Part shown: positions 1-64,000 of the stretch, piece after piece
How the letters are laid out: every line of letters starts with the position of its first letter
Position numbering within the stretch: position 1 is the first letter of the stretch
Origin: Hexactinellida sp. DTS-2022
Taxonomy: Eukaryota; Porifera; Hexactinellida
DNA: 64,000 bases
Direction: 5' to 3'
Assembly: GCA_028753945.1 (NCBI GenBank)
Contig: JAPNXP010000002.1
Span: forward strand, 13,826,001-13,890,000
Position numbers and translations under genes: made by a program
The notes under the pieces: generated by a model
Database searches by the model: none
Told to the model about the DNA's origin: nothing
Seen by the model: only the letters and a program-made list of their open reading frames with translations

Positions 1-1167
1 ACTCAATGAGATTAATATTTCTCCTCCAAACTTAATTTTGATTTTGTCATTCATAAGTGTCACAATATGACGTTTCAACACCTCCATATATGGCAAAAAT
101 TACAAATTTCGCCGATATCCTTGAAATTTTAAGAGTAGAGTAAGAGTAAGAGTAGAGATTATCTAGTTTTTTCTAGAATTAATATATTGCGGGGGAATAC
201 TAAGACACTTTGGAATCGAATTGGAATGTTAGTAAGTGACTATTGAGACATTAGAACTAAATATACACTTAATTTTCAAAAGCTTCGTTCAAAGAATAAT
301 AAAAATTGATTTAGAAGCTTAGTTTTGATGAAATGTAATGAGTTATCGCGACAAACTCAACTGCATTGTCAATAACATAACTATATCATAAAAAAATAGG
401 AAGTAGAATGAGTAATTTATTATTTGGGATTGAATATGGGAACAGATTGTGTGAAATTTCCCAATAAATTGAAGAAATGTGGACTTTGAATCGAAAACTG
501 TAAAAAAATCGAGGAAAAAAAAGTAAATTCATTGTTAACGCAAGTTGGATAGGTTTCTAAGTAACTCAATATCTTATACTATACAACAACTAGTTAGAAG
601 TTGGGAAGTGCTTCTACAAAAGATTATAGACTATTAGACTATGTTACGGTCAATTAGAAGCCATTTTTAGAAATTCGATACATATTTAGTTACATTTTGA
701 AATTTGAATTTTTTAAAGTGCAGTTATTCTTAGAAATGCCTTCCTAGATACTTGTTATGAATCAAAAGTAGTTATGATGAATCAATAATGACTTACCATT
801 ATAAATTATGTAATCCCAGTCCGGATACCGTTAACAATATACAGTTCTATGAGGTTATGAAGAAAGTTCAAGAAACAAGGAGAAACAAGGAGGCAAAATA
901 ATCCGGAGAGGCAAAAAAACCCGTGGCAAAAAAAACCAATTTCGACTGTACACGATAATTCGATACAAATAGCTGGACGTAAATTTTAAAAATCTCTTTG
1001 ACAAAATGTTTATTGTGCAATACTAAATATTGATATTTCACAAGTTCCTCCATTTGTGAACTTTGCATTATCAATTTGTAAAATGGTATACAATTGCTTG
1101 TACTTAGGTGGCAATACGTAATACACTAAGGCTAAGCAATGATGGTGATTTGCAAGTCAGAGGTCAG

Positions 1168-1585
1168 CAGGGTTGCCAACTTTTTTAAGCCAAAAGCGTG
1201 ATATTTTGTCCTTTTTTGGAAAAGCGTGAGGAATGTAGTACAAAGCGTGAGAAATGATTTTCACCTCATAAGCGGTATGTTTAGGGTTTTATTTAGCCTC
1301 TACCCCCTAAATTTTATGCTATTTGTCTATATTGATAAATATTTGCAGAATTTATACTAAAAACAAAATTTTTAACATGAATAATTATCTATTGTGATGC
1401 AAAATTATAAAATTTACTGATTCAAGACTAAAATGTGATTAAAATATAAGAAATAAATAGTTTCAAAAATTGATGGCACAATTTTACATTTAATAAAAGC
1501 GTGATATTTCGAATGTAAGCGTGAGAACGCTGGATTTTTAAAAAGCGTGAGATTCACGCCTAAAGCGTTAGAATTGGCAACCCTA
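1168..1585. mobile_element. hAT-like MITE with AGCGTGAGA repeat body
   Basis: The ends form an inverted repeat: CAGGGTTGCCAAC on the left and the complement of ATAGGGTTGCCAATTC on the right. The interior holds about seven spaced copies of a unit near AAAAGCGTGAGA, some close to the ends. I cannot see a clean 8-bp target duplication; the flanks share only GTCAG, and the exact right end is uncertain. Confidence 0.6.
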
Positions 1586-1719
1586 TTGTTTGTCAGTATA
1601 ATACTTGTCTATATAAACTCGGTTTTCTTCCTTCCTTCACCGAATCTTACACTCTTAGAGTCTATAACACGATGTCTGATCATCAACGGTCTTTTGAACT
1701 CGTCAAATCAAGTAGGGGA

Positions 1720-2118
1720 CAGAGGCGGATCCAGGGGGGCTGGGCCCCCCTTCGAAACTGCAATTAACCAAAATTGAGGATTAAGAACTTCACCTCAAGT
1801 TTGAATTAGGGTTCCTTATTTAAAAAATTAGCGTTTAAAATTACTTCTGAGTGTACGTATATAAGCAGTGGCGGCGGACGGGGGGGCGAACGTGCGGTCG
1901 CCCCCCCCCAAAAATCCCAAAATATCCCAAGGTTTTTATTGTGTCGAACCTGGTCTCCAAGACCCCCCCCCCAAATAAGCTCCCAGCGCCGCCACTATAT
2001 ATAAGTCAAAAGATTCTGGGGGATAAGTCTGGATAACTCCCCAGATCCCCTTAGAAGTTGCTCGCTACGCTCGCATTATTTCTTGGGCCCCCCTTTTTCA
2101 ACATTTATGGATCCGCTA
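1720..2118. mobile_element. hAT-type MITE (outer element)
   Basis: It begins CAGAGGCGGATCC and ends GGATCCGCTA, with G- and C-rich runs just inside both ends. The flanking 8-mers are gtagggga and gtggggga, a target duplication with one mismatch. It carries no transposase, so it is non-autonomous. A second element (1866-1997) is inserted inside it. Confidence 0.75.
1866..1997. mobile_element. hAT-type MITE nested in the 1720-2118 element
   Basis: A 132-bp element with CAGTGGCGGCG at the left and CGCCGCCACTA at the right, flanked by a perfect 8-bp duplication tatataag (1858-1865 and 1998-2005). The 8-bp duplication and the CAGTGGCG terminus are typical of the hAT superfamily. It is younger than the element it sits in. 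Confidence 0.85.
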
Positions 2119-2945
2119 GTGGGGGAGGATACAACCTAAGAGAAAACGGATTTTCTATGGCAAACAAAGAATAGTAGGAGAAACTATGTATCGTTACGAA
2201 AGCTAATTATCTACCTCAAAGATATCGAAAATATCCACTGAGTCCTGGAGTCTTACTCGTAGCAAAATGGAATATAAACTATTACGAGTGAGAGAGGCTC
2301 TATTTTGACAACTATGATTGAAGAGCGACATGTATAGTTTTGCATCGCTTTTATCTCACCTTCCTCCTTTCAATAAGTGGTACGGCGGAGAATTTTACAG
2401 TATTTGAATGTGGTCCGGTGATGATTAAATCATTAATTGTTTAATTTCGAACAGATAGAGGTGGTACAGCAAAGCTGGCCATCCTGAAAGTGTACGACCC
2501 TCGCCGCACCAGCCGTACCGGGTAGGCCTCCCCTGCTCTTTATATAATATTATAAACCCGTTAGAAGATCCCAAATATACGATTATATAATGTAAAGAAG
2601 GGTAGTCAATTAAGGACTATATAAAATTAGAAATGAACAATAAGTGAAAACTAATGAAATAATAAGTTAACAAGTCTAGACAAATGTACTATGTGTTCTA
2701 CTGGTGGATAATGCTATCTATCCTAATCATGTTAGAGCAGTGCCTGATTGCACGCCTGGCAAACTATCCATGTCTATAAACTGCAAAACACTAAACTAAC
2801 CATTTGGCCTCATATATCAGTAGTACCTATTCAGTTACAAAATTATATGCAGAGTAACATGATAGTATTATAACATAGCAGACATTGAAAAAATTACTGC
2901 CATATTTACTATACACTATTTAGCTGAACCAATAGACAAAATCTA

Positions 2946-4868
2946 ATGGATGGAGCCAACAATGATGACGTAATTATACCATGCGATAATTCCGAAACAA
3001 ATCTGCTCGATTCAACTCACATACACGAAAATGTTTCATCCAGGAAAAACACTTTCAAACCTTGTTTCTTTTTCGGACAAAGAATTCCAACCATACACAG
3101 AGCGGGCTTATACTTGCATATGATTATCATAGGTCTACAATACTTTTTCTTTCTTAATATGAAAGAAATTATGCGTGTTACGCTAGAGAGGACTTTTAAT
3201 CCGTCACTAGAGAATCAGTTTATTTACCCTTTAATAGCTTCTTCTTCGTGTCTATTTATTCCGTTCATTGTGTTCTTCTGTGATCGAAAAATGTTTCCAA
3301 GGTTTTACTTAATTTTTACAACGTTATTAATGGCATTGTTTGCTGGTATTATTCTACTAATTGTAGTCGTATTGGAAACATATGAAAATTTCAAATTATT
3401 TGACAATAAAATGGATAATGACAGTATAGTTGTAGAATGGATTGTATATTCATTCAGTGTGGTGAGTTTGGTGCTATTTGAAATTAGTTTTTCCCTCTCT
3501 TATCCTTTTACGATTACCTTTGGATTAGACCTGCTCGATGGAACGCCGTTAGAAACGTTACTTCTATACTTCCCGTTATTTTATATTGCCAAAAATATAG
3601 GAGGTTCACTTGCATATCTCCTATATGTACGGTGGTTGAAAGAATACTTATATGTACACTGTTCTATAGCAAATTTCGTACTGTTGATAGCTTTAATCTT
3701 GAGTATTATTGGAAGAGTATTGGGATACTTTAAAGACTCCGCTATTGCTGATAACAATTTCTCTTTTTACAATGGTTTAAAATTATTGATTTCTGCGTTT
3801 AAGCTTAGATTTTTCGATAATAAAAAGGCCGATTATAATCGATTAATGTTATACGCGGCTAGGAAGAAGGGATACCCTGATGCGAAATCTCTTGTTGATA
3901 GAACACTAGCCATGACGAGAATTAATTTCATTTTTCTTATTCTGACTCCATTGCTTTCCTCCTACCAAGTTTTATACCAACTTTTCCCTCAGCAATCTAA
4001 TCCTTTGAACTTTTTACCACTACCAGTAACAAAGGAAAAATATACATATTTTTACTGCAGAACAGAATCGTACTTCATTTCCTACTGGTTCGTTAATCCC
4101 TTAACAATCCTCACATCAGTTTTGATTTTTGAATATTTTTTCTATGATATAGTATTTTCCTTGAGAAGCCATATTCCTTGTTGGATACGCTACTTTCCAA
4201 AGAAATCAAAATGCATTCGAGAAAAATGCTTGCTTTCTTTGCGAAACAAACTCCACAAATATTTCACTCTAGTTGATCCCATACTAAAGCGTGTATTTTG
4301 GGGTTTACCGTTTGGTTTATTGAGTGCATTTTGTGCTATTACAGTTGAAATAGGCAGAATTAAATTTCCAGCTCCTTTAAATTGCACAGAAAACCATGTG
4401 TTTTATGCTTCAAAAGTTCCTTTGGTTGCACAAGTCCCTCAATTATTCTTTTCCGGAATCTTGGAGACAATTTCTATCATCGGATTACTGCAGTATGTGT
4501 ACTTTTTATGTAGCAATTATTTTCAGAATTCATTGAAAGGATTCTTTTTCTCTTTATTTTACTTCTATTATGGCGCGGCTGGAGTTGTCTCAAGTATTAT
4601 TAATTTCGCGTTGGTCAACATATGCACATCACATTGTATAAAAGAACAAGAAATTTTTAGTACAAATTCCACTTTAGGTATGTGCTTGATATACAATTCA
4701 CGTTGTGGTTCTTACATACAGCCCAATAGCTGGGCCATATGGGTTATAGTAATAGGAGTATATGTTATCATGATTCCACTGTTTTACATCTTCTCCCATT
4801 ATAAACATTGGAAAAGAATTAAGGAAGAGAGATTATTTGAACAAGAAAGTCAACCAGAATATTTATAA
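2946..4868 (+). CDS. POT/PTR-family (SLC15-like) transporter, divergent
   Basis: A 640-residue polytopic membrane protein in one exon. Family knowledge: POT/SLC15 proteins are proton-coupled importers of di/tripeptides, histidine and peptidomimetics with about 12 membrane helices. What shows it: many hydrophobic segments between about residues 55 and 615, an N-terminal cytosolic stretch, a central charged loop (about 275-320) and, best of all, the C-terminal segment VPQLFFSGILETISIIGLL followed by a small-residue motif (YGAAG), matching the helix 10-11 region of animal SLC15 proteins. The helix-1 ExxERF proton-coupling signature is not present (the helix reads YFFFLNMKEI), so substrate or coupling may differ. 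The ATG at 2946 is the first in frame. No intron is seen. The hAT nest at 4999-6084 lies just downstream. It could instead be a distant MFS relative. Confidence 0.7.
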   Translation: MDGANNDDVIIPCDNSETNLLDSTHIHENVSSRKNTFKPCFFFGQRIPTIHRAGLYLHMIIIGLQYFFFLNMKEIMRVTLERTFNPSLENQFIYPLIASSSCLFIPFIVFFCDRKMFPRFYLIFTTLLMALFAGIILLIVVVLETYENFKLFDNKMDNDSIVVEWIVYSFSVVSLVLFEISFSLSYPFTITFGLDLLDGTPLETLLLYFPLFYIAKNIGGSLAYLLYVRWLKEYLYVHCSIANFVLLIALILSIIGRVLGYFKDSAIADNNFSFYNGLKLLISAFKLRFFDNKKADYNRLMLYAARKKGYPDAKSLVDRTLAMTRINFIFLILTPLLSSYQVLYQLFPQQSNPLNFLPLPVTKEKYTYFYCRTESYFISYWFVNPLTILTSVLIFEYFFYDIVFSLRSHIPCWIRYFPKKSKCIREKCLLSLRNKLHKYFTLVDPILKRVFWGLPFGLLSAFCAITVEIGRIKFPAPLNCTENHVFYASKVPLVAQVPQLFFSGILETISIIGLLQYVYFLCSNYFQNSLKGFFFSLFYFYYGAAGVVSSIINFALVNICTSHCIKEQEIFSTNSTLGMCLIYNSRCGSYIQPNSWAIWVIVIGVYVIMIPLFYIFSHYKHWKRIKEERLFEQESQPEYL

Positions 4869-5118
4869 TATCGAACTAAAGCAAGCTTCTAAATATGGAG
4901 GATACCACACCCCAATATGAATTTATAGAATTTATTTATTTTTGAATTTATTTATCCTTATAATATGTACGGTTAAGTATAATATTTGTACTTTCAGACA
5001 GGCGCGGCGCCAGAGGGGGGGCAGGGGGGGCAGAATTTAATGCATTCTCAAGTTAAAATCTATGTGATAACTTCACCCAGGCCAATCCCTAGACTCTTTC
5101 CCCTGGACACACGTCGAA

Positions 5119-5434
5119 CAGGGTTTTACCTAGGATTTTCGTGGCTGGCACTTTATTATGGATGTAGAAATTTTCCGGCACCCTAAAGGTATTAGCCATA
5201 TACATAGTCAGTAGAATTCAATGATACGGCATTATTTAAGGAGGTAAATTGCTAAGGTGCACAAACAGTTGTTTATTCAACCATTTCTGGACCAGAAAAT
5301 CTGGCTATACACCCGGCACCTAATTAAGTGCCAACCCGGCACCTAAATCGAATCGAAATTCACGCACTTTCTCACCACAACTGATGCCTGGCCGGCACTT
5401 AAAAGTGCCGGCCAGGCACCTAGATAAACCCCTG
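5119..5434. mobile_element. hAT-type MITE nested in the 4999-6084 element
   Basis: 316 bp, with CAGGGTTTTACCTAGG at the left and CCTAGATAAACCCCTG at the right, flanked by perfect 8-bp duplications acgtcgaa (5111-5118 and 5435-5442). Internal motifs GTGCCGGCCAGGCAC recur. The right end of a related copy is seen at 37752-37793. Confidence 0.85.
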
Positions 5435-5707
5435 ACGTCGAATGTATAAACATTTTAGCTCGCTCGCTACGCTATCTCGATTTTCATCAAAACACATATT
5501 TTCACCGTATAGCTCGAAAAGTAGCATAGCCGCACCCCAAAGTTGCATATAAAATTTATTAACACTATTTGTGATAATTATTTCCTCCAAGAATAACATT
5601 ATTTGTAATACAATGCTTATTTAGTAACGGGAATATAAGCAAATATAATTTCAAAAAAATTAATGGATTTTCGAATAATTTGCAAGCATTAAAAGATAAT
5701 CATAGCT

Positions 5708-5986
5708 CATAGACGTCGGAGCTGCAGTGGCTGGGGCGGCCATGGCCGCCCCACTTTTTGTTAAAATTAAAAAAATACAGCATATTGGCTGAGGTTGTCC
5801 TCGGCCATCCTCAGATTAATTTCTACTCTTCGTCGAACCACTTTCTTAGGAACAAATAATATACTTATGACGAAAAGTGGAGCGGCCTAGCGGTCACCCA
5901 TTGACAAGCCCGTTTTGGTCGCTCACTAACTCTGTTAAAATTAAATTATGGCCACCCCACTTTTATTTTGCTTCCGACGCCTCTGT
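5708..5986. mobile_element. hAT-like MITE, CATAGRCGTCGGA family, nested
   Basis: Left end CATAGACGTCGGA, right end TCCGACGCCTCTG, with only tagct (5 bp) shared directly outside both ends. GGCGGCCATGG-type GC motifs sit inside both termini. It belongs with the other CATAGGCG(T/C)CG-ended elements in this window (6244, 50298, 56123). Confidence 0.6.
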
Positions 5987-6243
5987 AGCTCCATTGTTTT
6001 CAAATAAATTCTGACAGATGGAATAGCTGCCCCCCTGAAAAATTGGTCTGCCCCCCCAGTTCGAAAAACCTGGCGCAGCGCATGCTTTCAGATAGTTTTG
6101 TAACAGTAACTTAATAACAGTAGTAGATTAAAATATGTCTGTTTGGGGAAATAAATGGAAGCAAACCGAATTAATCACTAACGAGGCTTGGGATAAATAT
6201 TCTACGAGTCCTTGGAACTATCCGTGAAACAGAAGGTCATAAC

Positions 6244-6323
6244 CATAGGCGTCGTAAATGCAAAATCCATCCTTCGGGCCGCCCGGACATATCCGGGCAC
6301 CCGGGCGGGTTACGACGCCTATG
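6244..6323. mobile_element. 80-bp hAT MITE
   Basis: A tiny complete element: CATAGGCGTCGTAA at the left and TTACGACGCCTATG at the right, perfect 14-bp inverted termini, flanked by perfect 8-bp duplications gtcataac (6236-6243 and 6324-6331). The interior is GC-rich and partly palindromic (CCGGGC / GCCCGG). One of the shortest apparently complete hAT MITEs one could expect. Confidence 0.88.
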
Positions 6324-6341
6324 GTCATAACCTCTGGTAAA

Positions 6342-6467
6342 CAATACATTTTCTAGGCCTAACTTCAATAATTTTTGAGATAATAAGATAATTTGCACTT
6401 AATTCCTTATTAGGTAATACACTCATTATCTCAAAAATTATTGAAGTTAGGCCTAGAAAATGTATTG
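6342..6467. repeat. Perfect 43-bp inverted repeat
   Basis: Positions 6342-6384 are exactly complementary to 6425-6467, with a 40-nt AT-rich spacer. The arms begin CAATACATTTTCTAGGCC. The perfect match suggests a recent origin or gene conversion. I see no clear target duplication. Confidence 0.85.
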
Positions 6468-6948
6468 TCAATGAATAGGAAGTTACCAATTGCGGATTGA
6501 TCATTACTAGGATAGTTTACATAAAATAGATAATTTTTGAGTTATGGCACATTTTAAGAAATATACATATTCATGGCAACCGAGGAATGTGTCAACATTC
6601 CATTTATAATTTCAATATATTTCTTTTAACAAGTCCTGGGCATCATTATGTTCAAATCTTAAACATTTATAATGCGTCTAACTATGTTAAAAGCAGGCTA
6701 TAAAAACACCATAATACCCACCAAAAATAGCGATTACGTAATCAAATGATGACATAGCTCAATTCTGAAGGATGCTATGTATACCTTGATATCATGTTCC
6801 TATATAGTTATAGAACATTTATGAGGTCTATCACTACTAGTTATTTAGATAACGATAAATAACCTATTTATCAATAGCCTTCCTTTAATCCATGGTCCAG
6901 TTTCACAAAGTTGGTGCACAGGCCTTATATAACGTAGGTCACGGTTTA

Positions 6949-7316
6949 ACTTATTATAGGAAATTAACTCCTTGAGCGTTAATTTTCATGACCTTAAATT
7001 CCTTGAGCGTTAATTTCCAGGGCCTCAATTATCAGCACAGTTAGACAATGGATATGTAAAATTGCAAGTTACACATTCTCCGATATCCAAATGGGCATGA
7101 CATGATACCATGTCTATCAAGTAAGATTGGAAGCCTATTTTTGATTTATAAGATAATATAAAGCAATAATATTTAATATTTTGGCGAATGCTTATTCGCG
7201 TTAATTTCGTGCATCTAAAAATGTTCTTCCCTCAATCGCGTTAATTTCATGTATTTGAAAAATGTTTTGCTCCAAATCGCGTTAATTTAATGGAGAGTTA
7301 ATTTCCTATAATAAGG
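6949..7316. mobile_element. TA-flanked MITE, CCTTATTATAGG family, full copy
   Basis: Ends ACTTATTATAGGAAATTAAC and, in reverse, CCTTATTATAGGAAATTAAC, with TA directly outside both ends. GCGTTAATTTC motifs are repeated inside both termini. Length 368 bp, almost the same as the copy at 8527-8895. TA duplication suggests the Tc1/mariner superfamily. Confidence 0.75.
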
Positions 7317-8120
7317 TATTTAATTTCCTCTCTTGCTTATTATAATTATAAACTCTTAATTAATCAGTGATGTAATTAACATTAAAGTTTCTGATAGTTC
7401 GAGGGAAAGGTCAATTAAATCTTTAGTACCCCATAAGGCAGCGGTTTTCAAGCTGGGAGTAGCGAAACGGATAAATTTATTGATTAAAATTATTCGAAAT
7501 ACAATATTTACATCATGAATTGTGAAAAAAAATATCAAACTAACACTTTACAATGTCGAATTTATATTTTTATGAAGATGTTACAATTCAGGTTGTAGAA
7601 AATTTCATCCCAGGGTGACATATCCATGATATAATATTTAGAAGTATCGCATTTTGTGTCAAAGTTTATTAAGACAGTTGTTTACAGTTAATATGTACTA
7701 CAACATTTGTTTGACAATTGTGTTGTGTTGTACAGAGACATTAGTATACTGAAAGATTTGTGTCCAAGTCTAGTCTAATTAGTTAATGTGATTTAATTCG
7801 AGCATAAATTAATTACTACCTCCGGCTATAATTTCCTTAGTGTTTCTTATGATCGGGAAAAGGGGAAAAGGTACTTAACTGCTTATCTACTAGCTTTGTT
7901 CAGTGTATTAATGCATATAACAGTAAATCTTTTTACTATCTATTGTCAGAGATGAGAATCAAAATTAGAATTAAAATTTAATACAAATCACACGAGCATA
8001 ATTTAGCAGCCTATAGCTACAAGCCTACAACTAATGAGTAAACTCAAGTTCAGAATCTATCCTATCTCTAACTTAACAGTAAAACTAATTAAGAACATGA
8101 CACACTAATTAGAAAATCCT

Positions 8121-11100
8121 TTAAAGAGTGAGGTAGCTTGCTTGTTCGCAAACACCACACGTGTTTGCAAATGGCTTGATCTTGAAGTTTCCACCAATCC
8201 CCCAGCCACTTCCATAACTATTTTTCACCCAGAAATAATCCTCAGGTTCATAATATGCTACGACCAACACTGCATGGTTTAAGTTGGAATTATTACAACT
8301 TGATTCGCTGTAAATTCCTTCTTTATAGAATCTGAAAGAATTTTGTGAGGCATCCATCGCAACTGATATAGGGCCGAAAGTATGCAAAGCGGTTAGCAAA
8401 GAATAGCAAGAGCCCGGAGGTAAAAATGTGTAGGTGATAACAGGCCCAGCAATAGCTTTATTCGCATCATATCTGCAAGAGCCGCTCTATGAAAATGAAA
8501 ATTTATAGTTATAAAGATGCTAACTACTTTATTATAGGAAATTAACGCGCCATGAAATTAACGCAAATTTCTCCAAATCGCGTTAATTTCCTTCGCGATA
8601 CTTTCATGGAGCGTTAATTTCCATGACCTTAATTTCCTATAAATTTATACTATTTAGCAAAATTATACAATGGATGGACAAACTTCCGAGCTACATATTT
8701 TCAGATGTGCAACTAGGTTGAGAGGATATACTATCAAATAGATTTGAAGCATATTTGGCACAATAAATAGTATTTAATCAGGAGATTAATAATCCTGAAA
8801 TTTTTTCTAAAATTTATTCGCGTTAATTTCATGTTTTGAAATGTTGAGCTCCAATTCGCGTTAATTTCATGGCGCGTTAATTTCCTATAATAAGGTAACT
8901 AACTAAGAATTTTTTCCTTTTCCATACTAAATACCGAATTTTTCCAGTATTCGGAACAACCGCTAAATAGAGACAAATCTTTAACTGTTTTGTTAAAATA
9001 TACTAGCCACGATAAAAGTAAATCTGATAATCTGCCTGTAACCTTTTTGACCCAATTATTCGGGTCATTTAATGCAATGTACAAAGCAATTTTGTCTATA
9101 TTTTTATAAGGAAGAGATATAATAATAAAACTTCAATTTATTTATCCAGTTTTGTTATTTTCATTTATAAATAGGTTATATCAAATAACTTTGATTTTGT
9201 TTTAAACTAAAACTAATTTCTTCGGTTAAATGTTTGGATTTTTAATAAAAAGCACACAAATTAGCTCACTTGTCCTTCATAAGGGTAGGCACTTTGTCTT
9301 TCTTCACGATAATATCTCCAGTAGTTGTAAGCATTTTGAACTGTTCCACCATAACAACCGTTATTACCAAATCCTTTTGAGCAGTCAAGTAATTCTTGTT
9401 CAGATAATACCTCAAATCCTCCATTGTGTATAGCATACTGGCCTTCTAAACAACCTACTGCACTAAATGCCCATCCACATGAACAACTTTCCTAAAGTAA
9501 AAATATTTACAGTCAACTCTGCTTAATCGCGTAACTTTGGTCCAAGGATAGTTCGACTCGTTTAAGCGGAGAACCTAATTCACCGAAATTATAGTATTTT
9601 GAGGATATAACTATTAATAAAACGTATACTAGTACTAGAATACTAATAGATACATGTATCTATACTACATAAATGAAATAAATACTTTTGTAGAAGTGAC
9701 TTTACACAAATGGCAGAATTATCACCCGGTTAATTGGAATCTTGTATTTTTTAAGCGAATATCAAGTCAATCAACCCACAATAATCAGATTTAGACTCAA
9801 ATTTCATAACCCGATTAACCGAAACTTGACCCAATCAACCGATTTTTTTGTATTAGCTTCCATTGGCATAAATCTGTTCAATTCGGCTATTTGGATCACT
9901 TCGAATAGATTAACAAAACCCTTTTAATAACAGTAGGCTCTCGTTAATTCGGACACTAGAACCGTCGAAATTCGTTCGTATTTTCCGGTATTCGAGTTAA
10001 TTGGAGTCATTTGGATGCATTTGCTAGGTGATTTAAAACTTGTTCATCTTAACCAATATTTTTTCTTACCGTTTATATTAACGAGAGTATAGTGTAGTAC
10101 CAAAATTGCTATATTTTGTTACAAATTATAGATTTATAAATATAATAGCATAATGGGATGGAATCTAAAAATATTCTATTCTATTGAGGTTGGAGCTCAA
10201 AACTTTACTTTAGATGCTGGAAAAATCGTCAAGGGATTAATGTTCCCCGAACAGTTATTACTGGACTCGCCCCTGATGTGCAGTACAAGCATGTATTAAA
10301 ATTCAATAATATGTGCGTATGTGCGTTTGTAAAGTGTCTAGTCTGTGAATGTGATGATGTATTTAGTGTTTCAAAGTCCATGATTATATTTAGCAGTGTA
10401 ACAAATGATTATAAGCACAAAATTTCCAGAATTGTGTGTTTAGGAGTAAGAATTTTGAAGCATTCCCTATATGGACAATGTAAAAGGAGCTTAACTGGGT
10501 ATATATTAGAGTGTTTGCAGAATAATTAAATGCACGATATGTTGTACAAGACATAAAATAATTTACCTATACTAAAAATACTGCATTATATTAACTAGTT
10601 ATACGGTAACCAGCCAGATTTTCATTTTTCCTATGAAATGAGATACGATAGAATCCAAGTTCAAATATTTATTAATTTATCAGTAAAACTAGCCATCTAC
10701 ATTGTAGAATCGATTTTTTGTTGTATTCTACCAAACTTACCTGATCCTTAATAGCTCCTACTGCTCCTAAGGACCTCCAATCAATGCTAGAAACTGATTC
10801 ATTCATTGATTTTGGAAGCTCATCATAGTTAGTAGTCTCCAAGGAGTTAGGACTAATGTTAGTTAAAAACATTTCTTTGTACTCAGAGTTAGTCTAAAAA
10901 TCAGAAAAATTATGATCCTTTATTGTTAATTATACGTACATATAATTTTTAAAATTTTAGTGGAACTCACTAGGTCTGCAAATTGGTTTACTGCCAGTGT
11001 AAATGAATGTTCCTCTTTGTTAAATGCCTCGATATAGATCAAGTTCTCAATGAAGATCTTTTTCCTAGCTAATTCCTCCCCGATTGATCCATACTTTTTG

Positions 11101-11231
11101 TTTTGCTCGTATTTCCACTCATTCCACTCATTATCATAATAATTTACAATATTATCTTTAGCATTGGAAACTATATTTGCACAGACAATTGAAAATAAAA
11201 TGAATAATGTTGAGTACATCAAATAAGCCAT
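8121..11231 (-). CDS. Cathepsin L-like papain-family protein, catalytic Cys replaced by Gly
   Basis: Four exons read on the minus strand: 11231-10971, 10893-10741, 9491-9270, 8486-8121. All joins are phase 0 with GTGAGT, GTAAGT and GTGAGC donors, giving a 333-residue protein, the usual cathepsin L length. Residues 1 to about 20 look like a signal peptide; about 30-95 form an I29 inhibitor prodomain (ending NQFADLTNSEYKEMF); the mature domain starts near SIDWRSLG. Expected lysosomal or secreted C1A protease. The oxyanion Gln is present (KDQ, residue 138), as are His283 (NHAVLVV) and Asn301 (WVKNSYGSGWG). The active-site stretch, however, reads ESCSCGWAFS instead of GQCGSCWAFS. The residue before Trp (papain Cys25) is Gly144 and a Cys sits one place earlier. 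Probably a pseudoenzyme or altered enzyme. Intron 3 contains a MITE and intron 2 pogo-like scraps. Confidence 0.85.
8527..8895. mobile_element. TA-flanked MITE, CCTTATTATAGG family, in cathepsin intron 3
   Basis: 369 bp with inverted ends near CYTTATTATAGGAAATTAACGC and TA outside both ends. It shares both ends and internal GCGTTAATTTCATG motifs with the 6949-7316 copy. It lies wholly within intron 3 of the cathepsin-like gene, so it should not disturb the protein. Confidence 0.78.
9492..10740. other. Cathepsin intron 2 with pogo-like scraps
   Basis: This long intron contains stretches such as GTCAACTCTGCTTAATCG (about 9513) and CAGTAGGCTCTCGTTAATTC (about 9943), which match the ends of pogo/Tigger-like MITEs elsewhere in the window. 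I could not pair them into one clean element. No exon is visible. Confidence 0.5.
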
Positions 11232-11927
11232 TTTGACAAGATTTGGAAACTTTAATACTACACATTTATTTTATCTGTTATTTATATTTCTCGCAAGTAC
11301 ATTATGGTTGTTTTTTCTTGTATAAAGTGTTTAATGACCTCATCTATCAAATACAAATGTAAAGTTCAAATTATACTATCGATTACATACCATACTATAC
11401 AGATACTACTATAGCAATTAAAAATTGCACAAGAAATTCTATTACTAAATCCTCTTAGGTGGAATTTTCATCAAATTACCCATGCGCATGCGAAGCGCCT
11501 GGAAATGCATAAATTACAAAATAAAACTTGGCGCGTGAAACTCGAGATATTCTCCCATATACATAAATCAAACTGAGAAACTTAAAAGCGCGTGTGATTA
11601 AATCTAAGTGCGTAGAAAAATTTTGCATGGATGACAGGACTTCCTGAGAGAAGGAACGATTTTAGTCAAACTGAGTGCGCATGCCTCATGGCGATTGCCC
11701 CTTAGTTCGAATTTTTAAAATCTAATATTAAAACCTGTTGCCTGCACTATTCCTTATAAATCAATAATAATTTTACATTAATTTAAATATATAGAGGTTT
11801 TAGCCTATTAATTGTAACTGCTCTAATAACAATAGAACTCGATTGGCTTGTCACTTTTCATCTCCAAGCCAAGCGAGCAAACTATGATTATAATTTATTA
11901 ATGTAATTTTTCCCCTTAGTATTACTA

Positions 11928-12101
11928 CAGTGGATGCCGGTTATAAGCACATCGTCGGGAACTGCACTTAATGTGCTTATAACCGACATGTTCTTTTAAC
12001 CGACATAAATTATACAGGGTATATGGCATCCGTAGCCCAACATAGTGTGCTTATATCCGATATGTTCTTATAACCGGTGTGCTTATATCCGACATCTACT
12101 G
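11928..12101. mobile_element. pogo/Tigger-like MITE
   Basis: 174 bp starting CAGTGGATGCCGGTTATAAG and ending with the complement of CAGTAGATGTCGGATATAAG, with TA outside both ends. Internal copies of GTGCTTATAACCGACATG extend the terminal repeat inward. CAGT termini and TA duplication fit pogo/Tigger non-autonomous elements, and a broken pogo transposase lies at 60.1-61.1 kb. Confidence 0.8.
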
Positions 12102-12898
12102 TATTAGCAATTTCGCCTATTAGCAAACAAATTTCAAGCAAAATGGTATTACGCAAACACCATTTCTTTTCAAATTTACACATTCGATGGTAGCGCATAT
12201 TGCCCATTATATAATTAGTTATTTAATTACATTTCTAATTACTTAATGTATGAATTGCTAATTTATAAATAGCATGTATCAATTTATTTTATGAGATCAT
12301 CTATCAATTGTTTAATTATTCGTAATTGAATTCTTTAGTGGGAGTTAAATCTGCAATAGATTCCACAGTTATGCTGTCTTACTTCTACCAAAAATCCTAA
12401 ATTGGAATAATCCGTTGCATCTCTTACAACAAACAAATCAGAACATCCACAAGGTGAAATATTTGTGAATAATAATGAGCAACAATTTTCAGAAAAATAA
12501 TTGATTTACAAGTAATTATATTCTAACTTTCTAAGCATATTACAAAATTGTTATATGCAGCCAACTCCACTTTATCGAGTCACTTTAGTCCGAAGTATTT
12601 TCAGCTGATTAAGTGGAATATACTATTTGATGGTATAAATATTTATTACAATTTGTATGCTACATATGTACTATAATATTATACAACACGATTGACACAC
12701 TTTGACGCTATTAACCGAATATTGAGCCAATTAACCCAATTTTTTCATAGAATAACCAAATTTGGACCAGAATAACCAATATTTTTAAAGACTAAAACAA
12801 TAATAACTACAAAAAAATAACTATTATTGTGCAAATTAACCAGAATCTGATGAATTTATTAGGAAATAGGAATAATAAATGTAAATGTGAATATTTTT

Positions 12899-13016
12899 CA
12901 GGGCTTTTCACGAGTAATTTGATTGACTCGATGACTCGCGAGTCACCACGAGTCATCGAATCAGACTCGGTGACTCGAGTCACTGAATTTTGTCACGAGT
13001 CTCATGAAAAGCCCTG
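12899..13016. mobile_element. hAT-like MITE with GACTCG repeat body
   Basis: 118 bp with CAGGGCTTTTCACGAG at the left and CTCATGAAAAGCCCTG at the right. Flanking 8-mers are atattttt and atattatt (one mismatch). The interior consists almost wholly of GACTCGTGA/TCACGAGTC units in both orientations. Confidence 0.78.
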
Positions 13017-14212
13017 ATATTATTTTTCAATTGAGTGTTTAAATATTTGAGGGTATTAAGGCCACTAATTTGATAGATATACTCCGGATGTATTAATGTG
13101 ATGAGGGAATAGAAACCGCATCTATTATTGAGATATAAACTAACTTCCAAATGTAAATTAGGAAAAAACAGGTATGCTGATTCTGAATTTCGCATTTAAA
13201 AATTCAAATATGATTGTTGTGTCTAAGTGCGATTTTAGTTCAAATTAAAAAATTTCAAGTGCACTTAGACTAGTTAGCATAAGTGGACTTAGCCCAAGTG
13301 CGAATGGAGTCTAACTTTCATGGTTTTTAATCCTAATTAACATGAACATGCTATTAGGGTTTGAATCTAAAAAATGAGCAACAATTATTCCAATGATTCT
13401 CTAACTTATTTCCCCCGCCGAATTTATAGCATTCAATTACTTCACGAACCCTAAATGACTCAAATATATACGTACATAATATTACGTATAGCTAAATAAT
13501 TGTACTGTTGCATGATGAAGTTAGATCCAATTCGCACTTTGACTAGTACTTTATCTAAAATTGCACATAGACTGCAACATGAATAGTCGTTATTTTTGTT
13601 TACTAAATCAGTAAACAATTTAATTAAATTCAAAAAGGAACTTAGAGGCTAGTTCCAACGGATAAAATAGGTAATTCAACTTTGGCACACATAAGTTTAG
13701 AATATGATTATTTAATGTGTGGTTAAACTTCAAATTGGAAAATCGACCGCGTAGCGTTAGTGATTAGTCAGACCCTTGTGTGGGGCTACCACCAGAAATT
13801 CAAAGAGACACTCTACAACCCCCCGAAAATTAGAGGAACACTGGCACCCATTGTAAAAGTACTATTTAAAAATAAAATTTAATGAAAAATAATTACATAT
13901 TGTAATTTTGCATTTGTCACAATAATTGATATTATTGAAAGAATGATTTAATTAAGAGGTTATCTATCTTATTTTTTATTATTTTATAGTAATTGTTTTC
14001 AGAAATTACTTAGAACCTATTAAAATTAATTACAAAATCTATAATTTGCAAATCTGTTAATCGGGACGAACACAGCCTCCCGAGCTGTCCTGATAAGCAG
14101 CTTCCACTGTACTAATATAATATCCACCCCGTAGCTAGGCCCCCTGATAATTCTTATGTCCAGTTAAACTCTGATGAATATACTTAGGTTTTTATCATAT
14201 ATGAGGCTCAGC

Positions 14213-14363
14213 CAGGGCCGGATTTTACCATTAGGCTAAGTAGGGTATAGCCTTCGGGCCACTACAGGACCAATGTACAGGACCACTACCGACCAATGTC
14301 GATCATGTTCGGGCCACTTGTGTGGTTCAGCCTTCAGGCCACTCAAGGGTAAATCCTGCCCTG
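14213..14363. mobile_element. hAT MITE
   Basis: 151 bp with CAGGGCCGGATTTTACC at the left and GGGTAAATCCTGCCCTG at the right, flanked by perfect 8-bp duplications ggctcagc (14205-14212 and 14364-14371). The interior repeats GCCTTCGGGCCACT. Confidence 0.87.
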
Positions 14364-14878
14364 GGCTCAGCCCCCCTGCAATTCTCATTGCCCCACCCAT
14401 TATCACTTTGTGGCTACAGGCCTGTATCCAGATTGAGCAATTGAACGGATCTAAGTATCATATTAACTTTCTGACTATCAATTATTTTAGCTGGCAAATA
14501 TGTACTACGTATATCATTATAATGTCTAATACTTTTAATCATTAGATCATCTATCATATACTAAATTTGTCTTAATTTGATGTAACTAGTCATGAAAGTA
14601 AACTCTGCATTTATTGGTGTATAATGAATATCGCAAACCAGGGTATATCATGTGTGTGGCACTTAGAGCCCCGCCCCCCTGCAACGAGCAGATGGCGTGT
14701 ATACTCTGTAACTTCCTAGTATAGTCAATCCCGCATAATTGAAACAAGTTAATACCGAACAAGTTGACTCGAGAAACCGAAAACGAAACAATATATTGGG
14801 AGACTGTAGTATCGGGGCCGGCGCCTAGTGTAGCTAGGTGTATGCCGGCAGGAGCGCACTCGTAGAGTGTGGCAATAA

Positions 14879-15427
14879 CAGAGTTGTGGATTTGATTGAT
14901 ATTTCATTCAAATCCAAATCAAATCAAATCAAATCCAAATCAAATCCTTCCAAATCAAATCCAATCCATATCAAATCCATCCAAATCAAATCAAATACAA
15001 ATCAAATACAAATCAAATCCATCCAAATCAAATCCAAATCAAATCCATCTAAATCAAATCCAAATGCTACAGAGATAATTAATTGAGATGCGTACTTAGT
15101 TAGATATAATATAATATAATATATACTACTGTATTATATAGATATTTATTCACGTTAATACGAACGCCAGCCATAAAATCTGTTCGAATTACCCAAAATT
15201 ACGATTTACGAGCCCAATGTTAGTGTAATATCATCAATATCATATGTATTACATATTGTATAGTACGTAAATAAAATTTTAAAAAGGATTTGACTCAAAC
15301 ATTAAATCAAATCCAAATCAAATCAAATAATAGTCAATCAAATCCAAATCAAATCAAATCATTTTCCTTTTAAAATGCATCAAATCCATCCAAATCAAAT
15401 CCAAATCAAATCAAATCCACAACTCTG
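14879..15427. mobile_element. hAT MITE with AAATC(C) repeat body
   Basis: 549 bp from CAGAGTTGTGGATTTGAT to ATCAAATCCACAACTCTG, flanked by perfect 8-bp duplications ggcaataa (14871-14878 and 15428-15435). Most of the inside is tandem AAATC/AAATCC in two blocks (about 14910-15065 and 15300-15420) around an AT-rich core that includes a scrap resembling pogo ends. The two long ORFs in the first block are repeat artefacts. Confidence 0.88.
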
Positions 15428-15457
15428 GGCAATAAGGAAGCGTGACCACCCAGTCAC

Positions 15458-15507
15458 GGGGTCGAGGGTCACCCTCCTGATGAGTACCTGAGATGGTACA
15501 AAACCCC
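15458..15507 (+). ncRNA. Hammerhead-ribozyme-like motif (degenerate core)
   Basis: The 50-nt stretch folds as a hammerhead with open stem III. GGGG (15458-15461) pairs with CCCC (15504-15507); the cleavage triplet GTC would cut after 15463; stem I is GAGGG-TCA-CCCTC (15464-15476); the core CTGATGA is at 15477-15483; stem II is GTACC-TGAGAT-GGTAC (15484-15499). The second core element reads AAAA (15500-15503) instead of GAAA. The missing G is G12, the presumed general base, so this copy is probably inactive. Hammerheads of this small kind are known in retroposons, retrozymes and Penelope-like elements. Confidence 0.55.
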
Positions 15508-15735
15508 ACTAGTCATTCTGGTTGGCTAGGCTACAGTTGTCCCATAGTTGGTAGTTTACTACAGAGACACTTGTCACTTGTCACTGTTTACAAAAATAGG
15601 TAAACATTGTTACAAATTAATGAAAATTAAAAATAAATCTAGAGGCTAACTTCCAACGGGTATTATAGATAAACAATTAGTATGCTCATTTCGAATTAAT
15701 TATTTTCAAATTTTAAATGTACATATTTTTATATA

Positions 15736-15912
15736 CAGTCAACTCTTAATAGAGCCACCGGTTATTTCTCCGCTTAATGGGGTGAAAATTTCACAGGATT
15801 TATAGGATGGAATGATAGTTTGGCATAAAATATTTTCGGTTAATATATTTCTCCGCTTAATTGGCTCAAAGTAACCTGGTCCCGATGTGACTCTAATAAG
15901 CGGAGTCGACTA
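15736..15912. mobile_element. pogo-like MITE
   Basis: TA-flanked element with CAGTCAACTCTTAATAGAG at the left and, in reverse, TAGTCGACTCCGCTTATTAG at the right. Internal CTCCGCTTAAT motifs repeat. Related half-elements lie near 9513, 12560, 41825 and 50130-50190. Confidence 0.68.
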
Positions 15913-16194
15913 TATATATGTATATATTGTATTTTGAAAAAAGCGAGACCGCGTAGCTGTTGAGTTGTCCATCGCAAAGCCACCGAGACAGAATGGCTCG
16001 TTTCAAATGAATGGTTTTGAGTATAAGTTACTTTATCAAATATTATTAATTCCAGCAGCTATCATGGCGTGTTCTCAGATGAGCATGGACAGTGTGTTCA
16101 CAGCAATCCCGGAGATGGAGCGGGAGAAATCCTGTCTACAAATATACACATAATATGTGAATTGTTTGATTGAGCAGTTTATTAATTTATACTG

Positions 16195-16362
16195 CATCCA
16201 TTTGTAAATACTCCCCTAATCCTGGTATCATCTCATTTCATACGCCTAAATCACAAATTAATGTTACCTGTATAGGAGAAGAATGTAAATTTTCGCGTTC
16301 CTAATTAAGATTTTCCCAAAATCATACTCCAAAAGGAGCGTCTCTGCTCTTGGGTAATTCCC
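16195..16362 (+). repeat. Left copy of a ~165-bp direct repeat
   Basis: Starting CCATTTGTAAATACTCCCC, it aligns in the same orientation with 21860-22025 along its length, at about three quarters identity by eye. Shared stretches include AATCATACTCCAAAAGGA and AATTTTCGCG. The two copies bracket the transposase/membrane-protein cluster. Confidence 0.7.
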
Positions 16363-16642
16363 TGTGAACGAGTTAGCGCAAGGTGCCTACAAAATGTGGT
16401 TCGTAACGTGGGACCAAGTTCTGATTAGCTGGAGACGAGCGGGTGCAGGAATAAGCCACATTAATGATGAAGGAAGTTATTTTATCGCATTATTATTTTA
16501 TAATTTTCCTAGCCTGCCTACAACACTGCAGTATACTTGCCAGGAACAAAATACATTGTATCCCTAAATAATTATAACCTCACAACTAATAAGAAGTTTA
16601 TTATAATATAGAATGCAACATACATTGTATGCATAAATATTT

Positions 16643-17031
16643 CTAACCTGAAATTTGATAGAGGTCATCCACCTCCACCGCCACCTCCACCTCCACCTCC
16701 GCCGCCGCCACCGCCACCGCCACCTCCTTGTTGGGGATGTATCTCCTCCACCAGAGGTAGCATCCCCCTGCTAGACACAGGAGGATCAGCGGGATGGTAA
16801 ACCCTAATCCTAGGGCAGCCTCCCGGAAGCTTCGGAGCTCGTTCCGAGCGTGATCTCTCTCATCTAAATATAAAGTATGATGAGTGTGTAAAGGAAATCT
16901 CCATAGCTATAGTGAGTGAAATTACCTCTAAACCTCCTGGATTCGAGCCGGGACACCACCTCCCGAACGCGGTATTCGTATAGGAGCTCCTTGATCGTCT
17001 CAACGTCCGCTATCTTTATATCTGTTGACAT
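16643..17031 (-). CDS. Small two-exon single-pass membrane protein, unknown
   Basis: Exons 17031-16926 and 16863-16643 on the minus strand, with a 62-nt intron (GTAATT…TATTTAG), give 108 residues. Residues 1-55 are charged and probably helical (MSTDIKIADVETIKELLYEY). About 56-75 form one membrane helix (LGFTIPLILLCLAGGCYLWW) followed by RR, then a Val/Ala/Glu repeat tail coded by a GGTGGC/GGAGGT-type repeat, ending DDLYQISG. The coding exons are clearly richer in G and C than the surrounding DNA, which supports a real gene. I do not recognise the family. It lies about 0.5 kb downstream of the Mutator-like transposase, on the same strand, inside the same pair of direct repeats, so it may be a passenger gene of that element. 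The single ATG and both splice sites read cleanly; expression is unproven. Confidence 0.55.
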
Positions 17032-17189
17032 GCTAATTGTTGTGCTAGTAGGTATAACATTTCATTATTGTACAGAATAAAATGGTGACCGATTTTGTCT
17101 TCATTATTGGATCAGAGTGTATCTTTCCTATTTCTATAAAGGAAAGAAATATTCCATCATTTCTAAGGGAATTTTCACTATTTTTTTCT

Positions 17190-17345
17190 GTGGTATTTTG
17201 TTTATTGTGTTTTTTTGTAGTTTTTTTGTTTTTTGTGTTTATTTTGGTAGTTTTTTTGTTTTTTGTGTTTTTTTGTAGTTTTTTTGTTTTTTTGTGTTTT
17301 TTTGTGTTTTTTTGTTTTTTGTGTTTTTTTTGTGGTTTTTTTGTT
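17190..17345. repeat. T-rich low-complexity tract (GTTTTTTTG repeats)
   Basis: Irregular repeats of TTTTTTTGTGTTTTTTTG. They create long open frames on both strands (about 17045-17404), which I regard as artefacts. Confidence 0.85.
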
Positions 17346-17571
17346 CTACAATACATAATACATAAATAATATAACATAACATAACTAATAGTTTCCGTAC
17401 ACATTCCGGTGCAATGTAATGTAACTAAGTTGTAGAATTAGGTTCAGCTTCTTCAAAACATACAAAAAACTAACAAAAGTTTAAAATTATTACAATAAAG
17501 GTCGAGACTATGTATTATAAATTGTATAACAAATAATAACTATTAAACAAACAAATAAAAAGCTATAGAGA

Positions 17572-20279
17572 CTAACAACAATTACATAGGGGGCATATCC
17601 ACAAATAATCTTCTCCGACATCTACAGCTACAACATTCACATTCCTCAAACAATGATTATGATGCCAGCCATCACATATATCACAACATAACCAGGCCAC
17701 ACTTACACTAATATCTCTACCAATACTACTACCCGCCTTGTTCAATATCCCACTGTCTTCGCTCCCTCCACATATTTTACATTTCATGTCCATATCCCGT
17801 GGCACACTTGTTGTTTGGGAATAGGCCCCGCTCTTATAGGTAGCTCCACGCTTCCGGGAGCGCTTTGCTTGTTTTAGGGACCATCTACGCTTAGTATTCT
17901 TTGCACATCTTAAACTATTTGTAATTCGCTCATTATCGAACTCTTTTATTAAACTATCTATTGAAATATAACCGTTCAATCCTAAAATATCGATGATTTT
18001 TTGAATTCCAGCTATCCCTTCGTTGAAACGAAGAATTGATAAACTACAACCTAATTTCATCAAACTCAATTCTATCGGCTTAGTTTTACTAATACAGTTC
18101 CAAATCATCCCATGAAGGTTCTCATTCAAATTTGAGGTATTACCACTCTGAACCTTTTCCAAAAATGACAGCGCAAAATATGGTGCTAAAATCTCTAAAA
18201 CTCGATCCCTACAGGCTAAACTGATGCACCTGGGATGTTTTGGAATGGTATCTCCTGCAACTACCGCTTTCTGATACATACAAAATGAATCAACACCCTT
18301 CTCACAATATTTATGCATTTCATGACAATTCTCATCATTAGCAGCTAAATGATAAACAATTCCCAACAATGCTTCACGTAATTCAATTAGATTACCACCA
18401 ATTCTACTTTTTACAACAAAGCCATAAAGTGATGTTATTTTATCAATTATATTATCAGCTAAAAGATTTATTTCAATAGATATATCTCCTAATTCTTCAC
18501 TATCACCCCAATTATCTCTCCCTTTTTTCAAATCCCAATGCGTAGATGGCCGATATAGATCCCTAACAGATCTTTTTTGCGCTTCTGTTTTACATTGCCC
18601 CAATTCGTGTTGCAATAGTGTCTTTTGAGAAGCAATAAATTATTTTTGTTTTTCAACTAAATGTATTCGTATACGCTTCTGAACATGGCTCAAACATTCC
18701 TCCCTCCTTATTGTTATATTAAATTCCCCATAAATTTTATTTTCAGCTAATATATTGATACTTTTATCATCACCATCCGCAATAACTGTGGAGTAAATTA
18801 ATTTTTGTTCTATTGACTTTCGAAAAATAACAGGTGCTAATTTTGATTCCAGCGCAACTGAACTATATTTGCCATATTCTTTGGCCTGGCAACTAGATTC
18901 ATGCATTTCTTTCCATATTTTATATTCAGCTAATTCTAACCGTTTTTCCCTAAGAGCTTGTTGCTTCTCAATTCACAATTTGCAACTATTACAGGCAATT
19001 TCATAGCTTAGTACTTTCCCAGTTTCCACGGATATAGCACAAGCAACGCAGTATCTAGAGAATCCACCGCCCGCTTTGCCCCCCCTTTTTTGATAGGCTC
19101 CGTCATAAGAAACAGTAACCTCTAAAAATTCTGAATCTGCGGTATTGTGGTTTTCTCTCAGCTCTAAGGCTGCCCGCATACAGCTTGCTTGTGCTACATC
19201 CGTGGAAACCTTAGATAAATAATCCTGAGCTTTGTAAAATGCTCTATTAGATAAAGTTGATGGCAAACCAATGAAAGTATTTACGAAATCAAGTCCTGAT
19301 TTACCAATTCCAACTAATCTACCTCCCAAAATTTGTAACAAGTTATGACCAAACTTTATTGTATTATCTGTGTCAGAATGGGGGGACTATTCTGAGGGAG
19401 AGTATAGAAAGGAGTAGCTGCAAAACATTGATCACAAACAATATAATAATGCAAGGCCAATCCATGATTATAAGATGTTCGATAAAAAGTTAGCCGACCT
19501 ATACTACAAAACTTACACACTGAAATTACATCTAGTGCTCCCTCTAAAATTCCTATATTCAAAAGTGCATTCCCTTCGACCCTACATAAATTTATTTTTT
19601 GACCCCTAGATTTGCCGACCTCAAAAATCTCCAGTTCCTCAAGTGGAAGATCTGGTAAAATGATTGGGGAGATTTTTGATTGGGCAGTTGTAAGCTTAGG
19701 CTGACTTTCAGATAACGGAGTTTCTTGATGTTCTTGGCTATCCAAAAATGGTATGGTCTCGTTTTGGGTCTCCACAGAAATTCTGGGGACCTTAGCGGAT
19801 AGCTCAAGAACATCAAGAGACTCCGTTACACTTGCTTGGCTGCTATTTGTTGGAACGGGAGCATACTCAGGAGCTAAGGCCACCTTTTCGCGCTTTATGT
19901 GTCCACGGAATTTATGAGGACGCTTTTTAGAGCCAACAAGAACTCTACGTTTTTTCATTTTTAGAATGGGAGTTATAGGAGCTGCAAATTCATATTTACC
20001 TTTAGATATTCCTCCAAAATCAAAACCTTTAGGCACTTCAATATCTTCATCAGAACTCGAACTTAGATCCTTTCGAGGAGGTCCCGGGTGTTCCTCCACA
20101 CCACCAATAATCAATAAAACTATTATAACCGCTAGCACCAGAAGTGTGGATATGCCCCACAATGTATCTATGGTCTGCCCAAGTGTAATATCTAGCTTCG
20201 GGGCACTAATCTTGGAAGACAGCCTCACTCTTCCTGCCCACACACCAATTCGACCTCTCCAGGCCTCAAGAGAGATCAT
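17572..20279 (-). pseudogene. Mutator-like transposase with 2A-like N-terminus and C-terminal PHD finger, broken
   Basis: Read on the minus strand. Piece one (20279-19356) begins with a hydrophobic stretch (residues 42-58) followed by GGVEEHPGP, a 2A-like ribosome-skipping motif (canonical DVExNPGP, so two positions differ), then a low-complexity Ser/Glu/Pro region and Cys pairs. Piece two (19341-18973) contains VSYDGAYQKRGGKAGGGFSR, the signature of Mutator-like transposases, and C-x2-C near its end. Pieces three and four (18906-18640 and 18615-17572) carry the catalytic Glu region NLNENLHGMIWN and a closing PHD-type Cys/His finger. The breaks are a shift of frame at a C-run near 19380 and in-frame stops near 18980 and 18635. 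Apart from these it is nearly full length, so decay is recent. I see no terminal inverted repeats; direct repeats bracket the region. Confidence 0.7.
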
Positions 20280-20379
20280 AACAAAAAAAACAAAAAATTA
20301 GAACAATTAGAACACTTAGATTAGAATTAGAAACAAATAGAAAATAAAATAATAATAAAGTAAAGATAAAATATGAAGA

Positions 20380-20460
20380 GAAAGAATCAAGTTTGAAAAA
20401 AGTTGGAGAAATAATCAAGTTTGAAAAAAGTTGGGAAAATAATCAAGTTTCAGAATGAAT
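20380..20460. repeat. Tandem repeat, about 27 bp, three copies
   Basis: AATCAAGTTTGAAAAAAGTT and its variants recur three times just upstream (minus-strand sense) of the Mutator-like transposase gene. Possibly part of the element's subterminal region. Confidence 0.6.
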
Positions 20461-20923
20461 ATATTGAGGGATCAATATAATTTATAGGAATATAATCAGC
20501 TTGGGTGGGCTTATTTGTTTACAAAAATAGATGCACTTATTGCGTCTGAGTAATAAGAATAGCATCATTAATATGATTCATTATGACATAATGAAATCTG
20601 GGCATGCGCAGATTTCAAAATAATAAACAGTGCATCAAAGTTGCCAAACAGTATGAAAGAACCAATATTATTGTAGGTAATTCACATATAAAATTAGTTA
20701 TTGAAGGGGTAAATTTACCAGATGAAAGGAACACCCAAAAAGCATATTCTTCTATATGCATAATATTTAGTTTACTTGTAATTACGTATAAATAGATTCA
20801 ATTATTGAATAACAGTAGTAACTTCGAATATTTTATTTTCAAAATGACAAATTCTATCAGGTTGGACATCTGCTGGATGAGAAGCATCATGATTCATGAG
20901 GAGGGCACCTTTCGGCAAGGACC

Positions 20924-21172
20924 ATGAATCTCCTCCAGGAAAATCTCGACAGGCTGGAGAAAGAGAAGCGCAGGAGCATTGTGAGTACGCGCGCGGCCAA
21001 CAAGGGGGCAAGGAGGGCCTTGAGAGTAATTAGGCGAAAGGTTCCAAAAATGACGAGAGTGACTCTTGATGGCCTCAGGATTGATGAGGCCTATAGGATG
21101 TGGCATGGTAGTGCCCAACTGACAAGGGATACGGCCTTGGAGCACTACTACTATCTAAGAGCAGTAAAGTAA
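20924..21172 (+). CDS. Small basic ORF, unknown function
   Basis: 82 residues beginning MNLLQENLDRLEKEKRRSIV, rich in Arg/Lys, with a helical, possibly coiled-coil start and ending HYYYLRAVK. It is much richer in G and C than its AT-rich surroundings, as is the small membrane protein gene at 16.6-17.0 kb. It lies within the same pair of direct repeats as the transposase but on the opposite strand. A GTGAGT at about 20980 could be a splice donor, so this may be only part of a gene. I do not recognise it. Confidence 0.35.
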   Translation: MNLLQENLDRLEKEKRRSIVSTRAANKGARRALRVIRRKVPKMTRVTLDGLRIDEAYRMWHGSAQLTRDTALEHYYYLRAVK

Positions 21173-21859
21173 ATAATTATAGTTATAATTCTAGTATAAG
21201 TAATAATAGTAATATATGTTTGAGAAATAATAATAATAGTCCACTATACTATAGTATAGTGGCACATGAATAATAAGAACAATTATATGATTTATACGAA
21301 TAGTCACAATAAAGGAGTTTTCCAATTGAGGCAAAATCTATTATATTTTTGTTGTCACAAGTTTCTGAGTTTCCAAACTGAAAAGAAATTGTCGTGAAGG
21401 ATTGTGTTTGACTACGTATGTGTTGTAGCTAGTACAATTACGATAACTTTGTTTGAACTTTGTCTACAGTGTTCGATCGTACACTGCATGAAGAGTTGTG
21501 ACAAAAGAGTCTGTATTTTGAAATATAATTTGTATTTTGTAACGAAGTTGTTATCTTAGTTTAGATTACTTAGTTTACTCAGACCACCCAGCTAGCGTCT
21601 ATGACATTATATATACTAGTTATTACTTTGTTTAGGTTCTAGTAGTACTGTTCTTAAGTCATTGTGTAGAAAATTTCACTATGGTTTCCATCTCTTCCCA
21701 ATGAGTTATTCACATTTTTGTTCTTCTAAACGCTTTTTATGTGATGCTAGAATTTATTATGTTTTTATTAAACATCATACTGGCTAAAACCATACTCTAT
21801 TTCTATCATATTGATAAATATTTCCTATTTTTATAATTATTATCACCAGCGTATTATAC

Positions 21860-22025
21860 AGCCATTTGTAAATACGCTCCAAACCTGGTTTGATGCAATT
21901 TTTATACGCCAAAATCACAAATCAATGTTACCGTAAAGGAGAGGATTCCAAATTTTCGCGCTCCAAAATCAAATTTTCCAAAAATCATACTCCAAAAGGA
22001 CCGTCTCGCGCTCCTGAATAATTCG
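21860..22025 (+). repeat. Right copy of the ~165-bp direct repeat
   Basis: Aligns in the same orientation with 16195-16362. With it, it brackets a 5.8-kb segment holding the small membrane gene, the Mutator-like transposase and the basic ORF. Confidence 0.7.
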
Positions 22026-22841
22026 TGATTATCACTAATTCCAACAGCATTATACAATTGATATATGCATCATAAATTTGTGGTTTGTGGTATGTTTGAC
22101 CTCAGATACACTACACTTGTAGTATCTTAGGTGCATTAGTATTGTTGCTATGTATTATAGGAAGTGGCAGGGAACATTGCCACTTCTGGATATTGTATAA
22201 AATTGACTTAAAATAACAATGTTATGAAGTTTTGAACTATAGCAAAATATTCAAAATCATTTTAGGGTAGTTTAAATTCCTATACCTCCCTCAAATTATG
22301 TACGCCCGTTTAAAAAAATCAGTTACAGCTGTGCCGACAGCATGTCCCTTAGGAGGCAATATATTTTGGTGGTTGGAGGATTGATAGTGTCTCCAAAAGA
22401 AAATTCTGTGTGTACAGCTGTAATTTTAGATTTTTCGTCATATCATCACTGAGGTGTTAATTAAACCATTTCAGAATGGTGTTCCGAAGGCAACGACCCT
22501 TAGTTATGTTGGAAGTTTCCTATTAGCCTACGTCATTCAGAGTTATTTTAGTTTTAGTCTTAGTCCTCCATAAATATTTAATTCAAATAATTTGCCATTT
22601 TATTATACTTATTAACATATAATTTTATGTCAACTTCCATTTTGAAGCATCTACTAATATTATTATGCTGCTCAAAGCTTGAAAATATGAATTCTTAATA
22701 TTCATGTTCAAATAATTTTGGTCGGTCAGTGTAGATAAGGCTTACACTGCTATGACTATTATATTAGAAGAATTATTTAGATTATTAGAAAATTTTTGTT
22801 GGTCTGTTACATGTCAGAATTGCTACCCTATTAGTGGAACT

Positions 22842-23505
22842 GTCACTGGAAAATTCGTCCGTGGGGACCAAGGTCCCATGGAAAACTGGTCCTAGGACTA
22901 TTTTTCCATGGAATATTGGTCCCCCGGACCATTTTTTTCGGGGAAAATTGGTCCGGGGGACCAATATTCCATGGAATTTTGGTCCGGGGACCATTTTTCA
23001 TTTTTAATTTGAATATTGGTCCCCCCGGGCCAATTTTCCCCGAAAAAATTGGTCCGGGGGACAGAGGATCCGAATGGATCGGAAGACGTATCCATATCCG
23101 CTCCATAATCCATCACATCTAGAATTAAAATTCCAAATCCGTTCCATATCCGTAAATCCGTAATCCATATGGACCCTCTATCCATAGCTGATTTTTAAAT
23201 TGTATAAAATCTATACAGATTTCCAAATCCATACGGATTTGCTAAATCCATATGCATCCATTATACCATATTACGATAAGGATTTTTTATAGATTTGAGA
23301 ATAATTTTGAATTAATTAAAATATCCGATATTTAAGGATTTGGAATGGATTTGAGAATTATTCCAAATCCGTTCCAAAATCGCAAATTACGGATTTGACG
23401 GATTCCAAATCCGTAAATCCGTAAATCCGTAATCCATTCGGGTCTTCTGCCGGGGGACCATTATTCCATGGTAACAAATGGTCCTAGGACCAATCTTCCA
23501 GTGAC
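22842..23505. mobile_element. TIR element with GGACCAATNTTCC repeat body
   Basis: Ends GTCACTGGAAAATTCGTCC and, in reverse, GTCACTGGAAGATTGGTCC. The inside is built of near-palindromic units of the type TTCCATGGAATATTGGTCC/GGACC. No clear target duplication. It is interrupted by the element at 23062-23449. ORFs in this block are repeat artefacts. Confidence 0.65.
23062..23449. mobile_element. hAT MITE with CCAAATCCGT repeat body, nested
   Basis: 388 bp from CAGAGGATCCGAATGGATC to CATTCGGGTCTTCTG, flanked by perfect 8-bp duplications ccggggga (23054-23061 and 23450-23457). The interior is degenerate CCAAATCCGTAAATCC repeats. A related scrap lies near 24880-24960. Confidence 0.85.
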
Positions 23506-23831
23506 GAGCTTATTCATAATTTTTTTTGTTCCCAATATGGCAAAGGCTACTATTCTAGTAAATACGGTTACTAAATAAACACAAACTCAGAGGGACCATT
23601 TTTCCATTTTTCCACCAAATTTCGGTGACAGTTGCTCTTCATTTGCTTGCATGCGGTTCAATTGCTTGCATGCGGAAATTAGTTACGAATTACGATAACA
23701 CCTTTGTTTACTCTCTTATTTTCCTGTAATTTATTAAAATATTATAATTGTTCACATAATATAGGTGTTAGTTATTATTAAATTATTGCAGCTATGACTT
23801 CATTCTAATGATTTCTATAATTAGATAGGGG

Positions 23832-24614
23832 ATGGGAAGTTTGTTCAGCTCAAATGAAACTATTCCAGAGTTCATTTCTACTGCAGAACTAATTCAAAGC
23901 GACGAGTTTCCACTCCAAATACAGAAATCAGAATTTTGTGACACTACACCAGTTCGCTTTGTGATTATATCGGATACGCACACCAGACACAGGGACCTAA
24001 CTATTCCTACCGGCGATGTGCTCATACACTGCGGAGACTGGTCCAACCATAGAACTTCTCATCAAGACTATTTAGATTTCAATGTTTGGTTAGGAGAGCA
24101 GTCACATAAACACAAGCTAGTAGTCGCAGGAAATCATGAAATAGGCCTACCTCGAAACCTATCTGACGTACAGGCGTTATTCTCTAACGCAGTTTGCCTA
24201 TACGATCAGCCATACGAGATAGAAGGAATTCAGCTGTATGGGTCTCCTGGTATTCCAGCTCGATCCTTTTTCTATCGAGCGAATTATATGCAGTATAGAA
24301 ATGCCGTAGAGAAATGGAATAGAATTCCGGTCAACACAGATATTCTCATTACGCATGCTCCTCCGAGGTTTGTATTTGACTACGGGTACCACAAGGGCGG
24401 GTATTGGCGAGAAGGAGATTTGGAGCTTTTGAATAGAGTTATGAGTGTCAAACCTAAAATACATTGTTTTGGACATAACCATTATGAGCCAGGCGTGATG
24501 CGTGTTTCACATTCCATAGACGCTTCAACGTCACTAGGGGATAGCACGCTCTTTATAAACGCTGCTATGGCGAGGAACATTATCCCTCCCGTGGTTATTG
24601 ACTTTTATAAGTAA
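23832..24614 (+). CDS. MPPED1/2-like metallophosphoesterase
   Basis: 260 residues, one exon, close to family length. Calcineurin-like fold with all metal-binding motifs visible: D48-x-H50 (SDTHTR), GD69 (GDW), GN101H102E, H175 (ITHAPP) and G214-H-N-H217. Family knowledge: MPPED1/2 are di-metal phosphodiesterases that hydrolyse 2',3'-cAMP and similar substrates. Mammalian MPPED2 has a Gly in place of the last-motif His and is weak; here both His of GHNH are present, so an active enzyme is expected. The protein begins MGSLFSSN, so Gly2 is a plausible N-myristoylation site and membrane anchoring is possible (inference). The ATG at 23832 is the first in frame. Neighbours are unrelated. Confidence 0.88.
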   Translation: MGSLFSSNETIPEFISTAELIQSDEFPLQIQKSEFCDTTPVRFVIISDTHTRHRDLTIPTGDVLIHCGDWSNHRTSHQDYLDFNVWLGEQSHKHKLVVAGNHEIGLPRNLSDVQALFSNAVCLYDQPYEIEGIQLYGSPGIPARSFFYRANYMQYRNAVEKWNRIPVNTDILITHAPPRFVFDYGYHKGGYWREGDLELLNRVMSVKPKIHCFGHNHYEPGVMRVSHSIDASTSLGDSTLFINAAMARNIIPPVVIDFYK

Positions 24615-25764
24615 TTAATTTGGACATATTATAGCATGCATGTATATCTGGTTTATTAGCAATTAGGGATGACAATGTTAGATTATATATGTGGCTTGAT
24701 ATTTCATATTTCGGGTCTTACTAAAGATTCGTTTGAAAAGTTAAATATCGCTTTCGATTGATGTACAGTTCTATGCTCATTATTATATATGAATTTATTC
24801 CACATTACTAAACATACATTTGATTATAAATGAGTACATCATATTCGTTGGTACGAACACGTGTGACCATAGGGCCCAGATGGATTGAAATCCAAATCTA
24901 ATCCATAAATCATAACGGATTTAAAAAGGACATTTTAACCAATGGATTACATTGAACATTCCAACTTCATCAAAAAACATATACAAGTATAACTCAGCTA
25001 TAACGTACCCCCTCGGGAATATAAGACAAGTACGTATTATCCGAGTGTACTTACTAACAGAGTTTACCCACCGGAGAGAGACAGTTGTCTACAGAGACAT
25101 TTGTGTACAAAACTAGTGCGACATTTGTGTCACACAACTGTCTTATTTCCTACCCCACATAGAAGTACATACAGCTTCATAACTTCATAAACTTTTTTAC
25201 AAAAATTAGTAGGTACTACTAAGCCGAAATACGTACTACCCAGGCACGTTATAACCGAGTTCTACTGTACATTAATCAACTATTCTTATGAATTTCAGAA
25301 TTTCCAAATCTATTATTTAATACATAAAACAATGATTATAGGAATATCCATAAAATGTATAATCAATCCAGCTAGACCTTATAATGTTATAACAGTAACT
25401 CCATTTAATTAATTTGATCACCCCATTACCCATTGTATTATATTACATACACCCGATCAAATTTACTGATCTTGAATATCACCTGCCATATTCATTGATT
25501 ATTTCTGTGAAATCTTAATTTTGTTCTGATCCTAAGAACTCTTATTTTAGAATTGAAACCTAAATTAGATGGTCACTCGTGTCTTTTCATTCCTCTTGAC
25601 CATTTGATTTTACTGAACAACTGACCATATTATGTATGTACTATTATAATAGAAATTTTGTATTGAAATATTAAAATTAATCAAATTAAATATACTTTGG
25701 AGTTTATTATATCACTTTATTTGAAGCTTATTATTTGCATTATATTTCAGGTATTCCTGCAAGC
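24615..25764. other. Intergenic region upstream of GNPTAB
   Basis: AT-rich; contains a diverged AAATCCATAA-type repeat scrap (24880-24960), a TA-flanked pogo-like element (24984-25267), and a good splice acceptor (TATATTTCAG at 25741-25750) just before the GNPTAB start codon, suggesting a non-coding first exon farther upstream. Confidence 0.55.
24984..25267. mobile_element. pogo-like MITE
   Basis: TA-flanked, left end CAAGTATAACTCAGCTATAACG, right end in reverse CAGTAGAACTCGGTTATAACG. The middle includes ACAGTTGTCTACAGAGACATTTG-like sequence also seen near 15560. Ends are diverged, so it is old. Confidence 0.6.
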
Positions 25765-28700
25765 ATGCGTGCAGTGAAGCAGATTAACGAATGCCTCTCT
25801 ACACGTAACGGTTTACTCGCGTTTTTCGCAGGTGTTCTTACCTGTATTTATATCATAATGCTATTTTCAGATCAGTCCCATCTCTGGCCTTTCTTCAGAC
25901 GCCCTACTATTCTACAGTATTCCACTTCAGATTTCTCTGACAATATAGCTAGACAGGATTATCATGAAGACCTAACTTCTTACTTACCTATTGACGTTGT
26001 CTACACCTGGGTGAATGGCTCTGATCCTATTCTAATTGAATCTTTGAATGAAGTAAAACGAATTCTAGCCAAACCACAGAACACTACTGTTGCCAATTCA
26101 ACAGTACAGTCTGATAACAACACGAACAGCTCAACTGCAGAGACTAGCATTACAAAGAATGGCAGTTGTATTCTCAGCAATTGTGTGCCTTTCAATGTTC
26201 TAGTACTGAGCTATAGAGGGGGAATAGCTCGCGCTATTCGACACAGTGAAGTGTTGCACAACGTGAATAGCGAACAGATCGATAAAGTGATAGAGACGTG
26301 CCAGACGGCGAACACGTGTCCTGAGGTTGTTACCTTTGTGAAGATGCGAGACGTACAATCTGTGGAGGCTGCTCTGAGTGGAAACATAACTTACGAGGGA
26401 GAGACTGTCCCGGCTGTCCGTTCATTCGTTACTACCGAAAAGGTATAATCAATAAATACTTAGATATCTCAGGAATATATATTGCTACAAATACAGCTAA
26501 TAATCCTTCCATTATTAGCGCGAAAACAAATAAATAAATTAAGCTGGGACAAAACTGGTAAAAATCTTAAATATTTAACGTATGTGTAGTTACTTTTATA
26601 GAAAATGTCACTACCGAGTATAATTGTATCGTCAACAAATGCATGCGTATAACAATATAATATACATGATTCTAACATGGTTTATAATACAGTAGAGCCT
26701 CTGAACAACGGACACCTTGGGACCGGAACCGTTGTCCGTTATTTAGAGGTTGTCCGCTATTTAGAGGTTGCTTTTCTATTAGACATATGCTAAATAAATA
26801 ATTCCGTGCCACGAGGGTTGTCCGTTATTTAGAGGTTGTCCGCTATTTGGAGTGTCCGTTATGGGAGGCTCCACTGTACTACCATTCTAGCTCCTGACCC
26901 TCTTAACTCCCTATAACAACACAAGCTTAGCAGCTTATTCAATTCCCAATCTGTTCATCAGTTTGTTCTGAATGAAGCCGAAATTTGAAAAATTCGTTCG
27001 ATAGAGGCTTTAACTAGAGGCTGAATTAAGCAATTTGACACGTATTATAATACAACTGCAATGATATTCTTCCACACTACGGCAAGGTTTTATTGAGTTT
27101 TCGTCCTGTTTTAACCGGCTTTTGTGACTTGACTTTTTTTGGACTGGACAAATCCAAACCCTGTATCGAATATCAATTAATTGTTTCAGCATTAACTATT
27201 TTCACTCAATCCCTCCTATAGGTACTAAACAGTATTCCCCTGACCAACTACTTTATAATAAGCGGGATAGATACGAACTCAAGTCTACTGATAGATAAAC
27301 TCAACTTGATATCCACATCTGAACATTTCACCATTATATCTGCATTTAATTCTAACACAACCTCTATTGTCGTATACAAACTAACTTCAGATTCCTATAA
27401 CGCTGATTTGGTCACAAACTCCAATCATTCTACATTCACAATTAACGCAGCACGAATTGTATGGAAAACACTACATGACAGCCATACTATAGAAATGCAC
27501 GAAGATTTGGGCGACTCTTCTTCGAACAGATTTGAAGATAATGAGGAGTTGCGCTACTCAATTCGTTCTGTATTGAAGTTCGCGCCTTGGGTGCGTCATA
27601 TCTATATCGTGACAAACGGACAGCTCCCGTATTGGCTCGACTTATCGCACCCACGCGTCACAATCGTACCTCACCACCAAATATTCCAGAACCTATCTCA
27701 CCTCCCGACTTTCTCTTCTCCCGCCATTGAATCGCACATCCATCGCATCCCTGGTCTCTCGAAGAAGTTTCTGTATATGAACGATGACGTCATGCTCGGC
27801 ATGCCTGTGTGGCCGGAGGATTTCTATTCGCACACGAAAGGACAGAAGGTGTACCTCTCGTGGTCGGTGCCGCATTGCCGCGACGGCTGTCCGCCCTCCT
27901 GGGTTGGGGACGGCTACTGCGACACTGCGTGCAACAACTCTGACTGCGAGCAGGACGCGGGGGACTGCAACAAGACGCGTGCGCAGCGGGCGGGCGTGAG
28001 CGGCCGCTGGGGCTACCCCGGCTCGCGCTACTCGCAGGACACCAGTCGCTACTGCGCAGACGGTTGCCCCAACTCCTGGCTGGGAGACCGCTACTGCGAC
28101 TCTTCCTGCTTCTTAGAGGAATGCGCTTTTGATTCTGGAGACTGTGGCGTGGAGGATTTCTTCCGTATTCACAGCCTGCGTGTGAGTGCAACTAATGCTA
28201 CACAGCTGTTCGAGATACCCCCAGGCACACCGTCAGCCTATGTTAACCTAACTGACAGGTTTCCTAAGCGAGATAACTGGACTGTGCTATCCGGTACATT
28301 CCATTCTAATAGAACCATACGCACTTCTGTGTACTCTGTCAAGCATCATACACTCTCTATTACATTCCATACGCACATGCCGTTGTCAAGAGAGAACTCG
28401 ACACTGTACCTAAAGCTCTCCCAAAGTGGATTGAATCGAACCCGCGAATACCAATTGTGTCTGAATATATCATGGGCACTCAATGAATCGACTATAAATA
28501 TATTCACTTTTCCAACTAAATTAGACTCCTATGAACTTGTGGAACAGCAATTTTCTATCCGTGGCGAACAGGTAACATTCCTATCCTCCCCAGAGGGTGG
28601 CATGGTATCAGTCATAAGCGAGAAAGGAAAACTTTCCCAGCTTCAGATCTTAACCCAGTTGGACATAAACGCACAATTATTAGAGTTCTTTTCTAATGCG

Positions 28701-30038
28701 ACGAGGTTACCACACGCTGTAAAGAATGAAATGAAACCTATTATTACACAGTTCGAGAATGGTATTCTGACTAGAAATGGATTTATACATCGCTTGACAA
28801 GTGTATTGAACCAGCTGTCTCCTGAACAGATTGTGGATTTGGAAAGAATTCTTTCAAATTTCAATCGAACAATTCCAGAGGTTAATTCAGACCTTAATAC
28901 TACTATAGTGAGTAGAAAACTGCAGAATGCCGATCATTTCTATAGAAATTTTGGAAATTTCGGCTTTGGAAAGCGACCAGTTTCTCAAAGCTCGTATATT
29001 GAAGAAGAAAGCACTAATATCGCGGTTCATCACAGCCGGAAGCTAATGGACACATTCGGCGAATCTCTCAGATATGTAAACCAGAAATTCAGCAAGCGTT
29101 ACGGTTATGAATCGCGAAAAGTACCTGCCCACATGCCGCACCTGATCGACCGGGATGTGATGCAGGAATTACAGGACTCATTCCAGGAGGAATTCGATAT
29201 TACGTCATCACATAAAGTGCGTCATAACCACGATATGCAGTACAGCTTTTCATATTTCTACTATTACATGTCCGAAACCATGGATTGGATAGATCTCAGA
29301 CAAATTTTCGATGAGTTTGATGCAGATGAAAACGGATTATTATCTATTTTAGAACAGCGGAATTTGGTGGCCCTTCTGTATGACCTTCCATTGACGCGTG
29401 AGACAATGAATAGGTACTATAGGATCCTAAATGATTGCGATACGAAATTTGAAGGGGTACGCGCTAAACTCCCTAAAGATGAGCCTGAGGTTTTCTATGG
29501 CGAAAACTTACCCTTAATTGACATTGAATTTTTCGCTGGATGTAGAGGGTTAATTGAACTTCTGAAGAAATACTATTCAGAAAAGCCGAAACGTAAGTTT
29601 GAGATAATGAACGAAGATGATATTGCTTTCAAAATGATTAACCAGAATTCATCTAAAGCATTAGGCCATCTAGATTGGATTAGGAAAAATCGAAGGAAAT
29701 TTATTTGCATTAATGATAATATTGATCATGCTACTAGTTCAGCTTTCACTGTAAAATCAATAATAAAAGAATTCTACGTTAGTTTATTCCCAATACCAAC
29801 TCCATTCGAATTACCACTCAGTTATAGAAATCGTTTTAAATACTATGATGAATATATGGAATGGAAATCAGGCAAAGATTGGATCGATGTATATTTTAAA
29901 ATTATAATACTGATTATCTTAGTGTTAATTTTTGTACTGTTTTTCTATGATAAACTTAAACGTAGAATTTGCCGCTTTGATTGTATTTTGTTTAAATTGT
30001 TGACTAGAAAACAAAAGAAATCCAATTATCTGGTTTAA
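25765..30038 (+). CDS. GNPTAB: GlcNAc-1-phosphotransferase alpha/beta precursor (GNPTAB)
   Basis: Two coding exons, 25765-26442 and 27222-30038, joined in phase 0 (AAG|GTATAA…TATAG|GTACTA), give 1164 residues, near the human 1256. The enzyme adds GlcNAc-1-phosphate to mannose on lysosomal hydrolases in the cis-Golgi, the first step of the mannose-6-phosphate tag. Seen: an N-terminal membrane anchor (about 17-37), Stealth CR1 (DVVYTWVNGSDP), CR2 (RYSIRSVLKFAPWVRHIYIV…FLYMNDDV), two LNR/Notch modules with the Cys pattern intact inside CR2, a DMAP1-interaction-like region, CR3 (VPAHMPHLIDRDVMQELQD), an EF-hand loop (DADENGLLS), CR4 (CINDNIDHA) and a C-terminal membrane helix. HSRKLM-D before TFGESLRYVN fits the site-1-protease cut that yields alpha and beta chains (by analogy). 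The start follows a probable splice acceptor. The short intron contains a pogo-like MITE. Confidence 0.95.
26690..26876. mobile_element. pogo/Tigger-like MITE in GNPTAB intron
   Basis: 187 bp starting CAGTAGAGCCTCTGAACAAC and ending in reverse CAGTGGAGCCTCCCATAACG, with TA outside both ends. Internal repeats of GTTGTCCGTTATTTAGAGG. Lies wholly in the intron between the two GNPTAB coding exons. Confidence 0.85.
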
Positions 30039-30903
30039 TTCTATTATAAGATTATTTGTCTAGAGCTCCTATAGTGTTTTTATTTATTTGGTCATTTATT
30101 ATTATAACACCAATAACTAATATAATGATGATAATCTATCATACAATCATAATTGGGAAAGTGATCTTTGAGGTAATTTAAATGTTATATCAAACTTATA
30201 TGTTTAGTTCAGGAATAAACAGCCTCAAAATAAGCAATAACTGATGTTAGTAAATGTCTATTTATTATACTATTTTGATCGTTTTATAAATAATCTATTG
30301 TTTTGAATCAGTGGCGGCCGAATCTGATATATTATCCTATAATTATTCAGTTATATCTTCGTTAATTTTAAGCTTTTGAATTTGGGCTTATATTTTTGGA
30401 ATACTTATATATGTTTGAAAAAATATAATATATTTTGCTCCCTTAATTATTTTCTTATAGAGTTTATTTGTTTAATAATTTTGTATTTTCATGTTCGCTT
30501 CTTGTGAACTGACCTAATCAGGGGCGGTCACAGGATTTGATAAAAGGGGGGTCCAATTTTAGGATTTGATAAAAGGGGGGTTCTAATTTTACAAAACTCC
30601 AGAAATAATTTCTGAAGAGGCATTTCTGACAGGCATAATTTCATTAGTCCAGAAAAAAGGGGGGGTCCGGACCTCCTGGACCCCCCCCCCCCCTGGGACC
30701 GCCTCTGCCTAATACACCTCAAAACTTATGGCATTTTTTATTGTAACTTATATTTCAATTGATCTTTTTATTATGGCACACTATTCAACACTTAATTTAT
30801 CCCATTATAATATTATTTCTGGAAGACTAAGGACCATAAAATCATTTTACTAATTCGTCGTTTTTACTCTACCAAAATAAGTTAAATAACAGCATAAATA
30901 GCA
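30039..30903. other. Intergenic region between GNPTAB and NAXD
   Basis: AT-rich. Holds one hAT-like MITE (30519-30707). The last 200 bp before the NAXD start is AT-rich without recognised motifs. Confidence 0.6.
30519..30707. mobile_element. hAT-like MITE
   Basis: Left end CAGGGGCGGTCACAGGA, right end GGGACCGCCTCTG, with cctaat on both sides. Poly-G/poly-C runs sit inside the termini and GGATTTGATAAAAGGGGGG is repeated. Only 6 bp of duplication is clear, so hAT assignment rests mainly on the ends. Confidence 0.65.
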
Positions 30904-31917
30904 ATGGCCAGTTCGCTTAACACTGGGGACGATTTGCTACAGCAATATGTTAATGCTTACGGCCTGCAACACCTGTACTCAGGTGGCCTGTTGAAACACT
31001 CCCCTTACAGCTCATTATATGGTTTGGCTGGGGAGTCAGTATTTGTACCCCAGCACAAAGGGGACGCCGGTTTAGTCGGGGTAGTCGGCGGTTCTGAGGA
31101 CTATACGGGTGCTCCGTATTTCGCTGGAATTAGTGCTCTTAAGGCCGGGACCGACCTCTCACACATATTCTGCGTACCCGCCGCAGCTCCTGTCATCAAG
31201 AGCTACAATCCTGATCTCATTGTGCATCCTCTGTTGGGCGTGCCTGGGAGCGTCGGGGAGTTTGATAGTTGGGTCGACAGGTTGACAGCTGTTGTCATCG
31301 GGCCGGGACTCGGTAGGAGCGAGGAGAGATTAGAGGAGACCAAACTTCTGATTTCCTCTTTGCGTGAAAAAAAGAAGCCAATGCTTATAGATGCTGACGG
31401 CCTATTTTTGCTATGTAAATATCCCGACTTATTGCGAAATTATGCACCTACCCTCCTCACACCCAATCGCCGCGAATTTAAGCACTTATACAAATCAGTG
31501 ACAGGTGAAGATTTGTCAGCTGATTCCGACTTAGTACGGAGCGTAGAGCGTGCTGCTAACGACCTCGGCAATGTAACTATTTTATGCAAAGGTCCATTCG
31601 ATATAATCAGTAATGGCAGGAATACAGCCACAGTTCAGATGCCAGGCAGTGTGAAACGTTGTGGGGGACAGGGCGATATTCTAGCGGGCGTGTCCGGTGC
31701 ATTTCTCAGCTGGTATGTGTGTAGAGAGAGTTCAGGGCACTGTGAGACAGGTGTTGCACCTGTGATGGCTGGTATAGGCGGATCCCTATTGACTAGAATG
31801 GCTGCTAGGGAAGCAGGAAGAGAGTATGGAGCATCTCTTACAACTACTAGCATGATCGGTGTGCTACCTAGAGTAGTGAACAGTTATTTTAGTATGCTTA
31901 AGAGAATTATTAAATGA
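30904..31917 (+). CDS. NAXD: ATP-dependent (S)-NAD(P)H-hydrate dehydratase
   Basis: 337 residues, single exon, family length. Repairs damaged NADHX/NADPHX back to NADH/NADPH using ATP; ribokinase-like (CARKD/YjeF C-terminal) fold. Seen: GVVGGSEDYTGAPYFAG near the N-terminus, VIGPGLGRSE, MLIDADGLFLL, LLTPNRREFKHLY, ILCKGPFDII and the catalytic/ATP motif GGQGDILAGVSGAFLSW. There is no obvious mitochondrial presequence or signal peptide at the ATG, so this form is probably cytosolic (inference). The ATG at 30904 opens the frame and the fold begins about 50 residues later. No linked epimerase (NAXE) gene is seen. The intronless state contrasts with vertebrate NAXD. Confidence 0.93.
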   Translation: MASSLNTGDDLLQQYVNAYGLQHLYSGGLLKHSPYSSLYGLAGESVFVPQHKGDAGLVGVVGGSEDYTGAPYFAGISALKAGTDLSHIFCVPAAAPVIKSYNPDLIVHPLLGVPGSVGEFDSWVDRLTAVVIGPGLGRSEERLEETKLLISSLREKKKPMLIDADGLFLLCKYPDLLRNYAPTLLTPNRREFKHLYKSVTGEDLSADSDLVRSVERAANDLGNVTILCKGPFDIISNGRNTATVQMPGSVKRCGGQGDILAGVSGAFLSWYVCRESSGHCETGVAPVMAGIGGSLLTRMAAREAGREYGASLTTTSMIGVLPRVVNSYFSMLKRIIK

Positions 31918-32083
31918 CATTTGTCTTGTTGATAAAGAAATGTATTAATATTTTAATATGTATATATGAGTTATGACATCACTCTCTTTTTGGACATCTT
32001 TATTAGGAAATTTCTTTCAGTTTAACAAGTCATGAAAAAGAATTGAATTGCATTAGTTAGATTTGAATTTTATGCATTATTAT

Positions 32084-32230
32084 CAGGGCCGGCGGAAACG
32101 GTCAGGCCTGTCATCCATGGCCTGACCACTTATATTAAGTGAACAGGCCAATAGCCTGACCGCTCTTACGTCACTCATTAGGCCGGTCAAGTCATGGCCT
32201 GACCACTTTATAACTGCGTCCGCCGGCCTG
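32084..32230. mobile_element. hAT-like MITE
   Basis: Left end CAGGGCCGGCGGAAACG, right end in reverse CAGGCCGGCGGACGC. Internal inverted GGTCAGGCCTG / GGCCTGACC motifs repeat. Flanks are AT-rich (…ttattat / ataatta…) and a duplication cannot be fixed. Confidence 0.6.
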
Positions 32231-32339
32231 ATAATTAATGGAATATTGTCTTATTGAGTACTACTATTTATTCTTTGAGTTCTTGAATCTTAATTAATTA
32301 ATCAAAATAGTCAACAAACTTTTCTCTTTTCTAAATAAG

Positions 32340-32625
32340 TATAACCTCGATTATCCGAACTCGTTGGGAGAAGTCAAAAATGTTCGGATATTTTAAGGGG
32401 AAGCATTCTACCAACAAAATTCATTCAAATTACCAACAAATTTGTGACTGTCATTATACCAACAAGTGTTGTCATTTTACCAACAACTGTTGTCAATTTA
32501 CCAACAATAGAAAATCTATTGTGTTCTATTGTTAGTTAACTACCGGTGTCAATTTACCAACCATGTTGTCAATTTTCCAACAACTGTTGTCAATTTACCA
32601 ACAATAGAAAATCTATTGTAGAAAA
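32340..32625. repeat. pogo-type scrap and ~20-bp tandem repeat upstream of caspase
   Basis: 32340-32395 resembles a pogo-MITE end (AACCTCGATTATCCGAAC). It is followed by irregular tandem copies of ACCAACAACTGTTGTCAATTT, each containing the palindrome CAACAACTGTTG. Two copies of ACAATAGAAAATCTATTGT close the block. It lies just upstream of the caspase reading frame and could be read as 5' UTR or promoter. Confidence 0.6.
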
Positions 32626-32694
32626 TGTATTCTATCTACTCCCAGGCCCCTTAATGTATTTACAGAGTATTTTACTGAAGAAGTACACATCGTT

Positions 32695-33765
32695 ATGTTC
32701 AGGGAACAGACTCCCTACAAACCTGCCAGATATCAATTGAAGCACAGCAGGTATGGAACCTCGGGTTTGGCAATTATATTCGCTTTTGAGAAATTTCTGG
32801 ACCCTAAGAAGGACAGACATGGTACAGACCAGGAAATTAATTATTTGAAATATTTTTTCGAACAACTAAACCTCCGAGTTCATGTATTGAAGAATTTGAC
32901 ATTGCCACAAATGGAATTAGCTCTCAAAGAAATCGCGAATCCAGGTCGATATCACCAAGGACCTTGTATACCAGAAGAAGTTAAGAATTCACGTGTGAGC
33001 AAGGAAGATAGTATGAGTTTTATCGCCATCACATCTCACGGAGATAATACTTGCTTTGAGCTATCAGATGGAAACACAATGAAGGACGTTGATTTGGAGA
33101 AATATTTCTATGAAGACGTCTGTTCTTCCTTAGTAGGGTGTCCTAAGTTATATTTGTACAACAAGTGCAGAAATTACGAAGGGGAAGTCCGCTTTGAGAT
33201 GGCTTCACCGATCGAGACTATCGAAACAGATGGACTAGGCTACAGCACAGCGAATAGCCTCGCTTCTCTTGCAATCCCAGATCTGAACATGCTAGCTGTG
33301 TACACATGTGCTGACGGAATCAAATCTCTACGCTTCCCAAGTTCGGGCTCTCTCATTCTCTGCGAGCTACCAACACATTACAGGGAATACGGTAGCTCTA
33401 TGGAAGTACTTGAATTCTTTACTAAATTCCTGGATAGAATGTGCAGTTGTATTGGAGAGAGAATCGAGATAAATGATCAGAAACAAGTTTTAAAAAACGT
33501 AACACAGGTTCCTAGTTTGGAACGCATCACTTTGAGATATAATCTGTACTTCGATTCACAAGACCTTGGCAATAGAGATGAGAGATTGAGACACGAGACT
33601 AAATACAGCCATTCGGATATGGATTCTGCTGTATATCATTCACAATTCCAATCTACCAGCCAACACCGCATAACATCTTCTCTGCAGTCCTTACATAACC
33701 CTGTATGTGATAGCCATGACACATATAATGTTACTAATGAAGGGTGGCAGCAACAGAGCTTATAA
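32695..33765 (+). CDS. Caspase-family cysteine protease (p20-p10)
   Basis: 356 residues; p20 starts almost at once, so no CARD or DED prodomain is visible. Catalytic His115 (ITSHGDN) and Cys158 are present, but the usual QACRG is NKCRN. The S1-pocket arginines are kept: R41 (DRHGTD) and R213 (SLRF, normally SWRN, so the S4 Trp is lost). IETD at 176-179, followed by Gly, sits where caspase-3 is cut (IETD|S), suggesting processing between subunits. p10 continues through YREYGSSMEVLEFFTKFLDRM and ITLRYNLYF. The C-terminal 60 residues are polar and unmatched. Predicted effector-like death or remodelling protease of altered specificity. Both TTTACAG (about 32660) and TTCAG overlapping the start could be splice acceptors, so an upstream exon encoding a prodomain is possible. 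Confidence 0.85.
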   Translation: MFREQTPYKPARYQLKHSRYGTSGLAIIFAFEKFLDPKKDRHGTDQEINYLKYFFEQLNLRVHVLKNLTLPQMELALKEIANPGRYHQGPCIPEEVKNSRVSKEDSMSFIAITSHGDNTCFELSDGNTMKDVDLEKYFYEDVCSSLVGCPKLYLYNKCRNYEGEVRFEMASPIETIETDGLGYSTANSLASLAIPDLNMLAVYTCADGIKSLRFPSSGSLILCELPTHYREYGSSMEVLEFFTKFLDRMCSCIGERIEINDQKQVLKNVTQVPSLERITLRYNLYFDSQDLGNRDERLRHETKYSHSDMDSAVYHSQFQSTSQHRITSSLQSLHNPVCDSHDTYNVTNEGWQQQSL

Positions 33766-34733
33766 AGAGACCACTCAAAAAACACTGACAATAATTATTT
33801 TCATAAAAATTTATTCTGTAGCTTAGCTGTTATCATTATTATTATGTTCACATAAAACCAATATTATTACTCAATTTTTTACTCTTGCAAATATTTATAT
33901 TCTAACAGTTTTAGATATATTGATGGAATGGTTGTGCAACAAACAGAATTTTTTCTAGCAATACAATTCAACCTAAGTTCATACATAGATAAACTAATCA
34001 CGTGTATTGATCTGATATTTTTGGAGAATTATTATTTATTTCTAACAACTGCAACAGAGACTATCGATGAGATTCCAATATGTGAACCTGTAAGTGGAAC
34101 CAATTGCCCGTTTTCTATATTTTGGTGAATAGAACAAGACAGCATAATTATTGAGCCTTTCACAGACTGGAAGGTTTGTCTTAAATCAGCTTGATATGAA
34201 CTCTTAAGATCGAACTCCACTTATAACGAAATTAAACTATGGTCCCGAGCACTTCGCTATAACGGGAGTGGACTGTAGTTTCCCGAATTGAAAGCATCTG
34301 CATACATTAAAATATGAAATTAGAGGAAGTTCAATAGGAAAAAATATAGTGATAATTGATTAAATATCTGAAATTACTTTTACTTTTCTTGGGAAAGTAT
34401 TTCATTATGGTTATTCTTTTGAAAATCAATGTTAAGTTGCCTTATATTTAGAGGCATATGCATTGGTGGAGGCATGGCACTGGAGGCACGGCACATACTC
34501 TAACAGGCAGCGCTTAATAAACTGAATTTTGTGACAAATAATGCATTTCATTTCGTTAATAGGCTGTATAATTATTACTAAATCAAGGCAGTGGAACTGC
34601 AGCGGAAGAGGCAGCCATGACCGCTCAGTTGTTTCACAACCTATGTTATTTCTATGGCCAATTGGACGGCACATCACCAGTTTTACTATACTGAGAATGG
34701 CCGATCCAGTATTTCTAAGCTTCCATCTCCACT

Positions 34734-34972
34734 AAGTGTTGCTAGATGACCAAGTTCATGCCAAACCTTCAAAGTTTCATACTATGTTTATAAGATTCAT
34801 GTCAAATTTAAAAAGTTAATGAAAAGTTCTTACCAAATTTAAATTTAAAAGTTCATGTCAAACTCCAAAGTTTATCAAAAATTCATCTCAAAAACCGAAT
34901 GTTTATGCCAAAGTTCATGCCATCTCTCAAAAGTTCATCATATTTGTATTTGTTCATGTTCTGGCAACACTG
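34734..34972. mobile_element. TIR element with AAGTTCATGCCAAA repeat body
   Basis: Left end AAGTGTTGCTAGATGACC, right end in reverse CAGTGTTGCCAGAACATG. The interior is made of degenerate copies of AAGTTCATGYCAAAYTY. No target duplication seen. Same design as the other repeat-filled elements. Confidence 0.55.
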
Positions 34973-35066
34973 TCAGACAGACTCCACTGTTCAAAAGGTG
35001 TTTAATCTTGTGATTCTACAATGGGTATGACTGAGTGGTGGAAAACTTCCGAGAATGTTGGAAATA

Positions 35067-35157
35067 CCTTATTATAGGAAATTAACGCTCCATGAGATTA
35101 ACGCGAATTGGAGCAATTCGCGTTAATTTCATGGGGCGTTAATTTCCTATAATAAGG
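35067..35157. mobile_element. 91-bp palindromic MITE, CCTTATTATAGG family
   Basis: Perfect 12-bp ends CCTTATTATAGG / CCTATAATAAGG flanked by TA. The whole element is nearly one palindrome, with centre ACGCGAATTG-gag-CAATTCGCGT. Apparently an internally deleted derivative of the 368-bp copies at 6949 and 8527. Confidence 0.85.
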
Positions 35158-35798
35158 TAGTGGAATTTGTGAATTTTCGTCGAAATGACGAATGGTGGAA
35201 TACCAAATTTTTTCACCACTTATTCCACCTTTTTCCATTCCCATTCAGTCCGACACTTCTACCACCTGTTTAGAGAATCGCTATACATTTGACCGACACT
35301 ACAGTTACATTTGTGTTTATAAAGTGTTATATTATGAAGAACTAAGATTAAAGATCTATTTAAAATAAATAATAGAATACAATAAACAGTTTATGAAAGT
35401 ATAATAGGATTTTGATTCCAATTTTTCCTATTTTTTTATTTTAATTTTTTTCATATCTACTTTCTATCAATGATCTTCGCAAAAACAGAGAAACAATAAT
35501 TAAAGTATAATCGATGTTTGATTACCAAATTGATTAACAAATGTTAATTCAATTGATTTATTAGATAATCCTTTACACATAAATTGCTAGACTGATTAAT
35601 ATATTCTAATTCGATGGTTCAATGGTTCAATAGATTATCTAACACATTTATGCCAGACTTGGATTAGCGAATATTATTTCATTTGATTTGCTGTTAGTCT
35701 AGCAAATCTTGTTACATACCACGTATACTCATTCATGTGTCAATCTGTTCTTATATAAATAAAGAGATTTTATTCAGATATCATCATTTTGTATTTCA

Positions 35799-36599
35799 AT
35801 GTATATTCCAGCGTGGGTACTAATCCTGATCCAATGCACTATATTCGCTATAGGCAACCTCCTCACCTACATTATTGGCGTTGCTCAAGACCACTACAGA
35901 GCCATATTTCCATATATTAGCGATACAGGAGCTTATCCTATAGAGAATGGAGTCTTTGTTTTAGTATTCGCTCTCACTGCTCTGTTCACACTCCTAATTA
36001 TATACATACGCTATAAGGACGTGTATACACACGTAGAGGGCTTGTGTTTCAGGATATTAAATGTTGTGTTTCTCATTATAGGAATAGTCACCTTGTTCTT
36101 CCTAGTCTCGATTGCCGCTTTTGAGTTTGACGATTCTAGCTTATCCAACCGCTTGCATTTCGCCGCAGCTATTCTAACTATATTCTTAAATTACGCATAC
36201 TCTTTCGGACAAGCTTTTATAGGACTACTCCTCCCTCCAAAATATGTATGGTGGAAATGGCTTATATTCGTTATTCAGTTGTCAATGACTATTTTTGGAA
36301 TTGTTCTCTTTTTCTACTTTTTCGGTTCTTCCTTTATCGATTCCAATGTGTTCTTCCTTTCTGTCGGCCGCGACTTTTCATCTCTCGGTAATAACACTGC
36401 CCTTCTAGACCAATACTATAACGGGCTTTCCATAGATTATAGTCGTGCCGTTGTAGAATGGATTATATTCGTAGAAGTCCTAGCATTTTATTTAACTCTA
36501 ATTCCAGATTTCCATCGTATCAGGGTGAACCTTGTCATCACGCGCCCCCTTGATATCAAAAGTGACAAAAGAGTGGAGAATGAAATGCTTAAAGTGTAA
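35799..36599 (+). CDS. DRAM/TMEM150 (Frag1/DRAM/Sfk1) family membrane protein
   Basis: 266 residues with about six membrane helices and the family hallmark FPYISDTGAYPIENGVF in the first extracytoplasmic loop, followed by helices near 54-70, 88-107, 122-143, 155-180 and 218-235. Family members are lysosomal or plasma-membrane proteins; DRAM1/2 promote autophagy, TMEM150 proteins regulate PI4-kinase recruitment or mechanosensing. Which branch this belongs to cannot be told from the sequence alone. The C-terminus is charged (KSDKRVENEMLKV). The ATG at 35799 begins right at the first helix. Single exon. Confidence 0.87.
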   Translation: MYIPAWVLILIQCTIFAIGNLLTYIIGVAQDHYRAIFPYISDTGAYPIENGVFVLVFALTALFTLLIIYIRYKDVYTHVEGLCFRILNVVFLIIGIVTLFFLVSIAAFEFDDSSLSNRLHFAAAILTIFLNYAYSFGQAFIGLLLPPKYVWWKWLIFVIQLSMTIFGIVLFFYFFGSSFIDSNVFFLSVGRDFSSLGNNTALLDQYYNGLSIDYSRAVVEWIIFVEVLAFYLTLIPDFHRIRVNLVITRPLDIKSDKRVENEMLKV

Positions 36600-37133
36600 T
36601 TAGTATAATTATTCTTGATGAATATAGTGTGTTTGTCGTTTATATTTATATTTACAATGTTTGTATGTTAGATATTTGTGTTAAATTTAATTGTATTTAG
36701 CATTTATCTTTAGAATGTTTGCTAGTTAGATATTATTTTGTTTGCCTATTTACTTTCTATATAGTACCTCCACAATGCAAAGTCTGTAAATATATTATTA
36801 AGCTGTTCCGGCTGAAAACTTCCGGCAGTCTTCGGCCCATTAATTATTTACTGGTATTATATTAGTTTGAGTGACTTATCACATCTACATGGATAAATTC
36901 ATAAATATAAGAATCCTCTTTTTAATAATTCACTGGTCTGGTATTATATTATTTTGTGGGGATTATTATAGATTAATACATGTATAAAGTTTATACTGTA
37001 TATAGTATGTATAGAAGCAATTGGCTTTATTGCAAAGCTTTTTGATAAATAACATTAACTCTATTGCTATATTTTGCTAAAATGTAGAAATTTGGGCTGG
37101 ATCCATTTCGGGAGCACCCAACATATATTTGAC

Positions 37134-37613
37134 CAGGGTTGTATCAACTCATTTTGAGTTGGCAGAATCAACTCATTTTCTTGAATGAGTTGAATGAGTT
37201 GGTGACAGCAAAATGAATGAGTTGAATGAGTTGGTAACAAAAAAATGAATGAGTTGAATGAGTTGGTAGACAAAAAATGAGTTGATACAACCCTACTTCC
37301 GACCATGGCCAGACAACTTTCACTTTGTCGTAACATTAATGCGTAGGGAGATCCAAATTTGGCCGGATCACTTTTGAGAGCCGACCGACGCAGCTGTAAA
37401 TGTATTATTAAACTGAAGATTTAAGATATACGTTAGTTACAATTTGTTTAATAAAAAATGAGTTGGCAGAATCAACTCATTTTCTTGAATGAGTTGAATG
37501 AGTTGGTAACAGCAAAATGAATGAGTTGAATGAGTTGGTGAAGGAAATTTGAATGAGTTGGTAGACAAAAAATGAGTTGTTTTGCCAACTCAAAATGAGT
37601 TGATACAACCCTG
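37134..37613. mobile_element. hAT-type element with TGAGTTGAA repeat body
   Basis: Starts CAGGGTTGTATCAACTC and ends GAGTTGATACAACCCTG, flanked by perfect 8-bp duplications tatttgac (37126-37133 and 37614-37621). Two blocks of AATGAGTTGAATGAGTTGG repeats surround about 160 bp of unique DNA (37300-37457). An internal end-like motif (TTGATACAACCCTA near 37283-37296) suggests two copies fused or an internal duplication. Confidence 0.83.
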
Positions 37614-37795
37614 TATTTGACCATGCGAGAATTCCTGGTGGAAATAGTTGACCCTGATTTTGTTGATGTAACGTCCTTGTTGAAATTCAATTACTTTATC
37701 TCTTAATGGAATCACACTGCAAGCACTTTTGCACCTCAACTGCAGTTGAAACTGGCACCTGAAAGTGCCGGCCAGACACCTATTAAACCCCTGCT

Positions 37796-37930
37796 GTCAT
37801 CCTTCATGCAAGATGAATTATAGTTGAGAACTCCACACGGACAGTGGATCATTTGTCTTTTTATGATGTTATACAGCTCGGAATCTTCTTCGAGATCTGG
37901 AAACTCTGCACTGATGCATTGGTCTATCAT
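37796..37930 (-). pseudogene. Helitron helicase-like fragment
   Basis: About 45 codons on the minus strand read IDQCISAEFPDLEEDSELYN and then MIHCPCGVLNYNSSCMKDD, matching the Helitron helicase-like N-terminal domain (typically ISAEFPDPEEDPELY…MIHGPCG.LNPNSPCMKDGKC). It is cut on one side by a CAGGGGTTTA-type hAT end (37752-37793) and on the other by the 37934 MITE. A short fragment of a rolling-circle transposon. Confidence 0.75.
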
Positions 37931-37933
37931 AGT

Positions 37934-38004
37934 CAGTGGCGTAGCTAGGGCTAATTATTTGGTGAGGCTTTAGCCTGCAAAACCACACCCTGGCTACGCG
38001 AATG
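37934..38004. mobile_element. 71-bp hAT-like MITE
   Basis: Left end CAGTGGCGTAGCTAGGG, right end CCCTGGCTACGCGAATG. Flanking 8-mers atcatagt and gtcatagt match at 7 of 8. Inserted at the edge of the Helitron fragment. Confidence 0.75.
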
Positions 38005-38730
38005 GTCATAGTTGATAGTATTCTCTGAGCCAGATAAAATATCTGAGTTGTAGACGCGTTTCTGCATCTCGACACATATGGCAGAACGTTTTTCCGAAAC
38101 ACTTTCACTGTAACCAAGTTCCATCAGCTTATTAAATTTTCCCGGAATACTCGGGGAATCATCCCCATGCAATCTTTATAAACCCATCCACGAAGTCATT
38201 AATTTTTCGCCACCTTCCACCTATTTGGGAATTTGTTCAATCGACATCCTCTTCCAAAACATTTAAAACAAACTTTTCTTCGCCATCCTTATGTATATCG
38301 CTGAAATTCTCATCGTCCAATGTTTTGTTTAAATAACTTTAACTTCCCAATATAGGAGCTAACAACTGTTTTGCACTTAAGTCCTAAAGTGGCCATTTTG
38401 CCTTTTAGTTTCAGTTTATTGCGTCGAACTTCTCATATTTGTCAGTTAAGGGAGCGATATCAGATTTCGTTACTCGGACATGCTGCATTAGGTTGAGGTT
38501 TTTCTTCCTGTCAAAATTGTGCAAAGGTGTCAAGATGCTGTAAAACTGGCTTATAAATTTTATTTTGAGAGTCATCTCACTTCGGTGTGTAGTGCAGACG
38601 TTCAAATTCTATTTCGTTCGTGTGACAGAGTTGGCGAAATATTCTGTCCTTGAGAGGAAACATTTTATTTTATTGACAACTTTAATAACGATCTAATGAC
38701 GACGCAGTGAACAGCGAAAATTGTAGGGAC
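38005..38730 (-). pseudogene. Decayed hAT transposase (SCAND3/ZBED-like type)
   Basis: Minus-strand frames, interrupted by several stops and frame changes, carry recognisable motifs of the animal hAT transposases with a SCAND3/ZMYM6-like core. These are KDRIFRQLCHTNEIEFERL (about 38595-38660), LHTEVR-stop-LSK (about 38565-38610; the family reads LHTEVRWLSK), and SDIAPLTDKYEKFDAIN (about 38415-38465). Further down, coding-like stretches (SYLNKTLDDENFSDIHKDGE; KFNKLMELGYSESVSEK) may be its tail but are not recognised. Old and inactive. It shows that autonomous hAT elements existed in this genome. Confidence 0.6.
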
Positions 38731-40315
38731 CTCCTTCTTCAAATATGAAATAAAGCCACAATGTCACAGTAGGGGCCTATCGATGACACACGCAATGATA
38801 TTACACATGGGATTTATTTTTTCGAAGAAGCTATCCATTACTTTGAAATGCATCCACCTCTTGTATCAGTCGTAGGCGGTTTAGAACTCAACAATTATTC
38901 GACCACATTTTCTTCCTAAATAAAGCGGACATATGCTAGGAGCAGGTTTCGTTACCTGTCATGTTAGATTAGTATGCAAACTTTGTAATGATAGTCAATG
39001 TAAACAATGTTCTTCTAGTCCTGCAGGCGAATATAATTTTTCCTCTTCTAATGGGATCATATCACGAAGTTATAGGTGACCCACTTCACCCAATGTGCGC
39101 TCTGTTTTCAAAATAAATATTTACGTAATTAGATAATTAGATAATCAAACTGAATGGAATCAACTAACGAATTTTATGAGATATGTGGTTCAAAATGATT
39201 TGTCCATTCAATTAAAATACTTGTCATATAAAATTATTACATAATTCATAAAGAAATCGCATTCCTTTCCAATTCTATCTAGAATCAATATTTATATTAT
39301 ACATTAAGTAAGACCTCCCAGAATGTGTTAGGCTTATACATTTAAGGAGTGTAATCTTAAATATTGCTTGGCACATCCTGGCGGTACTTTATTTTAAACT
39401 TTCATATTTTAACTTTATACCAATCAACAACCCTTCTACTAATTTGCATTTATTTATCTGATATTTGATCACTCACAGTTAATTAAACAGAGGTATTTAT
39501 TCTCAAACTGTTAACCATCCTGCTTTTTCGCTGGGATACTCCCGCTATCTTAATTATTAATTTATTAACGTATTAGCCGGGTACCCTTCGCCGCGGTATT
39601 CAAATTCACGGGATTCAATTGTTGTTTTCTTTCATACACAATTGACCCATTGAATTATAGACCAATAAACCTCGAGTCAGAATAATGTGAAAACTCTGCA
39701 ATCTGATATGTCAAGGTCGGTACCCTCGCAAAGTGTGAAAAATATGCATATGGTAAATTGCAAATTATGCATTCTACACAGTGGTCTAAAATCGCATTTA
39801 GTAAACTTTAGGTATCTGTGTAAATCCTAGCGACACATAATGTATTATTTACATATGGGTTATTAATACTTCTGAATACATCCCTAATTTTAAAAAGTTG
39901 GTGGGATTTATATTTTTGGAGTTATGACGTCATTGTCACCTTCGTCGATTTTCGAAAATTTGCAAAACCAAATGTTACTTCGCCAATATTATATATTTTT
40001 GTTTCAAAATTTACTTGATCGTGGCTCTATTTATGTTTTATGCTATGGCACTATTATTTTCTCATTGACTTCAACTCGTCTTGGGATGATTACATCATCA
40101 TGATTATACAAAATTTATTATAATTGAAATACCTGTAAGGCTGTAACCTTTGCAAAGATGGCTATTTGTTATACGAAATTCCTAATCGTACAATTTCCGA
40201 CCAACAAGTTATTTAACCAAAGAGCACTATTTGAATATTCGTGTAAGTTACAGTGTGAATATATTTGAATATCAGTAAATTCATCTATTCTAGATTTCTA
40301 CGAAAAATCTTTTTC

Positions 40316-40615
40316 TCAATCTGCATTGGTAGAAATTGTTAATGTAAAAATTAGATTCTCAATGTTTGAGGTTTGTTGACTTTCTATCTTGCATTTCATT
40401 CTCTCGGTATGCTCTGATTGACCACATATTGCACAAAATAAATTCCTCCGATATGATAGCAGTACAGGGTCGCTTTGTGATGATAGTCTGACAAAAATAT
40501 CAATAATATCACTTTCAAAGTTGTTCTTACGCGTTAATGCGATGTTATGCAGAGTAGTAGTTTCAAATGCTTTGTTAGTCACTATTTTATGCACTATATA
40601 AAAGTATGAGGCCAT
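40316..40615 (-). CDS. Unassigned ORF with a possible Cys/His cluster
   Basis: 99 codons starting MASYFYIVHKIVTNKAFETT and containing LFCAICGQSEHTERMKC, which could be a small zinc-binding element. No family recognised, no neighbouring gene, and ordinary base composition. It could be chance in AT-rich DNA or a scrap of a transposon. Confidence 0.18.
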   Translation of the reverse strand: MASYFYIVHKIVTNKAFETTTLHNIALTRKNNFESDIIDIFVRLSSQSDPVLLSYRRNLFCAICGQSEHTERMKCKIESQQTSNIENLIFTLTISTNAD

Positions 40616-41379
40616 TAAAACATATCTTTGCCAATATAGCGTAACCTAGCAACGAATACTTGACTATGGAATGTAACAATTTTTATAATGTTGCGCATCG
40701 AAGCGCATCTTATAATTCAAATATGTTAATTATATGGCATTACAGGGTCAGCATACAAAATTTCAAATTGGTCAAAGGTGGTCTTTATTTTTGCGGCTAA
40801 TTTGAAACTAAACATCATAATGTTATAATGTTTTCCGACTCCATCGAAGTCGAAGCTAAAAATTTCACAAACTAGATTTGAAATCAAACATTTTGGTTCC
40901 AAAAATGTTATTTTAGAGTCAATACTATGTACTAAAATAGTTAGATGTATTTATATCTTACTGAGGTAAAAATTACGTATGTAAATTTTAGCGTGTTTTC
41001 AAACCGCAGAATATCAATTTAAATGTAGCGACAATCCACATCAGACTTCGAAGTCGTATTGTATTTCTAAGCTTTCAATTCGTACCAAATTTTATATGCA
41101 TACTATTTAGACATCTAGGAAGCAAATCACGATGATTCTTTGCGTTTTGGGGTTGACGATTTTTTTGCCAAATACGTGCCCCAAACCACTGTGTTCTATT
41201 GACTTTAAAATATCATATTTGGATTCCTCATACACTAAAAACCTAGATTGCACATTTGAAATGTTTTTCTAGCAGCACTGTGAACTTTTGATAATTCCCA
41301 TTGAAATGTACGGGAAGGTGCCAAAAAATCACATATTTTGAGTTAACTTCGCGAGGAATGTAAATATCTCTTAAAAACT

Positions 41380-41512
41380 CCTTATTCAGGGTGGTGGGGT
41401 AACTCCTAGATGGCATACAAATTTTGGTTCAGATCTGTTGTGAACTCTCGGAGGAGATGTGAGGACAGACATACACACACACAAACCTACTACTTTATAT
41501 ACTGTACTAGCC
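41380..41512 (+). mobile_element. Retroposon 3' tail, copy 1
   Basis: Sequence from TCCTTATTCAGGGTGGTGGG through GGAGATGTGAGGACAGACAT to a CA-rich tail and TATATAC. It aligns in the same orientation with 41988-42118. The GACAGACAGACA…TATATA tail style is typical of RTE-like LINE or SINE 3' ends. No coding part is seen. Confidence 0.5.
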
Positions 41513-41987
41513 GAAAAGCCGCCCTCCGGGCGGCATTTTTCTGCTAGTTTACTACGCTTTTCTACGCTTTGTATTTGGTGGTAAGTTTCATTTTCACGCT
41601 TTATTCGCTTTCTCGCTGTATTGTCGTTTGTTTACAATCATTACCAACACGTGAACGTTTTTTAAGTGGCATACGTAATAGTTGAATAATAGGTTTGGAT
41701 TTAGTATGTCAATTATGACTGAAGTTGGCAAAAATATGTCAACGGTCAACCCGATCTATATATAGCAATAGGTATGACTATTAAATTGTCCAACAACATA
41801 AATGTAAGGTTGAATTTTATTGGTCTACAGTCGACTCCGCTTAACAATTGATAGAGACATAAAAATCCTTTTATACTAAAATGAATGCTAGATGCTAATC
41901 CATACTGGGACAACCCTCGAATTTAATTGGTAAAAGGTTTTGTCACCTTGGGGATGGGAGATGTGAATATTTTTCTTAAAAATTCCT

Positions 41988-42118
41988 TATCTGGAGTGGT
42001 GAGGTAATTCCTAGATAATATGCAAAATTTGGTAGAGATCGGTTCAGGCATCTCAGAGGAGATGTGAGGACAGACAGACAGAAATTGTCTTTTATATACA
42101 TATATATATATAGATACG
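41988..42118 (+). mobile_element. Retroposon 3' tail, copy 2
   Basis: Second copy of the tail at 41380-41512, reading TCCTTATCTGGAGTGGTGAG through GGAGATGTGAGGACAGACAG to ATATATATATAG. The two tails lie about 600 bp apart in the same orientation. Confidence 0.5.
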
Positions 42119-42739
42119 ATCTTTATTATAACTTTATTATTAATTAAAACTAGAATTTGTAATTTGTTACGTATAATAAAAGTTATAAAACATTTAAGTG
42201 CCTAAATAATACTACTATAAAAGTACAGCGAAACCTCATGCTTCTTCCAACCTTGTCTTGTTTTAGGTTGTAAGTGTGTCTTGGTTAGTGAACAATCAGT
42301 GTCATTGCATTAAAATTAATATTCTCGTTTTTAAGACGCCTATAATATATCTCACACGTTGTTGCCCCCTTCGGAAGAGTTATGTAACGTTTGAAAATCC
42401 CTAAGGAGAGTATATATACAGTATATGCAGTTGTAATATTTAGCAGCGGATCCACAAAAAATTGCAGTTATACAGCGGCGTATTTCTCCTGAAGGAATAG
42501 GCTCGCTGGAAGACTGGTCTCTCTCCCGTCGGGTCGAACACCGAGCGCTTGTAGTGAGCTAGCGAAAATTTTTAAGCTTTCCAGCCTCTAGAAATCTTGT
42601 CAATCTGAACTTCGATTAATTAAACATGCCCACTGCTCCCCGTTCTTATCCCATTACATCGTGGTCTATGTATCGCGAGACCTCGATTATCCGAACCCTT
42701 TGGAGTTTGGACTTGTCCCAACTAGTTCGGATAATCGAG

Positions 42740-43330
42740 GTTGCAATCAGGGTTTAATCCAGGCGTCTGCGAAGCGCCTCCAGGCGAGGAATTTTAAAGG
42801 AAACTTTGCTAGGCGCGCAAAAATCGAGAAATGCTCCCATAGACGTAATACAAATTGAGTATTTTAGGCTGTGTGAGCGAGCTCAAACTAAATCTAGGTG
42901 CGCATAAAAATTTTCCCGGAGTAAATATGAGAGTATTGAGAATTTGCACTCCCTCCTTGGGCTAGATCCGCCCTTGCAGCACTAATATTTGTTGTTGTTT
43001 AGACAATGTTTACACATATAGGTAAACAAATTGATGAAAATTCAAAATGAACCTAGAAGTTAGCTTTCAACGGGATTATAGGTAAACAAGTATGCTGAAC
43101 ACGAATTTCGCATTTATAAATTTTGAATATGAAATCAAGTTGACTATGGAGATCTTATAAAGGGATGTATATAACGTCCCTTTCTACCATTTTCCATGTC
43201 AGGAAGGGTGAGGAGTAAGACTGCACAGCGGCCGTTAACCTGAGGTGCGTAGCACCGATCCGAGCAAAGCAACCGAGACCGAAGGGCTCGTATCTATTAA
43301 AACCTTGAAAGTTAATCTCTATGTGAATTA
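42740..43330. repeat. Composite of two dispersed repeat families
   Basis: 42740-42965 resembles 11455-11700 (GCGAAGCGCC; CTCCCATAnAC; AAATCTAGGTGCGCATAAAAA). 42995-43140 resembles 15580-15715 and 13595-13720 (AGGTAAACAA; CTTCCAACGG; TATGCTGA; TTTCGCAT). 43220-43320 resembles 15939-16023 (CAAAGC-ACCGAGAC-GAAGGGCTCGT). Function and class unknown. Confidence 0.5.
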
Positions 43331-43423
43331 TCAAAAAAACATTAGTTTCAAACTGCATATTCATTCACTGCCTGTATAATATTCGGCATAGTTGGGCTTT
43401 CCGATCCACGTCCTGGTAGCACT

Positions 43424-45046
43424 CAGTGGCGTAGCCAGGTTTTTTTGTCATGGGAGCAAAGCTTGCTAAATACGGATAAATGTCTACTGGGACAAAATAG
43501 CAGTATAAATTAGGAACAACCAGAGACTGAAACGTTCACTTGTGGACTGAATAAATGAAATACAGTTCATCTCAAATTGACGCGCCTTCAGTCGTTCCGT
43601 TGAGTTCGCTGGCGTTAATAAGCACGACAAGTAGACATGATTCCACGAGGGATGCCCGGAAATAGCACTTTTGCAGTGATCTACCGTATTGCTTCGATTA
43701 AGCGCCGTGGGCTTGAATTAGCGCCGGGTCAATAAAAATGGGATTTGTATGACAAAATTCAAACACGTTAGTTGCTAACTGGCATGTAAATACATTGATT
43801 TTGGCAACCCACTCCCACTTAAAAAATCTTGATTTTTCCAAATAATTTCAGGATAAATTTGGCCCACGAATTAATAAGCGCTGGGCGCTTATTCGAAGCA
43901 ATACAGTATTCATATTTTATGGATCAATGTTTATAATTTATCATTATTCAGTTCGTTATGTTCAGTTCGTTCCGTTCGTTCATTTCGTTATAGTCCAGCA
44001 GCATAGACAAAGTTTCAACAGAATGTTCATTTTTTTGAGAAAAGCACCAAAATTTGTACACATGTACTTTGATGTAGTGCGAACATTTTTGGATATTGAG
44101 GCAATTGAAAGAGTGTCTATATCGGCCATGACAGCTCGTCAAATTAACACGTCCGATAGTGTTCGCCGGACTTGTTCAAATTAAATTATATCGTCTTTTT
44201 ATTGTTGAATTCGGTTTCCAAGTAAAATTTCCGATAATTTGATATATCACATGAACATATTTGGAAGAATTTTTCCATAGCAACGCTGGAATGTACCAGG
44301 AATGTGTCAAAAATTCCATTCTCCAATTGTGTACTTACCCAATCGAGTGACCCCTCTTTCGACTCCAATCAACTACCTGAGTATAATTATACACATACCG
44401 ACCCTGTAAAAAGGGATTTGATAAATTATTCGAGATTCACCGTGATTTACCATAAATATCGAATAATTTTATCAAATCACGTTTTACAGGGTCGGTATGT
44501 GTATAATTATACTCAGGTAGTTGATTGGAGTCGAAAGAGGGATCACTCGATTGGGTAAGTACACAATTGGAGAATGGAATTTTTGACACATTCCTGGTAC
44601 ATTCCAGCGTTGCTATGGAAAAATTCTTCCAAATATGTTCATGTGATATATCAAATTATCGGAAATTTTACTTGGAAACCGAATTCAACAATAAAAAGAC
44701 GATATAATTTAATTTGAACATGTTTTTATGGGAAACAAGTCCGGCGAACACTATCGGACGTGTTAACTTTGACGAGCTGTCATGGCCTTTATAGACACTC
44801 TTTCAATTGCCTCAATATCCAAAAATGTTCGCACTATATCAAAGTACCTCTGTACAAAATTTTGGTGCTTTTATCAAAAAAATGAACAATTGTATGGTTG
44901 TGCCGCTGCACTATTAAGCGTGAATCTCTTAAAAGCCCTGCGTTTGTTGTTTTGTTCAAGTTCAATTAGTTCGTTCGTGAACATTTCATTCTCTGGGAAC
45001 AACACTGCCAGGGGAAGCGATTGCTCTCCCATTGGCTACGCTACTG
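43424..45046. mobile_element. Foldback hAT-like element, 1.6 kb, long inverted arms
   Basis: Outer ends CAGTGGCGTAGCCAGG and, in reverse, CAGTAGCGTAGCCAATGGG. Flanks gtagcact and gtaagcact are close to a target duplication. Inside, about 43970-44430 is complementary to about 44435-44900, with the centre at 44430. The inner 250 bp of each arm are nearly perfect, for example CCTGAGTATAATTATACACA against its complement. A duplicated arm explains two near-identical ORFs (44186-44368 minus and 44525-44707 plus), which are not genes. A pogo-like MITE (43684-43906) lies in the left arm only. Confidence 0.8.
43684..43906. mobile_element. TA-flanked MITE nested in the foldback element
   Basis: Left end CCGTATTGCTTCGATTAAGCGCC, right end in reverse CTGTATTGCTTCGAATAAGCGCC, with TA on both sides. 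Tc1/mariner-like non-autonomous element. Confidence 0.75.
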
Positions 45047-45281
45047 GTAAGCACTGGATAAATTATTGAATTATTACAATAACTTTTTCCTCTGCTGCCC
45101 TAACATATTTATTTTAACAATGTTATGCATTATATAATTAATTTATATTTTCATGTAAATTTAAGGTTTACATCAGTATTCTTAAATTTGTTAGAGAGTG
45201 AATTACATTTTGATTGGTGAGGGGAATTTAGTAATAATTTATTATTCTGTTATATTTTCGAATTAATTATTAGTTAGATAT

Positions 45282-48200
45282 ATGACATCAATTTCGGGTA
45301 CTTATCTCGTTCTCATATTAATATTTATTGCTATATTATTCAATCAAATATCTTCTCAGGACGACTGTAATTCAAATGTGATAGGAAAACATTTCATAAT
45401 TGGATTTACTGAAAATAATGGACGGAATCAACTTGAAAATACCGAATTACATCTACTTATGGTTTCTTTTAATCCAGAGATAACTCGGGTTAAGATAAGC
45501 AGTAAATATATGCTTAGTGATAACACTATGTTCGCAACAATAAGGCAATTACCGCCTGGAGGATATGAGCGTGTTATTGTTCCAACTGAATTGGAAATGA
45601 TTGGAACTGAAAAGAGTTTAAAGTCCGTTGAAATCGAATCCGATTTCAGGATTAGTGTCTACGCCATTCATTTGGAACCCTACACAACAGATGGATACTT
45701 GGCAATACCGGTTGAGAATCTCGGAACTCAATATGTTATATCTACTTATAGGGAGAATTCATTATTTGCTTTGTTTAGCACAGAAGACGACACAGTAGTG
45801 ACAGTGCTGTTAAGTACTCTGGCTACTATTGAAGGAACAGCATATTCTGCTGGAGATACGGTGACTCTTGAGCTGAATAGATTAGAAGCTTTTCAAATTG
45901 TAAGCAATGATATAACAGGTTCTATTGTCAGTAGTAATCATCCAATTTCTGTTATTGGCGGGAATCGATGTGCGAATCAACCCGGGTCAACTTGTGATAC
46001 ACTTTCAGAACAGATGATACCTGTGAATAGCTGGGGAACAAAACATTTCTATTCCAATCCTCCGAATGAGCAGGATAATTCTCGATTCATAATGGTTGCA
46101 TACTTCGATAACACTATTTTCACTGTGGATAGTATAGAAATAACTTTGGCACCAGGTGAAGTATGGGAAGAATATTTATCTGGGAGTGGAATAATAACAA
46201 CAAGTAAACCAGCCTTATTAACTCAAGTATTATACCAAGTTAATGGCGTGGTTGTTGATCCTTCTCTAATTCAAGTTCCTTCTGAGAATCAATTTACTTC
46301 TTCATTAGGGTTCACTACTCCCACACATTCAGCAGCTAACACTGATGGTTTTGTAAATTATGTGAATATAATTGTAAAATCAAATTTCAGAAATTCAATC
46401 CGTTTAAATGAACAAGAAATTACTAGTACAAGTTCACTACCTTCTCTCTTGAGTGAGAGTAACATAGACAATTCCGATTATGTACTACTGATAGTACAGT
46501 TACCTCGAGAAGAAGCTCTCTACTACATTACACTAGACACTGATTCTAATTCTCCTATGTCAGCAATCGTTTATGGCTCTGAAAGATATGAGTCATACGG
46601 TTATGCTGGTGGTTTATCTCTGCCTAGTAGTCAGAGACTCCTAACAATCAATCCATTTTATATACGCCAATTAGGAGGAGAGAGACTGACTATCGATTTA
46701 CCATGTGATATTAGGTTAACAGTTGAGGATTTTTCTATCCTGCGGTGTAAATTCGGTCTCATTGTAGTAGAAGGGGAATATAGTAATAATCTGCTCACTT
46801 GTGTTACTCCTGCGCTATTTAATACGGGTTTTATTACATTATATGTATCAATTGATGAGGGAGATTCATTTCCATTCAGTGGGGGAATATATGTTGCTAA
46901 TGAAGAAAGCATACAGCCTCTCATTTCAATTCATAACCAGGGAAACTATCTACTTGATTTTACATCAAATTCTCCAACAACTTTGACTTGGAATCAACAA
47001 ATATTTGGAAATCCGAGTATGAGTTTACGATTGGAGCTACTATTAGTAACTGATCCATTTGCGCCAACACCCGAATGGGGATTAAAAGTTGTGCTGATGG
47101 AAGAAGTAGCGAATACAGGTTCACTGTCGGTATTACTATCGGATATTGCTCCAACTAGAAGCAGACGATTTGTATTTCAGAACCCTAGGACTATTGGAAC
47201 TCTGATATTATATCCGTCGCTTAGAATAATTAAATATGCTTATATAACTGCTCGAACTTTTATTGTTGCAACTACAGTTGCCATTTCAAGTATAACTTGT
47301 GAAAACTTTCGAAACATTCTAAGTAAAACACCACAAGGATTAGGTGCTTGCCCATGTAAAGCAAATGTTGCTGATGCGGATACTAATTTTATTGAAGATG
47401 AAAATCCATTTCTCGAATACTTCCATCCTGGGTCTACAATATGTTATAGATCACGGACAGCTTCGTTTAGTGGATCTAGTCAACAGTGTTGTTATAGAGG
47501 TAATGGCAATATTAATCTGAAAGGATTAGGTGCCGGGACATCGGATACCTATCATCCATCTCGAAGTAAATTCAACCATTTAAGGTATGATGTGTTGCCA
47601 TGGTTGTTTTGCTGTAAGTATTCTGAGACTGACAGTTGCAATCTTTATCTCCGTCACAGACCGTCTGATGACTGCTCTAGATATCCCAGACCTGTTCGCG
47701 CAAGAACATCGGGAGATCCACATTTTTCTAGCCTTGATGGTCTCCAATACACATTCAACGGAGTGGGAGAATTCACAATTGCTTCATCTATTTTGCATAA
47801 TTTTACTTTTCAAGCTAGAATGGAAAAATATCAAAATACATCTTCCTCTGTTTACACTGCTTTTGCAATTCAAACTCAAAACTCAAGCAGGATTCAGTTG
47901 CAAAGAAATATAATAAACCAAACACTTATAATTGTTGACGATGTGACCATCCAACTAACTGAAGGGGTGATACAAGAAACGATTGCAACCGAGGCGACTC
48001 TTCTTATTGAAAATGATTTATCACAAGTTATTGTTCATTTCAGCATTGGTATTTCCTTGAGAATCTACCTATTCGCAGAATCAATGGCATTCCTCCTCCA
48101 GTTGGATGACTCTTTTAGAGGAAGTATGAGAGGTCTTCTTGGTAACTTCAATGGAAACACTAGTGATGACTTAATGTCACCCAATGGTGATGTTATTTCC

Positions 48201-48806
48201 ATTTATTCTAACCTATCTCAGATTCATTATCAGTTTGGCTTGAATTGGATGATAACTGGGAATGAATCTTTATTTAGTTATCAAACTCCATTCGATTACA
48301 GCACATATTCTCAACCTTCCTTCTTACCTTCATTCATATCACCGAATGTTACTCAGGTCAGTCAAGATGTCAGAGATTTATGTGGTGATTCAATTTCTTG
48401 TTTATTCGATGCTGTCACTACCGGAAAGTTATCATTCGCTAATGAGACTCTAACATTCTCAAACATAGTGGAAGCTCTAACGAACACATATGTTGAGATT
48501 ATTAGCTGTGGATTCCCCTCTAATGTTGAAAATGCTATACTCAACAAGTATGACTTTTTTGCTGGCAATACCATTGCTGTCTCTTGTAATCCAGGTTATA
48601 AATTAACTGGGCCTGATGTTATTTATTGTAATCAGACTGGAGTTTGGTCGGGTAATTTTACATGTTCTCTATCTCCGTATTCCTTTTCTTTCCCCTACCT
48701 TGCACTTATTTTTATCCCTGTTTTATTCTTCATTCTTATCATTTTTTTCTTCTTTTTTATATTTATTTACGAAATACAGAAACTGAAACGTATCTATTAT
48801 GTTTGA
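45282..48806 (+). CDS. SUSD2/mucin-4-like surface protein: IgGFc-binding, IPT, AMOP, VWD, Sushi, TM
   Basis: 1174 residues in one exon. Signal peptide about 1-25 (LVLILIFIAILFNQISSQ). An IgGFc-binding-type N-terminal domain spans about 100-440, with the hallmark GNRCANQPGSTCDTLSEQ near 226. An IPT-like segment lies at about 455-545 (LTIDLPC…CVTPALFNTG…VSIDEG). An AMOP domain covers about 665-790 with many Cys (GACPCKANV; QQCCYRGNG). A VWD domain starts near 807 (SGDPHFSSLDGLQYTFNGVGEFTI), a CCP/Sushi module is at about 1073-1130, and a very hydrophobic membrane helix at about 1135-1162 with a short cytosolic tail (EIQKLKRIYYV). The AMOP-VWD-Sushi-TM order matches SUSD2 and mucin-4 relatives, which act in adhesion and mucus-like layers. 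Expected at the cell surface. A 3.5-kb gene of this make-up without introns is unusual. Confidence 0.85.
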   Translation: MTSISGTYLVLILIFIAILFNQISSQDDCNSNVIGKHFIIGFTENNGRNQLENTELHLLMVSFNPEITRVKISSKYMLSDNTMFATIRQLPPGGYERVIVPTELEMIGTEKSLKSVEIESDFRISVYAIHLEPYTTDGYLAIPVENLGTQYVISTYRENSLFALFSTEDDTVVTVLLSTLATIEGTAYSAGDTVTLELNRLEAFQIVSNDITGSIVSSNHPISVIGGNRCANQPGSTCDTLSEQMIPVNSWGTKHFYSNPPNEQDNSRFIMVAYFDNTIFTVDSIEITLAPGEVWEEYLSGSGIITTSKPALLTQVLYQVNGVVVDPSLIQVPSENQFTSSLGFTTPTHSAANTDGFVNYVNIIVKSNFRNSIRLNEQEITSTSSLPSLLSESNIDNSDYVLLIVQLPREEALYYITLDTDSNSPMSAIVYGSERYESYGYAGGLSLPSSQRLLTINPFYIRQLGGERLTIDLPCDIRLTVEDFSILRCKFGLIVVEGEYSNNLLTCVTPALFNTGFITLYVSIDEGDSFPFSGGIYVANEESIQPLISIHNQGNYLLDFTSNSPTTLTWNQQIFGNPSMSLRLELLLVTDPFAPTPEWGLKVVLMEEVANTGSLSVLLSDIAPTRSRRFVFQNPRTIGTLILYPSLRIIKYAYITARTFIVATTVAISSITCENFRNILSKTPQGLGACPCKANVADADTNFIEDENPFLEYFHPGSTICYRSRTASFSGSSQQCCYRGNGNINLKGLGAGTSDTYHPSRSKFNHLRYDVLPWLFCCKYSETDSCNLYLRHRPSDDCSRYPRPVRARTSGDPHFSSLDGLQYTFNGVGEFTIASSILHNFTFQARMEKYQNTSSSVYTAFAIQTQNSSRIQLQRNIINQTLIIVDDVTIQLTEGVIQETIATEATLLIENDLSQVIVHFSIGISLRIYLFAESMAFLLQLDDSFRGSMRGLLGNFNGNTSDDLMSPNGDVISIYSNLSQIHYQFGLNWMITGNESLFSYQTPFDYSTYSQPSFLPSFISPNVTQVSQDVRDLCGDSISCLFDAVTTGKLSFANETLTFSNIVEALTNTYVEIISCGFPSNVENAILNKYDFFAGNTIAVSCNPGYKLTGPDVIYCNQTGVWSGNFTCSLSPYSFSFPYLALIFIPVLFFILIIFFFFFIFIYEIQKLKRIYYV

Positions 48807-49587
48807 AAGTAACATTTGAGACCAAATCACTTTTTGAAAGTATTTTTGAGATTCAAACTAACTTTACCAAATTATTTTATTATTTATATAAATATATTCT
48901 CATTCCTATGCTATATGCTATTTTATTTATTTTTATTCAACTCGATATTCATTGTCAAGTTTCCATATATTTATCACAATAAACACATACTTATGCGTTT
49001 TTATTAGAGGAGTTTAGAAAACAAAATTTCAACTTCATTAATCGAAATTAAACTTGCGGGAATTCCTGGGGAATTTCTTATCATCTATTCTTGAAATTTA
49101 AAGGAAACTTAGACATTCACATTGAACATGCTTCAATTATTATTATTATTCTTTACATACGTATGATGTATGAAACTGTACAATGTCTATTGACAACAGA
49201 GCAGAGCGTATACATCAGTTTTGTAAAATTTTGGTTCTGTTCCACCAAACCCATGCATGACAGGCAAGACTTGGAGCCAAGTGAATTCCCCAGGCCAGTT
49301 AATAGGACTGATGGACGTCGGGACATTTACCCCTCCGGGCTGTCTCCAATTTTGTACCAATATTATCGTGTATCGACCCATTTACCTAGATTCTGGGCTC
49401 CCACGACATATACTCTCCCATGGCCCCTCGGACTAACGGGCCGTGGGGGAACTTCTCTCTCGTGCGTCTCTAGAATTCCCAATTATAAAGTAATATTTCA
49501 TAAAGCAACGAAGAAACAACATTAATTTATTGGACAGTTATTTCCTCGCTACATAAAGTATAGTAAAGTTACATATATATTATAGAG

Positions 49588-49917
49588 CAGTGGTTTTCAA
49601 CCGGGGTTCCGCGACTAAGCCTCAAGGGATCCGCGGGATTATTGGAAAATCGATGTAAATACATCAGAGACTCATAAGTCATTCGGAAATACAATCTTTA
49701 GCATCTTATTTACTATCAAACCACGAATACAAGAAATATGCAAAAGTAAACAATCAAAGATCTCACATTGAAACTGTACCTGACAATACTAGTTAATAAA
49801 TAAATGTAAATAAATTTGTTATAAATATATTCGTAGAGGAATTAGAAATGTAGGGTTCCGCGTGCTGCTACAAACAATTTAGGGGTTCCGTAGTACAAAA
49901 AAGGTTGAAAACCACTG
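49588..49917. mobile_element. hAT MITE, Charlie-like ends
   Basis: 330 bp from CAGTGGTTTTCAACCGGGG to GGTTGAAAACCACTG. Flanking 8-mers ttatagag and ttatagac match at 7 of 8. The terminus CAGTGGTTYTCAACC is shared with Charlie/MER-type hAT elements across animals. Internal GGGTTCCGCG motifs repeat near both ends. Confidence 0.87.
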
Positions 49918-50297
49918 TTATAGACATTATTAGATAGTAATTAGTGTGCTTCTAGTAAAAACGTTATAGTAGAGTCCTACTATGTCGTATACATTACACC
50001 TTCGGTTAATCTTGAACAAACCCAATGTAAATTTTCGTTCTGGTGTATCTGCATACTGTTTATAGGTGCCTTAATAAATAGTTATAGACTTAAATAGTAT
50101 AATTGAGTTAATTAATAATTGGGTACTCCGCTTAAACGGGTCGAACTATCCTTGGACTGAAGAGACCCGATTAAAGTGGAGTTGACTATATTTCCATACC
50201 TCCATTTCGACAATCAAGTAACAACAACAAATATAATATTTTAGTTTAGTGCGACATAAAGAGCAGGTATATAGTTGGGTTATCTAATAGTATCACT

Positions 50298-50504
50298 CAT
50301 AGGCGCCGGACTCAAGTTCTGCCTTCTGGGAGGCAACTTCTTCGGGTTTCTTGTTTAGAAACATTTGTTCTCTGATACCGACAATTCCTCGTGACAGATA
50401 TTTTGTAAATACAAAGAACTTGTTTACCGTCGCGGTTAGCTAAATAATCTCCCAAGCCATAAGACCTGGGGAGGACCCCCAGAAACCCAACATCGGCGCC
50501 TATG
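50298..50504. mobile_element. hAT-like MITE, CATAGGCGCCG family
   Basis: Left end CATAGGCGCCGGA, right end CATCGGCGCCTATG. Flanks gtatcact / gtaccatc agree at 5 of 8. Related by its ends to the elements at 5708, 6244 and 56123. Confidence 0.68.
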
Positions 50505-50602
50505 GTACCATCGTATATTAATAATGATGTGCTAAGTAATCAGCGTTATACTATCCCCTATTCTAATACTCCTAGCAATTCCTTTATAACTTTCTAGTTA
50601 TA

Positions 50603-53600
50603 ATGGCAACAGAACATTCTCCCTACCTTTCCTCCTCTATTGGTGCTTTGCATAATCTCTCACCTCCCAAACACATTTCAAAGCACATGTACAATTCCTC
50701 CCATACACAACTGGACCAAGAGCTACAAGACTCACTTACCAATCTTGACGGTGCTATCTCTGACAGCGTGAGGGAAGATATGCCTACATTCTCTCCCACT
50801 AATATTCCGGGTGCAGCCCAGGTGTTAACACCTGACAGAAATACTGATGCGCCTTATGATTCATTCGCTGCGCTGACTGAAGGAGAGCTTCAAGATAGAT
50901 CTAAGTAAGATTAATACGATTTGGTTTTAGACATTTGGAATTATATATCTAACATTATTTAGCTAATTAAACAATTAGCATCAACTTTCCAGTATCCTTA
51001 CAGGAATACTATGGCAAGTCCTTTACCACGTTTCGTTTTCATTGTATTTTTGAATAATATAAGTTCTTCTAAGTATTCAGTAAAATTTCATGGCAAAAAT
51101 ATTGAATATTTTAAACGACACTTTTTAGTGGATTCCACCAAAACCACTTGCTTTTAATAATCCTCTTATTAATAACAAAATGTTTCCATTTTGAATAATA
51201 CAGTCTGTTCTCTCTAATTGTCCACTTCTCTAATAGTCCACTTTTATAATAGTCCACTTATTTAATTGTCCAAATAAACTATTTATATATCTGTAATAGT
51301 CCATATTCTCTAATAGTCCACTTTGGGCCAATTGTCCACTGGTGGACTATTAGATAGAACGGTGTGTACTTATTTTTGGTTATATAGATCAATAGACAAA
51401 TGCCCTCGAGAGGACTATTATTTACATGAGGCGATTTCTCTTTTAAAATAAATGAAAATTTGTTTGATACCACAAGTATAGACAAGTAGAAAATTAGAGA
51501 AATCCAAGTAAGCACAGTTAAGTGAAAACTCCTCGTTCAAAAAGTGTCTGTAAACAGCTTGACAAGGTACTATAAGTCTTAACTGCAACAGAGATAATAT
51601 TAAATCAATTTGCTACTGAAAATTATCAAATAGTAAAAAATTCATTTTTTTAACATACTAACATCTCGGCGAATCGATTCTGCAATGAAGATTTCATATG
51701 GGGTGAAAACGGTTGAATAATTGTTCTGGAAATTAAACAACTGTTTATAAACAGCAGTTGAAAATTGTGTTTTCAATCCCATGCCCACTTATGAAATTTA
51801 GAAGATCCCTTGTGACGTACAATCTCTTTAATATAGATCTGGTACTCAAATGGACTCTGCAATCCAATTTATGAGCATCACTGGTCAGTCCACTACGCGC
51901 CCTCTCAACCTCAGAGACTTAACTTCACAACCTCACAACGCCACCCTTACGACTCCATCATTAGATCAGTTCGACAAAACAACTGATCATCACTATAGTG
52001 AGAATGTTTATGTCATATTGTAGTACACTTTTAAATACCGTACACCTACAATAGAACCTCTTTAGAACGAACATGGTTATTACTAACACTATTTCCCCTT
52101 CAAAGCCTTTTAAATAAAAATCAAATTTATTAATACTATTTCCGGAAAAAGATGAACACATTTTGACGGTCACCTGGTATTTGTACTTTATTAATAACGA
52201 AGTTCAACTGTATATGTTTCAATGTGAGTCCGAATCTAGTGAATTCGCGAATACACAAGTGCAAGTGCGAACGTAGTACAATAAAGGACCATGGGTATAA
52301 CCCAAAAGGAAGATTTAGGATTAACATTGCAACATATACAAAGGGCGTTCAAACTTTACGTAACGCAAAAATCCAGGTAATTTGTAGTTTTGTACTCCCC
52401 CCTCCCTATGTCACGCTTTTTTCACCATTTGTATACAAAAAGGATGGTCTGTCACACATTGGATAACTTTCCCCATCCCCCTTGGAAGCGTTACGTAACT
52501 TTTGAACGCCCCAAATTGTTTTGAATCCCAGAAATGTTGCTATAGTCTTGTCGTTGGAAGGTTGAACCTAGAAATATTAATACAAAGCGTTTTTTAGTAT
52601 CACTAGATAGATAGATAGATAGACTTTATTTTTTGAGGATAACCTATTCACTAAAAGTGATCTACCATAGGGTCCTCCAGATAAAATTACAACATAAATA
52701 CAGAGATTGACAAAAAAAACAAAAAAAAACAGTTAAGATCAAAGAATAACATATCCAAAATCCGCTAAAATCCGTTTAGGGGGAAATAATTATGCGGGTG
52801 GCCTTTTCATAGTAAATCGCCGACATGTCCGTAACTAACATTCTCAAATCAAATCTAATCAACTTATAATCACCATATTTGTACTCAGCGTAAAATTTCC
52901 AGCAATTTAATATATCACATGACCATATTTGAATGAATTTTTCCTTAGCAACGCTGGAATGCAAACATTGGGTGCGGCCTGTGCAACCAGAAGAAGCACA
53001 CTCCCATTATTTTTATTATTTACCTATAACCCTGTTATTATCAATATTACTCATCTAGGCGGACTCACATATGATCAAGTTGGACTTGAGTCTCTCCTCA
53101 CAGACGCAGAGCCGTCTTTCTCGCTGCCTCGACTAGCTACAGCTAGTTTAACTGGAGAAAGTTTAGACACATACAATCTAAGAGGAACAGATTTGTTCTC
53201 TCAGTTCCATATCTCCTTAAGACAGCTGCTTCAATCCGGATATGAGAGATTCACTCCAGAAGGCGTGCTAGAATCTATCAAATCCTATCAAGAGATATGT
53301 TGCAAACAGCTTATAATTTTCGATAACTTGAAACACAACTCTTTTTCCCTCCAGGATAAATCAATGCGCGAATTGCAACAGCTTCATCAGAGATTAACAC
53401 AGGAACACCATACCTGGAAATTAATTCAGTTCCTCCATAGAGAATTAACATTTGATGAAAATGTTAAAAACATGGAAACTGAAGAAAGAAGTGAGGTTTT
53501 GTTTACAAGCGAAAAACGAGTTGTAGACCATCTGCTACAGCATGATCCTAACGTACGTCGTTATCATGCTGTAGTGGAATGGCTAGAAGATTTAGCAACA

Positions 53601-55556
53601 GTAGAGTTGGAGACAAATCCACTCAAATCGAAGTGTTTGGCTAAAAACATTTGTTTTGAGAATACATTATTAGAATTGAGGGATTTTCGAAATAAGAGAA
53701 GGCCATTGAATCCGAATATCGTTACAGAAATCGACCCGGACGCTCCTCTGCGACAGAAGAAACAGCTGTCAGAACTCGACCAGAAGGACGAGCTAATGCT
53801 CTCTCAGTGCATTTGGTACCAAGTGCGGGCTGGGTGCATTGACGAGGCACAAGATATTCTCGAGAAAGTAGGACAGCCGTTGAAAGCGAGTAATTTCGAA
53901 GGAGGAAAGTTTTACCATGACCCGAACTACGAAGTTGAACCTGAAGACATTGCTTACCCCGCCCTGATACAGGGTAATATGAATCGAGACATATGGAAGT
54001 TTATCATGCTCAAAATGTCAGAGGATACTCGCTTTAACGTGTATGAGCGGGCAATATACGGAACTTTAAGCGGGAATCTGAACACAATTCTACCCGCGTG
54101 TAAGACTTGGAATGATTGGCTATGGGCCAGCTATAAGGTAATGCTGGATGTGTTTTTGGAATGCGAAATTCGAAACACACCCCACAACAGACGCGGGAAA
54201 GCTCCTAAAGATTTACCTTCAACCTATTGGCAACAGAATCTGGAGCCAGATATAATATTCACAGACATTCAAGCCAGCCAGAATGAGAATATTCGCCGTT
54301 ATGCCAATTCAAATTTCGGTCTAATTCAATTCTATCTGATAACTAATCAGCTCGAGGAGCTTATTGATACTATGCTAAGTTGGGTTAATGGCAGCGAAGA
54401 GAGTCAATCGAATCCAGGGACACATCTCCTAAGGTTCACAGCTCATTTGGTCATATACTGCAGACAGATAGAGTTACCAGTTGATGTCGAGAAATGTGAT
54501 GCGATATTGGATGGATACATTCGTGAGTTGATTCGTTTGAAAGAGTTTGAAATGATCGGTACGTACACTGCGTGTCTAGCTAACACGGAGAAACAGGTCA
54601 GCTGTTATTCTAAGCTCCTACAGTCCATACCTGACACTGAGTCTCACAAGCGTTGTCTCAACATAGCTAAAGAAGCCGGCCTCAATACTAACTTGATAAT
54701 AAGGCGAATGGTAGAGACAGTGAAAGGCGAGCAAATCCAATGGCTTTATCAACATGATATTCCTAAGTCGGAAACCGTGTCAGAATTCGATCTAAAGAAA
54801 ATACAGGTCATGGACTGGTTGCTCTATGACCAGGATCAACTGCCCGAGGCATTGATCCAAGGCTTGACTTTGATTAGATTGTTCCTCAGCGCGAATAAAT
54901 ATGTAGCCGCCTCGAAAATATTTATAAAGTTGCCTCGAAATATCTTGCACTTACTGTTAGAGAGGTGGAAGCGAGCAAAGGGTAATGCAGCTACTCCACC
55001 AGAATTTGAGAATTCCATAAAGGAGTATTTGTGTTTCAGCGCTTATTTCGAAGCCCGAGAAGCATTCGATGACTGGTTCACTTATTTCTATCAACAGAGA
55101 CCGCATCAGCCAGAGTCTCAGTCCCAACAAAGCTATCTCTCTAAGATCATATCTGAGGAGCGAATAACTGAGTTCAATCGGGAGATGGAGGCGTGGCAGG
55201 ATACAATGGAAGCCTATCAAATAACCGCGAAGGATAAGATTGAAAAGGTGTTACTTTTCGAAGGAGGCTGGATGCTCGACAGATACGATTTAGAAGATGA
55301 AGAGCGAAAGAGACAACAAAAAATGTTGAGAAATGTGTGCCTCCCAAGCCTTTGTTTCTTGCTTTATTCGCTTTTAAAGGAATGCGGGCATTATCAGAAC
55401 TGTTTACGAATTGCGAATCTTGTGGCTAGTGAAGATTATAAACTGTATCAGCTATTCACAAAAGAAGAGTTCAACAAATTACTCAATCTAATGAAGGAAT
55501 CTTCTGTTTTGATGTCTGAGAGGAAAGAAATGGGCTTTCTTGGCTATCCATTGTAG
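50603..55556 (+). CDS. NUP107: Nucleoporin NUP107
   Basis: Three exons, 50603-50904, 51837-51997 and 53059-55556, with phases that fit exactly (TCTAA|GTAAGA, ATATAG|ATC, TATA|GTGAGA, CATCTAG|GC), give 986 residues, close to vertebrate NUP107 (about 925). It is a scaffold component of the Y-complex of the nuclear pore, at the stem next to NUP133. Exons 1-2 encode a disordered Ser/Thr/Pro-rich N-terminus; exon 3 encodes the all-helical Nup84/Nup107 domain (for example SQCIWYQVRAGCIDEAQDIL, DIWKFIMLKMSEDTRFNVYE, NDWLWASYKVMLDVFLE), ending LLKECGHYQNCLRIANLVA…EFNKLL. The frame just upstream of the exon 3 acceptor reads into repeat DNA, so the protein does not start there. Intron 1 contains a pogo-like MITE; intron 2 a LINE tail and a repeat shared with the foldback element. 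Confidence 0.93.
51201..51366. mobile_element. pogo-like MITE with TAATAGTCCACTT repeats, in NUP107 intron 1
   Basis: 166 bp with CAGTCTGTTCTCTCTAATTG at the left and, in reverse, CACACCGTTCTATCTAATAG at the right, with TA on both sides. The inside repeats TCTAATAGTCCACTT. Confidence 0.72.
52605..52745 (-). mobile_element. LINE 3' tail with (TAGA)n end, in NUP107 intron 2
   Basis: On the minus strand: GGACCCTATGGTAGATCACT, then TGAATAGGTTATCC, AATAAAGT and (CTAT)5. This closely resembles the 3' UTR of L2/CR1-type LINEs in many invertebrates. Only the end is present; no reverse transcriptase. Confidence 0.65.
52880..52965 (-). repeat. Repeat shared with the foldback element
   Basis: GTAAAATTTCC…TATATCACATGA…CATATTTG-AATTTTTCC…TAGCAACGCTGGAATG matches both arms of the 43424-45046 foldback element (44225-44295 and its complement). 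A third, solo copy in NUP107 intron 2. Confidence 0.7.
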
Positions 55557-55758
55557 TCATTTAAGTTTGATTCTATTTGTTTTAGGTTTATCGCTTATGC
55601 TTACAAAAATTTGTTAATTGAAATTGTGTTGATGCTTATGCATGCAAATTACATTCATTCATTGCTCTGTTTAGTTCCTAGTAACAAGAAATTGACCCAA
55701 TAGTACCGAATATCTCAACCAATTAGTATTATTTAAGATATTATTTAAGGAATACGTA

Positions 55759-55976
55759 CAGTCAGGTTCTTTTATTATGAACATTCAAGGGACCAAAAAT
55801 TGTGTTCATAATAGAGAAACTTCATAATAAGCGAACTCAACTTGATACAAATTTAATAACTTACAATGGGTTTAAACCCATTGTAAGTTATTAAATTGGG
55901 ACCGTAGGGTTTGTTCATAATAAAAAATCTTCATATTAACAGACGAAATCTTGTTCATAATAAGCAGACCTGACTG
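55759..55976. mobile_element. pogo-like MITE containing a 48-bp perfect palindrome
   Basis: CAGTCAGGTTCTTTTATTAT at the left; in reverse CAGTCAGGTCTGCTTATTAT at the right; TA on both sides. Positions 55850-55897 are a perfect palindrome centred on TTTAAA (arm CTTACAATGGGTTT). GTTCATAATA motifs repeat throughout. Confidence 0.82.
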
Positions 55977-56122
55977 TATATCACTATTAGAGTTGTTACT
56001 AAATCATATAGATAGTCAATGGTTTTACTTAATTAGCCACCATCAAAATTTCTTTTTGTCGAGCACTGCTATTAATCATATAGATAGTCAATCCTATTTT
56101 GGGTAAATTGCCATTATAACAA

Positions 56123-56429
56123 CAGTGGCGTCGAACTTTTCCATTTGTGGAAAATCATGCCGGGGCGAGTTAGGAATTTTTTTATATTTCACCTAGTATA
56201 AAACGTGTTTTTCCGAAAAGCTGTTTTCACCAAATAGGTTCGTGTCGAACTTAACTTATGAATACTTTACAGCAATGTTCGCAGTGGGTCCAAACATGCA
56301 GGAAATTAGTTCAAAAAGGAGTCAAAATAGCAATCCATGGTCAGGTGGATCCATCCAAATTATCACCGAATTTCGGCAGATTTATGCTCGGGCGGAACAG
56401 TGGCCGCCCCGGCATGGTTGACGCCTATG
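56123..56429. mobile_element. hAT-like MITE, CATAGGCGTC family
   Basis: Left end CAGTGGCGTCGAAC, right end in reverse CATAGGCGTCAACCATGCC. Internal CGGGGCG motifs near both ends are inverted. The 78-codon ORF overlapping it (56258-56494) is not a gene. Target duplication not clear. Confidence 0.6.
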
Positions 56430-58119
56430 AAATTAACGGAACATACGCGACCTTTCAAAATTTCCTTAAAAGCAACAATTTTCGCTTTTATTGAAATATA
56501 ATGTGATTTATAGAGTATTCAGGACAGAGTTGCACGAGGGCGGGCCTCCGCCTGCGGACAGTGCTGCCCAAATTATTTTTCGGCCCGCATGTCCGCGTTG
56601 ACGACTGACTTGAATTATTTAATCGTCACGAGTACTAATTCGGGGTAACTAATTGGAAATTAGTTACTACGGAACTTAAATGAAGTTCCAGAAATTCTAA
56701 GGTACCTTTCCCCAAAATAAGTTCACTTAAACTTATGGCTACTGCTCATCTATCAGGACTTTGGCTCATTTTGAAAAATTATATACTAATAATATTTATC
56801 AAATTTAGGATTTTGAAATTATATAGGTTGGTCATGTCATGTGACTTAATATTTTTCCAAGTAGGACATCCTCAATAAATATATGCTCTCGTGATTTCGA
56901 TACTTTAAAGTACTTTTATATTATATATATTTTCATTTTCAAAATGTTTTACTATCCAAAGTGGGGTCTCTGTAATATACCTTTCCCGGTCAATTGCCTC
57001 CTTTCACCATTTTCAAGAAAAACTGTATGCTCTTATGAAACCAGTAGCTGATCAAGAAATATCGTGAGGAGGAGGATAATATGTATTTTAATATTTCTAG
57101 TATTTACTATATTAATTAGGAGAATGAGAATGACGAATAAGAATAACCCACATAAATATTGTTTTACTCTTTAAAGTAAATTCCCATATTACCAACTTCG
57201 CCTATTAGCTACTATTTTTGTAACAAAATCCGAGTTGCTAATAAAGCAACTCCACTGTAAGTAGGGTTGGCTTCCAAATATTGACTATTAATTGCTATCA
57301 AATCTAATATAATCCAATGTAAAGATACATTGTTTATAAAGTGATAATTATACCCAAAACCCGAAATTGTCCGACAATAAATCTTTTATATGACTCTATC
57401 TAATAAAATACTGGTGTCAATGACACCTTTTTGACTGCATATCTCTCTTGGGCTTCAAAAGTTGGAATATTTAATGGTATCAAATCCTATAGAAATTAAT
57501 ATGTAGTAAGCATTAATGGTCAGCACCTCTGTTTAAGGTTTTGGGCCTTGAGTCTATTATATTTTTTGGCCATTTTTGAAAATTTTGTATTTTTATCACT
57601 ACTTCCTCCTAAAACTAAATATGTCCCAATATTAAATACTTTAATGTTGTATTTAACAATAAATGAAAACCGTTCTTCCATAATTGTGTAGGTTTTACTG
57701 TGGTACTGTAATAACACCAGCAGTTGGTCCACGATCACGTAGAAGGGTCGGCACCTAATTTGAGAAGGTTTGTCATCTTAGTCCTTTTGTAATCTACGTC
57801 AGTGCGGAACTTAGCTTTCGACTCATAGTTAGAGAACAGATTGCGCACTGATTTTACGAATGCCATCAATGAAACAAGAAAAGCAACGACTATGTAGAGG
57901 TCGACCTCTGCAGCTGTAAGCTCTTCCTTCGTTGAATAACTTTTTGCAAGACTTCGACGTTGGAAAATAATTGCGAGAAAATAACTGTTTATTAATTGTT
58001 TGTTAACTCGTATTCACATCTATTGTTACATGATGGACAATTGGACATGCTACATTCATATAATTCCAATACTATCCCCCGTTCTCCAATGGCCCTTTTA
58101 TCTGCAAAACGTGTCAAGA

Positions 58120-58260
58120 GATGGTATAATGTTTCAAAGTCAAACTACTCATTGCATTTTACACCGATTACACTATGGGGTATTTTGGCATGGCACTTCT
58201 AATAATCTTGATAGCGGGAGATGTTGAACTCAATCTAGGGCCCCAATCTAAGGAAAAATC
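58120..58260 (+). mobile_element. 5' scrap of a LINE with a 2A-like peptide
   Basis: A frame ending GMALLIILIAGDVELNLGPQ has the layout of the N-terminal 2A sequences of some invertebrate LINEs (hydrophobic run, then GDVELNPGP). The motif is at 58217-58243. NPGP has become NLGP, so skipping is not expected. No reverse transcriptase follows; the frame closes soon after. Confidence 0.6.
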
Positions 58261-58594
58261 ATTTTTAACTCATCATTACATAGTCCTAGTTCGTTTAAGT
58301 GAGGATTATTCACTTATGAAGTAATTTAGGAAATATTTAGTATACTATATTGTCACATAGGCTCTCATTGAAAAAGAAGCTGATAAATGGTCACGAATCA
58401 GGGTTGATAAAAATCATGGTCAGTACATAATTATAATAGATATAGTGATAATTCTGCCGCTTATAGTGTCCCCCCCAAGCAAATCCCATACAAAATTTAT
58501 TGGTTATAGTGATATCATTATTGGATATAGTGATAATTTGTGCACAGAGCCACAGATTATACAAGAGTATTGAATTTTTGACCATCCTTGGCCC

Positions 58595-59122
58595 CAGGGT
58601 TGGGTTCAATTATAATTGTAATTAATTAATTACAATTAATTACGTTTTGTACATAATTGTAATTGTAATTGTAATTGATTATTGAAAAACTTCGTAATTG
58701 TAATTGTAATTGTAATTGAAATTTTTTGACATAATTGTAATTGTAATTAGAGTACATAATTGTAATTACGTCTTAGTTATGCCCAAAGGAAAAAGCTACG
58801 CTTACAACCCCAATTAACGTACTTATGTGTTAATTCTTAACATTATTGGTTTTGGTCACCATATTAATAGGGTAGATCCAAATAATACTTAAGATAACAA
58901 ACTTTACATTAATTATATTGAAGATATATTTTAATATAGCATCAGTTTTGTAATTATAATTGTAATTGTAATTGGGAGTAACTTCCCAATTATAACTGTA
59001 ATTATAATTATAATTGGAAATTAAAGTTGCTTGTAATTGTAATTGTAATTATAATTGCAAATTAAAACTAGTTGTAATTGTAACTGTAATTAAATATAAA
59101 AATATAATTGAACCCAACCCTG
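58595..59122. mobile_element. hAT MITE with TAATTG repeat body
   Basis: 528 bp from CAGGGTTGGGTTCAATTATA to TATAATTGAACCCAACCCTG, flanked by perfect 8-bp duplications cttggccc (58587-58594 and 59123-59130). The interior is AATTGTAATTG repeats in blocks near both ends, around about 200 bp of other AT-rich sequence. Confidence 0.9.
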
Positions 59123-59225
59123 CTTGGCCCCCATAATTCATATTTACACTATAAATATCGTTACAAGTTTAATTCTATAAGGAATTTGCTTCTACTTATG
59201 AGAATATAAGTATTGACAATGTATA

Positions 59226-59380
59226 CAAGGGCGTAGCCAGGCCAAAATCTATGGGGGGGGCAAATGTACAACCAGCGAGCGTAGCGTGCGACTTAAAGGG
59301 GGTCTGGGGGTGAAAATGGCTGATCTAGGGGGGGGGGGGGGGGGGGCAATTGCCCCCCTCCCCCCCTCCCTACGCCCATG
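59226..59380. mobile_element. hAT MITE with long G and C runs
   Basis: 155 bp from CAAGGGCGTAGCCAGG to CCCTACGCCCATG, flanked by perfect 8-bp duplications aatgtata (59218-59225 and 59381-59388). Contains a run of about 18 G followed by CAATTG and C runs, a strong hairpin or G-quadruplex former. Confidence 0.87.
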
Positions 59381-59413
59381 AATGTATACAGTCATAAATT
59401 AACTGCAGTATTA

Positions 59414-59517
59414 CAGTGGATAGAGTGATATAATGGATATAGTGATATATTGGTTATATTGATAATTTGGCCAAAAATCCCATGTCCCCACCATTATCCT
59501 ATATCCATTATGTACTG
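59414..59517. mobile_element. pogo-like MITE
   Basis: 104 bp, left CAGTGGATAGAGTGATATAA, right in reverse CAGTACATAATGGATATAGG, TA on both sides. GGATATAGTGATAAT motifs are shared with 58410-58540, a related unpaired sequence. Confidence 0.72.
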
Positions 59518-60127
59518 TATAGCTGTATTTTTTAATGATAAAAAAATGCAATTTTTTTAGTTAAATCATTTTAAAATAAATCACAGTTATATTTCAATAT
59601 TATTATCTAACTTGTTTCCTGCCTTAGCAAGTTACTACAAATACCCATAATAGTATTGTTTAAAAATTTTAACAAGCAATTTAGTAATACAAGTCATTTC
59701 AGAGTACAGTAGTTAAAAGAGCTGGTTAAACGCTGCCAGAATCATTGTGTTTGCATCATAATTAATTTTGCTCAAATATAATTGATCGGGGAGTGTATGG
59801 TTTAGATATAACAAACCTAATAGGTTAAGCCTATGCTGGAGCTAGCAATATGGCAAGTTCAGTAAGGTACAGCAGCTATAATCAGAGAACAATATCCACT
59901 GGCTTTATACCTTTATTGTTCGTCTCATTGCCTGAACATTTCCGTCATCAAATCCCTTAATATACGTATATTAAATCTCCAATTATACATAATTTTGAAT
60001 GCAGTTTTAATATTTTTATTTAATAATTATGGCTAATTAGTTACAGGAGAAAGTTAGAAGTGATAATATACTATGATAAGTGATTATATTGAGTGATGAG
60101 TCACAAACCAACTAATACAAAATTATT

Positions 60128-61080
60128 TTAAATATTATAATTGTTGCTCAAAGTAGTCAGGAACGGACTTTGTCTAGTGGATGACACTTGCAGACTAGCA
60201 ACAGTATCTATTGTTGTGCCAATGTCCATAGCTACTTGAATATAACCTAGACTTTCAAGAAATCGTCCAACATCTTGAAGTGACTGTATAGCTTCCTTAA
60301 AACTCTGCACTTTCGAGAGAGGGTTCGTCATCTATTTCAATCTCTTTATTTGACTCATCTATCCCATCTACTTCTTGTATCTCATGTCCTAGCTGTGCTA
60401 AGAAGTAATCCTCCCAAGTGTCGTCATCTAAATCCACACACACTGGAAGATCGTCCCCTCCATGCAAGTACTCGTCCAATGTACAATTTCCTTCAGCAGT
60501 CGTTGTTTCGTCAATGAGGCTCTGCAGCATACATACAACAGAATCCAAGAATGGATCTTCATAATCTTCCTCAAGTCCACATGGTACAGCATCCATTGCA
60601 CTATCTAAGACTCCAGCCTTTCTGCAACATTTGGTAATTGTTTTTGCTCTTACCATCGACCATGCCTTGGCCACCCAACCTGATTGCTACAATAATATGC
60701 ACAGACTTAACCACCTCAGTGGCAGTTTGGCATTAATTTATCTTTGAAAGAATGTATGTCAAAAACATTTAACTATAGTGAACTTTAAAGTTCTGAATTA
60801 TACCTAGGACGAGAGGCTGAAGTTTAGATGTAGTATTGGTTGGTAGAAATGTAACTTTGATATTGCTGAATTTTGTACTTAAATCCTCTGGATGACAACC
60901 TGCATTATCTATCAATAAAATAATAGAACGATTGCTAGATGACAATTGATGATTTAATTTCGTCAGAATAGTTTCCATTATCCTCCCAGTCATCCAGGCT
61001 TTCTTCTGACTGTAATAATGAACTGGCAAAAGTGATTTATCAAACACTTACAAGCATCGTGGATTTTCAGACCACCTAAT
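60128..61080 (-). pseudogene. pogo/Tigger-type (DDE_1) transposase, truncated and broken
   Basis: Minus-strand frames contain the core of a pogo/Tigger transposase: SENPRCL and KSLLPVHYYSQKKAWMTGRI, the second catalytic Asp in IILLIDNAGCHPEDL, then FLPTNTTSKLQPLVLGIIQNFK, where the third catalytic residue position reads Val-Leu instead of Leu-Asp. Next comes AKAWSMVRAKTITKCCRKAGV, then an acidic stretch and FKEAIQSLQDVGRFLESLG near the C-terminus. The 5' part is missing beyond 61080, where another repeat begins. There is an in-frame stop after PRCL and a frame change near 60310. ATTATTGTAG just before CAATCAGGTTGGGTGG (about 60690) looks like a splice acceptor. Not active. It is the only pogo-type transposase seen beside the window's many pogo-like MITEs. 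Confidence 0.8.
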
Positions 61081-61714
61081 TGTCGAGCACTGCTAATTAG
61101 TGATAGTCAATATCATATGCCAATATCTTCCTTACATGTGACTTCCTATTCGACAAAAATACATTTCTTATATCAAACTCTAACTGAAGTCGAGAATTTG
61201 AGATTATTACCATATATGGGAAAGGTGTGAAAACCGCAAAACTCGCATTCCACAAATATTTGAGATTAGGCAATTTGACCAATGGACTCCCAAAATAATA
61301 CTTCCTATATGACAATAATACATTTCCTGTGTCTAGCATTATCGGATTACGAGATATCAATAATTATGACACAATGGAGCCAAGTTCCAAGACCCGAGCT
61401 GGCAGCCTACAGTCTTTTATTAAAGTAGTCTATGGTGCAATCAGAAGGAGCACACTCCCATCCCGTCTGTGAGGGGCTTTTTTTATTGTAATTTCGGGAC
61501 AAACAAAGCCATTTTACAGAAAAAAATAACTTTACAAAACAGAGTTTGTATATAGAAAAGGTATTGGCTGATATATAGTATTCGTAAATCGTAACCAATT
61601 ATAAATTGTATAGTAGTCAGATTACAAATTTAATGGCGAATATTTTTTGGGAAAAGTATATTTAATATAAAAATAATCATAAAAATAGTAAAATGTGTGT
61701 ATTTATGTATCATC
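61081..61714. other. Short intergenic stretch between pogo fossil and NHL gene
   Basis: AT-rich with no gene. GTCGAGCACTGCT and ATAGTCAAT at 61082-61112 also occur at 56058-56095, so a small dispersed repeat abuts the truncated transposase. Confidence 0.5.
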
Positions 61715-63001
61715 TCACTCTGGGGAGAATGTCTGTAATTTGTTATTGTTCTTGCTATCTGTTGTTATAATATTACTTGAGTCATCAACTGCTATTCCTG
61801 TCAGATAAGTGAACTCCCCTTTCTCAGATCCTCCTTTCCCGAATTGAGTCATCAGTTTTCCTTCTTTTGAGAATATCTTAACTTGTTTGCTACCTCTATC
61901 TGCTACCAGTATGTTCAGTTGTTGATCTAAACAGAAACAAAAAACATCACCCGACAACAACTCTCTGTGAATAATGCATCTGTTTAGAGTGCCTTGTTTG
62001 GAGAAGGATTGAATTGGGTATTCTGATCCAGATAGCAGAACATAGAACTCTTCTCTGGCTAGTGAGATATCGCTGATACGAGTGTCTCCTTGTTTGTATT
62101 GAGTGGTTAGAGGCATGCGTCTCTCTTCAATCAATTCACGAGTTAGCACTATTAGCTCCATTCTGTTGTAAGCACCCACATATACACTAGTATCGTCTGT
62201 GTAGATTCCTGATAGAAAATAATCATAGGATTTGTGAGATTCTCTGGCCAAACTAGTTCTATTGAATTTCACAATACTACTGTAGCACTGAACATACACT
62301 GAATTGAGTAAAAAATTGATGTTTTCTGGTTCTTTAATTTGCTCGTCTGTCAGAGATTGAACCCAGTCTCCATTAAAAGTGAATATCTGTATTCTGTTAT
62401 TAGCCCTGTCAGCTACAAATATTCTACTATTCATAGAATCTATAGTTACACCCCATGGATACCTCAATTCCTTATCTCCCGTCCCTCTACCACATGTACC
62501 CCACTTGAGTATTACATTGGTATCTTCCCTGTAAGCTACATTGAGCTGTTCGCAAGCACACAGTCTCTGTATGCTCTCCCGCAGCTCGCTAGCTCTCCAG
62601 CTGAGCTTAACATAAGGAATATATGTATCCATCTCTCTTCTCACGGAGTTGATAGTTTTATCTATTTCAATGGTAGGAATTTCCGTTTGACTCAAGTCTT
62701 TGAGTAAATCTTCCAATTTTTTCTTCTGTTTGTTTATCTCTTCGATCTTTCTGTTTACTTCTTCCCTCTTGTTGTTCATTTTGGTAATCGCCTGATCCCA
62801 TATTCCCTCCAGCTCCCGGAGTACCAGCTGTGCCCTGTCTTCGATCAGCTGTTTCATTTCCCCACTCACCCTCAACACCTCCCTCTTATGCCTATCAATG
62901 ACTTCTCTCAGAGCATTCATTCTGTCCTGCAACTTGTTGCTAACTGGAACCAAGCTAGCAGGCCCCGGGGCCGAATTCCCATTGCCTGATTCGGTTGCCA
63001 T
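61715..63001 (-). CDS. Coiled-coil NHL-repeat protein (TRIM-like without RING)
   Basis: 428 residues on the minus strand, single exon, starting MATESGNGNSAPGPASLVPV. Residues about 22-115 form a long coiled coil, with the most basic part near 78-95 (NNKREEVNRKIEEINKQKKK). From about 165 on there are NHL-type beta-propeller blades: YPWGVTIDSMNSRIFVADRANNRIQIF at about 180-207, then weaker blades, then LNILVADRGSKQVKIFSKEG and ITTDSKNNNKLQTFSPE at the end. This is the coiled-coil plus NHL half of TRIM2/3/71-type proteins, but without RING or B-box, so E3 activity is not expected. Such proteins are often in large families in sponges and other invertebrates. A scaffolding, RNA- or ligand-sensing role is possible; function unknown. 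63002-63120 would be its promoter side. Confidence 0.8.
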   Translation of the reverse strand: MATESGNGNSAPGPASLVPVSNKLQDRMNALREVIDRHKREVLRVSGEMKQLIEDRAQLVLRELEGIWDQAITKMNNKREEVNRKIEEINKQKKKLEDLLKDLSQTEIPTIEIDKTINSVRREMDTYIPYVKLSWRASELRESIQRLCACEQLNVAYREDTNVILKWGTCGRGTGDKELRYPWGVTIDSMNSRIFVADRANNRIQIFTFNGDWVQSLTDEQIKEPENINFLLNSVYVQCYSSIVKFNRTSLARESHKSYDYFLSGIYTDDTSVYVGAYNRMELIVLTRELIEERRMPLTTQYKQGDTRISDISLAREEFYVLLSGSEYPIQSFSKQGTLNRCIIHRELLSGDVFCFCLDQQLNILVADRGSKQVKIFSKEGKLMTQFGKGGSEKGEFTYLTGIAVDDSSNIITTDSKNNNKLQTFSPE

Positions 63002-64000
63002 GTTGGACTAGTGTGTCTAGAGTTATGTGTGCAATAAATTCAGATTGTACACTAACATTAATCAGTGCCTATAGTTTACAGTGACCAACGACATACTGTA
63101 TTAGCTATCTCAGTTGTTTAGATGGTTGTTTGTGGCAGGCACGTAGCTACGGGGGGGCGAGTGCCCCCCCAAAAGTACTTCTCGCCCACCCCCCACCCCA
63201 AGATAAGTTTGGGAAGTGAACGTTATAGTAAATAGACTCGAATTTACTTCAACTCATGGTTAAAACTATCAACTGCATGGTTAAAACTGTGGTTGTATAA
63301 GATTCGCTAACACAATGTGGTTGTATAAGATACGCTAACATAATGTGGTTGTATAATATACGCTAACACAATGTGGTTGTATAATATACGCTAACTCCAT
63401 AGATCCACCGCTCTATATCAGAAAGCGCAGCTCTGCTATCAACGCCCCCACCCCCCTGCGACGGATTTAACCTAATATACCCAATGCTATGCGACCTATA
63501 CGACGTGTCCTGTCACGAGGAAGTTCTATAGGACATCGAGAACGCCTATTTTTCGCGCGGTAGGAAATGCTTTCTCTCTCAGACTTCTCTCATTTGCTCG
63601 CCAAGGACCTACTGCCTGTAATAGCCGCAATGGAGTATAACCAGTATTTCAACGGACTCCGTCTAGTTGATACCAAACTAACCACCGAGGGAATAGAAGT
63701 GATATATTGTTTAATTTATACAGTAGAACCTCGGTAGAACGAACACGGTTAATATGTGCACTATTTCAGTCCCCTTCTAAGCCTTTTCAATACAAATGAC
63801 ATTTGTTAATAGGACTAGTAAACGAGTATACCAACTGATATGATTCTAAACCACTATCAAAAATTTCAATGTACTCGCCTGGAGTTTATACACCGATCCC
63901 ACCTTTATGGAAGTTTGTTAATGCCTGTGGCGAAAGATTCATTGGGGGTACCCCTTTCCCATAGTTCTACCACCGACCTCAGGGTACTAAACACCTTAAA
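63002..64000. other. Intergenic end of window
   Basis: No gene seen. 63139-63200 looks like one end of a hAT MITE (GGCACGTAGCTACGGGGGGG, with a C-run following). 63289-63395 is a 28-bp tandem repeat. 63721-63815 resembles 52045-52140 (AGAACCTC-GTAGAACGAACA, then CCCCTTC-AAGCCTTTT), a diverged pogo-like MITE half. Confidence 0.55.
63289..63395. repeat. 28-bp tandem repeat, about 3.8 copies
   Basis: Unit GTGGTTGTATAAGATACGCT followed by AACACAAT, with few differences between copies. Confidence 0.85.

Follow-up and report, generated by a model that had tools for sequence, protein, structure and literature searches.

A probable LTR-retrozyme lineage in a hexactinellid sponge, recognized from a mutated type III hammerhead ribozyme in a solo-LTR-like unit

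Plant LTR-retrozymes carry type III hammerhead ribozymes in their LTRs and are linked to Ty3/Gypsy retrotransposons (Cervera et al. 2016, PMC4918200; PMC7761336), whereas the animal retrozymes covered in the accessible portions of PMC7229834, PMC7761336, and PMC11722881 are of type I and lack LTRs, primer-binding sites (PBS), and polypurine tracts (PPT). Type III hammerheads as such are not new to animal genomes, as they are known from termites, where they are isolated motifs, and from flies. Those in the available text of PMC7936874 differ from the ones analyzed here in being isolated motifs (termites) or HDV-like RNAs, with longer helices and no LTR setting. Among the papers listed in searches of the open-access journal literature, none deals with an LTR-retrozyme in an animal, and on that literature such elements appear to be undescribed in animals.

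The window analyzed here is a 64-kb stretch (C11:13826001-13890000) of the 112.4-Mb genome of Hexactinellida sp. DTS-2022, which is assembled in 18 contigs (C1 to C18). Its genes encode IgGFc-binding/AMOP/VWD/Sushi, caspase, GNPTAB-type, and Nup107 proteins, and this host gene content is animal. The ribozyme and the unit that carries it consist of the following features, in window coordinates:

14800..14804, no strand: left target site duplication (TSD) GAGAC, from flank comparison
14805..14878, plus strand: retrozyme unit (solo-LTR-like), 5' part, which begins with TGTAGTATCGGGGCC and stops where the MITE is inserted, delimited with the siblings at C1:6801375 and C1:11462679
14871..14878, no strand: left copy of the 8-bp target duplication of the MITE, GGCAATAA
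14879..15427, no strand: MITE, presumably hAT-like, with an interior rich in CAAATC repeats, from its TSD and terminal inverted repeats
15428..15435, no strand: right copy of the MITE target duplication, GGCAATAA
15436..15563, plus strand: 3' part of the solo-LTR-like unit, ending in TTTACTACA
15456..15509, plus strand: RF00008 ribozyme (type III hammerhead) in which A replaces G12, from cmscan, alignment, and fold
15463, plus strand: C of GTC, with cleavage predicted after it from the RF00008 alignment
15500..15503, plus strand: altered GAAA box (AAAA), from comparison with other copies
15564..15568, no strand: right TSD GAGAC

The preliminary description had named all parts of a hammerhead except an intact GAAA box, and they are indeed present at 15458-15507. 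GTC and CTGATGA can be read from the letters, stem I has 5 bp and a 3-nt loop, stem II has 5 bp and a 6-nt loop, stem III is GGGG/CCCC, and AAAA stands where GAAA is expected. The RF00008 match found by cmscan at 15456-15509 scores 51.8 bits against a gathering threshold of 48.5 (E = 1.6e-8 for the window) and is the sole Rfam match over gathering in the 64 kb. With closed stems I and II, an open stem III, and a score above gathering, this copy belongs to type III. It departs from the invariant GAAA box, as its core deviates from the RF00008 alignment at G12, which is A here and G in 109 of the 110 ribozymes examined. The minimum-energy fold of the motif is the three-stem hammerhead, with a z-score of -2.0 against shuffles that is modest by itself. 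ACAAAAC in the window corresponds to ACGAAAC in the two copies that are nearest over the whole query (C1:6801375 and C1:11462679), so that the G12-to-A change fits a CpG-to-CpA transition. Loss of G12 would be expected to cripple hammerhead catalysis. Having acquired a MITE and lost G12, the window copy is probably inactive now.

The two parts of the host unit together make up 202 bp, flanked by GAGAC on both sides, and represent a single, solo-LTR-like LTR of family A (see below). The MITE that splits it is 549 bp long. Its terminal inverted repeats are perfect over 19 bp, it is flanked on both sides by the 8-bp target duplication GGCAATAA, and from the length of this duplication and the CAGAG termini we take it to be hAT-like. 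Later splitting of the unit by a MITE, as first proposed, is thus borne out, but the ends given for the unit (14815-14878 joined to 15428-15560) need to be moved to those listed above; a right part starting at 15428 takes in the duplicated 8-bp target copy. Given the evidence presented below, the motif very probably represents a type III hammerhead that has mutated, carried by the solo-LTR-like copy of an LTR-retrozyme, a small element that is non-coding and has an inferred circular-RNA cycle. The original label "retrozyme-like" is correct and can be made more precise: an LTR-retrozyme that has a PPT, a putative primer site, TSDs, and, probably, a partner among Gypsy elements.

Copies of the ribozyme are numerous. 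RF00008 has at least 68 matches listed in the genome, at least 64 of them over the cut-off; this list is a lower bound from which the window copy itself is absent. The core pattern, from stem I to the GAAA box, has 391 matches in the genome when up to 3 mismatches are allowed; 236 of them are exact, and its reversed control has none. Among the 110 ribozymes read from loci fetched around these matches, by a motif scan blind to the GAAA box, G12 is kept in all but the window copy. In an alignment of 72 distinct 54-mers, 96.5% of the cells in the hammerhead structure pair (90.6% in shuffles), and 61 cells show double changes, compared with 15.5 in shuffles and 2 to 17 in slid structures. These double changes are confined to stems II and III, with none in stem I. 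Counted by base pair, they fall in 5 pairs (versus 3.9 in shuffles), which is not above chance, as 91 of 500 shuffles reach 5. The intact cores and the compensating stem changes on which the preliminary description had staked its reading are therefore both found in other copies. Its view that a chance match is unlikely also stands: the Rfam match, the covarying stems, and the genome-wide core count against its control rule out a chance motif. Ribozyme columns are identical at 0.94 and 0.91 in families A and B, respectively, versus 0.74 and 0.70 in the remaining LTR, a contrast favored by the sampling, in which copies were found via their ribozyme.

The copies are found on 17 of the 18 contigs, all except C9, which makes contamination unlikely. 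They are dispersed, which rules out a tandem satellite as the main form. Several copies at C1:13.0-13.9 Mb (13051266, 13135011, and 13906625; 13001820 and 13299477) share 530 to 812 bp of similarity and look like segmental duplicates rather than separate insertions. No match to the type I family RF00163 was found in this genome, a result that does not show type I to be absent, because the control genomes gave none either. Exact core patterns are found neither in IMG/VR nor in GTDB genomes, from which records near this genome may be left out.

The ribozymes sit in three LTR-like families, sorted from the locus clusters and L109-L114. Family A runs from TGTAGTATC to TTACTACA or TTATTACA, is about 200 to 235 bp long, and has 5-bp TSDs. 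Family B starts with TGTGACG or TGTTATA (and relatives), ends in CTCATCTCATAACA, and measures 231 to 359 bp with 4-bp TSDs. Family C, from TGTCATG to CATAACA or CTTACA, is 295 to 302 bp long and also has 4-bp TSDs. Its ribozyme, found via its primer site at L109 (C1:10354000-10355000), is more divergent, with GAGGAC/GTCCTC in stem I, a GTA site, and GGCC/GGCC in stem II. It is present in 9 places in the genome and scores 39.8 bits (E = 2.6e-5), below the RF00008 gathering threshold, a sign that counts of these elements based only on the Rfam threshold are too low.

With strict TGT...ACA ends, identical flanks of 4 bp are seen at 16 of 103 sites (control mean 3.0, highest 9) and of 5 bp at 8 of 103 (control mean 0.69, highest 6). 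When family-specific ends are used, 22 sites of family A and 33 of family B have both of them; 11 in each family were set aside since a primer site, a hairpin, a polypurine tract, or an LTR in the opposite orientation lies directly next to them. Exact TSDs flank 7 of the 11 free-standing family A units and 13 of the 22 family B units, the choice of ends in family B having favored matching flanks; they are absent from the other 4 and 9, respectively. All 12 units chosen for detailed measurement have TSDs.

Complete elements consist of two direct LTRs around a short internal region. In the four that were measured, a type III hammerhead is found in each LTR (4 of 4 pairs), the LTRs are 222 to 325 bp long and 97.3 to 99.7% identical, and the internal region spans 73 to 161 bp and includes a PPT together with either a putative tRNA primer site or a hairpin:

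C2:5624972/5625344: LTRs of 222/223 bp, internal region of 149 bp, identity 98.7%, TSD ACATG
C14:4308726/4308355: LTR identity 97.3%, TSD GTTAC
C6:4406, family C: LTR of 302 bp, internal region of 73 bp, identity 99.3%, TSD CTAT
C1:7627.9k cluster, first two LTRs, family B: LTR of 325 bp, internal region of 161 bp, identity 99.7%

Outer TSDs are also found at C11:12237827/12238207 (ACATG) and C12:2333224 (AATAC). In the latter copy, the 5' LTR is only 27 bp long, having kept both ends and lost the ribozyme part, next to a full 3' LTR and an intact outer TSD. At another locus (C6:4551174-4551639), which looks rearranged, family A LTR pieces of both orientations form a cluster that includes a hybrid 5' LTR.

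The LTR edge reads TTGGCGACGAAGGTGGGATC in family A and TTGGTGCATTGGCCG in families A and C. Two putative tRNA-type primer sites are found there. For the first, TTGGCGACGAAGG..., a search of the genome that allowed up to 2 mismatches found no tRNA gene. The second, TTGGTGCATTGGCCGGGAA, is presumably the complement of the 3' end of tRNA-Gly and is present in 8 places in the genome, 5 of which were read. Before the 3' LTR stand polypurine tracts (AAGGTGAGAGGAG, AAAGGGAAGGTGA, and AGGGAAGAGTGA), which end in GAGGAG or GGTGA/AGTGA. The longest listed open reading frames in three elements are 92, 84, and 86 aa, which suggests that coding capacity is absent.

This anatomy is shared with plant LTR-retrozymes, which, in the portions of PMC4918200 available, likewise combine one type III hammerhead per LTR with a short non-coding internal region, a primer site (putative in the sponge) and PPT at the LTR edges, a short TSD, solo and multimeric copies, a strongly paired monomer RNA, and end boxes in common with Ty3/Gypsy elements, the last seen here in family A only. 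Compared with the same portions, the sponge elements differ in their animal host, smaller LTRs and internal regions (222 to 325 bp and 73 to 161 bp in the four elements), primer sites other than tRNA-Met, the 5-bp TSD of family A, the covarying hairpin at the primer-site position of family B, and palindromic insertions within one TSD. Most of the LTR-retrozyme features looked for can be recognized in their sequences. As DNA anatomy, the assignment is well supported; catalysis and the RNA cycle are predicted.

These elements also bear on the possibility that the units are MITEs that carry a hammerhead by descent, with the ribozyme having no part in mobility. The 7-bp inverted termini of family A (TGTAGTA/TACTACA) with their 5-bp TSDs would suit a MITE, as would the free-standing units, whose number equals (family A) or exceeds (family B) that of units in larger arrangements. 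However, TG...CA is equally an LTR signature. In the full elements, the LTRs are direct copies, bordered exactly by a PPT and a putative tRNA-type primer site, and Gypsy-type coding elements have similar edges. A MITE origin, which we consider highly improbable, is largely refuted by the elements that run LTR, primer site, PPT, LTR within a single outer TSD.

Measured from ribozyme to ribozyme, the monomers of the three elements that were folded would be 372, 486, and 375 nt long. As circles, they are predicted to be 69, 70, and 66% paired, with z-scores of -4.4, -6.8, and -3.5, respectively, and none of 60 shuffles of each is as stable. Strong pairing and monomer size (similar to the range of about 170 to 400 nt in the accessible part of PMC7229834) would suit non-LTR animal retrozymes, tandem and of type I, as in cnidarians, molluscs, and axolotl. 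The available text on these metazoan elements (Cervera and de la Pena 2020, PMC7229834) shows further likeness in their animal genomes, non-coding nature, and small hammerhead-delimited monomers, but gives them type I ribozymes, a tandem arrangement, and no LTR, PBS, or PPT. Both topology and Rfam place the sponge ribozyme in type III, and LTRs, PPT, putative primer sites, and TSDs of 4 to 5 bp are present, making membership in the non-LTR group extremely improbable.

A likely autonomous partner exists for family A. With up to 2 mismatches allowed, the first primer site has 8 genomic matches. Four of these are retrozymes (on C2, C11, C12, and C14), three (L091/L099, L096/L100, and L097/L101) continue into a gag-like frame, and L098 is the eighth. 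Both of the gag-like frames tried had no Pfam match, so gag is named by eye. L100 has identical 169-bp LTRs (TGTAGTAAC...GTTATTACA), the first primer site at 19 of 20 positions, and AGGGAGGAG before the 3' LTR; it lacks an exact TSD. Three features of family A recur in L100: a start in TGTAGTA, a polypurine tract ending in GGAGGAG, and, at the LTR edge, CGTTATTACATTGGCGACGAAGGTGGGAT. In Pfam searches, a piece of L100 matches integrase, a piece of L099 matches RT, and pieces of L101 match gag protease, zinc knuckle, RT, RNase H, and integrase in Ty3/Gypsy order. These data point to a likely Gypsy-type partner for family A, a relationship that parallels the one between plant retrozymes and Ty3/Gypsy elements (PMC4918200). 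No Rfam match was found in L099-L102 at an E value of 0.01, and the ribozyme therefore appears to belong to the non-autonomous element alone. No such partner turned up for families B and C.

In family B, the primer-site position is taken by a hairpin that directly follows the LTR and includes the final LTR bases in its stem. It is seen at 14 of the 108 sites scanned, 5 of which had been fetched because of the hairpin or internal sequence. Five types can be distinguished, the stems of which differ on both sides yet stay complementary:

Type 1 (commonest): CATAACA-TAATAAC/GTTATTA-TGTTATG
Type 2: CATAACA-TCTGTAC/GTACAGA-TGTTATG
Type 3: CATGACA-TAATATC/GATATTA-TGTCATG
Type 4: CATCACA-TTATAAC/GTTATAA-TGTGATG
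Type 5: CGTAACA-TAAGTAC/GTACTTA-TGTTACG

The commonest type is found in 9 places in the genome, 9 of 9 inside ribozyme-LTR loci, and so no autonomous hairpin-primed partner is known. A hairpin that adjoins the 5' LTR and stands where a tRNA site would be expected recalls Tf1 self-priming and the "Conserved Hairpin Site" of fungal GalEa elements, as far as these are covered in the accessible text of PMC5445492. According to the same text, the Tf1 primer site pairs with the mRNA start and GalEa elements are coding Copia elements; the family B stem differs from both in that it includes the terminal 7 bases of the LTR.

Opposed LTRs inside one TSD are found in five insertions across the three families. 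Four are at C15:1553 (ATAC), C14:4219 (CGTA), C16:1717 (GATTA), and C1:10354 (CAGG), and the fifth, at C1:7627.7-7629.9k, comprises five LTRs, two in one direction and three in the other, within the TSD CTAT. Such palindromic insertions could arise by fold-back or template-switched reverse transcription of circular or multimeric RNA. A family C palindrome carries a tRNA-type primer site, showing that palindromes do not need the hairpin. Other inverted pairs (C18:1605952/1606374, C13:697279/697614, C6:4551174/4551296, C1:14960, and C1:11806) have no TSD or have broken ends, and those without a TSD may be rearrangements; C11:14270090/431/676 and C1:11800470/591 were left outside this tally. As a tentative proposal, which we regard as possible but rather doubtful, family B might prime itself without tRNA by its LTR-end hairpin on circular RNA, with concatemeric and fold-back cDNA inserted whole, in which case the five opposed-LTR insertions would be footprints of rolling-circle or fold-back reverse transcription.

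The arrangement of five LTRs within one TSD also suits a circular template better than the linear-RNA retrotransposition of TRIM-type LTR elements, in which the hammerhead would be a relic or have another role, such as 3' end formation. TRIMs do occur in bivalves, according to the accessible part of PMC6934838. Conservation of the ribozyme above the rest of the LTR and the exact core in 236 of 391 places are at odds with a relic, and we consider TRIMs a very unlikely identity for these elements.

In the cycle proposed for the LTR-retrozymes, a transcript of the full element would be cut by its two LTR ribozymes into monomers of 372, 375, or 486 nt, which would be ligated into circular RNA and reverse-transcribed by Ty3/Gypsy machinery. 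The primer would be a tRNA in families A and C and perhaps the self-made hairpin in family B. The resulting cDNA would integrate as solo-LTR, full, multimeric, or palindromic copies, and MITE insertion and G12 loss would have come later in the window copy. Near-identical LTR pairs, many intact cores, and palindromic insertions make the circular-RNA route directly testable in an animal with this genome. LTR-retrozymes present in hundreds of copies in an animal would break the division between plant (LTR, type III) and animal (non-LTR, type I) retrozymes and would bear on the origin of plant retrozymes and of viroid-like RNAs with the same ribozyme type.

Two more frames on the minus strand of the window have no Pfam match. 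A 313-aa frame at 19356-20297 contains GGVEEHPGP, which we take to resemble a 2A ribosome-skipping peptide. The 355-aa frame that adjoins it, at 17572-18639, has a cysteine-rich C terminus that looks PHD-like by eye, and both frames perhaps belong to one coding transposon.
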